Source: Rhodococcus tukisamuensis NBRC 100609
GTDB lineage: Bacteria; Actinomycetota; Actinomycetes; Mycobacteriales; Mycobacteriaceae
DNA length: 64,000 nucleotides
Assembly: GCF_001894985.1 (NCBI RefSeq)
Contig: NZ_BCXG01000022.1
Coordinates: forward strand, 1 to 64,000
Direction: 5' to 3'
How positions within the stretch are numbered: the stretch's first letter is position 1; each line of letters starts with the position of its first letter. Both the position numbers and the translations under genes were made by a program. Below the pieces are notes generated by a model, which was not told the origin of the DNA, did no database searches, and was given only the letters and a program-made list of their open reading frames with translations. This document shows, piece after piece, positions 1 to 64,000 of this stretch.

Positions 1-154
1 GCCAGGTCACGCGGATCGGCCGGCCGCATCGCTCCAGGTCAGCGCCCGACCGCCGGTCCGAATTCCGTTCTGAACCGCAGATTCCGGCGGTGTGACGCCG
101 ACCACCCTGCCCCGTGGGCCTGTCGCCGAGGCCCCTGCAAGTGCCCCTGCATGC

Positions 155-200
155 AAGAAGGGCACCGCCGCTCGCAGCCGCGAGAGGTGGTGCCCTTCTT
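155..200 (-). terminator. Hairpin terminator downstream of murA
   Basis: A 12-bp perfect stem (AAGAAGGGCACC pairing with GGTGCCCTTCTT) encloses a smaller CTCGC/GCGAG hairpin, about 30 bp past the murA stop. It is the expected end of the murA transcript. I see no convincing gene in 1-154; the short open frames there lack a good start or family features. In mycobacteria the rRNA operon follows murA, so its promoter may lie just outside this window, but nothing in these bases proves that. Confidence 0.7.
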
Positions 201-231
201 CGTTCATGTGCAGGTGGCGGGACCGAATCCG

Positions 232-1494
232 TCAGCCGGCGTCGGTGACCCGGACGATGTCGCCGCCGAGCGCCGAGAGCTTCTCGACGAACATCGGGTA
301 GCCGCGATCGATGTGGTAGACGTCGTGGACCTCGGTGGTTCCGTCCGCGACCAGGGCGGCGAGCACCAGGCCCGCGCCTGCGCGGATGTCCGAGGACCAC
401 ACCGGCGCACTCGACAACCGGGTGATCCCGCGGACCACGGCATGGTGTCCGTCGGTCCGGGCGTCGGCACCGAGGCGGATCATCTCCTCCACGAACCGGA
501 ACCGGGCCTCGAAGACGTTCTCGGTGATCATCGACGTCCCGTCCGCGACCGCGGCCAGGCCGATCGCCATCGGCTGCAGGTCGGTGGGGAATCCGGGGAA
601 CGGCAAGGTCGCGAAGTTGACCGCCTTCGGCCGCGACTCCTGGACCACCCGGAAACCGTCGGCCTCGGGTGTCACCTCGGCGCCGGCCGCACGCAGCTTG
701 TCCAGCACCAGCGACAGGTGCTTCGGGTTCACCCCGCGCACCCGGACGTCGCCCCGCGTCATCGCAGCGGCGATCCCCCAGGTCGCGGCGACGATCCGGT
801 CGCCGATCACCCGGTGCGTCGTCGGCTCCAGCCGGCGCACCCCCTGAATGGTCAGGGTCGACGAACCGGCGCCCTCGATCCGGGCGCCCATCCGCACCAG
901 CATGTTGCACAGGTCGACGATCTCGGGCTCGCGCGCGGCGTTGTCGATCACCGTCTCGCCCTTGGCCAGGACCGCCGCCATCAGGATGTTCTCGGTGGCG
1001 CCGACAGACGGGAACGCCAGCCGGATCTGCGCACCGTGCAGGTCGTCGGCCTCCGCGACGAGGCAGCCGTGCTGGATCTCGCTGCGCGCGCCGAGCAGTG
1101 CCAATCCGGTCTGGTGCATGTCGAGCGGGCGTGACCCGATCGCGTCGCCGCCCGGCAACGCCACCACCGCACGCCGGCACCGTGCCACCAGCGGCCCGAG
1201 CACACAGACCGAGGCCCGGAACTGCGTCACCGCCGGGAAGTCGGCGTGGAACTTCGGTTCGGCGGGCGTCGTGATCCGCACCGTGTCGCCGTCGAGTTCG
1301 ACGTCGCAGCCCAGTCCGCGCAGGACCTCGGCCATGTACGGCACGTCGAGGATGTCGGGGCAGTTGGTGATGACGGTGGTGCCCTCGGCCAGCAGGGCCG
1401 CGGCCATCAACTTGAGCACGCTGTTCTTCGCGCCACCCACCGAGACCTCACCGGTCAGTCTGTTGCCACCGGTGACAAGAAAGCGTTCACTCAC
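232..1494 (-). CDS. murA: UDP-N-acetylglucosamine 1-carboxyvinyltransferase
   Basis: MurA transfers enolpyruvate from phosphoenolpyruvate to UDP-GlcNAc, the first committed cytoplasmic step of peptidoglycan synthesis. The 420-residue length is normal. The N-terminal GGAKNS motif (about residues 20-25, with the conserved Lys and Asn) is present. The active-site loop reads [14 protein letters not shown] at about residues 114-127. The catalytic Cys of most bacteria is therefore Asp117, as in mycobacteria, which is known to make the enzyme insensitive to fosfomycin. The gene is convergent with nothing upstream; a PduO-type adenosyltransferase gene diverges from it 58 bp away. The ATG at 1494 gives [10 protein letters not shown], the usual start. 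Identification is firm. Confidence 0.97.
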
Positions 1495-1552
1495 AGTTCG
1501 ACAGCCTAGTCAGGTCCCCCGGCGCCGGATGCCACGCCGGTACCGTGACGGC

Positions 1553-2140
1553 ATGGCAGTCCACCTCACCCGCATTTACACCCGCACCGGCGACGACGGC
1601 ACGACGGGACTCAGCGACTTCTCCCGGGTCTCGAAGAACGACCCGCGACTGATCGCCTACGCCGACTGCGACGAGGCCAACGCATGCATCGGCGTGGCAC
1701 TCGCGCTCGGCGAACCGAGTCCGCAGATCACGTCGGTGCTCCGCCAGATCCAGAACGACCTGTTCGATGCCGGCGCGGACCTGTCCACTCCGGTGGTCGA
1801 GGATCCGAAGTACCCGCCGCTGCGGGTGACCCCGGCCTACGTCGAGCGGCTCGAGGCCTGGTGCGACGAGTTCAACGAGCCGCTGGCCCCGCTGAACTCG
1901 TTCATCCTCCCGGGCGGCACCGTGCTGGCGGCGCAGTTGCATGTCGCCCGGACGGTGACGCGGCGGGCGGAGCGGGCGGCCTGGGCAGCGGTCGATGCCA
2001 GCCCCGCCGACACCAGTGTGCTGCCGGCGAAGTATCTCAACCGGCTCTCGGACCTGCTGTTCATCCTCGGTCGGGTGGCCAATCCGGACGGCGACGTGCT
2101 GTGGCAGCCGGGTGCGGGCGGAACCGATTCCGACGCCTGA
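1553..2140 (+). CDS. PduO-type ATP:cob(I)alamin adenosyltransferase
   Basis: This 195-residue protein is a PduO/MMAB-family corrinoid adenosyltransferase, which adenosylates cob(I)alamin to form adenosylcobalamin. The N-terminal ATP-binding motif TRTGDDGTTGL spans residues 10-20. The arginine-rich helix (RTVTRRAERAAW) and the C-terminal LNRLSDLLFILGR signature are also present. The frame is open far upstream, but ATG 1553 gives the family-typical MAVHLTRIYTRTG start. Upstream residues would run antisense into murA and resemble nothing. It diverges from murA, as in M. tuberculosis (Rv1314c-murA), and ends in a shared bidirectional terminator. Confidence 0.93.
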   Translation: MAVHLTRIYTRTGDDGTTGLSDFSRVSKNDPRLIAYADCDEANACIGVALALGEPSPQITSVLRQIQNDLFDAGADLSTPVVEDPKYPPLRVTPAYVERLEAWCDEFNEPLAPLNSFILPGGTVLAAQLHVARTVTRRAERAAWAAVDASPADTSVLPAKYLNRLSDLLFILGRVANPDGDVLWQPGAGGTDSDA

Positions 2141-2185
2141 CCGCACCGGCACCTGCCCACCCGGGCGCCTGCCCCCACACACAAG

Positions 2186-2216
2186 AGAACCCCGACCGGA
2201 ATTCGGTCGGGGTTCT
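2186..2216. terminator. Bidirectional intrinsic terminator
   Basis: Perfect 13-bp stem AGAACCCCGACCG / CGGTCGGGGTTCT with a 5-nt loop. It is preceded by an A-containing tract and followed by TGTTT, so it can work in both directions. It lies between the convergent adenosyltransferase gene and the DUF2550/ATP synthase transcription unit. Confidence 0.9.
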
Positions 2217-2229
2217 TGTTTCGTCGGCG

Positions 2230-2664
2230 TCAGGCGGGCCGGCCGCGCATGGAGCGGCCGTCCGGGCGCGACTCCACCCAGGAGAGGAAGGCGGTGAGCG
2301 CACCGCGGTCGAGGGCGACCTCGTAGCTGCGCTCGCCGTCGACCACCGACAGGATCAGGATCTCGTCGGTCATGATGTCGTACTCGGTCTCGCGGGGACC
2401 GCGCCGCTCCCCCAGCTCGATGCCCTGACGGTCCAACCGGATGTCCGGGCCGGGCCGCAGGCTCGACAGCTTGAGGAAGACGAGACTGTTCTCGCCGTAC
2501 CGGATGACGCCGTGCCGCCAGCCGTGCCCGGCCGCGGCGGGTGTCACCCGGAGAATCGCCGCGGTCCCGCCGCGGCGCAGAACGCTCAGTCGATACACGA
2601 AAGCCGCGACGAGCGCCCCGAGCAGGACAACCAGAACGAAGAGAACTGTCACTCCGATTGTCAC
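2230..2664 (-). CDS. DUF2550 family membrane protein
   Basis: A 144-residue protein with one N-terminal membrane span (about residues 4-24, VTVLFVLVVLLGALVAAFVY). A soluble domain of roughly 115 residues follows. It matches the actinobacterial DUF2550 family, whose member in M. tuberculosis is Rv1312, directly downstream of atpC. The position here is the same: 42 bp after atpC, on the same strand, with the shared terminator behind it. Function is unknown. Conserved linkage to ATP synthase suggests co-transcription, but nothing in the sequence shows a role in the enzyme. Confidence 0.88.
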   Translation of the reverse strand: MTIGVTVLFVLVVLLGALVAAFVYRLSVLRRGGTAAILRVTPAAAGHGWRHGVIRYGENSLVFLKLSSLRPGPDIRLDRQGIELGERRGPRETEYDIMTDEILILSVVDGERSYEVALDRGALTAFLSWVESRPDGRSMRGRPA

Positions 2665-2706
2665 TGCCCGTGGCCCTGCTCGTCGCGGCTGTCTGTGTCT
2701 ACCGGG

Positions 2707-3075
2707 TCAGGCCCGCTCGACGGCGCGCAGGCGCCCCTTGGCGATCGCGATCGCTTCGAGGTCGTCCTGCGTCTCCGCGAGCACTGCCTTGGCGGCCTCC
2801 ACGTCGATGTCGCCGGCAAAGTCCGCGGACTCGGCCAGGATCGTCACCGAGGTGCCGGTCACGGAGAGGAAGCCACCGTGCACCGCGGCGACGACGCGGT
2901 CGCCCTCGCCGGTGGTGATGGCGACGACACCCGCCTCGACCAGCTGACCGAGGACCGGCTCATGTCCGTACATGATGCCGATCTCGCCCTCGGTGGTCTG
3001 GGCGCTGACGAGCGTCGCCGTGCCCGACCACAGACGCCGCTCGACGGCGACGAGCTCAACGGTCATCTCAGCCAT
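2707..3075 (-). CDS. atpC: ATP synthase epsilon subunit
   Basis: The 122-residue epsilon subunit of F1 forms part of the central stalk, coupling rotation to catalysis and inhibiting ATP hydrolysis. The beta-sandwich sequence is clear ([15 protein letters not shown], then the [15 protein letters not shown] region). The C-terminal helical part is short, as in mycobacteria, whose epsilon is also about 120 residues. The gene starts 6 bp after the atpD stop and is the last F1 gene of the operon. Confidence 0.95.
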
Positions 3076-3081
3076 GGTCGA

Positions 3082-5503
<2,422 letters not shown>

Positions 5504-5552
5504 CTACTCAGTCACACTCCCTTCCCACAAGTCGAGGACACGGCAGTCACGC

Positions 5553-7196
5553 TCACTTGGTGACGTGCTTGCGCGTGACGGAAACCTGCTCCTGGCTGAC
5601 CTCGTCGGCACCCAGTGCGCTGGCCTCTGCCTCGTTGACCACGCGGCTGCCGTCCGACGCCAGGAAGCCCTGCTTGAACTTGTCGGTCGCCGCCACGAGG
5701 GCCTTGGTCGAGTCCGCGTCGAGAGCCTTGCCGCCCTTGATCGCCTCGTAGACGCCGGCCGCGTTGCGGTGCAGGTCCTCGAGCAGCTCCGCCTCGAACC
5801 GGCGAACATCGCCGACCGGCACGGAGTCGAAGACACCCTCGCCCGCGAGGTAGATCGAGATGATCTGGTCCTCGACGGCAATCGGGGAGTACTGGTCCTG
5901 CTTGAGCAGCTCGACCAGACGCTGGCCGCGCTCGAGCTGGGCCTTGGAGGCGTCGTCCAGGTCGGAGGCGAAGGCGGAGAACGCCTCCAGCTCACGGAAC
6001 TGTGCGAGCTCCAGACGCAGCGAACCGGAGACCTTCTTCATGCCCTTGGTCTGCGCGGCGCCACCGACTCGGGAGACCGAGATACCGACGTTGATCGCGG
6101 GGCGGATGCCCTTGTTGAACAGGTCGGACTCGAGGAACACCTGACCGTCGGTGATGGAGATGACGTTGGTCGGGATGTAGGCCGAGACGTCGTTGGCCTT
6201 GGTCTCGATGATCGGCAGCGCGGTGAGCGAGCCACCACCGAGGGCGTCGGACAGCTTCGCCGAGCGCTCCAGCAGACGGGAGTGCAAGTAGAAGACGTCA
6301 CCCGGGTACGCCTCGCGGCCCGGCGGGCGACGCAGCAGCAGCGAGATGGCGCGGTACGCCTCGGCCTGCTTGGTCAGGTCGTCGAACACGACCAGGACGT
6401 GCTTGCCCTGGTACATCCAGTGCTGGCCGATGGCCGAACCGGTGTACGGCGCGAGCCACTTGAAGCCGGCGGAGTCGGAGGCCGGGGCGGCGACGATGGT
6501 GGTGTACTCCATCGCGCCCTGCTCCTCGAGCGCCTGCTTGACGCCGGCGATGGTGGAGCCCTTCTGACCGATGGCGACGTAGATGCAGCGAACCTGCTGC
6601 TTCGGGTCGCCGGTCGCCCAGTTGGCCTTCTGGTTCAGGATGGCGTCGACGCAGACCGCGGTCTTGCCGGTCTTACGGTCGCCGATCACCAGCTGGCGCT
6701 GGCCACGGCCGATCGGGGTCATCGCGTCGATGGCCTTGATGCCGGTCTGCAGCGGCTCCTCGACCGGCTGGCGCTCCAGCACGGACGCGGCCTGCAGCTC
6801 CAGCGCGCGGGTCTCGGTGGTCTCGATCTCGCCGAGGCCGTCGATGGGCTGGCCCAGCGGGTTCACGACGCGTCCGAGGAACGCATCGCCCACCGGCACG
6901 GACAGCACGTCGCCGGTGCGCTTGACCTGCTGGCCCTCCGCGATGTGCTCGTAGTCACCCAGGATGACGGCACCGATCTCGGTGGCATCCAGGTTCAGTG
7001 CCACGCCGAGGACGCCGCCGGGGAACTCCAGCAGTTCGTTGGCCATTGCCGAAGGCAGGCCGGTGACGTGCGCAATGCCGTCACTGGTGTCGGACACCGC
7101 TCCGACCTCCTCGCGGGAGGCCTCCGGGGAGTAGCTCGCGGTGTAGTTGTCGATCGCGCTACGGATCTCGTCGGAGGAGATCGTCAGCTCCGCCAT
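5553..7196 (-). CDS. atpA: ATP synthase alpha subunit
   Basis: The 547-residue regulatory alpha subunit of F1. The nucleotide-binding loop GDRKTGKT is at residues 172-179. The QKGSTIAGV and [11 protein letters not shown] motifs follow, as does the alpha-chain signature in [19 protein letters not shown]-terminal extension of about 35 residues beyond the E. coli protein (ending [10 protein letters not shown]) is typical of mycobacterial-type alpha subunits, where it suppresses ATP hydrolysis; that role is known from mycobacteria and is inferred here. The start [15 protein letters not shown] is standard. Confidence 0.97.
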
Positions 7197-7266
7197 GTTC
7201 TTCCTGCTCTCGGTATCTGGTCTTCGAATTGATCTGGAGGTTGGTGCTGCGAGGCGCAGCGCCGGA

Positions 7267-8100
7267 CTACTTGAGGTTCTTGCGCAGCGTCGCGAGTCGT
7301 CCCGCCGCGCTACCGTCGATGACCTCGTCGCCCACGCGAACCACGAGACCGCTGAGGAGCTCGGGGTCGACCTCCACGTGCACGGTGACCGGCTTCCCGT
7401 AGGTCCGGGTCAGGGTCGCGGCAAGCCGCTCCACCTGTGCGCTCGACAGCGGCGAGGCGCTGCGCACATGCGCAACGGCCTTGTCACGTCGGGCCGCGGC
7501 CAGCTCGGCCAGCTCGTTGAATGCGTCCGCCGGGGCGGTGCGCAGTCGACCGGCTGCCTGGATGGCCAGCGCCTCGGTCACCGCGGTGACCTTGCCGTAC
7601 AGCAACTTCGACAGCAGCTCGCGCTTGGCCGCAGTAGGCCGGGCCCGATCGGACAGGGCCTGCTCGAGCGCGGGGTTACCCGCGACGATGCGACCGAGCC
7701 GGAAGAGCTCGTCCTCGACGGTGTCCAGCTGGTTCTGGTCGTCGGCCGCGCGAAGCAGCGACTCCCGTCCCAGCAGCACCAGCGAGTTCCGAAGGTCGGC
7801 GGAGCTGGACCAGTCCTGGCCCGCCGCAGCCTTCAGAGTCGCCAGCGTCTCGGCGGAAACCTTCGCCGAGAACACCTGCTCGGCCAGCCCCTGCCGCACA
7901 GCCACGGGGGCCGACGGATCGGCCAGTGCGGCGCGCAGCGTGCGCTGGCCGTCGAGGATCTCGACCGCCGTGAACAGCTCTGCGCCGGTCTGTGCCGCAG
8001 CCGCAGTCGCCGCGCCGGCCGAGACTCCGGCCAGCGCTGAATTCAGGACGCTCCTCGTATGAGCCAGCGCCTCACGGCTTGCTGCGTACATGGTGCTCAC
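7267..8100 (-). CDS. atpH: ATP synthase delta subunit (long actinobacterial form)
   Basis: The 277-residue delta subunit links the b dimer to the top of F1. It is about 100 residues longer than the E. coli protein, with the classical delta domain in the C-terminal 170 residues (ending [22 protein letters not shown]). In Mycobacterium this gene is a b'-delta fusion of about 445 residues. Here there is no added membrane helix, so it is the unfused Rhodococcus/Corynebacterium-type form. ATG 8100 overlaps the atpF stop by 4 bp, indicating translational coupling. Confidence 0.93.
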
Positions 8101-8657
8101 TTTCCGGCTGCGGAGTTCGCGCTGACGGTGTCCAGTTCACTGAGGAAACGGTCGATCGTGCCGGCCCGCTTGACATCGTCGGAGAGCGACTCTCCGATGA
8201 CCTTCTCGGCGAGGTCGACCGCGGTGCGGCCGAGATCGCTGCGCAGTTCGGCCACGATCTGCTGACGCTGCGCGGCGAGCTGGCTGCTGCCGGCGGCGAC
8301 GATGCGGTCGCTTTCCTCCTGTGCCTGGACCTTCATCTCGGCGATGATCTGCTGACCCTGGGTGCGGGCATCCTCGCGGATGGCCGCTGCCTCGGTACGA
8401 GCCTCGGCGAGCTGGGCGCGGTACTGCTCCAGCGTCTCCTTGGCCTCGGCCTGGGCCTCTTCGGCACGCTTGATGCCGCCTTCGATCTGGTCGCTGCGCT
8501 CGGCCAGCACCTGCTGGAACTTCGGAAGGATGAACTTCCAGAAGGCAAGACCGATGATGACGATGCAGACCGTCGACCACACGATGTCGTAAGTCTCGGG
8601 GAGGAGGGGATTGATGACCTCCCCCTCCGAGGCTGCGATCAGTGCAATGTTCGACAT
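8097..8657 (-). CDS. atpF: ATP synthase b subunit
   Basis: The 186-residue b subunit forms the peripheral stalk. One membrane span lies near residues 23-45 ([21 protein letters not shown]). A long charged, Ala/Glu/Gln-rich helix follows, predicted to dimerise as a coiled coil (for example [22 protein letters not shown]). It starts 7 bp after atpE and ends overlapping atpH. Confidence 0.95.
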
Positions 8658-8664
8658 GTCGAGA

Positions 8665-9775
<1,111 letters not shown>

Positions 9776-9796
9776 CGGTCTCTCCCGTAGTCGTGG

Positions 9797-9818
9797 CCGC
9801 AGGCGGCATCGCCTGCGG
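9797..9818 (-). other. Stable hairpin just upstream of atpB
   Basis: A perfect 9-bp GC-rich inverted repeat, CCGCAGGCG and CGCCTGCGG, with a 4-nt loop. It lies 21 bp before the proposed atpB start codon and about 10 bp before its GGGAGA ribosome site. It could be an RNA stem that protects or regulates the atpB message, or a processing site between atpI and atpB. Confidence 0.55.
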
Positions 9819-10134
9819 TTCGATCGGACATTGACGAAACAAGTCGACAAGGTCGGCTCGCGTATTCGTCAGCAGCTGTGAGCCCGTTCCAGGGCCCGTG
9901 CGTCTGTCGGTGTCGGCGGACTGTCGTCGACTCGGCGACCACCCCACGACGCTCCGGTCATGTCGAACTCCAACATGCGAAACCGTCGATCGGGGCCACC
10001 TGTGCGGTTGCGGGACGACGCGGAATTGCGAGATTTGCGTCGTTCCTACCCTCGCTTGGGCATGACCCTATCAAGACATCTACGACGTTGTGTAGACAGG
10101 GTCCCCGCAAAACAAATTACTACAGGCTGTCGTA
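9819..10134. other. Intergenic region between atpI and atpB; likely atp operon promoter
   Basis: About 316 bp without a credible gene. The part next to atpI is AT-richer than its surroundings (10075-10135) and holds a small inverted repeat TCTAC-N9-GTAGA near 10078-10096. Candidate minus-strand promoter elements (TTGTTT and TACACA, about 15 bp apart) are weak matches only. The main atpB-C promoter probably lies here, since atpI is usually expressed at a lower level than the enzyme genes; that is inference. Confidence 0.4.
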
Positions 10135-10587
10135 CTACTTCCCGTCGGAATCGGGCTCCTCCGAGACGGGCACGACGTACGGCACCTTGATCTTGAGCAG
10201 CCCGTAGGTCTCGGCGCCGAGGACGATGATCAGGGCCAGCACCATGACGATGACCAGCGCACCCTTGCTGTAGAAATCCATCCCCTTGAGGATGCCCAGC
10301 ACCAGGACCGCCAGGATCATCTTGAGCAGCCAGCTGCCCAGCAGGACCGCACCCGAGGTGGCCGGCGGGAGCTTCTCGGTGAACAGGACCGCGAGCGCGG
10401 TGCAGAGCACGAAGCCTCCGCCGACCGCGACGCCGATGAGCGCACCCCACAGCCCGGCCCAGCCGGCGACCAGGCTCGCCACGATCGACCCGACCACCGC
10501 AAGGGCGATCAGGCCGAAGATGCCGTACCGCACCGCGGCGCGGAGCGGGGCGGACTGGTCGGGCACGGGGTTCGGAGAAAAAGTCAC
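10135..10587 (-). CDS. AtpI-like small membrane protein
   Basis: A 150-residue protein with four predicted membrane spans (about residues 21-43, 46-68, 80-100 and 105-130). It sits between wecA and atpB, the position of ATP synthase protein I in actinobacteria (Rv1303 in M. tuberculosis). AtpI proteins assist c-ring assembly in some bacteria. Sequence conservation in the family is low, so the call rests on topology and position. It starts 17 bp after the wecA stop. Confidence 0.75.
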   Translation of the reverse strand: MTFSPNPVPDQSAPLRAAVRYGIFGLIALAVVGSIVASLVAGWAGLWGALIGVAVGGGFVLCTALAVLFTEKLPPATSGAVLLGSWLLKMILAVLVLGILKGMDFYSKGALVIVMVLALIIVLGAETYGLLKIKVPYVVPVSEEPDSDGK

Positions 10588-10604
10588 GGTCCAAGCCTAG
10601 CTGG

Positions 10605-11813
10605 CTACGCCTGCCGGTCCCGATCCCGTCCGTGGTCCTGCTGCACCCGCAGCGAGGGGACGGCCGTGACCACCAGCGCGAACACCAGTCCGCCGGCGAG
10701 CAGCAGCACCACCAACCGGCGGTCGATCAGAGCCGATCCCACCGCACCGAACGCCAGCACACCCACCCACAAGTAGATGAGCAGGACGACCCGCCGATGC
10801 GAGTGCCCGATCTGCAGCAGGCGGTGGTGCAGGTGCATCTTGTCCGGACTGAACGGACTGCGACCGGCCATGGTGCGACGAATCACCGCCAGCAGCAGGT
10901 CCAGGACCGGGATGAACATCACCGCACCCACCAGCAGCAGCGGGGTGAGCAGGCCCAGGATGTCGCGAGAACCGTAGGCGTTGAGCGAGATCCGCCCGGA
11001 CGCACTGGTCGAGATCGCGGCGAGCATCAGGCCGATCAGCATCGAACCGGAGTCGCCCATGAAGATGCGGGCCGGTTGGAAGTTGTGCGGGAGGAAGCCG
11101 AGGCAGGCACCGGCCAGCGCGGCCGCGAGCATTGCCGGCGGGTACGCGCTCACGTCGCCGCCCTGCTCGTGCAACAGCCCGACGGAGAACACGCAGATCG
11201 CCACCGAGGAGATCAGGCCCAGTCCCGCGGCGAGGCCGTCCAGGCCGTCGACGAAGTTCATCGCGTTGATCATCACCACCGCGACCAGCACGGTGAACAG
11301 TCCGGCCTGGAGTTGGTCGAGGATCAGCGTGGTGCCGCCCCAGGGCAGGTACAGCGCGAACCAGCTGACCCCCATCACCACCAGCACGCCCGCGGCGGTG
11401 ACCTGGCCGACGAACTTGGTGAGGGCGTCGAGGCCCCAGCGGTCGTCGACGACGCCGACCAGCACGATCAGCAGGCCCGACACCAGCGCGGCCGGGATGT
11501 CCTGCGTGTTGTACTCGAATCCCCTGGCCAGGGCGGGCAGTTGCTGCGCGAAGAGCAGCGCGACCGCGAACCCGAGGTACATGCCGATCCCGCCGAGCCG
11601 CGGTGTCGGCGTGACGTGCACGTCGCGATCGCGTGGGACCGCGACCGCGCCGAACCGGATCGCGAACAGCCGCACGGCGCCGGTGGCGAGGAAGGTGACC
11701 ACGGCCGCGGTGAACAGCACCAGCATCAGTTCCCGCAGCGGCACGCCGGCGCCGCGATTGGACTGCGCCTCGAACGCCGATCCGGCCAGAAGTACGGTAT
11801 CGGCGGCGATCAC
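10605..11813 (-). CDS. wecA: Undecaprenyl-phosphate GlcNAc-1-phosphate transferase
   Basis: A 402-residue polytopic membrane enzyme of the MraY/WecA family. In mycobacteria WecA (Rfe) transfers GlcNAc-1-phosphate to decaprenyl phosphate, starting the linker that joins arabinogalactan to peptidoglycan. The family motifs are present: VGVVDDRWGLDALTK (the paired Asp), NAMNFVDGLDGLAAGL, PHNFQPARIFMGDSGSM, and the cytoplasmic HLHHRLLQIGHSHRR histidine loop. Length and neighbours (sua5 upstream, atpI downstream) match M. tuberculosis Rv1302. Confidence 0.94.
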   Translation of the reverse strand: MIAADTVLLAGSAFEAQSNRGAGVPLRELMLVLFTAAVVTFLATGAVRLFAIRFGAVAVPRDRDVHVTPTPRLGGIGMYLGFAVALLFAQQLPALARGFEYNTQDIPAALVSGLLIVLVGVVDDRWGLDALTKFVGQVTAAGVLVVMGVSWFALYLPWGGTTLILDQLQAGLFTVLVAVVMINAMNFVDGLDGLAAGLGLISSVAICVFSVGLLHEQGGDVSAYPPAMLAAALAGACLGFLPHNFQPARIFMGDSGSMLIGLMLAAISTSASGRISLNAYGSRDILGLLTPLLLVGAVMFIPVLDLLLAVIRRTMAGRSPFSPDKMHLHHRLLQIGHSHRRVVLLIYLWVGVLAFGAVGSALIDRRLVVLLLAGGLVFALVVTAVPSLRVQQDHGRDRDRQA

Positions 11814-11844
11814 GTCGACGACGGTACCCGCAGATGCGTCGCCG

Positions 11845-12513
11845 TCATCCCGCCGCGCCCCCGCCGACCAGGGACTCCACCGGCACGCCGAGCACCTCGG
11901 CGACGGCGGCCGACGGCACCGCGCCCTCCCGCAGGATCCGGGGCTCGTCCGCGGTCAGGTCCACGATCGTCGACGCCACCGCGTGTTCGGCCGGTCCCCC
12001 GTCCAGGTACACGCTGGCCGCCGCGCCGAGCTGGTCACGCGCCTGCTCCACCGTGGTCGACGGTGCGTGACCGGAGATGTTGGCGCTGGAGACCGCGAGC
12101 GGTCCCACCTCGCGGAGCAGTTCGATGGCAACCGGGTGCAGCGGCATCCGGAGCATCACGGTGCCCCGGGTGTCCCCCAGGTCCCAGGCCAGCGAGGGTG
12201 CCTGTTGCACAACCAGACTCAGCCCGCCGGGCCAGAAGGCGCGGATGAGCTCACGCGCCTGCGGACGGACGTTGAAGACCAGCCCGTCGATGGTGTTCCA
12301 CGAGCCCACCAGGACCGGCACCGGCATGTCGCGGCCACGTCCCTTGGCGCGCAGCAGGCTGGTCACGGCCTCGCCGTCGAAGGCGTTGGCGGCCAGTCCG
12401 TAGAGGGTGTCGGTGGGGACCACCACCAGACGCCCTGCCTTGAGCGCGTTGGTGGCGGCGGTGATGCCCGCCTCGCGCGAATCGGTTTGCCGGCAGTCGT
12501 ACACAGTGCTCAC
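11845..12513 (-). CDS. L-threonylcarbamoyladenylate synthase (Sua5/YrdC)
   Basis: Forms threonylcarbamoyl-AMP from threonine, bicarbonate and ATP for the universal t6A37 tRNA modification. The 222-residue protein has the YrdC core: VVVPTDTLYGLAANAFD near residues 33-49, a lysine/arginine-rich KGRGRDMPVPVLV segment, and SANISGHAPSTT. The open frame runs far upstream, overlapping prmC in another frame. GTG 12513, with GGAAGG 8 bp upstream, gives MSTVYDCRQ, the family start. It follows prmC by 83 bp, as in mycobacteria. Confidence 0.92.
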   Translation of the reverse strand: MSTVYDCRQTDSREAGITAATNALKAGRLVVVPTDTLYGLAANAFDGEAVTSLLRAKGRGRDMPVPVLVGSWNTIDGLVFNVRPQARELIRAFWPGGLSLVVQQAPSLAWDLGDTRGTVMLRMPLHPVAIELLREVGPLAVSSANISGHAPSTTVEQARDQLGAAASVYLDGGPAEHAVASTIVDLTADEPRILREGAVPSAAVAEVLGVPVESLVGGGAAG

Positions 12514-12596
12514 ATCGTCATCCTTCCATCCGCGCGATTGCGGCCCGACCGACCCCACCATGCCGGGGCCTTCGGTGCCCGGTTTTACGGCCCACT

Positions 12597-13520
12597 TCAG
12601 CGGGCGCGCGCCGCCTCGGTCTCGGTCGCGACCCGGCGGGCCACCACGAATCGCGGCTTGCCCGCGAGGTCGGAATGCTCTGCGACGTCGCCGAACACCC
12701 GACGCTCGGCCAGCATGGCCGCGACCTGGGCGCCATTGGTGTCGTCGTGTTCGATGGCGAGCGCGCCGCCGATGCGCAGCCAGCGCGCGATGTTGGCGAC
12801 CATCGGGGTGATGACCGACAGCCCGTCCGGACCGCCGAACAACGCGAGGGCCGGGTCGTGCTCGGCCACCTCCACGTCCAGTTGCGCGCCGGACGGGATG
12901 TACGGGGGGTTGGACACCACCACGTCCACCCGTCCCTCCAGTTCGGTGAGCAGGCCGCGGTCCGTCACGTCGCCCTGGTGCAGGGTGATCGGGGTGTCGC
13001 CGTCCCGGGCGCGGGTATCGGCGTTGCGCCGCGCCCAGGCCAACGCGCCGGGGTCGAGCTCCACGGCGTGAACCACCGCGTCCGGACGCGCATGGGCCAG
13101 CGCCAACGCCAGCGCACCGGAGCCGGTGCACAGGTCCAGGACCACCGGACGCTCGCCGGCGGTGCCCTCCAGGACGGCCAGCGCCCAGGCCAGCAGCAGC
13201 TCCGTCTCCGGCCGCGGCACGAACACCCCGGGCCCCACCTGCAGGTCGATCTCACCCATCGAGGCCACACCGGTGATGTGCTGCAACGGAATTCGCTCGG
13301 CACGACGGGCGACCAGCGCCCTGTACTCCTCGATCACCTCGGCGTCGACGAGCGGCACCAGGCCCAGTCGGCCCCGCTCGACGCCCACCACGTGGGCCGC
13401 GAGAAGTTCCGCGTCGATGCGTGGGCTGTGCACGCCCGCCTCCTCGAGGAGACGGGTGGCTTCGAGGATCGCTAGGCGCAGGGGTTGACGGCTCACGCGG
13501 TCAGCCTGCCACGCCGTCAC
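12597..13520 (-). CDS. prmC: Peptide chain release factor N5-glutamine methyltransferase
   Basis: PrmC (HemK) methylates the GGQ glutamine of release factors RF1 and RF2. The 307-residue protein has an N-terminal helical domain (about 1-90), the SAM-binding motif LDLCTGSGAL at 128-137 and the catalytic NPPY at 204-207. Its substrate gene prfA lies just beyond a small secreted-protein gene. The GTG start at 13520 has no clear ribosome site; GTG 13496 (eight codons in, giving VSRQPLRL) is an equally good alternative. Confidence 0.93.
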   Translation of the reverse strand: MTAWQADRVSRQPLRLAILEATRLLEEAGVHSPRIDAELLAAHVVGVERGRLGLVPLVDAEVIEEYRALVARRAERIPLQHITGVASMGEIDLQVGPGVFVPRPETELLLAWALAVLEGTAGERPVVLDLCTGSGALALALAHARPDAVVHAVELDPGALAWARRNADTRARDGDTPITLHQGDVTDRGLLTELEGRVDVVVSNPPYIPSGAQLDVEVAEHDPALALFGGPDGLSVITPMVANIARWLRIGGALAIEHDDTNGAQVAAMLAERRVFGDVAEHSDLAGKPRFVVARRVATETEAARAR

Positions 13521-13628
13521 GAAGCAGACACGTACAGGTCACGAACCACGTGGACCGTCTGACGAAGCGGGCGGACCGCCGCAAACCTCGATACGGTCCG
13601 CTGGTCGGGACAATGGAGAGGAACTCTT

Positions 13629-13841
13629 GTGTACGAGTCAAGATTCATCGCCCGCACGGTCGCCGCCGCGGCACTCGGCGGCGCGGCCGTCCTGGCGGCT
13701 CCCGGGCCGGCCTCCGCGAAACTGATCGATGTGCAGCCGACCCCCCTGCTCTGCGCGGGAGGCATCGCCCCGGTCCAGTCGCTCACGCACGCCGACAACC
13801 ACAAGATCGAGCCCGACGAGCCCGAGGGGCCCGGCGACTGA
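13629..13841 (+). CDS. Small secreted protein of unknown function
   Basis: A 70-residue product with a clear Sec signal peptide: a basic start (MYESRFIARTV), an Ala-rich hydrophobic core, and cleavage after PASA at about residue 30. The mature part is about 40 residues, with one Cys and an acidic tail (EPDEPEGPGD). The GTG start has GAGAGGAA 4-5 bp upstream. It is on the plus strand in a 348-bp gap between prmC and prfA, and its signal peptide is unlikely to arise by chance. Homologues of this pattern occur between prfA and prmC in related genomes as far as I recall; the role is unknown. Confidence 0.62.
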   Translation: MYESRFIARTVAAAALGGAAVLAAPGPASAKLIDVQPTPLLCAGGIAPVQSLTHADNHKIEPDEPEGPGD

Positions 13842-13868
13842 CCGGGCCGGTGGACCGGCCGCGGCGAG

Positions 13869-14948
13869 TCACTCCGCCGCGAGCCTGGCCTCTCGGTCCG
13901 ACTTGCCGAGCGCGTCGAGCAGCGCGTCGAGATCGCCGTCGAGCACCGCGTCCAGGTTGTGTGCCTTGAACCCGATCCGGTGGTCGGTGATCCGGTTCTC
14001 CGGGTAGTTGTAGGTGCGGATGCGCTCGGAGCGGTCGACGGTGCGGACCTGGCTCTGGCGTCCGGCGGAGGCCTCGTCCGCGGCGGCCTCCTCGGCCGCG
14101 GCCTGCAGCCGGGCAGCGAGCACCTGCATCGCGCGCGCCTTGTTCTGCAGCTGCGAACGCTCGTTCTGGCAGGTCACGACGATGCCGGTGGGCAGGTGGG
14201 TGATCCGGACCGCGGAGTCGGTGGTGTTGACGCCCTGCCCGCCCTTGCCGGACGAGCGGTACACGTCGATGCGCAGATCGGTCTCGTCGATCTGCACCTC
14301 CTCGACCTCATCGGGCTCGGGGTAGATGAGCACGCCGGCGGCGGAGGTGTGCACACGACCCTGGGACTCGGTCACGGGAACCCGCTGGACGCGGTGCACG
14401 CCGCCCTCGAACTTGAGCCGGGCCCAGACGCCGTCCCGGGTGTCGCCCTTCGACTTGATCGAGATGGTCGCGTCCTTGTAACCGCCGAGATCCGAGATGG
14501 TGGCGTCGAGCACCTCCACCCGCCAGCCGTGCCGCTCGGCGTACCGGACGTACATCCGGGCCAGGTCGGAGGCGAACAGTGCGGATTCCTCGCCGCCCTC
14601 CCCCGACTTGACCTCGAGCACCACGTCGTCGCCGTCGTGCGGGTCGCGGGGGGCGAGCAGGTCCGTCAGTGCGACGTCGAGCTCGGCGACCGTGGCCTCC
14701 AGCTCGGGCAGCTCGGCGGCGAAGCTGGAGTCGTCGGCGGCCAGTTCGCGGGCGGCCTCGAGGTCCTCGCGGGCCGACTGCAGCTTGGTGAGCGTCGCCA
14801 TCACGGGGGCGAGTTCGGCGAACCGCTTGCCCACCCGGCGCGCGGCGGCGGGGTCGTTGTGCAGCGCCGGATCCGACAACTGCTGCTCGAGGCCGGCGTG
14901 TTCGGCCAGGATGTCGTCGATGGCCGACGGCTGGGTGTTGCCCGCCAT
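13869..14948 (-). CDS. prfA: Peptide chain release factor 1
   Basis: RF1 terminates translation at UAA and UAG. The 359-residue protein has the codon-recognition tripeptide PVT at 191-193 (PAT or PVT is typical of RF1). The GGQ peptidyl-hydrolysis motif is at 236-238 within [13 protein letters not shown] 14948 gives the normal length. It lies between rpmE and prmC on the same strand, the conserved actinobacterial order. Confidence 0.97.
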
Positions 14949-15075
14949 GGTTCGCTCCGCTCTCAGTCTTCTCGCGTGGCACGGACTAGTCGCGTGTCAT
15001 GCCTGTTCTTGCGTGTCGCGCACGCGCCGGTCGTTCCAGGTACCCCAAGTGTGCGCACTCCCCGCGGTACCGCAC

Positions 15076-15122
15076 AAAAAAACCGACGCCCGGCCTGTGA
15101 ATGAACACAGGACGGGCGTCGG
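15076..15122 (-). terminator. Strong intrinsic terminator after rpmE
   Basis: On the minus strand a long stem (CCGACGCCCG, one mismatch, then CCTGTG, pairing back through CACAGG and CGGGCGTCGG) around a 6-nt loop is followed at once by seven T residues. It lies 8 bp past the rpmE stop, so rpmE ends here and prfA probably needs its own promoter between 14949 and 15075. Confidence 0.93.
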
Positions 15123-15130
15123 CAGTGAAG

Positions 15131-15364
15131 CTAGCTGTCGGCGTCGGCCTTCTTGCCGGCGCGCTTGCCGTAGCGAGCCTCGAAGCGCGCGACGCGTCCA
15201 CCGGTGTCGAGGATCTTCTGCTTGCCGGTGTAGAACGGGTGGCACTGCGAGCAGACCTCGACGTTGATCCGTCCGGTCTCCTTGGTGCTGTGGGTCTCGA
15301 ACGTGTTACCGCAACCGCAGACGACGGTGGTCGCCACGTAGTTGGGGTGAATTCCTGCCTTCAT
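15131..15364 (-). CDS. rpmE: 50S ribosomal protein L31 (zinc-binding form)
   Basis: A 77-residue large-subunit protein. CGCG near residues 16-19 and CSQCHPF near 37-43 supply the zinc-binding cysteines, so this is the C+ L31 used in zinc-replete cells. ATG 15364 gives MKAGIHPNY, the usual start, with AAAGGGA upstream. It lies between rho and prfA, ahead of a strong terminator. Confidence 0.97.
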
Positions 15365-15534
15365 GGTGTCCCTTTCGGTGGTCGCCGGGTCGCCCTCGCC
15401 ACTCGAGGACGTGAACCGGAACCGGACATGGTTTTGCCGTGCACTCGGCGGATGCCGTGAGACGCGAGGTCTCATTGTGCCAGAGCCGCCTATGTTGTCC
15501 TAAACGGCCCTGGCACAACATCTGTTCCCGACGA

Positions 15535-17652
15535 CTAGTCGTCGCCCATGGCTCCCGGCGCGGTCTTGGAGACCTGCATCAGAAACTCGACGTTGCTCTT
15601 GGTCTTCTTGAGCCGGTCGATGAGCAGGTCGATCGCCTGGTGCGAGTCCAGACCGGACAGCACCCGGCGCAGCTTGTGCAGCACCGCGGCCTCGTCGGGG
15701 CTGAGCAGCAGCTCGTCCTTACGGGTACCGGACGGATTGACGTCGACCGCGGGGAACACCCGGCGCTCGGCGATCTTGCGGTCCAGCTTGAGCTCGGCGT
15801 TGCCGGTGCCCTTGAACTCCTCGAAGATCACCGTGTCGCCGGTCGAGCCGGTCTCCACCATGGCGGTGGCGATGATCGTCAGCGAGCCGCCGTTCTCGAT
15901 GTTGCGGGCCGCACCGAGGAAACGCTTCGGCGGGTACAGCGCGGTCGAGTCGACACCACCGGAGAGGATGCGTCCCGAGGCGGGCGACGAGTTGTTGTAC
16001 GCACGCCCCAGTCGGGTGATCGAGTCGAGCAGCACGACGACGTCCTTGCCCTCCTCGACCAGGCGCTTGGCCCGCTCGATCGCAAGCTCGGCGACCGAGG
16101 TGTGGTCTCCCGGCGGCCGGTCGAAGGTGGAGGCGATGACCTCACCCTTCACGCTCCGCTGCATGTCGGTGACCTCTTCGGGACGCTCGTCGACCAGGAC
16201 GACCATGAGGTAGCACTCAGGGTTGTTGGTCGCGATGGCGTTCGCGATCGCCTGCAGGACGCTGGTCTTACCGGCCTTCGGCGGGCTGACGATCAGGGCA
16301 CGCTGGCCCTTGCCGATCGGCATCACCAGGTCGATGACGCGGGTGGTGAGGATGTTCGGCGTGGTCTCGAGCCGCAGCCGCTGGTTCGGGTACAGCGGGG
16401 TGAGCTTGCCGAACTCGGGGCGACGCTTCGCCGCCTCCACGTCGCCACCGTTGACGGAGTCGATTCGGACCAGCGGGTTGAACTTCTGACGCTGGCTGCT
16501 ACCCGGGGCCTCGCCCTCGCGGGGAACGCGGACGGCACCGGTGATGGCGTCACCGCGCCGGAGCCCGTTCTTGCGGATCAAGTTCATCGACACGTAGACG
16601 TCGTTCGGACCGGCCAGGTAACCGGAGGTACGCACGAAGGCGTAGTTGTCCAGCACGTCGAGGATGCCGGCGACCGGCTGCAGGACGTCGTCCTCACGGA
16701 TCTCGGGCTCGCGCTCGCGGTTGTCCGCGCCGCCACCCTCGCCGCGGTCACGCCCACGACGACGCTCGCGGAAGCGCCGACCCCGACGGCCGCGACCTTC
16801 TCCGTCGTCCTCGCCGCCGCGGTCGTTGCGGTCACCACGCGGGCCGTTGTTGCCCTGGTTGCGGTCGCCCTGGCTACGGTCGCCCTGGCTACGGTCGCCC
16901 TGGTTGCGATCGCCCTGGTTGCGATCGCCCTGGTTGCGATCGCCCTGGTTGCGATCGCCCTGGTTGCGGTCGCCCTGGTTGCGGTCGCCCTGGCTGCGGT
17001 CACCCTGGCTGCGGTCACCCTGGCTGCGGTCACCCTGGTTGCGGTCGCGACGGTTGCGCTCGCCGCGCTCACCCTGCTGGGACTCGCTGCCCTGCTGCTC
17101 GGTGCCGGTCGAGGCGTTCTCACCCTGCTCGGCGGAACCGGCGGCCCGGGAGGCGCCGCGACGCTGACGGCCACGACGACCGCCCTGCTCGCCCTCGCCG
17201 GACTGCTCGCCCTCGGCGCGAGCCGAATCCGGAGCCTGAGTCGGCGCGGACACGGCGGCCGGAGCCTGGGCGGCGGCGGGCGACTGAGTAGCGGCCGGCG
17301 CCTCGACCTTGGCCGGGGCCTCGGTCGCGACGGCTGCAACCGCGGGTGCCTCGACCACGGTCTTGGCGGCCTTGTTCGCCGCCGGGGCACCGCCCTGACG
17401 GTCCTTGATGGCCGCGATCAGGTCGCCCTTGCGCATGCCGGAGGTGCCCTTGATGCCGAGTTCGCCGGCGAGCCCGCGCAGTTCGGCGAGCACCATTCCG
17501 GACAGGCCCGCACCGCGGCGCGCATCGGCACGCTTGGTTGCGGCGGCCACGGCAGGGGCCGAATCTGAAGTCTGTGAACCGCTCGTCTCACTCGTCACGG
17601 CGGAAGCCGCAGAATCGAGCGCAGGAGGAGCGATCAGGTCCGTATCGGTCAC
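15535..17652 (-). CDS. rho: Transcription termination factor Rho with repeat-containing insert
   Basis: Rho is a hexameric RNA-dependent ATPase that ends transcription. The 705-residue protein is much longer than E. coli Rho (419) because of a low-complexity insert, as in other actinobacteria. The Rho N-terminal helical domain is near residues 52-90 (LAELRGLAGELGIKGTSGMRKGDLI). The insert holds Ala/Pro-rich sequence and then thirteen consecutive (N/S)QGDR-type pentapeptides and RGG-like basic tracts. The cold-shock-like RNA-binding domain starts near DDVLQPVAGILDVL, and the ATPase P-loop is PPKAGKT. GTG 17652 is preceded by AAGGAAAGGA. The gene follows thrB after a long leader. Confidence 0.96.
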   Translation of the reverse strand: MTDTDLIAPPALDSAASAVTSETSGSQTSDSAPAVAAATKRADARRGAGLSGMVLAELRGLAGELGIKGTSGMRKGDLIAAIKDRQGGAPAANKAAKTVVEAPAVAAVATEAPAKVEAPAATQSPAAAQAPAAVSAPTQAPDSARAEGEQSGEGEQGGRRGRQRRGASRAAGSAEQGENASTGTEQQGSESQQGERGERNRRDRNQGDRSQGDRSQGDRSQGDRNQGDRNQGDRNQGDRNQGDRNQGDRNQGDRSQGDRSQGDRNQGNNGPRGDRNDRGGEDDGEGRGRRGRRFRERRRGRDRGEGGGADNREREPEIREDDVLQPVAGILDVLDNYAFVRTSGYLAGPNDVYVSMNLIRKNGLRRGDAITGAVRVPREGEAPGSSQRQKFNPLVRIDSVNGGDVEAAKRRPEFGKLTPLYPNQRLRLETTPNILTTRVIDLVMPIGKGQRALIVSPPKAGKTSVLQAIANAIATNNPECYLMVVLVDERPEEVTDMQRSVKGEVIASTFDRPPGDHTSVAELAIERAKRLVEEGKDVVVLLDSITRLGRAYNNSSPASGRILSGGVDSTALYPPKRFLGAARNIENGGSLTIIATAMVETGSTGDTVIFEEFKGTGNAELKLDRKIAERRVFPAVDVNPSGTRKDELLLSPDEAAVLHKLRRVLSGLDSHQAIDLLIDRLKKTKSNVEFLMQVSKTAPGAMGDD
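16846..17040 (-). repeat. 15-bp coding tandem repeat inside rho
   Basis: Thirteen in-frame 15-bp units encode NQGDR, three SQGDR, six NQGDR, two SQGDR and a last NQGNN. The nucleotide units are nearly identical (consensus on the plus strand GCGRTCGCCCTGGYT). This is a minisatellite within the disordered, RNA-binding N-terminal insert and is likely to vary in copy number by slippage. It is coding sequence, not a CRISPR array: there are no spacers. Confidence 0.95.
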
Positions 17653-18046
17653 GGAGATCCTTTCCTTCCCTCGCTCGCGCGTCGCAAAGTCGAGGGTTCG
17701 TCCCGAAGTTCAGTTCATACACTGAACCCGGATGTGCCGGACGTGTTCGCTGGATGGAACTTTCGGCTCGTCCGCCCCCGTGGGCCCGCATGCAGGCACA
17801 TTTTCCGATCCATCACCGCAGAGAGATTCGCGAGAGGACCAAGCCAGGAACGCGCACCCTTAATTCGACGCTTCCGTTATTCGGAGAGCTCCGGAATTCG
17901 GGAGTTGATTGCCCTGGTAGAGCACCGGCGACTGACGCGCACGATGGGCGGACGATCCCCACAATAGCCGCGAACTGGATGCACGGCAAGGTCCCACCCT
18001 GCCGGTGTGCCCACCGCCACGATCGACGACCTGCCGAGCGGTCCGG
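17653..18046 (-). other. Long leader between thrB and rho
   Basis: A 394-bp stretch with no supported gene, upstream of rho on its coding strand. It is AT-richer around 17845-17900 than its neighbours. It holds a 7-bp inverted repeat, GTTCAGT-N6-ACTGAAC at 17708-17727, about 56 bp before the rho start. A rho promoter and a long untranslated leader are expected here. Long leaders with Rho autoregulation are known in other bacteria; that reading is inference. Confidence 0.5.
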
Positions 18047-20089
<2,043 letters not shown>

Positions 20090-20097
<8 letters not shown>

Positions 20098-21403
20098 TGG
20101 AACCTTCCAATCGGAGAACGCTGGTGACTGCGGTGACGAATTCGAGCTTGGCAAGGGCGGCAACGGTTTCCGACAGGTCTGCGTCGCTGGCCCAGTGGGT
20201 GACGACGATCAGCCGGGCACCGTTGCCGGCGCCCTCCTGCCGCACCGTGGAGATGCTGACGTCGTGCTTGGCGAACTCGGCCGCGACGGCCGAGAGCACG
20301 CCGGCACGGTCCGCGACCTCCATGTTGACGTAGTAACGGGTGGGGATCTCGCCGATGGGCGCGATCTTGAGGTCGGCGTACTTCGACTCGCGGGGGCCAC
20401 GGCCGCCGTGCACCTTGTTGCGAGCCGCCATCACCAGGTCGCCCATCACGGCCGACGCGGTCGGCGAACCGCCCGCACCCTGACCGTAGAACATCAGGCG
20501 GCCCGCCGCCTCGGCCTCCACGACCACCGCGTTGAACGCACCGTTCACCGAGGCCAGCGGATGGTCGTTCGGCACCAGTGCCGGGTAGACGCGCGCCGAG
20601 ATGCGCTCCTCGCCTGCCTCGTTGGTGATGCGCTCACAGATCGAGAGCAGCTTGACGGTGCACCCCAGCGACTTGGCCGCCTCGAGGTCCGCCGACGTGA
20701 TCTTCGAGATGCCCTCGCGGTAGACGTCGGCCGCGGTGACGCGGGTGTGGAACGCGATCGAGGCGAGAATGGCAGCCTTGGCCGCCGCGTCGAAGCCCTC
20801 GACGTCGGCGGTCGGGTCCGCCTCCGCGTAGCCGAGCCGGCCCGCCTCGGCGAGCGTGTCGGCGTAGTCGGCGCCGGTCTCGTCCATTGCGGAGAGGATG
20901 AAGTTGGTGGTGCCGTTGACGATTCCGGCGACCTTGTTGACGCGGTCGCCGGCCAGCGACTGGGTCAGCGGCCGGATCACCGGGATCGCGCCCGCGACCG
21001 CGGCCTCGAAGTACAGGTCGGCCCGCTGCTTCTCCGCGGCCTCGGCCAGTTCGCCGGTGTAGTCGGCCAGCAGCGCCTTGTTCGCGGTCACCACGGACTT
21101 GCCCGCGTTGAGCGCGGCCAGGATCAGCTTGCGGGGCACCTCGATGCCGCCGATCACCTCGACGACGATGTCGACGTCGTCGCGGGCGACGAGCGAGTCG
21201 GCATCCGTGGTCAACAGCTCGGCAGGGACCCCACGGTCACCCTCGACGCTGCGGACCGCGATGCCGCGCAGCACCACCGGGGCGCCTACACGGGACTCGA
21301 GCTCGCGGGCGTGGTCGCGCAGAATCCGTACGACCTCACTGCCCACGTTGCCGAGGCCGAGGACCGCCACGCCGATCGTTGCGGCGCCGTTCGGTTCAGT
21401 CAT
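20090..21403 (-). CDS. hom: Homoserine dehydrogenase
   Basis: NAD(P)-dependent reduction of aspartate semialdehyde to homoserine, the branch point to threonine and methionine. 437 residues: an N-terminal Rossmann domain (GLGNVG at about 16-21), a central catalytic domain, and a C-terminal ACT domain (about 360-437, starting near [17 protein letters not shown]) expected to bind threonine for feedback inhibition. ATG 21403 has TTGGAGGT 8 bp upstream and overlaps the lysA stop by 8 bp. Confidence 0.96.
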
Positions 21404-22823
21404 GTTGCCTAACCTCCAAGCTGAGCAGATCTTCCACTGTCTCCCTGCGCAAGACGAGTCGGGACTCGCCGTCACGGACCGCGACCACTGCAGGCCGGGT
21501 CAACAGGTTGTAGCGGCTGGACATCGAGTAGCAGTATGCGCCAGTGGCGGCGACGGCAAGGAGATCTCCCGCGCCCACGTCCTCCGGCATCCAGGTGTCA
21601 CGGATGACGATGTCACCGCTCTCGCAGTGCTTCCCCACCACCCGCGCGACGACCGGCTCGGCCGAGCTCTCCCGCGAGACCAGCCGGGCGTCGTACTCGG
21701 CCTGGTAGAGCGAGGTCCGGATGTTGTCGCTCATCCCGCCGTCCACGCTCACGTAGCGACGAGTCGCGTTGCCGTCCAACCGGACGTCCTTGATGGTGCC
21801 CACCTCGTAGAGGGTCACCGTGCCGGGTCCGGCGATCGCGCGGCCGGGCTCGACCATCAGGGTCGGCGCGGACAGCCCCGCGGCGGCGGACTGGTCCGCG
21901 ACGATCCTGGTCAGCTTCGCCGCCAGCTCGTCCACGGGGGGCGGGTTGTCGCTCGGCAGGTACGAGATGCCCAGTCCACCACCGAGGTCGACGATCGTGA
22001 CCTGGGCGCAGCGCTCCGCGCCGAACTCGTTCTCCATCTCGCGGAGCAGCCCGATCACCCGGTGCGCGGCGAGTTCGAAACCGTCGACCTCGAAGATCTG
22101 CGAGCCGATGTGGCTGTGCAGACCGACGAGTCGCAGGTTGGCCGCGGCGAACACCGCGCGCACGGCGTCCATCGCCGCGCCGCCGGAGAGCGAGAAGCCG
22201 AACTTCTGGTCCTCGTGCGCGGTCGCGATGAACTCGTGGGTGTGCGCCTCGACGCCCACCGTGACGCGGATCAGGACGTCCTGGACCGCACCGAGTTCGC
22301 CGGCGACGGCGTCGAGGCGGCCGATCTCCTGCATCGAGTCCACCACCACGTGCCCCACCCCGGCGGAGACCGCGGACCGCAGCTCGGAGACGGACTTGTT
22401 GTTGCCGTGCATGGTGATTCGTTCGGCCGGGAAACCCGCGTGCAGCGAGACCATCAGCTCGCCGCCGGACGCGACGTCCATCGACAGCCCCTCGTCGGCG
22501 ACCCAGCGGGCGATCTCGCCGCACAGGAAGGCCTTCGACGCGTAGTGCACACGGTCGGCGGAACCGAAGGCCCGGGCCATGTCGCGACAGCGGGACCGGA
22601 AGTCGTCCTCGTCGATCACGAACAGCGGCGTGCCGTACTCCTCCGCGAGCTCGGTGACCGCCACCCCGGCGAGCCGGACCACACCGTCCTCGCCGCGGCT
22701 GGCACCGCGCGGCCACACGGCCTCGGGCAGGTCGGTCATCTCCCCCGGCTCGACGGGACGCGGCGGCAGGCCCGGCGCGTGCGGGATTTCGGCGTGCCGC
22801 ACGCCGGCGGGATGCGTGCTCAC
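21396..22823 (-). CDS. lysA: Diaminopimelate decarboxylase
   Basis: A PLP enzyme of alanine-racemase fold that decarboxylates meso-diaminopimelate to lysine. 475 residues; the PLP lysine is Lys97 in [14 protein letters not shown], the EPGRAI phosphate-binding motif and the CESGDI substrate motif are present. GTG 22823 overlaps the argS stop by 4 bp (GTGA), so argS-lysA are coupled. The gene continues into hom by overlap. Confidence 0.95.
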
Positions 22824-24472
22824 ATCCGCTCCGGGGCGCTGACGCCGAGCAGGCCGAGGCCGTTGGCGAGGGACTGACGGGTGGCACTGCACAGGGCCAG
22901 GCGCGCGGTGTTCAGCTCGCCGGCGACCTCGTCGCCCTGCGGCAGCACCCGGCACTCGGAGTAGAAACGGTGGTAGGCACCGGCCAGCTCCTCGAGGTAG
23001 CGGGCGATTCGGTGCGGTTCACGCAGGTCAGCGGCGGCGGACACGACCTTCGGGAAGTCGCCGATGGTTCGGATGAGCTCGCCCTCCCTGTCGTGGGTCA
23101 ACAGTTCCAACTTGGGATTGTCGGTGGCCAGGCCGAGTTCCGCGGCGTTTCGGGCCAGCGAGGCGAGTCGCGCGTGTGCGTACTGCACGTAGTAGACGGG
23201 ATTCTCGCTCGTCGTGCTCGCCCACAGCTCGAGGTCGATGTCGAGGCTCGAGTCCACCGAGGAGCGGATCATCGCGTACCGGGCGGCGTCGACGCCGATC
23301 GCCTCGACGAGGTCGTCGAGGGTGATCACGGTGCCGGCCCGCTTGCTCATCTTCACCGCGACGCCGTCGCGCACCAGGTTCACCATCTGCCCGATCAGCA
23401 CCTCGACGGTGTCCGGGTCGTCACCGAACGCCGCGGCCGCGGCCTTGAGCCGGCCGATGTAGCCGTGATGGTCGGCGCCGAGCATGTAGATGCACAGGTC
23501 GAATCCGCGCGAACGCTTGTCCTGGAAGTACGCGATGTCGCCGGCGATGTAGGCGGCGTTGCCGTCGGACTTGATGACGACGCGGTCCTTGTCGTCACCG
23601 AAGTCGGTGCTCTTGAGCCACCAGGCGCCGTCCTCCTCGTAGAGGTTGCCGCTGGTCTTGAGCGTGGTGACGGCCTTCTCCACGGCACCCGACTCGAACA
23701 GCGAGTTCTCGTGGAAGTAGACGTCGAAGTCGGTGCCGAACTCGTGCAGGGTCCGCTTGATGTGGTCGAACATCAGCGCGACGCCGATGGACCGGAAGAC
23801 CTCCTGCTGCTCGTCGTCGGTCAGTGCGAGCGCGTCGGGACGCTGCCGCAGCACCTCCGCGGCGATGTCCGCGATGTAGGCCCCGGCGTAGCCGTCCTCC
23901 GGTGCGGGCTCGCCCTTGGCCGCGGCGATCAGCGAACGCGCGTACCGGTCGATCTGCGCACCGTGGTCGTTGAAGTAGTACTCGCGGGTGACGTCCGCAC
24001 CCTGCGCCGCGAGGATCCGGCCGAGTGCGTCGCCGACCGCGGCCCAGCGGGTGCCACCGAGGTGGATCGGTCCGGTGGGGTTGGCGGAGACGAACTCCAG
24101 GTTGACCCGTCGGCCGGTCTGCGCGGTCGAGGCGCCGTAGGCGTCGCCCGCGGCGAGCACCTTCGCCACGATCGCACCCTGCGCGGCGGCGGCCAGGCGG
24201 ATGTTGAGGAATCCGGGGCCGGCCACCTCGGCGGTCTCGATGCCGTCGGCCGCGGTCAACGCCTCGGCCAGCCAGGTCGCCAGGTCGCGCGGGTTGACGC
24301 CCGCTTTCTTGCCCACCTGCATTGCCACGTTGGTCGCGTAGTCGCCGTGTTCCGGGTTTCGCGGGCGTTCGACGGCAAGCGTCGCGGGCAGCACGGACAC
24401 GTCCAGCTCGCGCGAGGTGAGGACCTCCGCGGCAGTCGCGCGCAGGAGTTCGGCAAGGTCAGCAGGAGTCAC
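22820..24472 (-). CDS. argS: Arginyl-tRNA synthetase
   Basis: A class I synthetase charging tRNA-Arg, 550 residues. The N-terminal additional domain is followed by the HIGH-like PTGPIHLGG motif near residue 130. The KMSK-like KMSKRAGTV motif and the C-terminal DALR anticodon-binding domain follow, ending [14 protein letters not shown]. It heads a chain of overlapping genes to thrB. The divergent DUF3105 gene lies 123 bp away, so the promoter is in 24473-24595. Confidence 0.97.
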
Positions 24473-24595
24473 AGGTACTTATCCTATGGTCTCGCAGTTC
24501 AGAGCCTGCGCTCAGGCATAGAACGTACAGTGGGTGCGCCCACGGGGACGCCCCGTGCCACAGACTGTGTCCCACCACCGAAAGAGCACTCACCG

Positions 24596-25513
24596 ATGCC
24601 CAGCGGTTCGGAAAATCGTGACGCCAAGAAGAGTGGCGCCAAGTCAGCCAAGGCGATGAAAGCCGCCAAGAAGAGTTCCGGCGGCGCCAAGACGAGGTCC
24701 GGGATGCCGAAGAGGCGCGAGATCCCGTGGATGACGATCGGCGCGGTCGTGGCCGTGCTGGCCCTCGTGGGCCTGCTCGCTTTCAGCCTGGTGCCCAAGT
24801 ACCAGGACAAGGCCGCGGCCGACAAGTTCGCGCCCTCCGCCGAGAACCCCGACCCGTCGACCGTCATCGACGGCGTCGTGAAGAAGGACTACCCGGCCGC
24901 CCTGCACGTCGCCGCGACCCAGCGCGTGGCCTACGACCAGAGTCCGCCGTTCGGCGGTCCGCACGACGCGACCTGGGCCACCTGCACCGGCATCGTCTAC
25001 CCGACCGCCATCCGCACCGAGAACGCGGTGCACTCGCTCGAGCACGGCGCGGTGTGGATCGCCTACAACCCGGACAAGGTCTCGTCCGACGACCTGGACA
25101 CCCTGAAGACCAAGGTCGACGGCAAGGCCTACATGCTGATGTCGCCGTACCCGGGCCTGGACTCCCCGATCTCGCTGCAGAGCTGGGGCCACCAGCTCAA
25201 GGTCGACAGCGCCGACGACAAGCGGATCAACGAGTTCGTCGCCGCGCTGCGCCTGAACAACTTCGGCGCGTACCCGGAGAAGGGCGCGAGTTGCTCGACC
25301 ATCCCGGGCGCGTTCGATCCCGACAACCCGCCGGCATTCGACCCGACCGCACCGGGCCCCGACGCCGTGACCATGGACGGCACGGGCATCACGCCCGACA
25401 CCGGTGAGCTCGGCGGACTCGAGGGCCTGACTCCCCCGGCCGCACCCGCGGCCCCGGCACCGGCACCCGCGGCCCCGGCACCGGCACCGGCACCGGCGGG
25501 CAGCAATGGCTGA
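24596..25513 (+). CDS. DUF3105 membrane-anchored protein
   Basis: A 305-residue protein. A lysine-rich cytoplasmic N-terminus (1-42) leads to one membrane span at about 45-66. An extracytoplasmic DUF3105 domain follows (about 85-230: HVAATQRVAYDQSPPFGGPH, and HSLEHGAVWIAYNPD, with conserved His, Cys and Trp residues), then an Ala/Pro-rich tail. The conserved His/Cys positions in DUF3105 suggest metal binding, but the function is unknown. It overlaps the next gene by 8 bp. ATG 24596 is the first after a CACCGA leader; the frame upstream is antisense to argS. Confidence 0.88.
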   Translation: MPSGSENRDAKKSGAKSAKAMKAAKKSSGGAKTRSGMPKRREIPWMTIGAVVAVLALVGLLAFSLVPKYQDKAAADKFAPSAENPDPSTVIDGVVKKDYPAALHVAATQRVAYDQSPPFGGPHDATWATCTGIVYPTAIRTENAVHSLEHGAVWIAYNPDKVSSDDLDTLKTKVDGKAYMLMSPYPGLDSPISLQSWGHQLKVDSADDKRINEFVAALRLNNFGAYPEKGASCSTIPGAFDPDNPPAFDPTAPGPDAVTMDGTGITPDTGELGGLEGLTPPAAPAAPAPAPAAPAPAPAPAGSNG

Positions 25514-26234
25514 CCAGCCACAACAGGCTGAAACCGGCGCCGCGGAGGGCGGGGGCAACGTACGCAGCCAGCGCACGGCCCTCGCCGTGCTGGGCCTGAT
25601 CGCCGCGATCGCGGTCGGGTTCGGGCTCGGCTTCCTGGCCAACCAGTTCCTGCACGACGAGCAGCCCGCGACCCCGGTCGCGGGCTCGGTCGACGTCGGG
25701 TTCGCGCAGGACATGACCGTGCACCACAACCAGGCGGTGGAGATGGCGGCGATCGCGATCGCCAACGCCGAGGACCCCATGGTCCGTGACCTGGCGTACG
25801 ACATCCTCACCACGCAGCAGAACCAGATCGGCCAGATGACGGGCTGGTTGTCGCTGTGGAACCAGCCGCTGCTGCCGACCGGCGACTACATGACGTGGAT
25901 GGATTCCGGCCACGACATGTCCGGTCACGGCACGTCCCCGTCCGGCACCGCCGACCAGCAGTCCGGCATGGCCACCATGCCCGGCATGGCCAGCAGCGAG
26001 GACATGGCCGCGTTGCGGCAGGCCCGCGGCGCGGCCGCGGACGTGTTGTTCCTCCAGTTGATGCTGCGCCACCACGAGGGCGGCCTGCCCATGATGGAGT
26101 ACGGCGCCCAGTACGCGGACGTGCCGACCGTTCGCGACCTCGCGCAGACGATGGTCGCCACCCAGCAGTCCGAGTCCCACCGGATGACGCAACTGCTCAC
26201 CGAGAAGGGCGCGGCACCGCTGCCGATGAACTAG
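25506..26234 (+). CDS. DUF305 family membrane-anchored protein
   Basis: A 242-residue protein with a membrane anchor at about 24-47 and an extracytoplasmic DUF305 (ferritin-like four-helix) domain. Both family signatures are present: HHNQAVEMA at 73-81 and RHHEGGLPMM near 190-200. Between them is a Met/His/Asp-rich linker (for example MDSGHDMSGHG and MATMPGM) of a kind often linked to copper. DUF305 proteins are frequently in copper-handling loci; a metal-related role for this pair is inference. It is translationally coupled to the DUF3105 gene. Confidence 0.9.
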   Translation: MADQPQQAETGAAEGGGNVRSQRTALAVLGLIAAIAVGFGLGFLANQFLHDEQPATPVAGSVDVGFAQDMTVHHNQAVEMAAIAIANAEDPMVRDLAYDILTTQQNQIGQMTGWLSLWNQPLLPTGDYMTWMDSGHDMSGHGTSPSGTADQQSGMATMPGMASSEDMAALRQARGAAADVLFLQLMLRHHEGGLPMMEYGAQYADVPTVRDLAQTMVATQQSESHRMTQLLTEKGAAPLPMN

Positions 26235-26298
26235 GCGGCGAACCAGGCACTGCCGGGCTCGTGCGCACCTCGCCGGTGTGCACGGGCCCGGCGGCGTC

Positions 26299-28704
26299 TC
26301 ACCCCTCGGGCGGGGCGGTGAACCCCCACGTCCACTCGCGCACCTCGGGCATGTCCTCGAGGTGTTCGCGCACGTAGTCGTGGTGCCGGGCCAGCTGGGC
26401 GCGGCAGAAGTCGGCCAGTTCGGTGCCCCGCTCCGGGATCCGACGCGCGCGTCGCAACGCCTCGAGCACCAGGTGGTACCGGCTCATCCGGTTGAGCACG
26501 ACCATGTCGAACGGCGTGGTCGTGGTGCCCTGCTCACTGAACCCACGCACGTGGAATCGCTCCGGCCCGGTCCGGCCGTGCAGCAGTTCGTGCACCGCCC
26601 GCGAGTACCCGTGGAACGCGAACACCACGTCGGTCCCGGCGGTGAACAGCCCGACGAACTTCTCCTCGGGAAAACCGTGCGGGTGCACGCTCTCCGGCAG
26701 CAACGCCATCAGGTCCACCACGTTGACCACGCGGACCTGCAGGTGCGGCACCCACACGCGCAGCAGTTCGGCGGCCGCCAGGATCTCCTGGGTCGGCACG
26801 TCGCCCGCCGCCGCGAGCACGATGTCGGGCTCGTCCGGCACCCCGGGCACCCGTTCCTCCGTGCCCGCCCAGCCCCACACCGAGGCGCCGGCCGCGCAGT
26901 GCTCGTCGGCCTCCTCGAGCGTGAGGTACTGCAGGTGCGGCTGCTTGTCCACGACGATCAGGTTGACGTGGTCGGTGCTGCGCAGGCAGTGGTCGGCGAT
27001 GGAGAGCAGGGTGTTGGAGTCCGGCGGCAGCCACACCCGCACCACCTGTGGCGCCAGTGGGATGGCCGCGTCGATCATGCCGGGCCCCTGGTGGCTGAAC
27101 CCGTTGTGGTCGTTGCGCCAGCAGGTGCTGGTCAGCAGCACGTTCAGCGACGACACCGGCGCCCGCCACCGCAGCTCGGCGGCGTGTTGGAGCCACTTGG
27201 TGTGCTGGATCAGCATGGAGACGCTCACCATGGCGAACGCCTCGTAGCTCGCGAAGATCCCGTGCCCGCCGGCCAGCAGGTAGCCCTCGAGCCAGCCCTG
27301 GCAGAGGTGCTCGCTGAGCACCTCCATGACCCGGCCGTCCGGCCCTAGTCCGTCGTCGTCCGCCGTCGACGGCAGCTGCCAGCAGCGGTCGGTGACCTCG
27401 AACACCGCACCGAGCCGGTTGCTGGCCGTCTCGTCGGGGCAGAAGAGCCGGAACGGGCCGCCGCCGTCGGGGCGGGTGGTGTCGGCGTAGAGGTCCCGCA
27501 TCAGCTCCCCCAGCACCCGGGTCGTCTCGTGCAGGGTGGTCGCCGGCATGTCGATCTCGAGCGCGTAGCGGGCGAGGTCCGGGATCGCGAGCGGCATCCG
27601 CAACCGGCCGCCGTTGGCGTACGGCGTGGCGCCCATGCGCTTGTCGCCGACCGGCGCCAGCGCCGCCAGTTCCGGAACCAGCGCGCCGGCGGCGTCGAAC
27701 AGTTCGTCGGGGCGGTAGGAGCGCATCCACTCCTCCAGCAGCGCCAGGTGGGCGGGATTGTCCCGGACCCCGGACAGCGGCACCTGGTGCGCGCGGTGGG
27801 TGCCCTCGATCAGCACCCCGTCCACCGTGTGTGGCCCCGTCCAGCCCTTGGGCGTGCGCAGCACCACCGCGGGCCACCGTCGGCCGCGGGTGTCGACTCC
27901 CGACCGCGCGTCACGCTGGATCTCCGCGATCCTCGCGTGCGCCGACGCGACCGCCGCGTCGAGCGCCCGGAACACCGGCCGCGGGTCGTCCCCGGCCACC
28001 ACGACGGGCGCCCAGCCCTGCCCGGCGAGGTAGGCGCACACGTCGTCGTCGGAGCTGCGGCCCAGGACGGTCGGGCCGGCGATCTTCGCGCCGTTGAGAT
28101 GCAGGATCGGCAGCACCGCCCCGTCCCGGCGGGGGTTGAGGAACGCCGGCAGCTTCCAGGACGCGGACAGCGGGCCGGTCTCGGCCTCGCCGTCGCCGAT
28201 CACACAGGCCACCAGCAACTCCGGCCGGTCGAACGCCGCCCCGCCGGCGTGCGCGAGGGCGTACCCGAGTTCCCCGCCCTCGTGGATGCTGCCGGGGGTC
28301 TGCACGCTCACGTGGCTCGGGATGCCGCCGGGGGTGGAGAACTGGCGGCACAGCCGCTGCACCCCCTCGGCGTCGCGGCCGACGTGCGGGTAGACCTCCG
28401 AGTAGGTGCCCTCGAGGTAGGTCGATGCCACCAGGGCCGGGCCGCCGTGCCCGGGTCCGGTCACGTACAGCACGTCCGCGCCCGTCCGCCGGATGTGACG
28501 GTTGAGTACCGCGTAGATCGCGGACAGACCCGGGCTGGTCCCCCAGTGCCCGAGCAGCCGTGGCTTGACGTGCTCGGGTCTGAGCGGGTCGCGCAGCAAG
28601 GCGTTGTCCTGCAGGTAGATCTGCGCGACCGTCAGGTAGTTGGCGGCGTCCCACCACCGCAGGTCCAGGTCGAGCTCGGCGTCGGTGTAGCTCTGGTCTG
28701 CCAT
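26299..28704 (-). CDS. xfp: Xylulose-5-phosphate/fructose-6-phosphate phosphoketolase
   Basis: A thiamine-diphosphate enzyme cleaving xylulose 5-phosphate (and often fructose 6-phosphate) with phosphate to acetyl phosphate and a shorter sugar phosphate. 801 residues from ATG 28704, the normal length. Phosphoketolase signatures are present: EGGELGYAL near 142-150 and the TPP/Mg site GDGEAETGP at 170-178. The frame is open upstream to about 28878, but that part is atypical. It is a single-gene unit; no acetate kinase or phosphotransacetylase gene is adjacent. It is convergent with the DUF305 gene. Confidence 0.95.
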   Translation of the reverse strand: MADQSYTDAELDLDLRWWDAANYLTVAQIYLQDNALLRDPLRPEHVKPRLLGHWGTSPGLSAIYAVLNRHIRRTGADVLYVTGPGHGGPALVASTYLEGTYSEVYPHVGRDAEGVQRLCRQFSTPGGIPSHVSVQTPGSIHEGGELGYALAHAGGAAFDRPELLVACVIGDGEAETGPLSASWKLPAFLNPRRDGAVLPILHLNGAKIAGPTVLGRSSDDDVCAYLAGQGWAPVVVAGDDPRPVFRALDAAVASAHARIAEIQRDARSGVDTRGRRWPAVVLRTPKGWTGPHTVDGVLIEGTHRAHQVPLSGVRDNPAHLALLEEWMRSYRPDELFDAAGALVPELAALAPVGDKRMGATPYANGGRLRMPLAIPDLARYALEIDMPATTLHETTRVLGELMRDLYADTTRPDGGGPFRLFCPDETASNRLGAVFEVTDRCWQLPSTADDDGLGPDGRVMEVLSEHLCQGWLEGYLLAGGHGIFASYEAFAMVSVSMLIQHTKWLQHAAELRWRAPVSSLNVLLTSTCWRNDHNGFSHQGPGMIDAAIPLAPQVVRVWLPPDSNTLLSIADHCLRSTDHVNLIVVDKQPHLQYLTLEEADEHCAAGASVWGWAGTEERVPGVPDEPDIVLAAAGDVPTQEILAAAELLRVWVPHLQVRVVNVVDLMALLPESVHPHGFPEEKFVGLFTAGTDVVFAFHGYSRAVHELLHGRTGPERFHVRGFSEQGTTTTPFDMVVLNRMSRYHLVLEALRRARRIPERGTELADFCRAQLARHHDYVREHLEDMPEVREWTWGFTAPPEG

Positions 28705-28924
28705 CGAAGAGACCCTTCGGTATTCGTGGTTGAACCCGTGCTGATCACTCTGCGTCACCATTGCGCTGCCGAACCCGCGCCCGCGTCCGTCGAACCGCCG
28801 GTTTCTCCCCGCGGGCACCGGGCGCGTACCAGGCACTTTACCCAATCCGGGGGTCCAAATATGGATCCGGCGAGTCATGGGTTACGCTAACCCCGCCCAA
28901 TGGCACGCCGGAAGTTTTCGGCGG

Positions 28925-29000
28925 GCCCCCGTAGCTCAGGGGATAGAGCGTTCGCCTCCGGAGCGAAAGGCCGCAGGTTCGAATCCTGCCGGGGGCACCA
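28925..29000 (+). tRNA. tRNA-Arg (anticodon CCG)
   Basis: Full cloverleaf of 76 nt including encoded CCA. The acceptor stem GCCCCCG/CGGGGGC is perfect. The anticodon arm TTCGC-CTCCGGA-GCGAA gives anticodon CCG, reading CGG codons. The T arm GCAGGTTCGAATCCTGC is standard. Confidence 0.97.
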
Positions 29001-29013
29001 CCATTTGACGCGG

Positions 29014-29045
29014 GAACCCCGATCCAGGGAACTGGATCGGGGTTC
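29014..29045. terminator. Bidirectional terminator between tRNA-Arg and the epoxide-hydrolase-type gene
   Basis: Perfect 14-bp stem GAACCCCGATCCAG / CTGGATCGGGGTTC around a GGAA loop, followed by TTGCGTTT. It ends the tRNA transcript from the left and the minus-strand unit running from cysD or the LLM gene from the right. Confidence 0.9.
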
Positions 29046-29060
29046 TTGCGTTTGTCGGTG

Positions 29061-29432
29061 CTACTGGCCGCCGAGGGCCGCGAGCGGGGCCATGTCAAAG
29101 TAGTCCCGCCAGGCCGCGATCTTGCCGTCCTCGTCGACCTCGAACACCCCCATCACCGGCAGTTCGACGGTGTTGCCGTTGATGGTGAACACGTCGGTGC
29201 GCTCGTTCATCACCACGCGGCCGGCACTGGTCTGGTGGTGGATCGTGAACACGATGCCGCCGAACGCCCCGAGGAACCCGGCGAGGAAGTCCTTGATCGC
29301 AGGCTTCCCCACCACGGGTTCCATCGGAATGTTGTGGTAGACAGCGTCTTCGGCGAAGTACTCGGCGAGCGTCTCGGGGTTCGAGTCCGCCCAGCGGGCG
29401 CAGAACTCGGTGACGACGGCGTCTGCATCCAT
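29061..29432 (-). CDS. Limonene-1,2-epoxide hydrolase-type protein
   Basis: A 123-residue NTF2-fold protein of the limonene-epoxide hydrolase family. The catalytic set is complete: YHN (the Tyr and Asn that position water), the R-x-D pair in NERTDVF, and the final Asp in AAWRDYFD. It is therefore expected to open epoxides. A mycobacterial member (EphG, Rv2740) acts on cholesterol 5,6-oxide, which matters here because of the steroid-type operators upstream. It is the last gene before a strong terminator and follows the LLM gene by 81 bp. Substrate unknown. Confidence 0.85.
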   Translation of the reverse strand: MDADAVVTEFCARWADSNPETLAEYFAEDAVYHNIPMEPVVGKPAIKDFLAGFLGAFGGIVFTIHHQTSAGRVVMNERTDVFTINGNTVELPVMGVFEVDEDGKIAAWRDYFDMAPLAALGGQ

Positions 29433-29513
29433 GGATGCTCCTAGCGTGGGTGCGACTCGGCGCGGATCGGACGCGGCCCCGGTCGGGCGCGTCGGCGCCG
29501 GGTCCTCACACTC

Positions 29514-30578
29514 TCACGCGGGCCCGGAGACCAGGCCCGGTTTCGGCGCCGCTGCGCCGGTCTGGAGGTCGGCGACCACCCGCGCCATCTGCGGGTCACG
29601 GTCCGGGTCCGCGGGCAGCGTCAGGGTGACCCCGTCCGCCAACCCGGCCACCCGGCGGCGGACGGCCTCGGCCAGCTCCGGGTAGCGCGCGGTGGGCAGC
29701 ATCGCGTCGAGCACGTCGTCGGTGACCACCTCCCGCAGCTCGGACCACGAGTCGCGCCGGACCATCCGGGCCAGCGGCTCACGCAGGTGTCCGAGACCGC
29801 ACCGCACCAGCTCCTGGTGGTAGGCCGGCGTCGAGTAGAGGAAGGCGAAGAGCCGGCGCTGGCGTTCCCGCTCGCGGTCCACCTCGGCTTCCGTCTCGCC
29901 GGTGATCACCTGCACGCCCGCGACGAGTTCGAGGTCGGCGAGGGTTCGGCCGGCGGACGCGGCACCGGCGCCCAGCGCGGGCCGGCAGTCGGACTCGAGG
30001 TACTGCGGGCTGGAGTTGGTGGGGTGGGTGATGAAGCCGTCGGCCAGTTCCCCTGCCACCGTGCACATCCGGCGCCCCACCCCGCCCAGGTAGACGGGCG
30101 GTGTCGGGGTCTGCGCGTCGGGTCCCGGGTTGAAGTACGGCTGCATCCGCCGGAAGCGGTAGTGCTCGCCGTCGAAGACCGTCAGCTCGCCGGTCCGGAA
30201 GGTCTCGAACGCCGCGTGCACCACCCGCACGTACTCGGCCATCCGCGCGGCGGGCGCCGACCACGGCATCGCGTACCGCTCCTCGATGTTCTGCCGCACC
30301 TGGCAGCCGAGGCCCAGTTGGAAGCGGCCGCCGGAGAGCCGTGAGAGGTCCCACGCGGTGTACGCGGTCAGCAGCGGGCTGCGGACGAAGGCCAGCGCGA
30401 CGGAGGTGCGGACCACGATCCGCTCGGTCGCCTGCAGGGCCTGCAGGGCCAGCATGAACGGGTCGTGCACGGTCTCGGAGACGTGCAACCCGTCGTAGCC
30501 CGCCGCCTCCGCGCGCCGCGCGTAGGCGCCGATGTCCGCCAGTCCGAGCCTCGGGTCCGTGCCCGTGTACACCTTCAC
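29514..30578 (-). CDS. LLM-class (luciferase-like) F420/flavin-dependent oxidoreductase
   Basis: A 354-residue TIM-barrel protein of the bacterial luciferase-like family, probably F420-dependent like most actinobacterial members. Family features: GLHVSETVHDPF near residues 30-42, SVALAFVRSPLLTAYTAWDLSRLSGGRFQLGLG around 65-97, and PPVYLGGVGRRM. GTG 30578 gives VKVYTGTDPRLGL; the only codons upstream that fit are not starts, and no strong ribosome site is visible. It follows cysQ by 44 bp on the same strand and probably belongs to the same transcript. Substrate unknown. Confidence 0.82.
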   Translation of the reverse strand: MKVYTGTDPRLGLADIGAYARRAEAAGYDGLHVSETVHDPFMLALQALQATERIVVRTSVALAFVRSPLLTAYTAWDLSRLSGGRFQLGLGCQVRQNIEERYAMPWSAPAARMAEYVRVVHAAFETFRTGELTVFDGEHYRFRRMQPYFNPGPDAQTPTPPVYLGGVGRRMCTVAGELADGFITHPTNSSPQYLESDCRPALGAGAASAGRTLADLELVAGVQVITGETEAEVDRERERQRRLFAFLYSTPAYHQELVRCGLGHLREPLARMVRRDSWSELREVVTDDVLDAMLPTARYPELAEAVRRRVAGLADGVTLTLPADPDRDPQMARVVADLQTGAAAPKPGLVSGPA

Positions 30579-30622
30579 CCGACAGTTGTACCCGAGGCGG
30601 ACCCGGACCCGAGGCGCCGTGG

Positions 30623-31735
30623 TCAGCGCAGCGGTTCGATGATCGCGGTGATCGCCGCGATCGCCGCGCCCGAGATCGCGAAGTGCTCGGTGATCGACAC
30701 CGTGAGCGTGCCCTCGCCGGAGCGCATGTCGAGCAGGAAGCGGGCCACCACCTGGGCGCCCCACTCGTTCAGCTGGAGGTCCCGGATCCCGGTGATCGGC
30801 TCGTACTGGTGACCGTGCTCGAGCTCGTACCGGATCTCCTCACCGCTGCTGCCGGTGCGCTGGCCGTTCTCCACCCGGAGGCAGTTCTCCGCCAACCGCA
30901 CCTTCGAGGCGTCGTGGGTGACGAGCGAGTCCAGGTACTCGCGGACCAGCGCCACCGACTGGCTGCCCGCCGCCGCGGTGAGCGTCGCAATCTCGCCCAG
31001 CAGCGTGCCCGCCACCTCGGGGCGGCAGATGAGCAGGTCCGGCAGGTAGGGACGGGTCTCGTTGTAGCGCAGCGCACTACCGTCCACCCGGGAACAGTGC
31101 AGCCCGGCCGCCTGGGCAACGCCGACCGGCGCAGCGGAGTCCCACTCCCACTGCCCGCCGGCGTGCACGTACGCGTCCGCCTCTCCGCGCAGCACCGCCA
31201 TCGCCTTCGCACCCGCCGAGCCCATCGGGACCAGCTCGGCATCGACGCGGTGGGCCAGCTCCGTGACGAATGCGGGTGGGCGGCTGCCGCTCACCAGGAT
31301 TCGGAGCGGCCCGGGCGCGCGCTCGGCGAGGCCGACCGCGCCGGAGGTGTACACCGCACCCAGTGCGGGCTGCGCCACCGCCGCCTCGGTGATCCCGCGG
31401 CCACGCTCCCACAGCGCCACGTGCACGGCCCAGTCGTCGCGGCCCGGCAGCCCGTACTCCTTGGAGCCGTCGAGGGGGTCGATGATCCACACGCGATCCC
31501 GGTCGAGTCGCGCCAGGTCGTCGGCCGACTCCTCGGAGAGCACGGCGTCGGCGGGACGCCCCTCCGCGAGGAGGTCGAGGAGCAAGGTGTTGGCCTCCTT
31601 GTCCCCACGCCTCCCCAGCTCCCGCGCCTGGGCCGGGTCGAGTGGGGTGGAGCCGAGCTCCCCGGCACGGATCTCGGTCAGCAGCTCACCCGCACGGGCG
31701 GCCAGGTCGGCGGCAAATTCGGCGTCGGCGTTCAT
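30623..31735 (-). CDS. cysQ: CysQ-type PAP phosphatase fused to an NTF2-like domain
   Basis: Residues 1-255 are an inositol-monophosphatase-fold CysQ, which hydrolyses 3'-phosphoadenosine 5'-phosphate (PAP) to AMP. It has the metal-site SEES at 67-70, [12 protein letters not shown] at 83-94 and WEWDSAAP at 196-203. CysQ normally ends near here. The frame continues without a stop through a short TAAAGSQS linker into about 108 residues (263-370, [22 protein letters not shown] onwards) that look like an NTF2/SnoaL-type domain found as separate proteins in mycobacteria. ATG 31735 overlaps the cysNC stop by 4 bp. PAP removal fits the sulfotransferase operon nearby. Confidence 0.88.
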
Positions 31736-33594
31736 ATCGAAAGATATTCCACGATCCGCACGGCCTGCGCAGCCGGATCGCCGTCCTCGGGCGTCAGCAC
31801 CAGTTCGGCGTGCTCGGGCCGCTCGTACGGGTCGTCGACTCCGGTGAAACCGGTGATCTCCCCCGCCCTCGCCTTGGCGTACATGCCCTTCGGGTCCCGG
31901 GCCTCGCACTGCTCGATCGGGGTGTCGACGAAGACCTCGACGAACGGGATCCCGGCCGCCTCGTGCTGGGCCCGCACCCGGTCTCGGTCCTCCCGGTAGG
32001 GACTGATCAGCGAGGCCACCGCGATCACTCCCGCGTCCGCGAGCAGCTGCGCCACCTCCCCCACCCGGCGGACGTTCTCGGCCCGGTCGTCGGCGCTGAA
32101 TCCGAGGTCCGAGTTGAGTCCGTGCCGGAGGTTGTCTCCGTCGAGCCGGTAGGCCGGCACCCCGGCCGCGACCAGTCGACGTTCGAGTTCCACGGCGACG
32201 GTGGACTTCCCCGACGCCGACAGTCCGGTCAACCAGACGGTGGCACCGCGGGTGGCCCGCTCCTCGCGGGAGACCGCGGCGGAGTGCCACACCACCTTCG
32301 ACTCCTTGAGCGTCGGCCCGGTGATCATCCCGGCCGCGACGGTCGCGCCGGTGGCCTCGTCGACCAGGATGAAGCTGCCGGTGACGCGGTTGCGGCGGTA
32401 CGGGTCGAACAGCAACGGCTGCTGCGTCTTGAGCTGCACGCGGCCGATCTCGTTGAGCTGCAGGCGGTCCGCGGACTCGTCGCGGTGCAGGGTGTTGACG
32501 TCGAGCCGGTAGTCCAGGCTCACCACCTGCGCCTTGGTGGACCGGGTGGTGTGCAGCAACGAGTACCGCGCGTTCTCGCTCAGTGCCGACTGCTCGGTGA
32601 GCCAGCAGACCATCGCGTCGACCTCCTGGCCGACGAGGGGGCGGTTGTTCGGCCGGCACAGCATGTCGCCGCGGCCGATGTCGATGTCGTCGGCGAGCTG
32701 GACGCAGACGGCCGACGGCGCGAACGCCTCCTCGACCGGCACCCCGCCCGGACCGTAGACGGCCGCGACGGTGGACGTGAAGCCGGACGGCAGCACCATC
32801 ACCTCGTCGCCCGCCTTGAACACGCCGCTGGCGACGGTGCCCGCGTAGCCGCGGAAGTCATGCAGCGCGGCGTCGGTCTGCTGCTGCGGGCGGATGACGT
32901 ACTGGACCGGGAAGCGCGCGTCGATCAGGTTGCGGTCCGAGGCGATGTGCACCTCCTCGAGGTGGTGCAGCAGCGACGAGCCCTCGTACCAGGGCATGTT
33001 CTCGGTGCGGGTGACGATGTTGTCGCCCTTGAGCGCGGAGACCGGGACGAAGGTGAGGTCGTGGATGTCCAGCTTGATCGCGAACTGCCGGAACTCCTCC
33101 TTGATCTCCTCGAAGCGCTCCTGCGACCAGTCGACCAGGTCCATCTTGTTCACGCACAGCACCAGGTGCGGGATGCCGAGCAGGGTGGAGAGGAACGCGT
33201 GCCGCCGGGTCTGTTCGAGCACGCCCTTGCGCGCGTCGACCAGGATCAGCGCGAGATCCGCGGTGGACGCGCCGGTCACCATGTTGCGGGTGTACTGCTC
33301 GTGTCCGGGGGTGTCGGCGACGATGAACTTGCGGCGCGGCGTGGCGAAGTAGCGGTGTGCGACGTCGATGGTGATGCCCTGCTCGCGTTCGGCGCGGAGG
33401 CCGTCGGTGAGCAGCGCCAGGTCGGCGTACTCGTCGCCGCGGGCGCGGCTGGTGCGCTCGACGGCCTCGAGCTGGTCCTCGAAGATCGACTTGGAGTCGT
33501 AGAGCAGCCGACCGATCAGCGTGGACTTGCCGTCGTCGACACTGCCCGCGGTGGCCACCCGGAGCAGCTGGAGTTGATGCTGGGACTGCGCCAT
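31732..33594 (-). CDS. cysNC: Sulfate adenylyltransferase subunit 1 / APS kinase fusion
   Basis: A bifunctional 620-residue protein of sulfate activation. The N-terminal EF-Tu-like GTPase (CysN) has the P-loop GSVDDGKST at 17-25, the switch DTPGHEQY at 94-101 and NKMD at 149-152. It drives APS synthesis with CysD. The C-terminal APS kinase (CysC) begins near 450 with P-loop GLSASGKST at 457-465 and makes PAPS. ATG 33594 overlaps the cysD stop by 1 bp (TGATG), and its stop overlaps cysQ. The CysNC fusion is the usual mycobacterial arrangement. Confidence 0.97.
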
Positions 33595-34520
33595 CAGAAG
33601 TACCCCTCCTTCTTGCGGTCTTCCATCCCGGCCTCGGAGATGCGGTCGTCGGCGCGGGTGGCGCCGCGCTCGGTGATGCGGCTGGCGGCCACCTCGGTGA
33701 CCACCTCGGCCGCGGTGGCCGCCGAGGACTCGACACAGCCGGTGCAGGTGGCGTCGCCGACGGTGCGGAAGCGGACCAGCTCGTCGCGGGCCTCCTCACC
33801 GGGCAGCAGCGTCAGGAAACGGGTCTGCGCCAACAGCATTCCGTCGCGCTCGACCACCGGCCGGCGGTGCGCGTAGTAGATCGACGGCAGCGCGATGTCC
33901 TCCTCGAGGATGTACTGCCAGATGTCGAGTTCGGTCCAGTTGGAGATCGGGAACACCCGGATGTGCTCGCCCTTGCGGTGCCGGCCGTTGTAGAGGTTCC
34001 ACAGCTCGGGACGCTGCGCGCGCGGGTCCCACTGCCCGAATTCGTCGCGGAAGCTGAACACTCGCTCCTTGGCCCGTGCCTTCTCCTCGTCCCGGCGGGC
34101 GCCACCGAAGACCGCGTCGTAGCCGTTCTCCCGGATCCCCCGCAGCAGGGTGTGGGTCTGCAGCCGGTTGCGGCTGGCCCGCGGACCGGTCTCCTCCACC
34201 ACGCCGCCGGAGTCGATGTCGTCCTGCACCCCGGCGACCACCAGTCGCAGCCCGAGTCGCTCGACCGTCTCGTCCCGGAACGCGATCACCTCGTCGAAGT
34301 TGTGCCCGGTGTCGACGTGCATCACCGGGAAGGGCAGCGGCGCCGGCCAGAAGGCCTTGGCCGCGAGGTGCAGCATCACCACCGAGTCCTTGCCCCCGGA
34401 GAACAGGAGCGCAGGCCGCTCGAAGGTGGCCGCCACCTCCCGGAATATGTGCACCGACTCCGCCTCGAGCGCACCCAGATGGGTGAGCTCGTAGGCCGGT
34501 GGGGAGTGGAGGGTTGTCAT
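33594..34520 (-). CDS. cysD: Sulfate adenylyltransferase subunit 2
   Basis: The 308-residue catalytic subunit of ATP sulfurylase, converting sulfate and ATP to APS with CysN. The PP-loop SGGKDS is at residues 41-46, followed by the typical HVDTGHNFDEVIAFRD. ATG 34520, with GAGGAG 7 bp upstream, is chosen over the longer frame, which runs into the promoter/operator region. It heads cysD-cysNC-cysQ. Its upstream region carries two palindromes also found before the sulfotransferase operon. Confidence 0.96.
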   Translation of the reverse strand: MTTLHSPPAYELTHLGALEAESVHIFREVAATFERPALLFSGGKDSVVMLHLAAKAFWPAPLPFPVMHVDTGHNFDEVIAFRDETVERLGLRLVVAGVQDDIDSGGVVEETGPRASRNRLQTHTLLRGIRENGYDAVFGGARRDEEKARAKERVFSFRDEFGQWDPRAQRPELWNLYNGRHRKGEHIRVFPISNWTELDIWQYILEEDIALPSIYYAHRRPVVERDGMLLAQTRFLTLLPGEEARDELVRFRTVGDATCTGCVESSAATAAEVVTEVAASRITERGATRADDRISEAGMEDRKKEGYF

Positions 34521-34554
34521 GTGCGGCTCCTCGACTGGACCGGATCCCGGCATC

Positions 34555-34570
34555 GGTACATTTTTGTACC
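34555..34570. promoter_or_regulatory. Palindrome GGTACA-N4-TGTACC in the cysD leader
   Basis: GGTACATTTTTGTACC, a perfect 6+6 palindrome with a 4-nt spacer, 35 bp before the cysD start. From the predicted TSS it falls about +24 to +39. The same box (different spacer bases) precedes the sulfotransferase operon. It may be the operator of the adjacent IclR-family protein, or a small RNA stem-loop. The repeat is seen; the binding protein is inferred. Confidence 0.75.
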
Positions 34571-34599
34571 GGCCCGGTTCGAAACTGAAGTCTGCGCCG

Positions 34600-34628
34600 A
34601 CAATAGAACGCGTTCTAGGCCGGGTCAA
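34600..34628 (-). promoter_or_regulatory. cysD promoter with KstR-type operator
   Basis: On the minus strand TTGACC (34628-34623) and TATTGT (34605-34600) are separated by 17 bp, a good housekeeping-type promoter. Between them lies the perfect 14-bp palindrome TAGAACGCGTTCTA (34604-34617), which fits the described KstR motif TnnAACnnGTTnnA. It overlaps the IclR gene's stop codon. Binding there would block the promoter. Confidence 0.75.
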
Positions 34629-35577
34629 TCCCCTCCCGCACACTCGCGCGCTCGCGCCGGTCGGGCCATCGCCCGCCGACCTCGGCGGTCACGGCATCCG
34701 CGGCCGCGGCCAGCGCCTTCCCCCTGCGCGCAATCTCGGAGCCGGTGATCGACCCACCCACGTCCAGCGTCAGCACCAGCGCCTGACGTCCGTCCGCGTC
34801 GTAGACGGGCGCGGCGATCAGGCTCACCGGATGCTCTGCGTCGGAGGACATCTCACGACCGAGGTACACGCGCTCACCCAGGTTCGACACCATCTCGCCG
34901 AGCAGCTCACGAATCTCCGACGGCAGGTCGTGACCCGCGACGCCCTGCATGAGGGAGAAGAGCCGGCGGCCCATCGACGTCAACCGCTCGACGAGATAGC
35001 CCGCGTCACGGCAGTCCTCGACCACCTCTCGCAGCAGGTCACGGTCGAGCACCACGGGCAGCGTGGGCTCGCGCCGCAGCCACGCCTCGAGTTCCTCGTC
35101 GGCGCCCCACAGCACGTACATCAGCCCGACCGGTGGCGCGAAGGGGTACGCCTGGCCCACCTTGACCGTCATCCGACCGACCTTCACGCCGTCCGGCACC
35201 GCCACCTCGACGATCATGACCCGGTCCCCGACCACCGCGGACGCCGTGCAGACGGACCCGAACTCGGCGGCGAGACGGTCGAGCTGCGCCCGCGCGATCG
35301 GCCCGACCGCGAACCCGCGCTGCGCCGCCCGACCCGCCGCGATCAGGGCGGGGCCGAGCCCGTAGGTCTTGGCGCCGGAATCCCGGGTCAGGTATCCCCC
35401 GCCGACCAGCGCCGAGACGATGCCCAGGCAGGTCGGCTTGCTGATCCCGAGGGCCCGCGCGAGCTCCGAGAGCCCGAACCGCTGATCCGGGCGGGCGACC
35501 AGGTAGTCAAGCACGGCCATCACCCGCTCGGTGGGCGGCGAGCGACGCCCGGCGACGGCATCCGGTTCGGCAGCCAT
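34615..35577 (-). CDS. IclR-family transcriptional regulator
   Basis: A 320-residue regulator. The N-terminal winged helix-turn-helix (about 15-75, VMAVLDYLVARPDQRFGLSELARALGISKPT) is followed by an IclR effector domain (about 90-300, with IARAQLDRLAAEFG, YPFAPPVGLMYVLW and SLIAAPVYDADG). ATG 35577 is preceded by AAGGAG. Its ribosome site and start lie inside the promoter region of the divergent DUF1214-SDR-sulfotransferase operon, and its 3' end overlaps the cysD promoter. It is placed to control both arms and itself. The effector is unknown, possibly a steroid or acyl-CoA metabolite. Confidence 0.92.
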   Translation of the reverse strand: MAAEPDAVAGRRSPPTERVMAVLDYLVARPDQRFGLSELARALGISKPTCLGIVSALVGGGYLTRDSGAKTYGLGPALIAAGRAAQRGFAVGPIARAQLDRLAAEFGSVCTASAVVGDRVMIVEVAVPDGVKVGRMTVKVGQAYPFAPPVGLMYVLWGADEELEAWLRREPTLPVVLDRDLLREVVEDCRDAGYLVERLTSMGRRLFSLMQGVAGHDLPSEIRELLGEMVSNLGERVYLGREMSSDAEHPVSLIAAPVYDADGRQALVLTLDVGGSITGSEIARRGKALAAAADAVTAEVGGRWPDRRERASVREGIDPA

Positions 35578-35606
35578 TGACCACTCCTTAGAACACGTTC
35601 TATTGT
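35577..35606 (+). promoter_or_regulatory. Sulfotransferase-operon promoter with KstR-type operator
   Basis: TTGACC (35577-35582), an 18-bp spacer and TATTGT (35601-35606) form a good promoter. The 14-bp palindrome TAGAACACGTTCTA (35589-35602) sits in the spacer and touches the -10, as in the cysD promoter. It matches the KstR consensus TnnAACnnGTTnnA. The palindrome also covers the ribosome site of the divergent IclR gene. Confidence 0.78.
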
Positions 35607-35633
35607 CGGACCATCGCAGGTCCCTACCACGTA

Positions 35634-35649
35634 GGTACATATTTGTACC
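35634..35649. promoter_or_regulatory. Palindrome GGTACA-N4-TGTACC in the DUF1214-gene leader
   Basis: GGTACATATTTGTACC, the second copy of the box found before cysD. It is 22 bp before the GTG start and about +22 to +37 from the predicted TSS, and 57-72 bp upstream of the IclR start codon on the other strand, which would suit autoregulation. Confidence 0.75.
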
Positions 35650-35671
35650 ACTTTGACCATGAGGAGCGGGA

Positions 35672-36856
35672 GTGCTGACAGAACCACTGGCCGAGGCCAT
35701 TGCCGAGGCCGAGAAGCTCGTCGAGGCGGCGCCGCACATTCGGTCCGAACAGGACCTGCTCGAGGGCTACCAGTACCTCGCGGGCGGCATCCTGGCCACG
35801 GTGCACGCCGCCTGGGCCACCGAGAAGACGCATCCGGGTTTCATCCAGGGCACCGGTCCGTACACGAAGATGGGCCTGGACAACCCCGACACCCTGTACT
35901 TCGGCACCCGCGTCGACGACGACGCCGAGTACGTCGTCACCGGAACCCGGGGCACCACCTGCGACCTCAGCTTCCAGGTGCTCAGCGGCAACTACACCGA
36001 TTCCAACGTGCCCGGCAGCGCATCGGCGTTCGACGACCGGGACATCGACATCGATGCCGACGGCAACTTCGAGGTCCGATTCGGGCCCGCGGGTGGGGCG
36101 TGGGCCGAGAACGCGGCCGGGCGCCGCAACTACTTCACGCTCGCGCCGGGCGCATCACAACTGGTGGTGCGGGAGGTCTACAGCGACTGGTCCCAGCGCC
36201 GAGGCACCATCCGCGTCGAGCGCGTGGACCGCAGGGGCGTCCCGTTCGATCCGCTGACGCCCGAGGAGACGGCGAAGCGCTTCGCCCGCGCCGGCAAGGC
36301 CCTGGTCAGCAGGGTCAAGACGTGGCTGCAGTTCCCGGAGTGGTTCTACCTCAAGCTGCCGGTGAACACGATGACCGAGCCGCGGCTGACACCGGGCGGC
36401 CTGGCCACCCAGTTCTCCTCGGTCGGGCACTACGAGCTCGCCGACGACCAGGCGATGATCATCACCGTGCCGAAGTCCGACGCGCCGTACCAGGGTTTCC
36501 AGCTCGGGAGCATGTGGTACATCTCGCTGGACTACACCGGACACCAGACCTCGCTGAACAACACCCAGGCCCAGGCGGACCCGGACGGCATGATCCGCAT
36601 GGTGATCTCGGAGCGGAATCCGGGCGTCACCAACTGGATCGAGACCGTCGGCCACCCGCGCGGCATCCTGCAGTTCCGCTGGCAGCGCACCTCGCGGGAG
36701 TTCACGCCGGCCGACGGACCGACCGTCGAGGTGGTCGGCATCGACGAGGTCGCCGCGAAACTGCCCTTCCACGAACAGAACAAGATCACGCCGGAGGACT
36801 GGACCGCCCGCATCGCGGAGCGCCAGGCCGCCGTCGCCAACCGCATGCTCGGATAG
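35672..36856 (+). CDS. DUF1214-type protein of a sulfotransferase operon
   Basis: A 394-residue protein whose C-terminal third (about 275-345: SMWYISLDYTGHQTSLNNTQ, then NPGVTNWIETVGHPRG) resembles DUF1214. The N-terminal half (YLAGGILATVHAAW, GNYTDSNVPGSASAF) matches actinobacterial proteins of the Rv3531c kind. No signal peptide or membrane span. GTG 35672 has GAGGAG 7 bp upstream. It leads an SDR and a sulfotransferase, the same trio as Rv3531c-Rv3530c-Rv3529c in the M. tuberculosis cholesterol region as I recall it. Biochemical function unknown. Confidence 0.8.
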   Translation: MLTEPLAEAIAEAEKLVEAAPHIRSEQDLLEGYQYLAGGILATVHAAWATEKTHPGFIQGTGPYTKMGLDNPDTLYFGTRVDDDAEYVVTGTRGTTCDLSFQVLSGNYTDSNVPGSASAFDDRDIDIDADGNFEVRFGPAGGAWAENAAGRRNYFTLAPGASQLVVREVYSDWSQRRGTIRVERVDRRGVPFDPLTPEETAKRFARAGKALVSRVKTWLQFPEWFYLKLPVNTMTEPRLTPGGLATQFSSVGHYELADDQAMIITVPKSDAPYQGFQLGSMWYISLDYTGHQTSLNNTQAQADPDGMIRMVISERNPGVTNWIETVGHPRGILQFRWQRTSREFTPADGPTVEVVGIDEVAAKLPFHEQNKITPEDWTARIAERQAAVANRMLG

Positions 36857-36864
36857 GACTCACC

Positions 36865-37647
36865 GTGACAAACCTGTTGCAGGACAAGATCGTCGTCATC
36901 TCCGGGGTCGGACCCGCACTGGGCCGCACACTGGCGTTGCGCTGCGCCGCCGCCGGCGCGGACGTGGTGCTGGCCGCCCGGACGCAGGCCCGGCTCGACG
37001 AGGTGGCAAAGGAGGTCACCGACCTCGGCCGGCGTGCGGTCACCGTCGCCACCGACATCACCGACCAGGACTCGGCGGAGCACCTGGTCGCCGCCAGCGT
37101 CGAGGCGTACGGCCGGGTGGACACCCTGGTCAACAACGCCTTCTCCGTACCGTCGATGAAGCCGTTGGCGCGCACCGACTTCCAGTCCATCCGCGACGCC
37201 GTCGAGCTGACGGTGCTCGGCGCGCTGCGGCTGACGCAGCTGTTCACCCCGGCACTCGAGGAGTCCAAGGGGTCGGTGGTGAACATCAACTCGATGGTGC
37301 TGCGGCACTCGCAGGAGCGCTACGGCAGCTACAAGATGGCCAAGGCGGCCCTGCTGGCGATGTCGCAGTCGCTCGCGACCGAACTGGGCCCCAAGGGAAT
37401 CCGGGTCAACTCGGTGGCGCCGGGCTACATCTGGGGCGACACCCTCAAGGGGTATTTCGCACACCAGGCCGAGAAGTACGGCATGACGGTCGAGCAGATC
37501 TACCAGGCCACCGCCGCAAACACCGACCTCAAGCGGCTGCCCGAGACCGAGGAGGTCGCGGACGCGGTGCTCTTCCTCGCCTCCCCGATGGCCAGCGCAG
37601 TCACCGGGCAGTGCCTCGACGTCAACTGCGGCGAGTTCCACCACTAG
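36865..37647 (+). CDS. Short-chain dehydrogenase/reductase
   Basis: A 260-residue classical SDR. The nucleotide loop is SGVGPALG at 13-20, slightly unusual for GxxxGxG. VNNAF replaces NNAG at about 89-93. Catalytic Ser143 and Tyr156-x3-Lys160 are present. The C-terminus ends TGQCLDVNCGEFHH. GTG 36865 is 8 bp after the DUF1214 gene and 13 bp before the sulfotransferase. It probably oxidises or reduces a hydroxyl/keto group on the same substrate that is sulfated; the substrate is not evident. Confidence 0.88.
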   Translation: MTNLLQDKIVVISGVGPALGRTLALRCAAAGADVVLAARTQARLDEVAKEVTDLGRRAVTVATDITDQDSAEHLVAASVEAYGRVDTLVNNAFSVPSMKPLARTDFQSIRDAVELTVLGALRLTQLFTPALEESKGSVVNINSMVLRHSQERYGSYKMAKAALLAMSQSLATELGPKGIRVNSVAPGYIWGDTLKGYFAHQAEKYGMTVEQIYQATAANTDLKRLPETEEVADAVLFLASPMASAVTGQCLDVNCGEFHH

Positions 37648-37660
37648 AAGGTCGAGACAG

Positions 37661-38812
37661 ATGACTGAACGCACCAGTGCCGAGCGGACGACCGTCGGCA
37701 CCGTCGAGGACCTGCACGCCTCGGCCACCAAGATGACCGGGCTGACCGACTTCGGCGTCGACGACTACACCGAGGCCCTCGGCGTCCTGCTCGACTCCTA
37801 CGCCCGGGACGAGGACCTGACCCCGTTCGGCAGCAAGATCTCCCGGGTGTTCCTGCGCGGCGCGCTGGTGGCCCGGCTGCTGTCCGAGGCCGCGTGGAAG
37901 CAGCATCCCGAACACGCCGGCGTCGCGATCGAGCGGCCGATCTTCGTCACCGGCCTGCCCCGCACGGGCACCACCGCCCTGCACCGGCTGCTCACCGTCG
38001 ACCCGGCCCACCAGGGCCTGGAGATGTGGCTGACCGAGATGCCGCAGCCTCGGCCGCCGCGCGAGAGCTGGGGGTCGAACCCGGTCTTCCAGGGCATCGA
38101 GGCCCAGTTCAGCAAGCACCACGTCGAGCACCCCGAGTTCATGGGAGTGCACTACATGTCGGCCGCCGAGGTCGAGGAATGCTGGCAGCTGCTGCGGCAG
38201 ACCTTCAAGTCGGTCTCCTACGAGTGCCTGGCCAACCTGCCCACGTACTCGAAGTGGCTCGAGGGGCAGGACTGGACGAACGCCTACGAGCGGCACAAGA
38301 AGAACCTGCAGCTGATCGGGCTGCCCGATCGCGACCGCCGGTGGGTGCTCAAGAACCCGAGCCACCTGTTCGCGCTCGACGAGCTGCTCGCGGTGTATCC
38401 CGACGCGCTGATCGTGCAGACCCACCGCGCGCCGAGCACCATCATCCCGTCGGTGTGCAGCCTCGCCGAGCAGGCCACCGACGGCTGGTCCAACAAGTTC
38501 AAGGGCGAGGTGATCGGCCGCAGTCAGCTCGAGCTGTGGGCGCGCGGTCTCGAGCAGTTCACCGAGGCGCGGGCCCGGCACAACCCGGCGCAGTTCATCG
38601 ACGTCGACTACCACGACTTCGTCGCGGACCCGCTCGGCACGGTGGAGGGCATCTACACCACGTTCGGCCTGCCGCTGACCTCCGCCGCGCAGGGCGCGAT
38701 GGAGGCCATGCACGAGGAGAGCCACAGCGGGCCGCGCCGCCCCTCGCACAAGTACACCCTCGAGGAGTTCGGGCTCACCGCCGCCGAGGTCGAGGAACGT
38801 TTCGGCGCCTGA
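37661..38812 (+). CDS. PAPS-dependent sulfotransferase (Sulfotransfer_3 type)
   Basis: A 383-residue cytosolic-type sulfotransferase. The 5'-phosphosulfate loop PIFVTGLPRTGTTALH is at 93-108. The 3'-phosphate-binding region follows (VQTHRAPSTIIPSVCSL, with conserved Arg and Ser, near 265-281). It should transfer sulfate from PAPS to a hydroxyl acceptor. Actinobacterial members of this clade accompany steroid or lipid genes, and the closest context is Rv3529c. The divergent arm encodes PAPS synthesis and PAP removal. The operon ends at a hairpin 8 bp downstream. Confidence 0.9.
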   Translation: MTERTSAERTTVGTVEDLHASATKMTGLTDFGVDDYTEALGVLLDSYARDEDLTPFGSKISRVFLRGALVARLLSEAAWKQHPEHAGVAIERPIFVTGLPRTGTTALHRLLTVDPAHQGLEMWLTEMPQPRPPRESWGSNPVFQGIEAQFSKHHVEHPEFMGVHYMSAAEVEECWQLLRQTFKSVSYECLANLPTYSKWLEGQDWTNAYERHKKNLQLIGLPDRDRRWVLKNPSHLFALDELLAVYPDALIVQTHRAPSTIIPSVCSLAEQATDGWSNKFKGEVIGRSQLELWARGLEQFTEARARHNPAQFIDVDYHDFVADPLGTVEGIYTTFGLPLTSAAQGAMEAMHEESHSGPRRPSHKYTLEEFGLTAAEVEERFGA

Positions 38813-38819
38813 CACCGCT

Positions 38820-38859
38820 CGGGGAGCAGATCCGGCCGGCCCGGCGGGTCTGCTCCCCG
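38820..38859 (+). terminator. Hairpin after the sulfotransferase gene
   Basis: Inverted repeat CGGGGAGCAGA / TCTGCTCCCCG (11 bp) with a GC-rich loop that can pair further. It is 8 bp past the sulfotransferase stop. There is no T tract, so it may be a weak or Rho-assisted terminator. Confidence 0.65.
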
Positions 38860-38932
38860 GTCCGTCCGGACGAAAAACAGGTATGCACCCGGGTAGGTCG
38901 GCCGTCGCCGGCAGGGGCGAGCGCTGACACAG

Positions 38933-38948
38933 TGTGATTCACATCACC
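38933..38948. promoter_or_regulatory. CRP/GlxR-type operator
   Basis: TGTGATTCACATCACC matches TGTGA-N6-TCACA at 9 of 10 defined bases. It lies 24 bp before the DUF35 gene start, where it would overlap a promoter and affect the 38972-39714 pair. Confidence 0.6.
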
Positions 38949-38971
38949 AGCCACGACCCGCCGAGGTTCCC

Positions 38972-39385
38972 ATGCACCAAGACCAGCAGGTTTCCCCGCC
39001 CAGCACGCCGGCCGCCCCCGCGTCGGACGGACTGTTCATCAAGCGCTGCGCGAGCTGCGCCACGCTGCTCGCGCCGCTGACCGAGACGTGCACCTCCTGC
39101 CGGGGCACCGAGCTCGGCGCGGTGCTCAGCTCCGGCGCCGGAGCGATCGTGTCGTGGCAGCCGGCGGCTCCCGCACCCCACTCGGGCCAGACCCCCGGCG
39201 CGGTCGCCATCGTCAAGCTCGACGACGGCCCGAGGATCTACACCTGGATCGAAGGCGAGGTCCCGACCCCGCCCGACCTTCCCGTGCGGGTCCGGTTCCG
39301 GCCGACGCGCGACGGCGAGCGGTCCCCCCTGTTCGTCGTCATTTCGACCGCTCCGACCGCTGCCACGACGGCGGGTGCCGCATGA
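38972..39385 (+). CDS. Zinc-ribbon / OB-fold (DUF35) protein
   Basis: A 137-residue protein with a rubredoxin-like zinc ribbon (Cys26, Cys29, Cys40, Cys43) and an OB-fold (about 50-125), the DUF35/ChsH2-type arrangement. Such proteins partner thiolases or SCP2-like aldolases in steroid side-chain and acyl-CoA metabolism. Here no thiolase gene is adjacent, so the partner is unknown. ATG 38972 follows a CRP-like site. It overlaps the next gene by 4 bp (ATGA). Confidence 0.82.
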   Translation: MHQDQQVSPPSTPAAPASDGLFIKRCASCATLLAPLTETCTSCRGTELGAVLSSGAGAIVSWQPAAPAPHSGQTPGAVAIVKLDDGPRIYTWIEGEVPTPPDLPVRVRFRPTRDGERSPLFVVISTAPTAATTAGAA

Positions 39386-39714
39386 TCGCCGGCGGCAGGA
39401 CCGATGCCGAGCGGATCCAGGCGTGGCGCCGGCTGTGCGACTACCTCGCCCGCAACGGCGCCGTCAGCCCGCACGCCCGGTGGGTGGTCAACTTCGCGAT
39501 CACGTGGGCACCGTTCGGCGGCGCGAGTCCGGCCGAGCTGCTCGAGACGTTCGGCGTCTCACCCGGGCGGTACATCCAGATGCTCCGCGAGGCCCTCGAT
39601 CCGCACGGCGCCGCCGACTACGTCGGGACCGTCAAGCGTCAGCTGTCGGAATCGCTGCTGCAGGCCTGGGCGGGCGCCGACCCCGCGAGGTCCCGGGCGC
39701 GACGCGCCGCGTAA
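39382..39714 (+). CDS. Small helical protein, possibly DUF3263-like
   Basis: A 110-residue protein with no clear family. Its middle (WVVNFAITWAPFGGASPAELLETFGVSPGRYIQML, about 33-67) resembles the short DNA-binding-type DUF3263 pattern (trp-rich start, then a helix with SxxRYxQxL). The resemblance is weak. It is translationally coupled to the zinc-ribbon gene. Confidence 0.6.
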   Translation: MIAGGRTDAERIQAWRRLCDYLARNGAVSPHARWVVNFAITWAPFGGASPAELLETFGVSPGRYIQMLREALDPHGAADYVGTVKRQLSESLLQAWAGADPARSRARRAA

Positions 39715-39773
39715 CGGCCGGCCCAAGGATGTTCGTCTCGCCCACCCGAGAGGGCGCGGGTACTACCTGCCGG

Positions 39774-40607
39774 TCAGACGAGATGCCGAGCGAGCAGCTC
39801 GTCGACCTGGTCCGGCGCCTCGTCCGGGATCCAGTGGCTGACCCCGCGCAGTGTCTCGAAGGCGTATGGCGCGTCGACGTACCGGGCGGACAGCTCGGCG
39901 CCGACCCGGCCGAGAGCGGTGTCCCCGTCGCTCCACACGTGCAGGGTGGGCACCCGCACCTTGCCCGCCGTCGCCCGCCACGTGGTCAGCGCCATCGCGC
40001 GGTACCAGTTCAATCCGCCTCGGGCCCGGGACTTCTCGCGCATCGGCGGGAGGTCCCGATCCACGACCTCGGCGCTCATGCCGGTGCCGAGAAGGGCGCG
40101 GCGTATCACCTGGCCGGAGGCGAACAGCCGTTCCGGCAGCCAGGGCAGCTGGTACAGGAGCATGTACCAGGACTTGACGATCTGACTGCTGGTGAGCAGC
40201 GCCCGCACGAACGCCGCCGGGTGCGGCACCGACAGCGCGGTGAGCGTGCGCACGTGGTCCGGGCGCTGCGCGGCGACACCCCAGGCCACCGCGGCGCCCC
40301 AGTCGTGGCCGACCAGGTGCACCGGGCCCAGGCCCGCCTGCTCGATCAGCGCGACCACGTCCTGGTTCAGCTCGGCGGACCGGTAGGCCCGGCGCAAGTG
40401 GGGGCGCGCACCGACCGAACAGCCACGCAGGTCCGGCGCGAGGGTGCGGAACCCGCGCCGGTGCAGCAGCGGCGCGAGCCGGTCCCAGGATCGGGAGTCC
40501 TGCGGGAAGCCGTGCAGCAGCACGACGGGCGCACCGTCGAGCGGGCCGGCGTCCCGGACGTCGAAGATCAGGCCGGCGCGGGTGAACGTGGCGATCCGCT
40601 CGCTCAT
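39774..40607 (-). CDS. Alpha/beta hydrolase, epoxide hydrolase-like
   Basis: A 277-residue alpha/beta hydrolase. The oxyanion motif is HGFP at 32-35. The nucleophile elbow GHDWG (100-104) puts Asp102 as nucleophile, as in epoxide hydrolases and dehalogenases rather than Ser esterases. The catalytic His is in GVSHWIPDEAP near the C-terminus. A cap domain occupies about 130-200. It is monocistronic and convergent with the DUF35 pair. Substrate unknown. Confidence 0.85.
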   Translation of the reverse strand: MSERIATFTRAGLIFDVRDAGPLDGAPVVLLHGFPQDSRSWDRLAPLLHRRGFRTLAPDLRGCSVGARPHLRRAYRSAELNQDVVALIEQAGLGPVHLVGHDWGAAVAWGVAAQRPDHVRTLTALSVPHPAAFVRALLTSSQIVKSWYMLLYQLPWLPERLFASGQVIRRALLGTGMSAEVVDRDLPPMREKSRARGGLNWYRAMALTTWRATAGKVRVPTLHVWSDGDTALGRVGAELSARYVDAPYAFETLRGVSHWIPDEAPDQVDELLARHLV

Positions 40608-40709
40608 GCGTAGGACCTTACGCGGGCCTGCACGCCGACACCACGGGCCTCGGCGCCTGCGGGCAGGAGCTGTCCGGTCTTCACCGCGACCGATCGAAAG
40701 TTGTCAGAT

Positions 40710-40761
40710 TTGGGTTAGCCTACCCTTTAAACCATCGACTTCTTAGTGTAGCCTCGCCTGG
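40710..40761 (+). promoter_or_regulatory. Two IdeR/DtxR iron boxes upstream of bfd-bfr
   Basis: TTGGGTTAGCCTACCCTTT (40710-40728) matches the 19-bp iron box TTAGGTTAGSCTAACCTAA at about 15 positions. TTAGTGTAGCCTCGCCTGG (40743-40761) matches at about 13. They are spaced one and a half box lengths apart, 30-80 bp before bfd. Actinobacterial bacterioferritin genes are typically IdeR targets, often activated by iron-loaded IdeR. Confidence 0.78.
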
Positions 40762-40789
40762 GAAGACGTCGTATCGAGGAGTTCGAAAC

Positions 40790-40987
40790 ATGTACGTGTG
40801 CATCTGCGCGGCCGCCACCGAGGACCAGGTCCAGCTGTGCATCACCGCGGGCGCACACACCGCCAAGCAGGTCGCGATGGGATGCGGGGCAGGCAAGGGC
40901 CGCGGCTGCGGACTGTGCCGCGACCGCATCAAGTCGATGATCGAGAAGCACTACTCCGAATGCGAGGTCGAACAGATCAGCGCGTAG
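40790..40987 (+). CDS. bfd: Bacterioferritin-associated ferredoxin
   Basis: A 65-residue [2Fe-2S] protein of the BFD type, which reduces bacterioferritin to release iron. Cysteines: VCIC near residues 3-6, and CG...CGLC in the C-terminal half (GMGCGAGKGRGCGLC region). ATG 40790 has GAGGAG 8-9 bp upstream. It is 86 bp before bfr, and IdeR boxes precede it. Confidence 0.85.
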   Translation: MYVCICAAATEDQVQLCITAGAHTAKQVAMGCGAGKGRGCGLCRDRIKSMIEKHYSECEVEQISA

Positions 40988-41073
40988 AAACACCGGCCAC
41001 TCGGCGCATAAAAACTCCGATTGGGAGATAGGCTGCGATCAAGGTTCAGCCCGCCCCCATCGGAGGTGTCACC

Positions 41074-41559
41074 GTGCGCGGAGACGACGAGGTTATCGCC
41101 CTTCTCAACGAGCAGTTGACCAGCGAACTCACGGCCATCAACCAGTACTTCCTGCACTCGAAGATGCAGGCGAACTGGGGCCTGACCAAGATCGCCGCGA
41201 AGACCCGCGAGGAGTCCTTCGAGGAGATGCGGCACGCGGAGCTGCTCACCGACCGGATCCTGATGCTCGAGGCGCTGCCGAACTACCAGCGACTGCTGCC
41301 CCTGCGGGTCGGACAGACCATCCGCGAGCAGTTCACCTCCGACCTGGCCGTCGAGGTCGAGGTCGTCGAACGGCTGCGACCCGGGATCACCATGTGCCGG
41401 GCGAAGGGCGACCACACCAGCGCCGGCCTGCTCGAGCAGATCCTCGCCGAGGAGGAGGAGCACGTCGACTACCTCGAGACTCAGCTCGAGCTGATCGACA
41501 AGCTCGGCGAACAGCTGTTTCTCGCGCAACTGGTCGACCAGCCGCCCAGCGCGGGCTGA
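41074..41559 (+). CDS. bfr: Bacterioferritin
   Basis: A 161-residue heme-containing ferritin that stores iron in a 24-subunit shell. Ferroxidase ligands are present at Glu18, Glu51 and His54 (EEMRHAE), and later in the AEEEEHVDYLE helix. Met52 is the heme ligand, which separates Bfr from plain ferritin. GTG 41074 begins MRGDDEVIALLNEQL, with GGAGGTGTCACC just upstream. Likely co-transcribed with bfd under IdeR. Confidence 0.95.
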   Translation: MRGDDEVIALLNEQLTSELTAINQYFLHSKMQANWGLTKIAAKTREESFEEMRHAELLTDRILMLEALPNYQRLLPLRVGQTIREQFTSDLAVEVEVVERLRPGITMCRAKGDHTSAGLLEQILAEEEEHVDYLETQLELIDKLGEQLFLAQLVDQPPSAG

Positions 41560-41614
41560 CGCCCCCTCCCGTCGGCGGACACCGCCCCGTCGGCGCCCAC
41601 TCGACCCGCGCGGT

Positions 41615-42778
41615 TCAGCTCGGCCAGCCGTCCTCGAAGGCGTCGTTGTGTTCGCCGAGGGCGGGTGCGGGCAGCCGAACCTCGAAGGGCGCGTGGTCGA
41701 CGAGGCCGGGCATGCCGACGTAGGTGAATGGCCCGGCGACCGGGTGCTCGGCGTCCACGAATACGCCCCGGTGCCGCAGATGCTCGTCGCCTGACATCTC
41801 GCCGAGCGTGCTGCGGACCGGCCCGATCGCCAGGCCTGCGTCGATCGCGAGCGAAATCCACTGCTGCTGTGTCCTCGTCGCGAAGATCTCGGTCAGCGTG
41901 TGCTCGAGGTCCACCCCGTCCGGGCTCGCGTCGATCAGGTCCTCGCGGCCGACGGCGCGGCAGAACCTGGCCCAGAACTTCGGCTCCAGCGCGGTGAACG
42001 CCACCGCCCGCCGATCGCCGGTTGCGTAGAGCCGGTACCGCGGCCCACCGGTGCCGTCGCTGAGCAACGGCAACGTCGTGGTGTCGGCAATCCGGTCCAG
42101 GTTCGCCTGGTAGACAACGGGAATCATCGACTGCGTCAGCAACGCGTCGGCACCCGACACGTCGATCCGAGCGCCGATGCCGCGGCGTTCCCGACGCACC
42201 AACGCGGCACAGATCGCCGTGGCCGCCGCACTGCCCGCGGCGACGGCCGCATCCCCGCCCCGCCCGCTGATCGACGCGCCCTCGCGCTCCGCCGCGCCGA
42301 GCGTCCCGTCGGCGGCGACCGTCGTCGGGTTCGCGCCCACCAGAGCGCTCATCATCAGCCCGTGCGTCGGTATCGCGGAGTACGGACCGCTCACCCCGTA
42401 GCCGCTGACCGAGCAGTGCACGAGACCCGGATTCAGCTGCGCCAGCACGGGATCCGGCAGCCCCATCTTGGCGAGGGTGCCCGGCGCGTTGCCGTCGACA
42501 AACACCGCCGCGCCCTCGAGCAGCCGACGGAACCGGGCGGCCCCCTCGGGCGTCCTCATGTCGAGGGTGATCGCCCGCTTGTTGCGGTTCAGCTGCAGGT
42601 GCGCCGGGCTGTATCCGGCGGTCACCTGGCCCAGCGCCCAGCGGATCAGGTCGCCGTGCGGCGGTTCGACCTTCACGACGTCGGCCCCGAGGTCGGCCAG
42701 CATCATCCCGACCGTGGCGCCGGTCAGCAGGCTCGCCGACTCGACCACGCGGACCCCGGCCAGCAGCGGCTCAGCCAT
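41615..42778 (-). CDS. Family III CoA-transferase (CaiB/BaiF)
   Basis: A 387-residue class III CoA-transferase. The start LLAGVRVVESASLLTGATVGMMLADLGADVVKVEPPHGD is the family signature, followed by LNRNKRAITLDMRTPEG. A catalytic-type Asp lies in SGRGGDAAVAAG. The IGARIDVS region is also typical. These enzymes move CoA between acids; relatives such as alpha-methylacyl-CoA racemase are also possible. It overlaps the phosphotransferase gene by 8 bp and is last in a four-gene operon. Confidence 0.88.
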   Translation of the reverse strand: MAEPLLAGVRVVESASLLTGATVGMMLADLGADVVKVEPPHGDLIRWALGQVTAGYSPAHLQLNRNKRAITLDMRTPEGAARFRRLLEGAAVFVDGNAPGTLAKMGLPDPVLAQLNPGLVHCSVSGYGVSGPYSAIPTHGLMMSALVGANPTTVAADGTLGAAEREGASISGRGGDAAVAAGSAAATAICAALVRRERRGIGARIDVSGADALLTQSMIPVVYQANLDRIADTTTLPLLSDGTGGPRYRLYATGDRRAVAFTALEPKFWARFCRAVGREDLIDASPDGVDLEHTLTEIFATRTQQQWISLAIDAGLAIGPVRSTLGEMSGDEHLRHRGVFVDAEHPVAGPFTYVGMPGLVDHAPFEVRLPAPALGEHNDAFEDGWPS

Positions 42779-43832
42779 CGCCGTCCGAGAGCCGCAGTCC
42801 GTGGTCGGCGCAGCCGTCCGCCATCGTCGCGAACAGTGCGGCCGCCTCGGGGCGACCGCGACGCGTGCCGGCCGCCACCCGCCCCTCCAGCACCACCGCC
42901 AGCCGGGCCATCGCCAGGCCCTGGTAGAACGGCAGCAGCTCGATCGACCGGCCGCTGACCTGCGCGTACCGCTCGGCGAGGTGTTGCCGGGACGGCAGCA
43001 GGTCGTGCGCGGCGGGGTCGGGGCCGCCGAGCGCGAACGCCGCCACCAGCGGGTTCTCCTCGGGCCGCACCCACCGCGCGGTCAGGTACCCGATGTCGAT
43101 CATCGCGTCGCCGACGGTCGCCGTCTCCCAGTCCAGGACCGCCTGCACCGCCGCACGCTCGCGCGAGACCATGATGTTCATCGCGCTGTAGTCGCCGTGG
43201 ATCAGCCCCAGGTCGTAGGCCGAGGGCTGGTCCCTGCGCAGCCGGTCGAGGAGCTTCTGCAGGGCCGGGGTGTCGCGGGTGCGGAACCGCTCGAGCATCG
43301 CCGCGGCCTTGTCGAACTGGCGCCCGAGGTACCCGTCGGGCCGCGCGATGTCGCCGAGTGCGGTCGCGCGCCAGTCGACGGCGTTCACCCTGGCGAGGGT
43401 GTCGACGATCGATTCCGCGACGGCCCGGCCGTCGCGGGGGTTGGCGTACGCCTGCGGCAGCGTCCGGTCGAGGGTGATCCCGTCGACGAACTCGCTGACC
43501 AGGAAGTCTCGGCGCGTCGGCGCGGACTCGTCGCGGACGGCGACCGCGGCCGGGTGCGGGACTCCGGTGCCCGTCAGGGCGTCGAGAATCCTGGCCTCCC
43601 GGCTCAGGTCGAAGCCGCCGCCCACCGACGCCTCCGGATGGTCGGGCGCGACCCGGAGCACCCACCGCAGCTCGCCGCGGGTCAGCAGGTAGACCGCGTG
43701 CGAGTGCCCGGCGGCCTGCACCAGCGGCGCCGCCGTCACCGCTCCCCGGCCCGGCAGCCGGTCGGCGAGCCAGCGGGAGAGGTCCTCGACCTCGGCGTCG
43801 CCGAGCGCTCGACTGCTCGTGGTTTCCGACAT
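42771..43832 (-). CDS. Phosphotransferase of the aminoglycoside/choline kinase (APH) fold
   Basis: A 353-residue kinase-fold protein. The catalytic HGDYSAMN is at 212-219 (H-G-D-x4-N), and the metal-binding LDWETA at 233-238. In actinobacteria and in ACAD10/11, this clade phosphorylates hydroxyacyl-CoA rather than antibiotics (compare LvaA); the neighbours, a CoA transferase and ketoacyl synthase, favour that over drug resistance. ATG 43832 overlaps the SDR stop by 1 bp. Confidence 0.85.
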   Translation of the reverse strand: MSETTSSRALGDAEVEDLSRWLADRLPGRGAVTAAPLVQAAGHSHAVYLLTRGELRWVLRVAPDHPEASVGGGFDLSREARILDALTGTGVPHPAAVAVRDESAPTRRDFLVSEFVDGITLDRTLPQAYANPRDGRAVAESIVDTLARVNAVDWRATALGDIARPDGYLGRQFDKAAAMLERFRTRDTPALQKLLDRLRRDQPSAYDLGLIHGDYSAMNIMVSRERAAVQAVLDWETATVGDAMIDIGYLTARWVRPEENPLVAAFALGGPDPAAHDLLPSRQHLAERYAQVSGRSIELLPFYQGLAMARLAVVLEGRVAAGTRRGRPEAAALFATMADGCADHGLRLSDGDG

Positions 43833-44581
43833 CAGAACCGGAATCCCCCGTTGAGGCCGATGGTCTGACCGGTCAGCCAGCCGGACTCCCCGCCGACCAG
43901 GTGGCTCACCAGGGCAGCCACCTCGGAGGGCTCCCCCACCCGCCGAACCGGCGCCTGCATCGCGTAGAAGTCGATCACCTGCTGATTCGTCACCGCCCGC
44001 GCCGTCGCGGTGTCCACGAGGCCCAGTTGGATGGTGTTGCAGGTGATTCCGCGTCCGCCGAGCTCGCTGGCCGCGGTGCGGGTGATCGACTCGGCGGCCG
44101 CCTTGCTCGCCGCGTACGCCGCCCCGCCGAACAGTCCCTGCACCGTGGCGACCGACGAGATGTTGACGATGCGGCCGCCGTCGGCCATCCGCTGTGAACA
44201 CTCGGCGGCCGCGACCAGCAACGCGTGCGCATTGAGCGCAAACACCTGGAGGTAGTCGTCGTGCCGCTGGGTCGCCAGCTTGGGGAGTGACCCGAAAACC
44301 GCGGTGGCCGCGTTGTGGACGAAGGCGTCGAGGCGTCCGAATTCGTCGACCGCCGTGTCCACCAGCAGCCGCACGCCTTCGGGCTCGGTGAGGTCGGCCT
44401 GCACGGTCACCGCCCGCACCCCCGACTCCCGGCAGTCGTGTGCGGCATCCTCGGCGCCGGATTCGTTGGCGCAGTATGCGATCACCACGTCGAAACCGTC
44501 GGCGGCCAGTCGCCGGCTGATCGCCGACCCGATGCCGCCGCCGCCGCCGGTGACCACCGCGGTGCGCTGCTGGTCCCCCAT
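43832..44581 (-). CDS. SDR family 3-oxoacyl reductase (FabG-like)
   Basis: A 249-residue classical SDR. The NADPH loop is TGGGGGIGSAISRRL near 10-24. HNAAT takes the place of NNAG, the catalytic Ser is in NISSVATVQG, and Tyr-x3-Lys is in YAASKAA. The C-terminus ends GQTIGLNGGFRF. ATG 44581 is 1 bp after the KASIII stop. With the ketosynthase gene it could reduce the beta-ketoacyl product. Confidence 0.9.
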   Translation of the reverse strand: MGDQQRTAVVTGGGGGIGSAISRRLAADGFDVVIAYCANESGAEDAAHDCRESGVRAVTVQADLTEPEGVRLLVDTAVDEFGRLDAFVHNAATAVFGSLPKLATQRHDDYLQVFALNAHALLVAAAECSQRMADGGRIVNISSVATVQGLFGGAAYAASKAAAESITRTAASELGGRGITCNTIQLGLVDTATARAVTNQQVIDFYAMQAPVRRVGEPSEVAALVSHLVGGESGWLTGQTIGLNGGFRF

Positions 44582-44582
44582 C

Positions 44583-45590
44583 TCAGAACCACCGCATGAC
44601 GATGACCGCGCCACTGACGCCGGCGCCGGCGGTGACCATCGCGACGATGTCCCCCCGTTGGATCTTCCGCTCACGCGCGGACATGACCGTGCCGATCGGC
44701 AACGACGCCGCCGCCGTGTTCGCCACCCACTGCCCGGTGGTCGGCACCTTCTCGGGTGCAAGCCCGAGGACCTGCCCGAACAGTCGCACCATCTGCACGT
44801 TGGCCTGGTGCACGAAGAGATGGTCGATGTCCGCCACCGTCAACCCGGCCTCGTCGAGCGACTCCCGGAGCAACTCCGGCAGTTCTCGGACGAACACCTC
44901 CGCGAGCTGGCGACCGTCCATGTGCAGCGGTTCGACCCCGGCGGAATCCGGGGTGCGGTACGGGGTGCACAGGGCGTCGACGAAGGTGCTGTCCGTGACG
45001 AGGCGGCTGGCGAGCATCCCGTAGCCGGGCGGCACGGGGCCCATCAGGTAGGCGCCTGCCCCGTCGCCGAACAGCGGCGCGGTCTTGCGGTCGGACGGGA
45101 CCAGGTAGTTCTCGATGCGGTGCGCGCCGATCACCAGCGCGGTACGGGCCTGGCCGATCTGCCGGTACGCGTCGGCGGTCACCATCGCCTGGGCGAACCC
45201 GGCGCAGCCGCCGTCGAGGCTCAACGTCGGCATGGGCGCCAGCCCGATCCGCGCGTGCACGTCCGATACCGGGGCGGGCACCTGCCGGTCGGGCGTGGAC
45301 GTCGCCACGATGAGCATCCCCGGGTCCTCGGCTGCCTCCGCCGTCAACGACAGTTCGCGCGCGTGCTTGAGCGCCTGCCGGCCCGCCTCGGCGGCCATGT
45401 CGGCGGTGTTCTCCCCCGGCGCGGTTCGGTGACGCTCGACGACCCCGGTCTTCTCGACGATCCACTGTTCGGTGACACCGGCGCCGGCCGCGACCTCGGC
45501 GTTGGTCGCCACGCGCTGCGGGACGTACATCCCCATGCCGAGCACGCCGTAACCGGCCTGATCCTCGACGCGCCTTTTTCCGGACAGCAT
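44583..45590 (-). CDS. 3-oxoacyl-ACP synthase III (KASIII/FabH-like)
   Basis: A 335-residue thiolase-fold condensing enzyme. The catalytic triad is Cys129 (DGGCAGF), His261 (HQANVQM) and Asn291 (VANTAAASLP). It should condense an acyl-CoA with a malonyl-ACP or related donor. It is unlinked to other fatty-acid synthase genes and heads an operon with SDR, APH-fold kinase and CoA transferase. It is therefore more likely a specialised FabH-like enzyme than the housekeeping FabH. ATG 45590 has AGGAGGAGG upstream. Confidence 0.9.
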   Translation of the reverse strand: MLSGKRRVEDQAGYGVLGMGMYVPQRVATNAEVAAGAGVTEQWIVEKTGVVERHRTAPGENTADMAAEAGRQALKHARELSLTAEAAEDPGMLIVATSTPDRQVPAPVSDVHARIGLAPMPTLSLDGGCAGFAQAMVTADAYRQIGQARTALVIGAHRIENYLVPSDRKTAPLFGDGAGAYLMGPVPPGYGMLASRLVTDSTFVDALCTPYRTPDSAGVEPLHMDGRQLAEVFVRELPELLRESLDEAGLTVADIDHLFVHQANVQMVRLFGQVLGLAPEKVPTTGQWVANTAAASLPIGTVMSARERKIQRGDIVAMVTAGAGVSGAVIVMRWF

Positions 45591-45710
45591 CACTGGCCTC
45601 CTCCTGAGTGGACGCCCCCGACAGCGCCGGAATCCCGTTCTACTCCACCCACTGACCTCCGGGCGTCGTTTCGGGGGCATTTGTCCAACTCGGCTTCACG
45701 TCAACAGCCT

Positions 45711-46571
45711 TCATCGCTCCTCCAAGAGCCCGCGCAGGTACTCGGCGGTGTCCGGGCGCGCGGCCTCGACGGCCAGGACGATGCGTTCGCGGCGATCGTC
45801 AGAGAGCGCGGCGAGCGCACCGATGAACTTCGGGAGTTCGTTCCTCCGACGCATGAGCAGCGCGTTGAGGAAGTCGGGCACCTCCCGCCAGCGCCCGCCG
45901 TGGCCGAGCTCCATGATCGCGAACACGCGGTCGAAGTTGCTCGGGAAGTCCTTCTCGTTCGTCCAGGCGCGATCGACCCGACCGCTCTCGCGGAACGCCT
46001 CGGCTGCGGATCTCCAGTCCTCGGGCCAGTCGTCCGGGATCGGATCGAGCACCGGCTTGCTGTTCGTGCCGCCGAGTGCCTCGTGGATCGGTTCCCACTG
46101 CTCGTCTTCACGGACCCAGCGGCCGAGCGTTCGGCGCACGAGCGCGCGCTGCGCATCGCCCCAGGTATCGGTCACCGTGAGGAACGCGCGGCTCGCGTCC
46201 TCGCTGCCCGTGACGAACATCGAGCCGGTGCGGATGCTCTCGTGATCCCCGCGCGACTCCAGCCAGTTCGGCAGCACCCTGGCGGTGGCGGCGCCACCCG
46301 TGGCCGGATCGGCTTGCGAGAGAACGCCGTAGGCGGCCTCGTAGATGCCGTAGTCGTCGAGCGGGTGCAACGACCACAGGATCGCCTCGACGGTTTCCGC
46401 ATCGACGGCCCGCCCGTCGAGGGCATCGAGCATCGCGAGGTACCGATCGATGCCTGCCTGCTGGACGGCGTCCTCCTCGTCGCTGAGCGGCCCCGCCTCG
46501 TCCTGATGGATGCTGCCGCCCAGGCGGATCAGCTCGTCCCGCCACGCCTGACCGCGAACCCCGTCACTCAC
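45711..46571 (-). CDS. Orphan protein of a small-gene array
   Basis: A 286-residue acidic cytosolic protein with no recognised family. It is predicted mostly helical, with Trp/Arg/Glu-rich segments (WVREDEQWEPIHEALGG, PDDWPEDWRSAAEAFRESG). GTG 46571 starts within the end of the HEAT-repeat gene, an 8-bp GTGAGTGA overlap. Its N-terminus (VSDGVRGQAWRDEL) is repeated as a mini-frame at 47757-47813. It is last in an overlapping cluster that looks like an immunity array. There is no transmembrane span or signal peptide. Confidence 0.75.
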   Translation of the reverse strand: MSDGVRGQAWRDELIRLGGSIHQDEAGPLSDEEDAVQQAGIDRYLAMLDALDGRAVDAETVEAILWSLHPLDDYGIYEAAYGVLSQADPATGGAATARVLPNWLESRGDHESIRTGSMFVTGSEDASRAFLTVTDTWGDAQRALVRRTLGRWVREDEQWEPIHEALGGTNSKPVLDPIPDDWPEDWRSAAEAFRESGRVDRAWTNEKDFPSNFDRVFAIMELGHGGRWREVPDFLNALLMRRRNELPKFIGALAALSDDRRERIVLAVEAARPDTAEYLRGLLEER

Positions 46572-47760
46572 CTCCGGCCCCGTCCTCCAGCAACACCGCG
46601 ATCGCCTGTCGGTCGTACGGCAGGCCGACGCGCATGAACGCCAGACCCGCGTTGCCGACGTTCGTTCCCCACAAACTCTCGTTCGCCACCAAAGCCGCGA
46701 GGAATTGACGCTGAGGCGCGCCGATGTTCTCGGGTAGCGGTGGGTACTCGCCCGGCACGAACTCGACCTCGGGGAAGGCGGCACGAAGCAACGGGCCCCA
46801 GTCGTTGTCGGCCGTGTACGGGGTCGAAAGCTGCGCCGTCGCGACGGCCGCCGGCAGGACCGCGGCGAAGGACGTTTCCCGTTGCAGGAGCGAATTCAGC
46901 AGCGCGAACCGGACGTGCATGGGAAAACTGCTCGGCCGCCGTCCGAACCACTGGTCGACCTCGTCCGGCCGAGTCAGCGCACGAACGAGTTCTTCCGCCG
47001 CCTGCCCGGAGCGCGGCAGGTACAGGGCGGCACACGCGCGGATCGCGGGATCGGCGTCGGCGAGCCAGGCGCTGACGTCGGCCCCGACGGTGCCGAGAGC
47101 GAGAACGGCCGCGGCTCGGTCGTCACGCTCCGTGGCGCTGTCCGCGAAGGAACGCAGCGCTGCGACGACTCGGCGCTGATACGGCGCAGTGGAGTTGCCG
47201 TTCCACCGTGCCAGCGCGCTCACCGCCCCAGCCTTGTGGGCGGTGGTATCCGATCTCATCAGCTGAAGCAGCCCCTCCAGGACCGGGTGCGTCTGCTGCC
47301 GGAGCGCTGGCACGGCGAGAGCCATGAGCACACCTGCCACAGGCGATGCCCACGCCTCTTCCGATTCCTCTTCGTCGTCGGACGCGAGGGCCTCGAAGAA
47401 CTCGCGTTCCTCCTCGTCCGAAGGCGACACGACCTCGCCTTCGTCCGCAAACAGCTCCCCGACCAGGGTCAGACTGTCGCCCGCCGCATCTAGGAAATCC
47501 ACCAGCGCAGGCAGGCGCGCCGACGCCGTCTTCCGGTCCGCATCGGCGCTCCAGAACGAGACGGATTGTGCGACGGCGGCAACCGCGGGTGCCGTTGCCG
47601 GGTAGATGGTTCCCTGATGCAGCACCGCACCGTACAGGTGCTCCATCGCCGTCGAGAAGGCCGTCTCGTCGGCAGCCACCAACGCGTCCAAGTGCGCCGG
47701 CGTGTCCGTTGCCACGGCATAGGCGTGGAAGAGCCGATTCCAGTCGTAGGTCTCGCTCAC
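46564..47760 (-). CDS. HEAT-repeat-like protein
   Basis: A 398-residue alpha-helical repeat protein. The start (YDWNRLFHAYAVATDTPAHLDALVAADE, then LYGAVLHQGTIYPATAPAVAAVA) matches actinobacterial HEAT-repeat proteins, often found among contact-toxin immunity genes. Alternating helices (ALRSFADSATERDDRAAAVLALGTVG, AWLADADPAIRACAALYL) continue to the middle. GTG 47760 overlaps the stop of an upstream mini-frame by 4 bp (GTGA), with GGAG 8 bp upstream inside it. GTG 47769 is a less likely start. Confidence 0.8.
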   Translation of the reverse strand: MSETYDWNRLFHAYAVATDTPAHLDALVAADETAFSTAMEHLYGAVLHQGTIYPATAPAVAAVAQSVSFWSADADRKTASARLPALVDFLDAAGDSLTLVGELFADEGEVVSPSDEEEREFFEALASDDEEESEEAWASPVAGVLMALAVPALRQQTHPVLEGLLQLMRSDTTAHKAGAVSALARWNGNSTAPYQRRVVAALRSFADSATERDDRAAAVLALGTVGADVSAWLADADPAIRACAALYLPRSGQAAEELVRALTRPDEVDQWFGRRPSSFPMHVRFALLNSLLQRETSFAAVLPAAVATAQLSTPYTADNDWGPLLRAAFPEVEFVPGEYPPLPENIGAPQRQFLAALVANESLWGTNVGNAGLAFMRVGLPYDRQAIAVLLEDGAGGE

Positions 47761-47813
47761 GCGACGCACTCCAGTTCGTCACGCCACGCCTGATCGCGGC
47801 CCTCGTCACTCAT
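47757..47813 (-). pseudogene. Mini-frame: duplicated 5' end of the 45711-46571 gene
   Basis: An 18-codon frame, MSDEGRDQAWRDELECVA, whose first 15 residues mirror VSDGVRGQAWRDEL of the 286-residue protein. Nucleotide identity is about 44 of 51 across the start and the preceding gene end. It starts in an ATGAGTGA overlap with the membrane-protein gene and ends in a GTGA overlap with the HEAT gene. It is a remnant of a lost paralogue, now perhaps kept as a translational bridge. Confidence 0.7.
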
Positions 47814-48315
47814 CTCCGGCCCTTGTCCGATCCCCGTCGATGTACTCCTGCGCCAGCGCGAGTGCGCTGTCGTCGAGCGCGCGACCTGGCACGAAGAACG
47901 CCGCCTTCCCCGCCATGTTCCGAAACACGATGCCGTCCTTGATGCGCACCGCGCCGGAGAGCGAATTCCACGGCGCACGCGATGAGCCGAACCTGCCATC
48001 CAACCCCAGCCCGTCCGCATCGATCCGCACCGTGAGAATCGATCCGACACTCATGCCGTCTTCGACCGCCTTCGCGGCAACGCGACGAAGGACGCCCACG
48101 AGGACGACAAGCAGCAGCGCGAGGGCTGCGATCACCCCGAATGCGAACACCCCGACGGGGCGACCCGACACCGCCAGCACAATGCCGACGACCAGCGCGA
48201 TCGGGAGCGCGATCATGCCTGTGACCCGAAGGCGACGCGACACCGCCGCATCGACGAACGCCCGCCGGACAGCCGATCTGTCCGCAGCATCGATCGTGAT
48301 GCTGTTCTCGAACAC
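47806..48315 (-). CDS. Membrane protein with YcxB-like C-terminus
   Basis: A 169-residue protein with two membrane spans (about 31-51 and 55-76), then a cytosolic domain (DADGLGLDGRFGSSRAPWNSLSGAVRIKDGIVFRNMAGKAAFFVPGRAL) typical of YcxB-like proteins. Function unknown. The stop overlaps the mini-frame start by 8 bp. It lies 3 bp after the next upstream gene and is part of the orphan array. Confidence 0.75.
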   Translation of the reverse strand: MFENSITIDAADRSAVRRAFVDAAVSRRLRVTGMIALPIALVVGIVLAVSGRPVGVFAFGVIAALALLLVVLVGVLRRVAAKAVEDGMSVGSILTVRIDADGLGLDGRFGSSRAPWNSLSGAVRIKDGIVFRNMAGKAAFFVPGRALDDSALALAQEYIDGDRTRAGDE

Positions 48316-48318
48316 GGC

Positions 48319-48813
48319 CTACGACCCGCTGCCGTGAATCGCCGGCTCGGTGAGCGCCGCACGAATCCGCTCGAACGCCTGCCGAGTCTCCGGCGGCGCG
48401 AGGAAGTCGTCCAACGGCGCCCCACTCGCCCGGAAGTCCGCCTCCTCGAGCAGTGCGATGCCGAGTGCGGCGATCCGCTCCGACGATCGTTCCTCCAGAT
48501 AGGCGGCCCACGCCTCCAGCGCGGTGATCGCGCGCAGGAGGTCCGGATCCATGTCGCCATCCGAAAGGTCGCCCTCGTCGATCTCCACGATCCATGCCCG
48601 AAGCTGCTCGGCGGACGCCGTACCCGCTCCGTCTGCGGCCGCGCTGACGGCGCCTGCTCCGGCGTCCGTCAGCTCTGCTGCCGCGGCCGCTGCCACGCCA
48701 TCGGCGGTGAGGAACTCCCGCGTGACCGCGATCCCGAACGCGACCTGCGCCTGGGCAGTAGCGCGGGTTGCATAATCACGAACGGAGTTCTCGACTTCCT
48801 CGTAGCTACTCAC
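48319..48813 (-). CDS. Orphan helical protein
   Basis: A 164-residue, Ala/Glu-rich helical protein of no recognised family (VSSYEEVENSVRDYATRATAQ start, LLRAITALEAWAAYLEERSSERIAALGIALLEEADF middle). GTG 48813, with AGGAAGGA about 9 bp upstream, is preferred over the longer frame. Context (array of small orphan genes) suggests an immunity-type protein; nothing else supports that. Confidence 0.65.
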   Translation of the reverse strand: MSSYEEVENSVRDYATRATAQAQVAFGIAVTREFLTADGVAAAAAAELTDAGAGAVSAAADGAGTASAEQLRAWIVEIDEGDLSDGDMDPDLLRAITALEAWAAYLEERSSERIAALGIALLEEADFRASGAPLDDFLAPPETRQAFERIRAALTEPAIHGSGS

Positions 48814-48877
48814 GCCGCGCCGTCCTTCCTCGCGCCGACCATCGGAAGCGAAAGCGCACCAACTGGATTGCGCGTCA

Positions 48878-49447
48878 TCATTCGTCGTCCTCATCTTCGG
48901 CCTGCCATGCCGCCTCGAGTTCCTCGAGCACAGCGGGCGGCATCCCCTCGCCCCATCCGTTGGACTCCGCGTATCCACGGATGTCGACGTCGTCTCCGGT
49001 GACGGACTCGAACATCACCGGAGGGATCAGCCATCCCGGATCGTCTTGTGCGCCCAGCGCTTCCGCCGTCCAGTCCTGGCCGGGGTGCTTCGGATTCCCG
49101 GTCGGCGTCGAGAGGTCGTTCGCCGGGTCGAACGAAGCGCCGGCTGCCGCCACCGTGCCGGAGGCGACCCGGTCCTGCAGCGCATGCAGGTTCGTCCATC
49201 CCGCGCGATTGACCGGCGGGACATCGGCCTCACTGCGGAACCTCTGGTAGTAGCCGGGCTGGGAGTACCAGTACAGGGCGGCCGCGGTGGCCCTGTCGAG
49301 CCGCGGATGCGCGGCCATCCACGCGATCAGCTCGGACTTGCCGTCGTAGTTCATCGTGAGTGCCGTCAGCAGCCACTCGGTCGCGGACGCACTGTCCAGG
49401 AATCTACGCATCAGGCGCAGCTCCAGCTCGTCGAAATCAACGCTCAT
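48878..49447 (-). CDS. DUF4274-type protein
   Basis: A 189-residue acidic protein. Its N-terminal part (EWLLTALTMNYDGKSELIAWMAAHPRLDRATAAALYWYSQPGYY, about 23-67) fits DUF4274, a family often found with polymorphic-toxin immunity genes. The C-terminus is very acidic (EELEAAWQAEDEDDE). ATG 49447 overlaps the end of an upstream open fragment by 11 bp. Confidence 0.78.
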   Translation of the reverse strand: MSVDFDELELRLMRRFLDSASATEWLLTALTMNYDGKSELIAWMAAHPRLDRATAAALYWYSQPGYYQRFRSEADVPPVNRAGWTNLHALQDRVASGTVAAAGASFDPANDLSTPTGNPKHPGQDWTAEALGAQDDPGWLIPPVMFESVTGDDVDIRGYAESNGWGEGMPPAVLEELEAAWQAEDEDDE

Positions 49448-49735
49448 AGTTCACCTTCCCCAGCGGGAGCGGCATCGGGTTCAGGGCGACCGACGCGACC
49501 CCGAGCTCGCTCAGGCGATACACCTGCTCGCCATCTCCGCTGCCGGACCGCAATGCCCGCGCGAGGCATTGTGCCTCCTGCGGTTCGCCGGCCGGGAGCG
49601 GGGTGCTGCTCGCGTAGTGCTCGGGCAGCGCGGCGCCCAGATCTTCCGCGCGAAGGTCTCGTCGATCGGCGCTTGAAGTGTCGCGAAAGGTCGCGAAAAC
49701 CCCAGGTTGCTCGGACAAGTAGGTCCGAAACCTAC
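49437..49735 (-). pseudogene. Truncated coding fragment abutting tRNA-Cys
   Basis: An open frame whose last 40-65 residues look coding (ALPEHYASSTPLPAGEPQEAQC, ending YRLSELGVASVALNPMPLPLGKVNYER). It lacks a convincing start: upstream the frame runs straight into the tRNA-Cys terminator. The tail, with a DGEQVYRLSELGVASV segment, resembles the C-terminus of larger proteins where a Gly-Asp loop is followed by LxxLGI. It is probably the remaining 3' end of a lost larger gene. The DUF4274 gene overlaps its stop. Confidence 0.5.
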
Positions 49736-49754
49736 AGCTCACCTGCACAACAGG

Positions 49755-49788
49755 AATCGGGGCCGACCACAGCTGGCCGGCCCCGATT
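49755..49788 (-). terminator. Hairpin downstream of tRNA-Cys
   Basis: Perfect 11-bp stem AATCGGGGCCG / CGGCCCCGATT, 6 bp past the tRNA-Cys 3' end on its strand, with a 12-nt loop. No T run follows. Confidence 0.75.
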
Positions 49789-49793
49789 TCTCG

Positions 49794-49864
49794 AGCGGAT
49801 GACGGGATTCGAACCCGTGTGAACGGCTTTGCAGACCGGTGCCTGACCACTCAGCCACACCCGC
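49794..49864 (-). tRNA. tRNA-Cys (anticodon GCA)
   Basis: A 71-nt cloverleaf on the minus strand. The acceptor GCGGGTG pairs with CATCCGC (one G-U). The anticodon loop CTGCAAA gives GCA. The T arm CACGGGTTCGAATCCCGT is slightly variant. The discriminator U is typical of tRNA-Cys, and CCA is not encoded. The accessory array begins just beyond its 3' end. Confidence 0.95.
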
Positions 49865-49949
49865 ATCGACTACGAACTGTGCCGATCGGCCGCCGCGCCG
49901 AACAGGTTTCGGCTCAGCGTGATTGAAAACCTCGCCGTCACGGCCGCCG

Positions 49950-50447
49950 CTACTCTGCCCGCGGTGTACTGATTCGCCGGTAGGCATCTTGCAGGTCAAT
50001 CGCTGTGATCATCTCGCTCGCCAGCAACGCCTTCGACAGGCGCGGGATTATCCCGTTGACGTGGTTGCTCCGTGCGAACTGAGACTCGACTGCGTGACGG
50101 GGCATCGTGAACGACTCGGCAATATTGAAATCCACGTCGAAAATGACCACGAGCAGAGCTTCGTAATCGGCATCTCGGATTGCACCAAGAGCAGTTCGCT
50201 TGTTGCCGGAAGTGCGCCGCATCCCCTTCACCTGGATGCGCTCACCGTCGGGGGTGCGAATGTCCCAGCCCTTCTGGCTGAACGTCCCCCGCTCACCGCC
50301 GTAATGCGCAAACGCGATCGCCTCGGCGAGATCTCCCACCGGATTGTTGTTAGTCCGGATCAGTTCGCGTGATTTCAGCTCGTCCATGCTCGTTGCCCAC
50401 AGCCCGAGTAATTCCGGCACGGTCATTCCGGCGAGGTCGATGTCCAT
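49950..50447 (-). CDS. Restriction-endonuclease-like protein (DUF6998-type)
   Basis: A 165-residue protein. GDLAEAIAFAHYGG (38-51), KGWDIRTPDGERIQVKGMR (59-77) and a hydrophobic LLVVIFDVD strand fit a PD-(D/E)xK nuclease core: Glu in the first helix, Asp in WDI, and Q-x-K in QVK. Similar DUF6998 proteins are standalone and of unknown role. Base composition and codon use are less GC-biased than the neighbours (for example ATT, GTT, CGA codons), which suggests transfer. It stands alone between tRNA-Cys and an MFS gene. Nuclease activity is inferred. Confidence 0.68.
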   Translation of the reverse strand: MDIDLAGMTVPELLGLWATSMDELKSRELIRTNNNPVGDLAEAIAFAHYGGERGTFSQKGWDIRTPDGERIQVKGMRRTSGNKRTALGAIRDADYEALLVVIFDVDFNIAESFTMPRHAVESQFARSNHVNGIIPRLSKALLASEMITAIDLQDAYRRISTPRAE

Positions 50448-50482
50448 CCAGCTATCTCAGCACCGATCCGCCCCACTCGCCC

Positions 50483-51667
50483 TCACGGCCGCGCCCACGC
50501 CAACCGGGCGCTGAACCCCACTGTGCACAGCGCGAACACCACCGACAGCGCCGCGAAGGCCTGCCCACCCAGCGCCGTGAGGCCGAGCGCCGCGGTACCG
50601 GCGCCACTGCCGACGTACAGCACCGAGTTGTTCCAGGACACCGCCGCGCCGCGCCGCTCCGCCATCACCGTCGTCAGGTACACCTGTGCCGAGCTGAAGA
50701 ACCCGGTCCCGGAGAAGAACGCGAGCACGAAGCCGGCCAGGGCGAGCTGCCAACTCGACGCCGTCGTCGCCACGGCCAGGGCCGCCGCGAGCAGCAGGCC
50801 CCAGCCGACGTTGAGCACCGGCACGTGACGCCCCTTCGACGACCACCAGTCCACCAGCGGGCCCGCGGCCAGCGACCCGACCAGCGACCCGATGCCCACC
50901 AGCGCGCCGACCAGGCCGAGCACCGCGGTGGAGAAGCCGAACCTCGACGCGAACAGCGCGCCCGCGTACGCGTAGGTACCCAGCCGGGCCGCCTGGAGGA
51001 AGAAGTTTCCGGCCATGATCGTCCGGAACACCCGCACCCGCCACAGGCCGAACGACGACCGCAGCGCGGCCGCGGGACTCCTCGGCGCCGCCGCGGCGAC
51101 CGACCGAGATTCCCTCAGCCGCAGCCAGATCAGCGTGCCGGCGACGGCGAGGCCCGCGGCGACCGCGGCGAAGGCCAGGCGCCAACTGGACCCGGACGCG
51201 ACGAAGGTCGCCAGCGGCACGCCGATGATCTGGCCACCGGCGTACGCGGACGCGCCGAACGCGATCGCCTTCCCCCGATGGCTGGGCAGCGCGGTCTCCG
51301 CGAGATAGGCCCACATCGCCGGCCCGATCAGGGCACCGCCGACGCCGCCGACCACCCTGGCGCCGATCAGCCAGCCCAGCGACGGCGCGACCGCGCACAG
51401 CAGCTCACCGGTCATGAACACCGCAATGCCGGAGAGGATCACCCGCTTACGCGGCAGGTGTTCGGTGAGCGCCCCGACCAGTGGACTGGCGATGGCGTAG
51501 GACAGACCGAACGCGGTGACCACCCACGCGGTGCGCGCGATCGACGTGCCGAAGTCCTCCGACATCTTGGGCAGCAGCGGCGAACTCAGGAACAGCTCGG
51601 CGCCCATCAGGAAGAAGACGAAGTGGATCAGACGGTGCTGGCGCCACGGCGTGCTGGGTTCGGTCAC
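50483..51667 (-). CDS. MFS transporter (drug efflux type)
   Basis: A 394-residue, 12-span major facilitator. The family loop GLSYAIASPLVGALTEHLPRKRVI (helix 2-3) and GGALIGPAMWAYLAETALPSHRGKAIAF (helix 4-5, with RGKA) are present. GTG 51667 has AAGGAG 6 bp upstream. The DHA1-type pattern suggests export of a small molecule. It diverges from an SDR gene 112 bp away, with no regulator gene in between. Confidence 0.9.
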   Translation of the reverse strand: MTEPSTPWRQHRLIHFVFFLMGAELFLSSPLLPKMSEDFGTSIARTAWVVTAFGLSYAIASPLVGALTEHLPRKRVILSGIAVFMTGELLCAVAPSLGWLIGARVVGGVGGALIGPAMWAYLAETALPSHRGKAIAFGASAYAGGQIIGVPLATFVASGSSWRLAFAAVAAGLAVAGTLIWLRLRESRSVAAAAPRSPAAALRSSFGLWRVRVFRTIMAGNFFLQAARLGTYAYAGALFASRFGFSTAVLGLVGALVGIGSLVGSLAAGPLVDWWSSKGRHVPVLNVGWGLLLAAALAVATTASSWQLALAGFVLAFFSGTGFFSSAQVYLTTVMAERRGAAVSWNNSVLYVGSGAGTAALGLTALGGQAFAALSVVFALCTVGFSARLAWARP

Positions 51668-51779
51668 GATCACTCCTTCGGCTCGCACGCTACCCGGCCG
51701 GCCACCACCGATCGCCCACTCTCCCGCTGACAGGGAGCACACGCTGCCGCGTCGACGCACCCTCGCCTACCGTGCGGGC

Positions 51780-52592
51780 ATGACTGCTCTCGACCTGCGG
51801 GACCTGACGGGCACGACCGCGGTGGTCACCGGCGCCGCCTCCGGAATCGGCGCCGCCGTCTCCCGCAGGGCGGCGACGCTCGGGATGCGGTTGGTACTGG
51901 CCGACTTCGACGGCGCCGGCCTCGACCGCGTCGCCGCCGAGCTCTCCGACGCGGGCACCGAGGTGCTCGCCGTCCGCTGCGACGTCACCCGGGCCGCGGA
52001 CGTCGAACACCTCGCCGCCGCGACCGCCGAACGCTTCGGGGCGGTGCGACTGCTGGTCAACAACGCCGGCATCGAGAGCACCGGGCGCCTGTGGGAACTC
52101 GAGCCCGACCATTTCGACCGGGTCCTCGGCGTCAACGTCGGCGGGGTCTTCCACGGGGTCCGCGCCTTCGTGCCGCGGATGCTGGCCGCCGGCACCCCCG
52201 CCACCGTCGTCACCACAGCCTCGATCGGCGCGGTGACCACGATGCCCGCCCAGGCCGCGTACGTCGCGAGCAAGCACGCGGCGCTCGCGTTGACCGAGTG
52301 CCTGGCGTTGGAACTGGCCGAGTCCCCCATCACGGTCGCCGCCCTGCTGCCCGGCCCGGTCGACACCGCCATCTACGCCAACGCGGGCGCCGACGGTCCC
52401 GCCGGCGACGCGGTGCGGAGGCGGATGCTCACCTTCCTCCGCGAGCGTGGCGTCACCCCCGACGCTGCCGCCGAGGCGCTGTTCGACGGCCTGGCCGCCG
52501 GCGAGTTCTGGATCTACACCGACCGGGAGCGGGCGGACGTGCTGCTGCGGCAGCGCGCCGACCGCCTGACCGGCCACCTGCCACCGGCCTGA
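51780..52592 (+). CDS. Short-chain dehydrogenase/reductase
   Basis: A 270-residue classical SDR. TGAASGIGAAVSRR (about 14-27), NNAG at about 93-96 and YVASKHA (Tyr-x3-Lys) are intact; Ser is in TTASIGAVTT. The C-terminal 60 residues contain an FWIYTDRERADVLLRQRADR segment seen in steroid/retinol-type SDRs. ATG 51780 gives MTALDLRDLTGTTAVV. It is divergent from the MFS gene and followed by a large hairpin. Confidence 0.9.
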   Translation: MTALDLRDLTGTTAVVTGAASGIGAAVSRRAATLGMRLVLADFDGAGLDRVAAELSDAGTEVLAVRCDVTRAADVEHLAAATAERFGAVRLLVNNAGIESTGRLWELEPDHFDRVLGVNVGGVFHGVRAFVPRMLAAGTPATVVTTASIGAVTTMPAQAAYVASKHAALALTECLALELAESPITVAALLPGPVDTAIYANAGADGPAGDAVRRRMLTFLRERGVTPDAAAEALFDGLAAGEFWIYTDRERADVLLRQRADRLTGHLPPA

Positions 52593-52614
52593 TCCAGCCC
52601 CACAGGCTCTGCGA

Positions 52615-52664
52615 GCTCGTGCGCGACTACCGGGGGTCCCCAGACCCGGCAACCGCGCACGAGC
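52615..52664. terminator. Long hairpin between SDR and marR-family genes
   Basis: GCTCGTGCGCG pairs with CGCGCACGAGC (11 bp), enclosing a second stem CCGGG/CCCGG. It is 22 bp after the SDR stop and ends 22 bp before the MarR gene. It is likely a terminator of the SDR unit; a regulator-binding role for the palindrome is also possible. Confidence 0.6.
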
Positions 52665-52686
52665 AGCGGAGCTGCCTCCTCGTGGG

Positions 52687-53232
52687 ATGATGGCGAGTAT
52701 GTCGCGCCCGCAACCGCTCCCACTCGACCCGATCGAGGAGGCCCACCGCCAGTGGGAGGCGCACGGCTGGGGCGAGGTCGCCGACGGCATGGCCGCGGTC
52801 ACCTCCCTGATGCGCGCGCAGCAGATCATGATGGCCCGGGTCGAGGAGGTGCTCAAGCCGAGCGGCCTGACCTTCTCCCGGTACGAACTGCTGACGCTGC
52901 TGACGTTCACCCGCAGCGGCGCGCTGCCGATGGCCAAGGCCAGTGCGCGACTGCAGGTCCACCCCACCAGCGTCACCAACGCCGTCGACCGGCTCGAGGC
53001 CGCGCACCTGGTCCGCCGGATGCCGCACCCGAGCGACCGCCGCGCGACGCTCATCGAAATCACCGAGGCCGGACGCGATTTGGCGTTGCGGGCCACCGAG
53101 CAGCTCAACTCGCAGGTGTTCGCTCAGCCCGGCCTGTCCGCGGATAAACTGAACACCCTTGTGCGCATCCTCGCCGAGCTCCGCCGCGAGGCCGGGGACT
53201 TCGACACCGGGGACGCACCCACCAAGTGGTGA
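52687..53232 (+). CDS. MarR-family transcriptional regulator
   Basis: A 181-residue winged-helix regulator. The N-terminus (LDPIEEAHRQWEAHGWGEVADGMAAVTSLMRAQQIMM) is typical of actinobacterial MarR proteins linked to acyl-CoA operons. The DNA-binding part is FSRYELLTLLTFTRSGALPMAKASARLQVHPTSVTNAVDRLEAAHLVRR with wing HPSDRRATLIEIT. Three in-frame starts (52687, 52690, 52699) lack a clear ribosome site; 52699 (MSRPQPLPL) is also plausible. It may regulate the valine operon beyond the next gene; inference only. Confidence 0.9.
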   Translation: MMASMSRPQPLPLDPIEEAHRQWEAHGWGEVADGMAAVTSLMRAQQIMMARVEEVLKPSGLTFSRYELLTLLTFTRSGALPMAKASARLQVHPTSVTNAVDRLEAAHLVRRMPHPSDRRATLIEITEAGRDLALRATEQLNSQVFAQPGLSADKLNTLVRILAELRREAGDFDTGDAPTKW

Positions 53233-53255
53233 CATGACAGGCGAGGAGTTCTAGG

Positions 53256-54116
53256 TTGGTGCTGGTTCTCGGGGTGTCGGCAGGCGCGAGCGGGGCCCGG
53301 GCGGTGTTGGCCCATTCCGATCGCCCCCATCGCGAGCCGATGGCGCGTTGCGACGTCCGGCGCCGGCCCGGAGCCGACGTCGGCGAACCGGTGATGTCCG
53401 CGATCCGCACCCTGCGGGCCGCCGCGGTCGACCAGGGCGACCTCGTCGGCGCCACCGCGGTCACCCTGCGCACCGGCATCGACCCGTTCGTGGTGGAGAA
53501 CGCCACCGCCACCACCACCCGGCAGCACGTCCGGGTGTTCACCGAGACCTCCGCGCAGCTGCGGTACCTCAGGTTCACCGGGCTGCTGCCGCGCACCGGC
53601 ACGGTCGCCCTCTACGACGTCGGCAGCTCCGGGCTGTCACTGTGCGTGGCCGACAGCGCGTCGGGCGAGGTGCTCGCCTCGCGGCGCAGCGCCGTGGTCG
53701 GCGGCGACCAGTTCGACCGGCTGCTACAGGACCATGTGGCGGGCAACGGGATCCGTCTGGACCTTGCCGTGTGCCGGGACGTCAAGGAGAGGCTCGCGGC
53801 CGAGCGGCTGACGACGGTGGCGGACCCGGACACCGGCGCCTGCACGGTGGTGACGAACAACGACCTCGCGGCGCTGGTCCGTCCGGTGGTGGCGCACTCG
53901 GCGTCGCTGCTGCGCACCATGGCCACGCAGTCGCGGACGGCGCCGTCGCTGGTGGTGCTGCTCGGCGGCGGGGCCGGCGTGCCCTCACTGCAGGCCGAAC
54001 TCGAGTCGGCGCTGCGCATCCCGGTCGCGGCCGCCCCGGAGCCGGCCGCGGTGTCGGCGCGGGGTGCGGTGATCCTCGCCGCCGCCGACTCTGCGGTCGG
54101 CACCCGGGGCTGGTAA
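53256..54116 (+). CDS. Compact Hsp70/actin-like ATPase-fold protein
   Basis: A 286-residue protein with only the actin-like core of Hsp70. An N-terminal phosphate-1-like loop (LGVSAGASGARAVL), phosphate-2-like YDVGSSGLSLCVAD with VVGGDQFDRLLQDHV (as in Hsp70 GGxxFDxxL), and an adenosine-type LLGGGAGVPSLQAELESAL are present. There is no substrate-binding domain, and the ATPase is about 100 residues shorter than DnaK's. TTG 53256 or GTG 53259 are possible starts, with GAGGAG upstream. Similar proteins occur in mycobacteria; their function is unknown to me. Confidence 0.75.
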   Translation: MVLVLGVSAGASGARAVLAHSDRPHREPMARCDVRRRPGADVGEPVMSAIRTLRAAAVDQGDLVGATAVTLRTGIDPFVVENATATTTRQHVRVFTETSAQLRYLRFTGLLPRTGTVALYDVGSSGLSLCVADSASGEVLASRRSAVVGGDQFDRLLQDHVAGNGIRLDLAVCRDVKERLAAERLTTVADPDTGACTVVTNNDLAALVRPVVAHSASLLRTMATQSRTAPSLVVLLGGGAGVPSLQAELESALRIPVAAAPEPAAVSARGAVILAAADSAVGTRGW

Positions 54117-54160
54117 CCGCCGGCCGGACTCGGTGACGAGCCGGACCGGCGGCCGGCCGG

Positions 54161-54937
54161 TCAGCGGTGGCTGAAGTTCGGCGCCCGCTTCTCGATGAAG
54201 GCGGCCATGCCTTCCTTCTGGTCGGCGGTCGCGAAGGTCGAGTGGAACACCCGACGTTCGAACCGGACGCCCTCCGCGAGGGTGGTCTCGAACGAGCGGT
54301 TCACCGCCTCCTTCGCCATCATCGCGATGGGCAGCGACATCTCGGCGATGGTTGTCGCGGCCTTCAGCGCCTCGTCGAGCAGGTCCGCGGCCGGGACGAT
54401 CCGCGCGACCAGGCCCGCGCGCTCGGCCTCCTCGGCGTCCATGTTGCGCCCGGTCAGGCACAGGTCCATCGCCTTCGCCTTGCCGACCGCGCGCGTCAAC
54501 CGTTGCGAGCCACCGATTCCCGGGATGACGCCGAGCTTGATCTCCGGCTGGCCGAACTTAGCGGTGTCCGCGGCAATGATGAAGTCGCACAGCATCGCCA
54601 GTTCGCAGCCGCCGCCGAGGGCGTAGCCGGCGACCGCAGCGACGATCGGCTTGCGGGCCGCGGAGAGCCGGTCCCACTGCGTGAACAGGTCCTCCGCGTA
54701 GACGTCGGCGAAGGTCTTCGGCTGCATCTCCTTGATGTCCGCGCCCGCCGCGAAGGCCCGCTCGGAGCCGGTGATCAGGATCGCGCCGATCTCCGGGTCC
54801 TGCTCGAGCTCCTCGACCGCCGCGACCACCTCGCCCATCAGCTGGGCGTTGAGGGCGTTGAGTGCCTTCGGGCGGTTCAGGGTGATGACACCGACGCGTC
54901 CGCGCCTGTCGAGCAGGATGGTCTCGAAGTCGCTCAC
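54161..54937 (-). CDS. Enoyl-CoA hydratase
   Basis: A 258-residue crotonase-fold enzyme. The oxyanion hole is AAGADIKEM (about 61-69). [11 protein letters not shown] and the catalytic Glu in [14 protein letters not shown] are present. In this operon it should hydrate methacrylyl-CoA to 3-hydroxyisobutyryl-CoA. GTG 54937 overlaps the mmsB stop by 4 bp. Confidence 0.94.
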
Positions 54938-55848
54938 GCGTTCTCCTCGTTGGCACGGTTGCGGATGTCGGTGACGATGGCGGAGAAGTCCAGCCCGCCG
55001 CCCGTCTCCTGGTGGAAGCGGGAGTAGATCTCGGCGGCGCGCAGGCCGAGCTCGCCGGGAACGCCGTTGCTGCGCAGCGCGTTCGCGGCCAGGCCCAGGT
55101 CCTTGTCCATCAGCGCCGCGGCGAACCCGGGCTGGTAGTCGTTGTTCGCGGGGCTGGTCGGCACCGGACCCGGAACCGGGCAGTTGGTGCTCAGTGCCCA
55201 GCACTGGCCCGAGGCATTGGAGGCGACGTCGAACAGCGCCTGGTTGCTCAGGCCGAGCTTCTCGCCCAGCACGAACGCCTCGCTGATGGCGATCATCGAG
55301 ACGCCGAGAATCATGTTGTTACAGATCTTGGCGGCCTGACCGACGCCGGGACCGCCGCAGTGCACCACCTTTCGGCCCATCACGTCCAGGAGCGGCCGGG
55401 CCGACTCGAAGTCCTCGTCCGAGCCGCCGACCATGAATGCGAGGGTGCCTGCCGTGGCACCGACCACACCGCCGGAGACGGGGGCGTCCACCGAGCGGTG
55501 CCCCGCCGCGACGGCGAGGTCGTGGGCGGCGCGGGCGTCCGCCACGTCGATGGTGGACGAGTCGATGAACAGCGTGCCCGGGGTCGCCGCCGCGAGCAGC
55601 CCGCCGGCGTACAGGTCGAGGACGTGCTTGCCGCTCGGCAGCATGGTGACGACCACGTCGGCACCGGCGGCCGCGTCGTTGGCGGAGTCCGCGATCGTGA
55701 TGCCGTCGCGCCGAGCCTGTTCCAGCGCGGCGGGTGCCAGGTCGAAGCCGACCACCTCGTAGCCGGACTTGGCCAGGTTCGCGGCCATCGGGCCGCCCAT
55801 GTGCCCGAGCCCGACGAACCCGATCCGGAGGTTTTCTGCGGCGCTCAT
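54934..55848 (-). CDS. mmsB: 3-hydroxyisobutyrate dehydrogenase
   Basis: A 304-residue NAD-dependent beta-hydroxyacid dehydrogenase that oxidises 3-hydroxyisobutyrate to methylmalonate semialdehyde. Rossmann loop [20 protein letters not shown] (10-29), substrate DAPVSGG, and catalytic Lys in GQAAKICNN are intact. ATG 55848 has GAAGGAA upstream. It lies between the hydrolase and hydratase genes of valine degradation. Confidence 0.94.
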
Positions 55849-55874
55849 CTGATTTCCTTCCCCAACATTGTGGT

Positions 55875-56975
55875 TCACTGCGTGCTCAGTTCACTGGCGC
55901 GCGTCGGCGCCGCGTCCTCGGGCAGCCCGAGTTCGAGGTCGCCGAGTGCCGCGAAGAAGCCGTCCACCTGCTCGGCGGTGACCTCCTCGAGCGTCGCCGG
56001 CGACCACTTCGGGTTGCGGTCCTTCTCCACCACCTGCGCGCGGATCCCCTCAACCAGGTCGTGGGACGCCAGGCACGCCGACGACACTCGGTACTCCTCG
56101 TTCAGCACGGCCTCGAGGCTGGTCTGCCCGCGGGCCTGCCGCAGCGACCGCAGCGTCACCTTGGCCGCGGTCGGCGACTTCGCGAGCACCTGCTCGGCCG
56201 CGGCGGCGGCGTCCGGCGACCCGTCGGCACGCAGCCGCGCGACGATCTCCTCGACCGTGTCCGCCGAGTAGGCGGCGTCGATCCACTCGCGCTGCGCCTG
56301 CAGGGCGGATTCCGGTGCGGGCTCGGCGAACTCGGCCACCGCGTCCACGACGGCGCCGCCGGAGAGGGCGGCGACGAAGGCGTCCAGCCGGTCGGACGGG
56401 ACGAAGTGGTCGGCCAGTCCGCAGTAGAGGGCGTCGCCCGCGCTGAGCCGGGCGGTGGTCAGCGCGATGTGGGTGCCCAACTCGCCCGGGGCCCGGGAGA
56501 GCAGGTAGGTGCCGCCGACGTCCGGGACGAATCCGATGCCCACCTCGGGCATCCCGATCATCGAGCGCTCGGTGACGATGCGGACGCTGCCGTGCGCGGA
56601 GACGCCGACACCGCCGCCCATCACGATGCCGTCCATGATCGCCACGTACGGCTTGTGGTAGGCCGCGATCGCCGCGTTGAGCACGTACTCGTCACGCCAG
56701 AAGTCGCGCGAGCCGTCGCCGCCGGTCCTGGCGTCGTGGTAGATCGAGACGATGTCGCCGCCCGCGCACAGGCCGCGCTCCCCCGCGCCGGTCAGCACCA
56801 CGGCGTGCACGGAGTCGTCGTCGCCCCACTCGATCAGCGCGGACGCCATCTGCCGCACCATGTTGTGGTTGAGCGCGTTGATCGCCTTGGGTCGGTTGAG
56901 GACCAGCCGGCCGAGGCCGCCGGACACCTCGACCAGGACCTCCGGCTCGCCGATGGGCTCGCTCACTGCCTGCAC
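55875..56975 (-). CDS. 3-hydroxyisobutyryl-CoA hydrolase
   Basis: A 366-residue crotonase-superfamily thioesterase of HIBCH type. It has LVLNRPKAINALNHNMVRQM, the oxyanion GLCAGGDI with YHD after it, and the catalytic MPEVGIGFVPDVGGTY. The extended C-terminal region (about 230-366) is the usual HIBCH addition. GTG 56975 follows AGGAGTAAAGA; GTG 56966 is an alternative. It frees 3-hydroxyisobutyrate for MmsB. Confidence 0.92.
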   Translation of the reverse strand: MQAVSEPIGEPEVLVEVSGGLGRLVLNRPKAINALNHNMVRQMASALIEWGDDDSVHAVVLTGAGERGLCAGGDIVSIYHDARTGGDGSRDFWRDEYVLNAAIAAYHKPYVAIMDGIVMGGGVGVSAHGSVRIVTERSMIGMPEVGIGFVPDVGGTYLLSRAPGELGTHIALTTARLSAGDALYCGLADHFVPSDRLDAFVAALSGGAVVDAVAEFAEPAPESALQAQREWIDAAYSADTVEEIVARLRADGSPDAAAAAEQVLAKSPTAAKVTLRSLRQARGQTSLEAVLNEEYRVSSACLASHDLVEGIRAQVVEKDRNPKWSPATLEEVTAEQVDGFFAALGDLELGLPEDAAPTRASELSTQ

Positions 56976-57007
56976 TCTCTTTACTCCTGTCGAATCGATC
57001 GGTCCGC

Positions 57008-58156
57008 TCACGCGGGGCCGGCCGAGCCGACGACCGCGCGCGCGATGACAACCCTCATGATCTCGTTGCTGCCCTCGAGAATCTGGTGCACACGCAGATC
57101 GCGGACAATTTTCTCCAGCCCGTACTCGGCGAGATAGCCGTAGCCGCCGTGCATCTGCAGTGCCCGGTTGGCCACCTCGAAGCCGGTGTCGGTGGCGAAG
57201 CGCTTGGCCATCGCGCACAGTTCGACCTTGTCGGGGGCGTTCTCGTCGAGCGCCGCCGCGGCCCGCCACAGCAGGGTCCGCGCCGCCTCCAGCTCGGTGC
57301 GCATGTCGGCGAGCTGGAACTGCAGGGCCTGCGAGCCCAGCAGCGCCTCGCCGAATGCCTTGCGCTGGGCCAGGTAGTCGACCGCCTTGCCCAGCGCCGC
57401 CTGCGCGCCGCCGACCGAACAGGCGGCGATGTTGAGCCGGCCGCCGTTCAGCCCGGACATCGCGATCTTGAAGCCGTCGCCCTCGTTGCCGAGGAGGTTG
57501 GCCGCGGGCACCCGCACCTCGTCGAGGATGACCTGGCGGGTGGGCTGTGCGTTCCAGCCCATCTTCTTCTCGTTGGCGCCGAACGAGAGCCCGGCGGACT
57601 CCCGCGGCACGACGAACGCGGAGATGCCCTTCGGGCCGGCCGCGCCGGTCCGGGCCATCACCACGTAGACGTCGGAGGTGCCGGCGCCGGAGATGAACTG
57701 CTTGACCCCGGTGAGCACGTACTCGTCGCCGTCGCGAACCGCCTTGGTGCTCAGGGCCGCCGCGTCCGAACCGGCACCGGGCTCGGTGAGGCAGTAGCTG
57801 CCGAGCTGGTCCATCGAGCACAGCCCGGGCACCCACTGGTGACGCTGCTCGTCGGTGCCGTAGGAGTCGATCATCCAGGTGACCATGTTGTGGATGGACA
57901 CGTAGGCGGCGAGCGACGGGTCGCCGGTGGCGAGCTGCTCGAAGATGCGGACGGCGTCGAGCCGGGTCAGGCCCGAGCCGCCCACGTCCTCGCGGATGTA
58001 GATCCCGCCCATGCCGAGCGCGGCTGCCTTGCGCAGCACGTCGACCGGGAAGTGCTTGGTCTGGTCCCATTCGACTGCGTTGGGCGCCAGGCACTCCGCG
58101 GCGAAGTCGCGAGCGGTGTCGCAGATCGCCCGCTCGTCATCGGTGAGGGTGAACAT
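57008..58156 (-). CDS. Acyl-CoA dehydrogenase (isobutyryl-CoA type)
   Basis: A 382-residue FAD flavoenzyme. YCLTEPGAGSDAAAL (substrate/FAD loop), QFISGAGTSDVYVVMART and the catalytic Glu in QILEGSNEIMR are present. Placement between mmsA and the hydrolase, with no other acyl-CoA dehydrogenase gene, makes isobutyryl-CoA the likely substrate (to methacrylyl-CoA). It is 7 bp after mmsA. Confidence 0.93.
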   Translation of the reverse strand: MFTLTDDERAICDTARDFAAECLAPNAVEWDQTKHFPVDVLRKAAALGMGGIYIREDVGGSGLTRLDAVRIFEQLATGDPSLAAYVSIHNMVTWMIDSYGTDEQRHQWVPGLCSMDQLGSYCLTEPGAGSDAAALSTKAVRDGDEYVLTGVKQFISGAGTSDVYVVMARTGAAGPKGISAFVVPRESAGLSFGANEKKMGWNAQPTRQVILDEVRVPAANLLGNEGDGFKIAMSGLNGGRLNIAACSVGGAQAALGKAVDYLAQRKAFGEALLGSQALQFQLADMRTELEAARTLLWRAAAALDENAPDKVELCAMAKRFATDTGFEVANRALQMHGGYGYLAEYGLEKIVRDLRVHQILEGSNEIMRVVIARAVVGSAGPA

Positions 58157-58163
58157 GTCTGTC

Positions 58164-59669
58164 CTAGTCCATCGTGGGGATGACGAAGTGGTCCGTGGCG
58201 TGCTCCTTGGTGCCGGAGGGCCAACGCTGGGTGATCGTCTTGGTCTTGGTGTAGAAGCGGATCGAGTCCGGGCCGTGCTGGTTCAGGTCCCCGAAACCGG
58301 AGGCCTTCCAGCCGCCGAAGGTGTGGTACGCGATCGGCACCGGGATCGGCACGTTGATGCCGACCATGCCGACCTCGACACGGCTCGCGAAGTCGCGGGC
58401 GGTGTCGCCGTCGCGGGTGAAGATCGCGACGCCGTTGCCGTACTCGTGGTCCGACGGCAGCGCGAGGGCCTCCTCGTAGTCGTGTGCGCGGACGACGAGC
58501 AGCACGGGTCCGAAGATCTCCTCCTTGTACACCCGCATGTCCTTGGTCACCCGGTCGAGCAGCGTTGCGCCCGCGAAGAATCCGTCGCCCGCCCCCTCGA
58601 TCTTCTGCTCGCGGCCGTCGACGACCACGTCGGCGCCCTCGTCGACCGCGATCTGGGTGTAGTCCAGGACTCGCTTCACGGCGTCCGCGCTGACGAGCGG
58701 GCCGAAGTCGACGCCCTTCTCGTCCGACTTTCCGACGTTGAGCTTGTGCACCCGCTCGGTGAGCTTCTCGACCAGCTTGTCCGCGGTCTCCTCGCCGACC
58801 GGCACGGCCACCGAGATGGCCATGCAGCGCTGGCCGGCGGAACCGTAGCCGGCGCCGATCAGCTGGTCCGCGACGTCGTCGAGGTCCGCGTCGGGCATCA
58901 CGATGGCGTGGTTCTTGGCGCCGCCGAAGCACTGCGCGCGCTTGCCGTTGGCGGTGGCGGTCTCGTAGATGTACTGCGCGATCGGGGTGGAGCCGACGAA
59001 GCCGACCGCCTTGACGCGCGGGTCGTGCAGAAGCGCGTCGACGGCCTCCTTGTCGCCGTTGACGACGTTGAACACGCCGGCGGGCAGGCCCGCCTCGAGG
59101 AACAGTTCCGCGAGCCGCAGCGGCACCGAGGGGTCCCGCTCGGACGGCTTGAGCACGAACGCGTTGCCGCACGCCAGCGCCGGACCGGCCTTCCACAGCG
59201 GGATCATCGCCGGGAAGTTGAACGGCGTGATGCCGGCGACGACGCCGAGCGGCTGACGCATCGAGTAGACGTCGATGCCGGTGCCGGCGCTCTCGGTGTA
59301 CTCGCCCTTGAGCAGGTGCGGGATGCCGATGGCGAACTCGATCACCTCGAGGCCGCGCTGGATGTCGCCCTTGGCGTCGGGGATGGTCTTGCCGTGCTCG
59401 GAGGAGAGCAGCGCCGCGAGCGAGTCCATCTCGTCGTTGACGAGCGCGACGAACTTCATCAACACGCGGGCCCGCTTCTGCGGGTTGAACGCCGCCCACT
59501 CGCGCTGCGCCTCGGCCGCGTTGGCGACGACGGCCTCGACCTCGGACTTGCTGGCCAGCGGCACCCGGGACTGGACCTGGCCGGTGTTCGGGTCGAAGAC
59601 GTCACCGAACTTGCCGGAGGTGCCTGCGACGGCCTTGCCGCCGATGAAATGAGTTAGCTCACGAACCAT
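58164..59669 (-). CDS. mmsA: Methylmalonate-semialdehyde dehydrogenase (acylating)
   Basis: A 501-residue CoA-acylating aldehyde dehydrogenase turning methylmalonate semialdehyde into propionyl-CoA. The NAD fold, the INFP-like ITPFNFPAMIPLWK region, and the catalytic Cys in GSAGQRCMAISVAV are present. ATG 59669 gives MVRELTHFIGGK, the family start. Upstream codons are in the promoter region. It heads the valine operon mmsA-acd-hibch-mmsB-ech. Confidence 0.95.
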   Translation of the reverse strand: MVRELTHFIGGKAVAGTSGKFGDVFDPNTGQVQSRVPLASKSEVEAVVANAAEAQREWAAFNPQKRARVLMKFVALVNDEMDSLAALLSSEHGKTIPDAKGDIQRGLEVIEFAIGIPHLLKGEYTESAGTGIDVYSMRQPLGVVAGITPFNFPAMIPLWKAGPALACGNAFVLKPSERDPSVPLRLAELFLEAGLPAGVFNVVNGDKEAVDALLHDPRVKAVGFVGSTPIAQYIYETATANGKRAQCFGGAKNHAIVMPDADLDDVADQLIGAGYGSAGQRCMAISVAVPVGEETADKLVEKLTERVHKLNVGKSDEKGVDFGPLVSADAVKRVLDYTQIAVDEGADVVVDGREQKIEGAGDGFFAGATLLDRVTKDMRVYKEEIFGPVLLVVRAHDYEEALALPSDHEYGNGVAIFTRDGDTARDFASRVEVGMVGINVPIPVPIAYHTFGGWKASGFGDLNQHGPDSIRFYTKTKTITQRWPSGTKEHATDHFVIPTMD

Positions 59670-59835
59670 TTTCTTCAACCCGTCCTCATGAGGAAGCCCG
59701 CGGCGTCGTCGCGCAGCACTGTCTGAATACATTGCCATCCTATAGTTGGATGTCCATGTATGTCTAGGGTTGCCGTGGCCGCTCAGTGGGAAGCGGGGAT
59801 TGCGCCACCCCCCGGGGCTGGCGGAGTGTCGGGAC
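59670..59835. promoter_or_regulatory. Divergent promoter region of the valine operon and an SDR gene
   Basis: 166 bp between divergent starts. The stretch 59725-59765 is AT-rich for this genome and holds the inverted repeat CATCC-N7-GGATG, a candidate regulator site, and TATAGT/TATGTC-like -10 elements on both strands. No operator family is recognised with confidence. Confidence 0.5.
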
Positions 59836-60615
59836 ATGCCTGAATCACCCGTCTCCAACCTCGCCTCCCCCACCACCGCGGTGATCGTCACCGGCGGCGC
59901 CTCCGGCATCGGCCTGGCGTCCGCCCGCGCGCTCGCCGAGGCCGGTCGCCCCGTCGCCCTGTGGGACATCAACGAGACCAGGGCCAAGTCCGGTGCGGCC
60001 GAGATCGCCGCCGAGTTCGGTGTCGACGCGATCGGTGTCGGGGTCGACCTCAGCGACCCCGCGCTCTACGCCGACGCCCTGGCGACCACGCGCGCGGCAC
60101 TGCCGAAGATCGGCGGCCTGGTGCACGCCGCCGGCGTCGTGGACACCGGTTCGCTCGAGGGCGTCACGGTCGACGTCTGGGACCTCGGCATCAACACCCA
60201 CCTGCGTCCGCTGATCCTGCTGGTCAAGGAGCTGATGCCGGACTTCACCGCGAACCCGGGCTCGGCGGTCGTCGGCATCGCCTCGATCAACGCCACCCTC
60301 GGCAACGCGATCAACCCGGTGTACAGCGCCGCCAAGGGCGGCATGCTGGCCATGGTCCGCTCGCTCGCGGACCGACTCGGCCCGGACGGGATCCGCATCA
60401 ACTGCGTCTCGCCCGGACAGATCCTCACCCCGATGCTGCAGCCCACCGTGGACCTGCTGCCCGAGGGCACGTTCGAGCGCCGCATCCTGCTCGGCCGCCT
60501 CGGCCGGCCCGAGGAGGTCGGCCGGGCGGTGCGTTTCCTGCTCTCCGACGAGGCCAGCTACATCACCGCGAGCGAGCTGGTGGTCGACGGCGGCAACATC
60601 TCCTCGCAGCGCTGA
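59836..60615 (+). CDS. Short-chain dehydrogenase/reductase
   Basis: A 259-residue classical SDR. TGGASGIGLASARAL near 17-31, catalytic Ser in ASINATLG and Tyr-x3-Lys in YSAAKGG; HAAG replaces NNAG. The C-terminus ELVVDGGNISSQR is typical. ATG 59836 gives MPESPVSNLAS. It diverges from mmsA, and may act on a related hydroxyacid; unproven. Confidence 0.88.
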   Translation: MPESPVSNLASPTTAVIVTGGASGIGLASARALAEAGRPVALWDINETRAKSGAAEIAAEFGVDAIGVGVDLSDPALYADALATTRAALPKIGGLVHAAGVVDTGSLEGVTVDVWDLGINTHLRPLILLVKELMPDFTANPGSAVVGIASINATLGNAINPVYSAAKGGMLAMVRSLADRLGPDGIRINCVSPGQILTPMLQPTVDLLPEGTFERRILLGRLGRPEEVGRAVRFLLSDEASYITASELVVDGGNISSQR

Positions 60616-60628
60616 CCCGGCCGGCCGG

Positions 60629-61414
60629 CTACTCCCCGCCGAGCGCGCGGTAGTAGCCGGCCAGCTGGTGCGCCGCGTCGGCGACGACGCGTTCCTCGAC
60701 CCCGGCCGCCCGCAGCGCCTTGCGCAGCGGCGCCGGGGCGAGGTCGTCGGGGGCCGGTCGGAAGTCCGCCTGCGGCAGCGCCGGCAGTTCGATCCGGTCG
60801 CCGAAGTAGTCGTCGAGGTCGAGGGCCGGGTCCGCCTCCTCGTCGTCGAGACCGCGGATCAGGGTGTCGAGGTCCAGACCACGCAGGGTCAGCATCACCA
60901 GCGGGTTGTTGTCGAGCCGCTCCGCCGTGAGGTACACGATTGCCGCCGCGTGCTTGCACGGCCAGCCCTGGTCGGGGCAGGTGCAGCCGAAGTCCAGCTC
61001 GCCGGACTCGGTGGGCAGCAACAGGTCCGCCAGTTCCCGCGGGACCGAGCCCGACGCCAGCGCGGCCAGCATGCCGGGGGTGGACCGCACCCGGTCGACC
61101 AGCGCGTCCACCGTCTCGGGCTCGAGGCGTCGCAGCGTGAACGTCGCGGTGAACGGGTCCACCTGGCTGCCCTGCACCTCCCCGACCACTGCACCGGGTG
61201 CGACCCGGAAGCTGATCACCTGACCGGCGCGCGCGTAGCTGCGGCCCCGCGCCAGCCGGCCCGGGTCGGAGATTCGTTCCATCGAGGTCACCAGCGCCCG
61301 GCCCCACCAGGACTGGGCGAAGGCCCCGCGGCGTGACACCGCCGTGACGCCGCCGCTCGCCCGTCGGGGCCGGCCGAACTGGCCGAAGTCCCCGCCGCGT
61401 CGCGTTCCGGTCAT
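60629..61414 (-). CDS. SWIM zinc-finger protein
   Basis: A 261-residue protein with a SWIM finger CTCPDQGWPCKHAAA (C-x-C-x(n)-C-x-H, about 141-155) and an N-terminal RGRSYARAGQVISFRV segment. SWIM proteins bind DNA or partners. The gene overlaps the SNF2 helicase stop by 4 bp (ATGA), a pairing common in actinobacteria and probably functional. Role unknown. Confidence 0.88.
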   Translation of the reverse strand: MTGTRRGGDFGQFGRPRRASGGVTAVSRRGAFAQSWWGRALVTSMERISDPGRLARGRSYARAGQVISFRVAPGAVVGEVQGSQVDPFTATFTLRRLEPETVDALVDRVRSTPGMLAALASGSVPRELADLLLPTESGELDFGCTCPDQGWPCKHAAAIVYLTAERLDNNPLVMLTLRGLDLDTLIRGLDDEEADPALDLDDYFGDRIELPALPQADFRPAPDDLAPAPLRKALRAAGVEERVVADAAHQLAGYYRALGGE

Positions 61415-64000
61415 TCCCCCACCGCCTCGTCGCCGAGCGTCATCAGTGCGCGTAGTTCCTCGTTGCTCATCTCGGTGATCCAGTTCTCCCCGGTCTGCAC
61501 CGCGAGGTCGGCCAGTTCCGCCTTGTTGCCGAGCATCGCGTCGATCCGTTCCTCCAGGGTGCCGACGCAGACCAGCTTGCGGACCTGCACGTCGCGGCGC
61601 TGCCCGATCCGGAACGCCCGGTCGGTGGCCTGGTTCTCCACCGCCGGGTTCCACCACCGGTCCAGGTGCACGACGTGGTTGGCGGCGGTGAGGTTGAGGC
61701 CGGTGCCGCCCGCCTTGAGCGAGAGCAGCATGATCGGCGCGGAGCTGCCGCCCGCCTGGAAGTCGTGGACCATCGCGTCCCGCCGGCCGCGCGTGACGCC
61801 GCCGTGCAGGAACGGCACCTCGGTGCCGAACCGTTCGGCCAGGTACGGGGCGACGATCGCCCCGAACTCCCGGAACTGGGTGAACAGCAGCACCCGTTCG
61901 CCGTCCGCGAGCACCGAGTCGACGATGTCCTCGACCAGGCCGAGCTTCCCCGACCGGTGCCGGCCGCGTCGCAGCACCGACGAGCCGTCACCGAGGAAGT
62001 GCGCGGGGTGGTTGCAGACCTGCTTGAGCCGGGTCAGCGCGGCGAGCACCGCCCCCTTGCGGGCGACGCCCTCCTTGTCCTTCAGCTTGGCCATCATGTC
62101 GTCGAGCACCGCCTTGTAGAGCGCGGCCTGCTCGGCGGTGAGGTTGGCGCGCACCGTCATCTCGAACTTCTCGGGCAGGTCGGAGATCACCTCGGGATCG
62201 GTCTTCACCCGGCGCAGCACGAACGGCGAGGTGACGGCCTGCAACCGGGCCAGCGCCGCCTTGTCCTGCGAGCGCTCGATGGGAATGGCGAAGCGGGCCC
62301 GGAACTGCTGCGGGCTGCCGAGCATCCTCGGGTTCGCGAAGTCCAGGATCGAGCGCAGCTCGTCGAGCCGGTTCTCGACCGGGGTGCCGGTCAGCGCCAG
62401 CCGGTGCGCCGCCGGGACGGCCCGGGCCGCCCGGGCCTGCGCGGTCGCGGAGTTCTTGATGTGCTGCGCCTCGTCGAGAACCACTCGGCGCCAATGCAAC
62501 TCGCGCAGCACCTCCACGTCCCTCGCGAGCAGCGCGTAGGTGGTGACCACGAGGTCGTGTCCGGTGACGACGGCACCGAGGTCGTCCCCGCGCAGCCGGT
62601 CCGCGCCGTGGTGGACGTGGACCCGCAGGCCCGGGGTGAAGCGGGCGGCCTCGCGTTGCCAGTTGCCGACCACCGACATCGGGCACACCAGCAGCGTCGG
62701 CCCCTCGGCGCCGGTGGCCTGCTCGTGGGCCAGCAGCGCCAGGAGCTGCACGGTCTTGCCGAGGCCCATGTCGTCGGCGAGGATGCCGCCGAGGCCGAGG
62801 CCGCTCATGTACGCGAGCCAGTCCAGGCCGCGCCGCTGGTAGGGGCGCAGCGTCGCCTCGAGTCCGGGCGGGACGGGGATCCTCACCGGCGCGACGTCCG
62901 AATCCAGAAGGCCCGCAACCCAACCCGTGGAGGTGATCTCGTCGACCGGGATCGGCGGCGCGTCGTGGACCGCGAGCTCGCCGAGCAGGTCGGCCAGGGT
63001 CGAGTCGTCCCCGGAGCCGCGCCTGGTGACGTAGGCGATGGCGTCCGCGAGCGCGCCGCCCTGCGCCTGCACCCACTGCCCGCGCAGCTTCACCAGGTCG
63101 GACTTGGTGCGCGTCAGCTCCGCCATCTCGTTGGAGGTGAGTACGACGTCGCCGAGCGCGAGTTCCCAGTTGTAGGCCACCAACTGGTTCAGCCCGACCG
63201 CCCGGTCGTCGGTGTCGACCAGCACCGACGGGCTGGTGACCCGCAGCCGCAGCGACGGGGCGACCACGCTCCAGGCGCGCGGGAGCAGCATGGTGATGCC
63301 GGCCTCGGCGAGCTCGCGGGCACCGTGCGCGACCAGGTCGGTGACCACGGCGAGCGGGAGCAGCAGGTCGAGGTTGCGGGGGTCCGACGGCAGTCCGCGC
63401 AGCCGGGGGTAAGCGGTCATCGCCTCGCCGAGCTTGCGCATCCCCATCCGGACCGCGTCGGGGTCGGCGAGGTGGACCGGAACCGGGACCGGCGCCTCCC
63501 CGGTCGGGCGCAGGCAGACCTCGAGACGCCACAGCGGATCGGGGTCCTGGCCGTCCGCGGCGCCCGCCGGCCCGGCCTGGTCTGCACCGTCGTCCTCGGG
63601 TTCGATCAGCCGCAGCACCAGTTCGGGTTCGTCGACCGCGAGGGTGCTGCGCCACTGCTGCAGCTCGTTGGCGATCTGCTGGGTGCCCTCCTCGAATGGG
63701 GTCTCGGTGGCCAGCGCCAGCAGCATCGGGTGCGCACCGGGGTGGGCGGCGGACTGATTGCCGAGCATCCGCCGGACGATCGGGTCGGTGAGTTCGAAGA
63801 TCAGGTCTTCGAGCGCCTTCCGTCCGCCGCCGGAGACCCGGAGCACCGGGGGCATGGCGACGGCGAGTTCGGAGACCCAGGCACGCTGCCGCTCGCCGCC
63901 GACCAGCTGCCAGCGCACCCACCACTGGCCGTCCGCGCGCTGCAGGTCCGGCACCACCCGGCCCGCCCGCGACCACCGGTGGATGCCCCGCGCGACGTGG
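61411..64000 (-). CDS. SNF2-family helicase (5' end beyond the window)
   Basis: At least 863 codons of an SNF2/Swi2 ATPase, open to the window's edge. The N-terminal part is a SNF2-associated domain of unknown role. The ATPase starts near LRPYQRRGLDWLAYMSGLGLGGILADDMGLGKT, with LLVCPMSVVGNWQ, DEAQ (DExH box) and TGTPVENRL, then the helicase C-domain (LLLSLKAGGTGLNLTAA, HLDRWWNPAVENQATDRAFRIGQ). GTG 63957 would shorten it, but the frame continues through coding-like residues upstream, so the true start is outside. Overlaps the SWIM gene. Confidence 0.93.
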   Translation of the reverse strand, partial: HVARGIHRWSRAGRVVPDLQRADGQWWVRWQLVGGERQRAWVSELAVAMPPVLRVSGGGRKALEDLIFELTDPIVRRMLGNQSAAHPGAHPMLLALATETPFEEGTQQIANELQQWRSTLAVDEPELVLRLIEPEDDGADQAGPAGAADGQDPDPLWRLEVCLRPTGEAPVPVPVHLADPDAVRMGMRKLGEAMTAYPRLRGLPSDPRNLDLLLPLAVVTDLVAHGARELAEAGITMLLPRAWSVVAPSLRLRVTSPSVLVDTDDRAVGLNQLVAYNWELALGDVVLTSNEMAELTRTKSDLVKLRGQWVQAQGGALADAIAYVTRRGSGDDSTLADLLGELAVHDAPPIPVDEITSTGWVAGLLDSDVAPVRIPVPPGLEATLRPYQRRGLDWLAYMSGLGLGGILADDMGLGKTVQLLALLAHEQATGAEGPTLLVCPMSVVGNWQREAARFTPGLRVHVHHGADRLRGDDLGAVVTGHDLVVTTYALLARDVEVLRELHWRRVVLDEAQHIKNSATAQARAARAVPAAHRLALTGTPVENRLDELRSILDFANPRMLGSPQQFRARFAIPIERSQDKAALARLQAVTSPFVLRRVKTDPEVISDLPEKFEMTVRANLTAEQAALYKAVLDDMMAKLKDKEGVARKGAVLAALTRLKQVCNHPAHFLGDGSSVLRRGRHRSGKLGLVEDIVDSVLADGERVLLFTQFREFGAIVAPYLAERFGTEVPFLHGGVTRGRRDAMVHDFQAGGSSAPIMLLSLKAGGTGLNLTAANHVVHLDRWWNPAVENQATDRAFRIGQRRDVQVRKLVCVGTLEERIDAMLGNKAELADLAVQTGENWITEMSNEELRALMTLGDEAVGE

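Follow-up and report, generated by a model that had tools for sequence, protein, structure and literature searches.

The window analysed here, a stretch of 64,000 nucleotides, probably carries a dedicated sulfation module under two-input control: two divergent operons, one for the synthesis of PAPS and the probable removal of PAP, the other for the use of PAPS. The promoters of the two are built alike, and we consider it probable that KstR, of steroid catabolism, and a local IclR-family protein, encoded between the operons, serve this module as two repressors. The parts of this reading differ in strength. That KstR and the IclR protein are the two inputs seems very likely for the right arm, which begins with a DUF1214-like gene, and likely for the left arm, which begins with cysD; on whether both act by repression our judgement is evenly poised.

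The left arm lies on the minus strand. It comprises cysD (33594..34520; start codon ATG at 34520), for the small subunit of ATP sulfurylase (TIGR02039, 456.9 bits; cut-off 396.6), cysNC (31732..33594), for the large subunit fused to APS kinase (NF004035, 985.6 bits; cut-off 715), and a gene for a CysQ-like phosphatase of the inositol-monophosphatase family (30623..31735, its start inferred from the open reading frame; PF00459, 95.2 bits). This last protein scores 80.5 bits against TIGR01331, under the cut-off of 228.8, and is likely a PAP phosphatase. The right arm, on the plus strand, comprises the DUF1214-like gene (35672..36856; start codon GTG at 35672), an SDR oxidoreductase gene (36859..37647, start tentative; NF005909, 436.6 bits, cut-off 258), and a gene for a PAPS-dependent sulfotransferase (37661..38812; PF13469, 202.2 bits; PDB 2zq5, E=2.8e-165). 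The label DUF1214, given in a first-pass annotation, is a weak one, PF06742 reaching 16.8 bits against a cut-off of 25; the protein belongs to the family of MSMEG_5932, to judge from PDB 6ans (E=2.2e-32), the sole solved relative found and itself uncharacterised, and from the primer-encoded peptides described below. ATP sulfurylase, APS kinase and sulfotransferase occur together at this locus, and the gene content agrees with the earlier proposal that the arms between them make PAPS, use it and remove PAP. Between the arms, on the minus strand, lies the gene for the IclR-family regulator (34615..35577; 320 aa), in which the HTH domain (HTH_IclR, 32.8 bits; cut-off 22) and the C-terminal domain (IclR_C, 25.8 bits; cut-off 24) both exceed their thresholds. 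It falls outside the PcaR/PcaU/PobR subfamily, scoring 43.0 bits against the TIGR02431 cut-off of 284.75.

The common build of the two promoters can be read directly: 5' to 3', TTGACC, then TAGAACRCGTTCTA overlapping TATTGT, then the palindrome GGTACA-N4-TGTACC (the ‘box’). TAGAACRCGTTCTA sits in both within the spacer between the predicted −35 and −10 elements (17 bp on the left, 18 bp on the right) and runs into the −10. In the left promoter, on the minus strand, the predicted −35, TTGACC, is at 34623..34628 (TTGAC is kept in this footprint in related loci), the KstR motif TAGAACGCGTTCTA at 34604..34617, the predicted −10, TATTGT, at 34600..34605, and the two inner half-sites of the putative IclR-type operator, GGTACAAAAATGTACC (GGTACA-AAAA-TGTACC), at 34555..34570. 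The KstR palindrome here overlaps the −10 and contains the stop codon of the IclR gene. In the right promoter, on the plus strand, the −35 is at 35577..35582, the KstR motif TAGAACACGTTCTA at 35589..35602, the −10 at 35601..35606, and the putative operator GGTACATATTTGTACC (GGTACA-TATT-TGTACC) at 35634..35649; this promoter contains the start and ribosome site of the IclR gene. Both operators were assigned from sequence and comparison. From the centre of the KstR-type palindrome to that of the box is 48 bp in the cysD promoter and 46 bp in the DUF1214-like promoter. When the window was shuffled and up to two mismatches were allowed, two KstR-type matches arose in 0/100 shuffles, and two boxes in 6/100. 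The five-part layout common to the two promoters, the centre distances, and the position of the IclR gene, with its ribosome site and 3' end within the promoter regions, had all been put forward in the first-pass annotation, and direct reading and the coordinates bear them out. Missing from it was a third half-site before each box: GAACC at 34576..34580 on the minus strand in the left promoter, its ACC 5 bp before the box, and CTACC at 35624..35628 on the plus strand in the right, likewise 5 bp before.

With this element the operator takes the form ACC-N5-GGTNCA-N4-TGNACC, three half-sites in alternating direction. An IclR ortholog occurs in 133 of 301 family genomes (E<=1e-40), and from these we hand-picked 100 IclR neighbourhoods in 99 genomes, G001 contributing two, with every one of the 15 matching genera represented; for right-arm counts a locus without the DUF gene (L169) was left out and the window added, giving n=100. 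If a box is anything within one mismatch of GGTNCAN4TGNACC, for which the Markov null is 0.6 percent, 92 of the 100 right promoters with IclR have one, in 13 of the 15 genera; of the eight without it, six are g29 loci, one is a g13 locus and one a paralog (L168). In 83 of 101 loci, the window included, the fetched flank contains CysD—it is outside in g9, g13, g14, g20 and g29 loci, and several kb further out in two of ten g30 loci—and the box is present in 67 of these 83 left promoters, the other 16 including all of g16 (4), g22 (6) and g26 (1). The box is preceded by ACC at a distance of exactly 8 bp in 88 of the 92 right arms, and in 67 of the 67 left arms that have the box; at six neighbouring offsets ACC occurs 0 or 1 times each. 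Eleven further loci, ten from other families and one Rhodococcus bin (L249), were found via the box, and are left out of the 92/100 and 88/92 figures and of the Fisher comparison below. IclR-family operators with three alternating half-sites are already known, according to the part of Suvorova and Gelfand (2021, PMC8222616) drawn on here, where it is also stated that PcaU binding needs the third half-site, and that IclR proteins as a rule control neighbouring operons as well as their own. The comparison thus supports the second palindrome as the putative operator of the IclR-family protein whose gene separates the arms. The recognition helix of these IclR proteins is nearly constant, (I/L/M/V)(S/A)KPT.L, and for this reason its covariation with operator variants was dropped as a line of inquiry.

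From these elements we infer binding and repression by both proteins, and an AND logic. In the absence of steroid, KstR would cover the −10 of both promoters. A steroid-derived inducer would cause KstR to leave, and the IclR-family protein, on its three-half-site operator just downstream of the predicted start, would still block transcription until its own ligand arrived. A steroid signal would then have to coincide with a pathway-specific one for the operons to be expressed. The IclR protein would most likely be the second, local repressor, and it is probably autoregulated, since its gene starts inside the same region. Alternatively, the IclR protein could be a ligand-dependent activator, or activator and repressor both, with KstR the sole repressor. 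We think this unlikely, but it deserves to be taken seriously. Activators and dual regulators figure in the family in the excerpted text of PMC8222616, and in eight of ten g29 loci (L170–L175, L177, L178) the IclR-type palindrome is found upstream of the −35, the reverse of the Rhodococcus order; GKTYCRN4YGRAMC occurs in all ten within one mismatch, and exactly in seven, in a search run without a chance control. The g29 arrangement looks like a natural rewiring of the promoter, and given the activator-like position of its palindrome, the sign of IclR action may differ, or have been misjudged, in the window. In the window itself, however, as in the aligned loci of Rhodococcus, Prescottella and other families, the operator is found downstream of the predicted −10, a position from which activation would be hard.

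Other groups depart from the layout in other ways. The g30 loci have the KstR site directly against the operator, the starts of the two being 21 bp apart in 10/10. In g14 (L164–L167) the box and third half-site are kept and the KstR site is absent in 4/4; kstR is encoded in these genomes, and loss of the site through loss of the regulator was therefore rejected. The variants in g30, g29 and g14 imply that the two-input geometry is not fixed, though both inputs are usual. In two further modules the palindromes are of the TTCCATAT type and there is no good match to the KstR motif: L168 (G001, contig C39), a paralogous cysD-IclR-DUF-SDR-sulfotransferase module, and L109 (G017, contig C44), a divergent IclR-DUF-SDR-sulfotransferase module. 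It is as if the steroid input had been added to a module controlled by IclR only.

The box keeps close company with the IclR gene. Exact GGTACAN4TGTACC occurs twice in this 5.49-Mb genome, both times at this locus; one mismatch adds one further place, and the backward-read control gives 0. That place (C15:47052) has the spacer GGTG, lies within a called ORF, and was rejected as a regulon member. So were the degenerate one-mismatch boxes at 28852 and 40828 of the window, for which the background is 2.1 per 64 kb and which are not at the same place in five other g1 loci; the first, GGTCCAAATATGGATC at 28852–28867, has one mismatch to the degenerate box and lies at the 5' end of a called phosphoketolase ORF. 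On the question of genome-wide scatter, raised in the first-pass annotation, the answer is divided: in this genome the box is confined to the locus, but in relatives exact copies occur elsewhere too. Among the matches listed, 49 of 75 exact boxes in relatives adjoin an IclR ortholog and 26 do not. Around seven exact boxes away from IclR (L203–L209), tblastn found no gene of the module, save a weak luciferase-like similarity at L208 and L209. In four g6 genomes (L204–L207) the exact box lies around the start of a very long ORF, unrelated to the module. Two g9 genomes (L208:6625 and L209:6613) have GGTACAAAAATGTACC ahead of a luciferase-like ORF; the L209 copy is inside a long inverted repeat and looks like a different element.

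The DUF gene occurs in 226 of the 301 genomes, more than have the IclR ortholog, and 20 DUF loci without an adjacent IclR gene were picked by hand. One of them (L273) is a second DUF copy in a genome, G017, that has IclR at another place; two others (L274, L275) have a distant IclR homolog (27–31 percent) 3.6–4.4 kb away. No box is found within 130 bp of the DUF gene in any of the 20, and widening the range to 320 bp yields two, which belong to left arms: G292 (one mismatch) and G059 (exact). The contrast with loci that have IclR, 92/100 against 2/20, gives a Fisher p of 2e-13, phylogeny being ignored. The conservation that had been predicted for species keeping the gene pair is thus found, 92/100 against complete loss from the DUF promoter in the 20. 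KstR sites lie within 130 bp in many of the same loci: 8/20 are exact and 11/20 are within two mismatches, and the other nine (g9, g11, g13, g18, g19, g22) have none at that stringency. In two g27 genomes without IclR (G145 and G204), decayed boxes stand beside exact KstR sites; the other fetched g27 members keep IclR. Loss of the operator at the DUF promoter appears, then, to accompany loss of IclR, and KstR sites appear often to outlive it. In six of these loci (L267–L269, L273, L276 and L277; g11, g13, g19 and g9) the DUF-SDR-sulfotransferase trio closely follows another frame, with no KstR site or box. This frame, read by eye, ends ...TWTG..TW(L); a script search for a frame of that form gave no match.

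Could some other regulator bind the box? Microtetraspora sp. NBRC 16547 retains an intact composite (L227:985-1200) beside an IclR gene reduced to about 32 codons that resemble the C-terminal end, and G059 keeps its exact left box without IclR. Against this, the box adjoins the IclR gene, is lost with it at the DUF promoter, has no other exact site in the genome, and has a half-site arrangement of the kind ascribed to IclR operators in the portion of PMC8222616 cited above. We judge a different regulator improbable, and take the IclR protein to be the likely ligand of the box.

The first palindrome had been said to fit the KstR motif, and it does: exact TAGAACNNGTTCTA is present in both arms, and matches the motif TnnAACnnGTTnnA given in the portion of PMC1995591 available to us. 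The whole genome has six exact sites, two of them at this locus. At one mismatch or fewer there are 20 sites, against 13 in the backward-read control, so that single one-mismatch sites mean little; eight of the 14 one-mismatch sites are on contig C2, and some adjoin hsaA, a steroid 3-ketoacyl-CoA thiolase gene and a MlaE-type permease gene. KstR itself is encoded (NF033703, 338.5 bits; cut-off 280), with an exact motif just upstream of its gene (L193), and the NF033703 cut-off is exceeded in 80 of 80 genomes examined and in none of 14 control genomes. According to the same portion of that paper (Kendall 2007, PMC1995591), the Rv3531c/Rv3532 motif binds KstR by EMSA, and MSMEG_5932, marked as the Rv3531c ortholog, is up 6-fold in a kstR mutant. 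The two primers published there for MSMEG_5932 encode TSLNGT and KGYLQF; both peptides occur in eight of ten g29 DUF proteins, and similar forms occur in the DUF1214-like protein of the window. By extension, KstR would act on the cysD promoter also. Conceivably the palindrome serves a different TetR protein instead, for KstR-like paralogs under the NF033703 cut-off exist, one of 113.6 bits here and others of about 190–232 bits in g23, g27 and g29. The exact published motif, the KstR equivalog in the genome, and the action of KstR on the orthologous DUF operon in mycobacteria, as described in the excerpts of PMC1995591, argue for KstR, and a different TetR protein is perhaps a shade less probable than a different regulator of the box.

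The pairing of the two sites reaches well beyond this genome. A scan of a collection of 84,980 species for the composite—a box, 18–40 bp, and the KstR consensus—returned 48 stretches, 46 of them beside genes of the sulfation module. Thirty-six of the 46 are in Rhodococcus or Prescottella, R. jostii and R. erythropolis among them, and ten are outside the Rhodococcus family: Microtetraspora (3), Microbispora, Sphaerisporangium, Actinomadura, Actinophytocola, Amycolatopsis (2) and Kutzneria. (Microtetraspora belongs to the Streptosporangiaceae, Kutzneria to the Pseudonocardiaceae, and Actinomadura to the Thermomonosporaceae.) The two remaining stretches, in Hymenobacter and in a Flavobacteriales bin, lack module genes nearby and look like chance. 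The two arms of the window are almost the same in TTGACC, the KstR palindrome and TATTGTCGG, and the likeness of the promoters might for that reason be put down to recent copying of one arm from the other; but the arms in other genera keep the elements each with its own spacer, flanks and box variant, and we give this explanation little credence. An origin by copying may even be true, but the copy would then have been kept by selection. Least probable of all, to the point of being negligible, is the RNA version of the dual-input control proposed in the first-pass annotation (‘KstR plus IclR or RNA’, of which KstR plus IclR is supported): a 6-bp stem could form in both predicted 5' UTRs, but position 4 is not Watson–Crick in 36 of 103 right boxes (the 11 box-found loci counted) or in 20 of 67 left boxes, the third half-site is outside the hairpin and yet as constant, the leaders fold with z-scores of only −0.65 and −1.26, and the element precedes the promoter in eight of ten g29 loci, which leaves it out of the DUF transcript.

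The left arm matters in part for what the rest of the genome lacks. APS kinase has one match in the genome (PF01583, E<=1e-20), and this is the cysNC of the module; of 80 genomes examined, 30 likewise have the module-linked APS kinase as the sole copy found. Contig C15 carries a second CysD-CysN pair that lacks APS kinase and adjoins a gene resembling sulfite/nitrite reductase (below the model cut-off); in the 17.9 kb around this pair there is no box and no KstR consensus. Assimilation and PAPS supply therefore look separate, and since the module holds the only APS kinase found, PAPS supply itself seems to sit behind the double switch, unless an internal operon promoter serves APS kinase.

Steroid catabolism in actinobacteria has been studied as a carbon pathway, and sulfation is, to our knowledge, outside the usual picture of it. 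The present locus suggests that steroid use and sulfate tagging are probably linked: the conserved KstR link to the genome's only APS kinase implies that cells using steroids have a need for sulfonation, and the substrate is presumably steroid-derived. A wider reading, offered tentatively and given rather less than an even chance, is that PAPS-making capacity is committed to a single steroid-linked pathway. KstR, sensing steroid catabolism, and IclR, sensing a pathway intermediate, would release PAPS synthesis and use together, and the product would be an undescribed sulfated metabolite derived from a steroid; the circuit would have been conserved across Rhodococcus, Prescottella, Pseudonocardiaceae, Streptosporangiaceae and Actinomadura, and rewired in another genus, where the IclR operator moved upstream. 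At the least, the locus names a condition—growth on steroid, or deletion of kstR or iclR—for seeking the product of the uncharacterised DUF-SDR-sulfotransferase trio, supplies a putative operator for an IclR group on which we found no study in the open-access literature, and, with its relatives, forms a natural series in which regulators are lost and promoters rewired.

The coupling had been thought undescribed. This is correct in part: KstR control of the DUF/sulfotransferase arm is already known in mycobacteria, from the passages of PMC1995591 cited, whereas for KstR on cysD-cysNC, or for an IclR input, we found no description in the open-access literature. The words cysD, cysN and IclR have 0 occurrences in the main text of PMC1995591, and the portions of PMC7846781, PMC4881515, PMC8281962, PMC10540951, PMC6429209 and PMC8557817 consulted do not describe the coupling; the last of these was not among the results of a literature search for KstR and sulfotransferase, and ‘IclR’ is absent from its text.

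Several known systems resemble this one in part. The M. tuberculosis protein of PDB 2zq5, named there only ‘Putative uncharacterized protein’, matches the sulfotransferase of the window over nearly its full length. We take it to be Stf1 (Rv3529c), for which we know of no substrate. The mycobacterial Rv3531c/MSMEG_5932 operon, as far as the excerpts of PMC1995591 describe it, has a gene of the same DUF family under the same motif; here a PAPS operon and a local IclR are added. In R. qingshengii IGTS8, CysN2C-CysD2 with Stf0 similarly places a second, PAPS-making ATP sulfurylase beside a sulfotransferase, but these proteins come from dibenzothiophene cultures and are discussed as a sulfite route in the part of PMC8557817 seen. 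The three-box operators of PcaU, PobR and HmgR, as given in the excerpts of PMC8222616, share with those described here a set of three half-sites that alternate in direction. In sequence the half-sites are similar to those published, most of all in g29 and g30, and the spacings, N5 and N4 here, are one or two bases off those of GKTYCRYW3-4RYGRAMC and TGRAACAN1-2TGTTYCA. The present operators differ in that their half-site is GGTNCA, with A common at position 4, and in that a KstR site accompanies the operator at a narrow distance.
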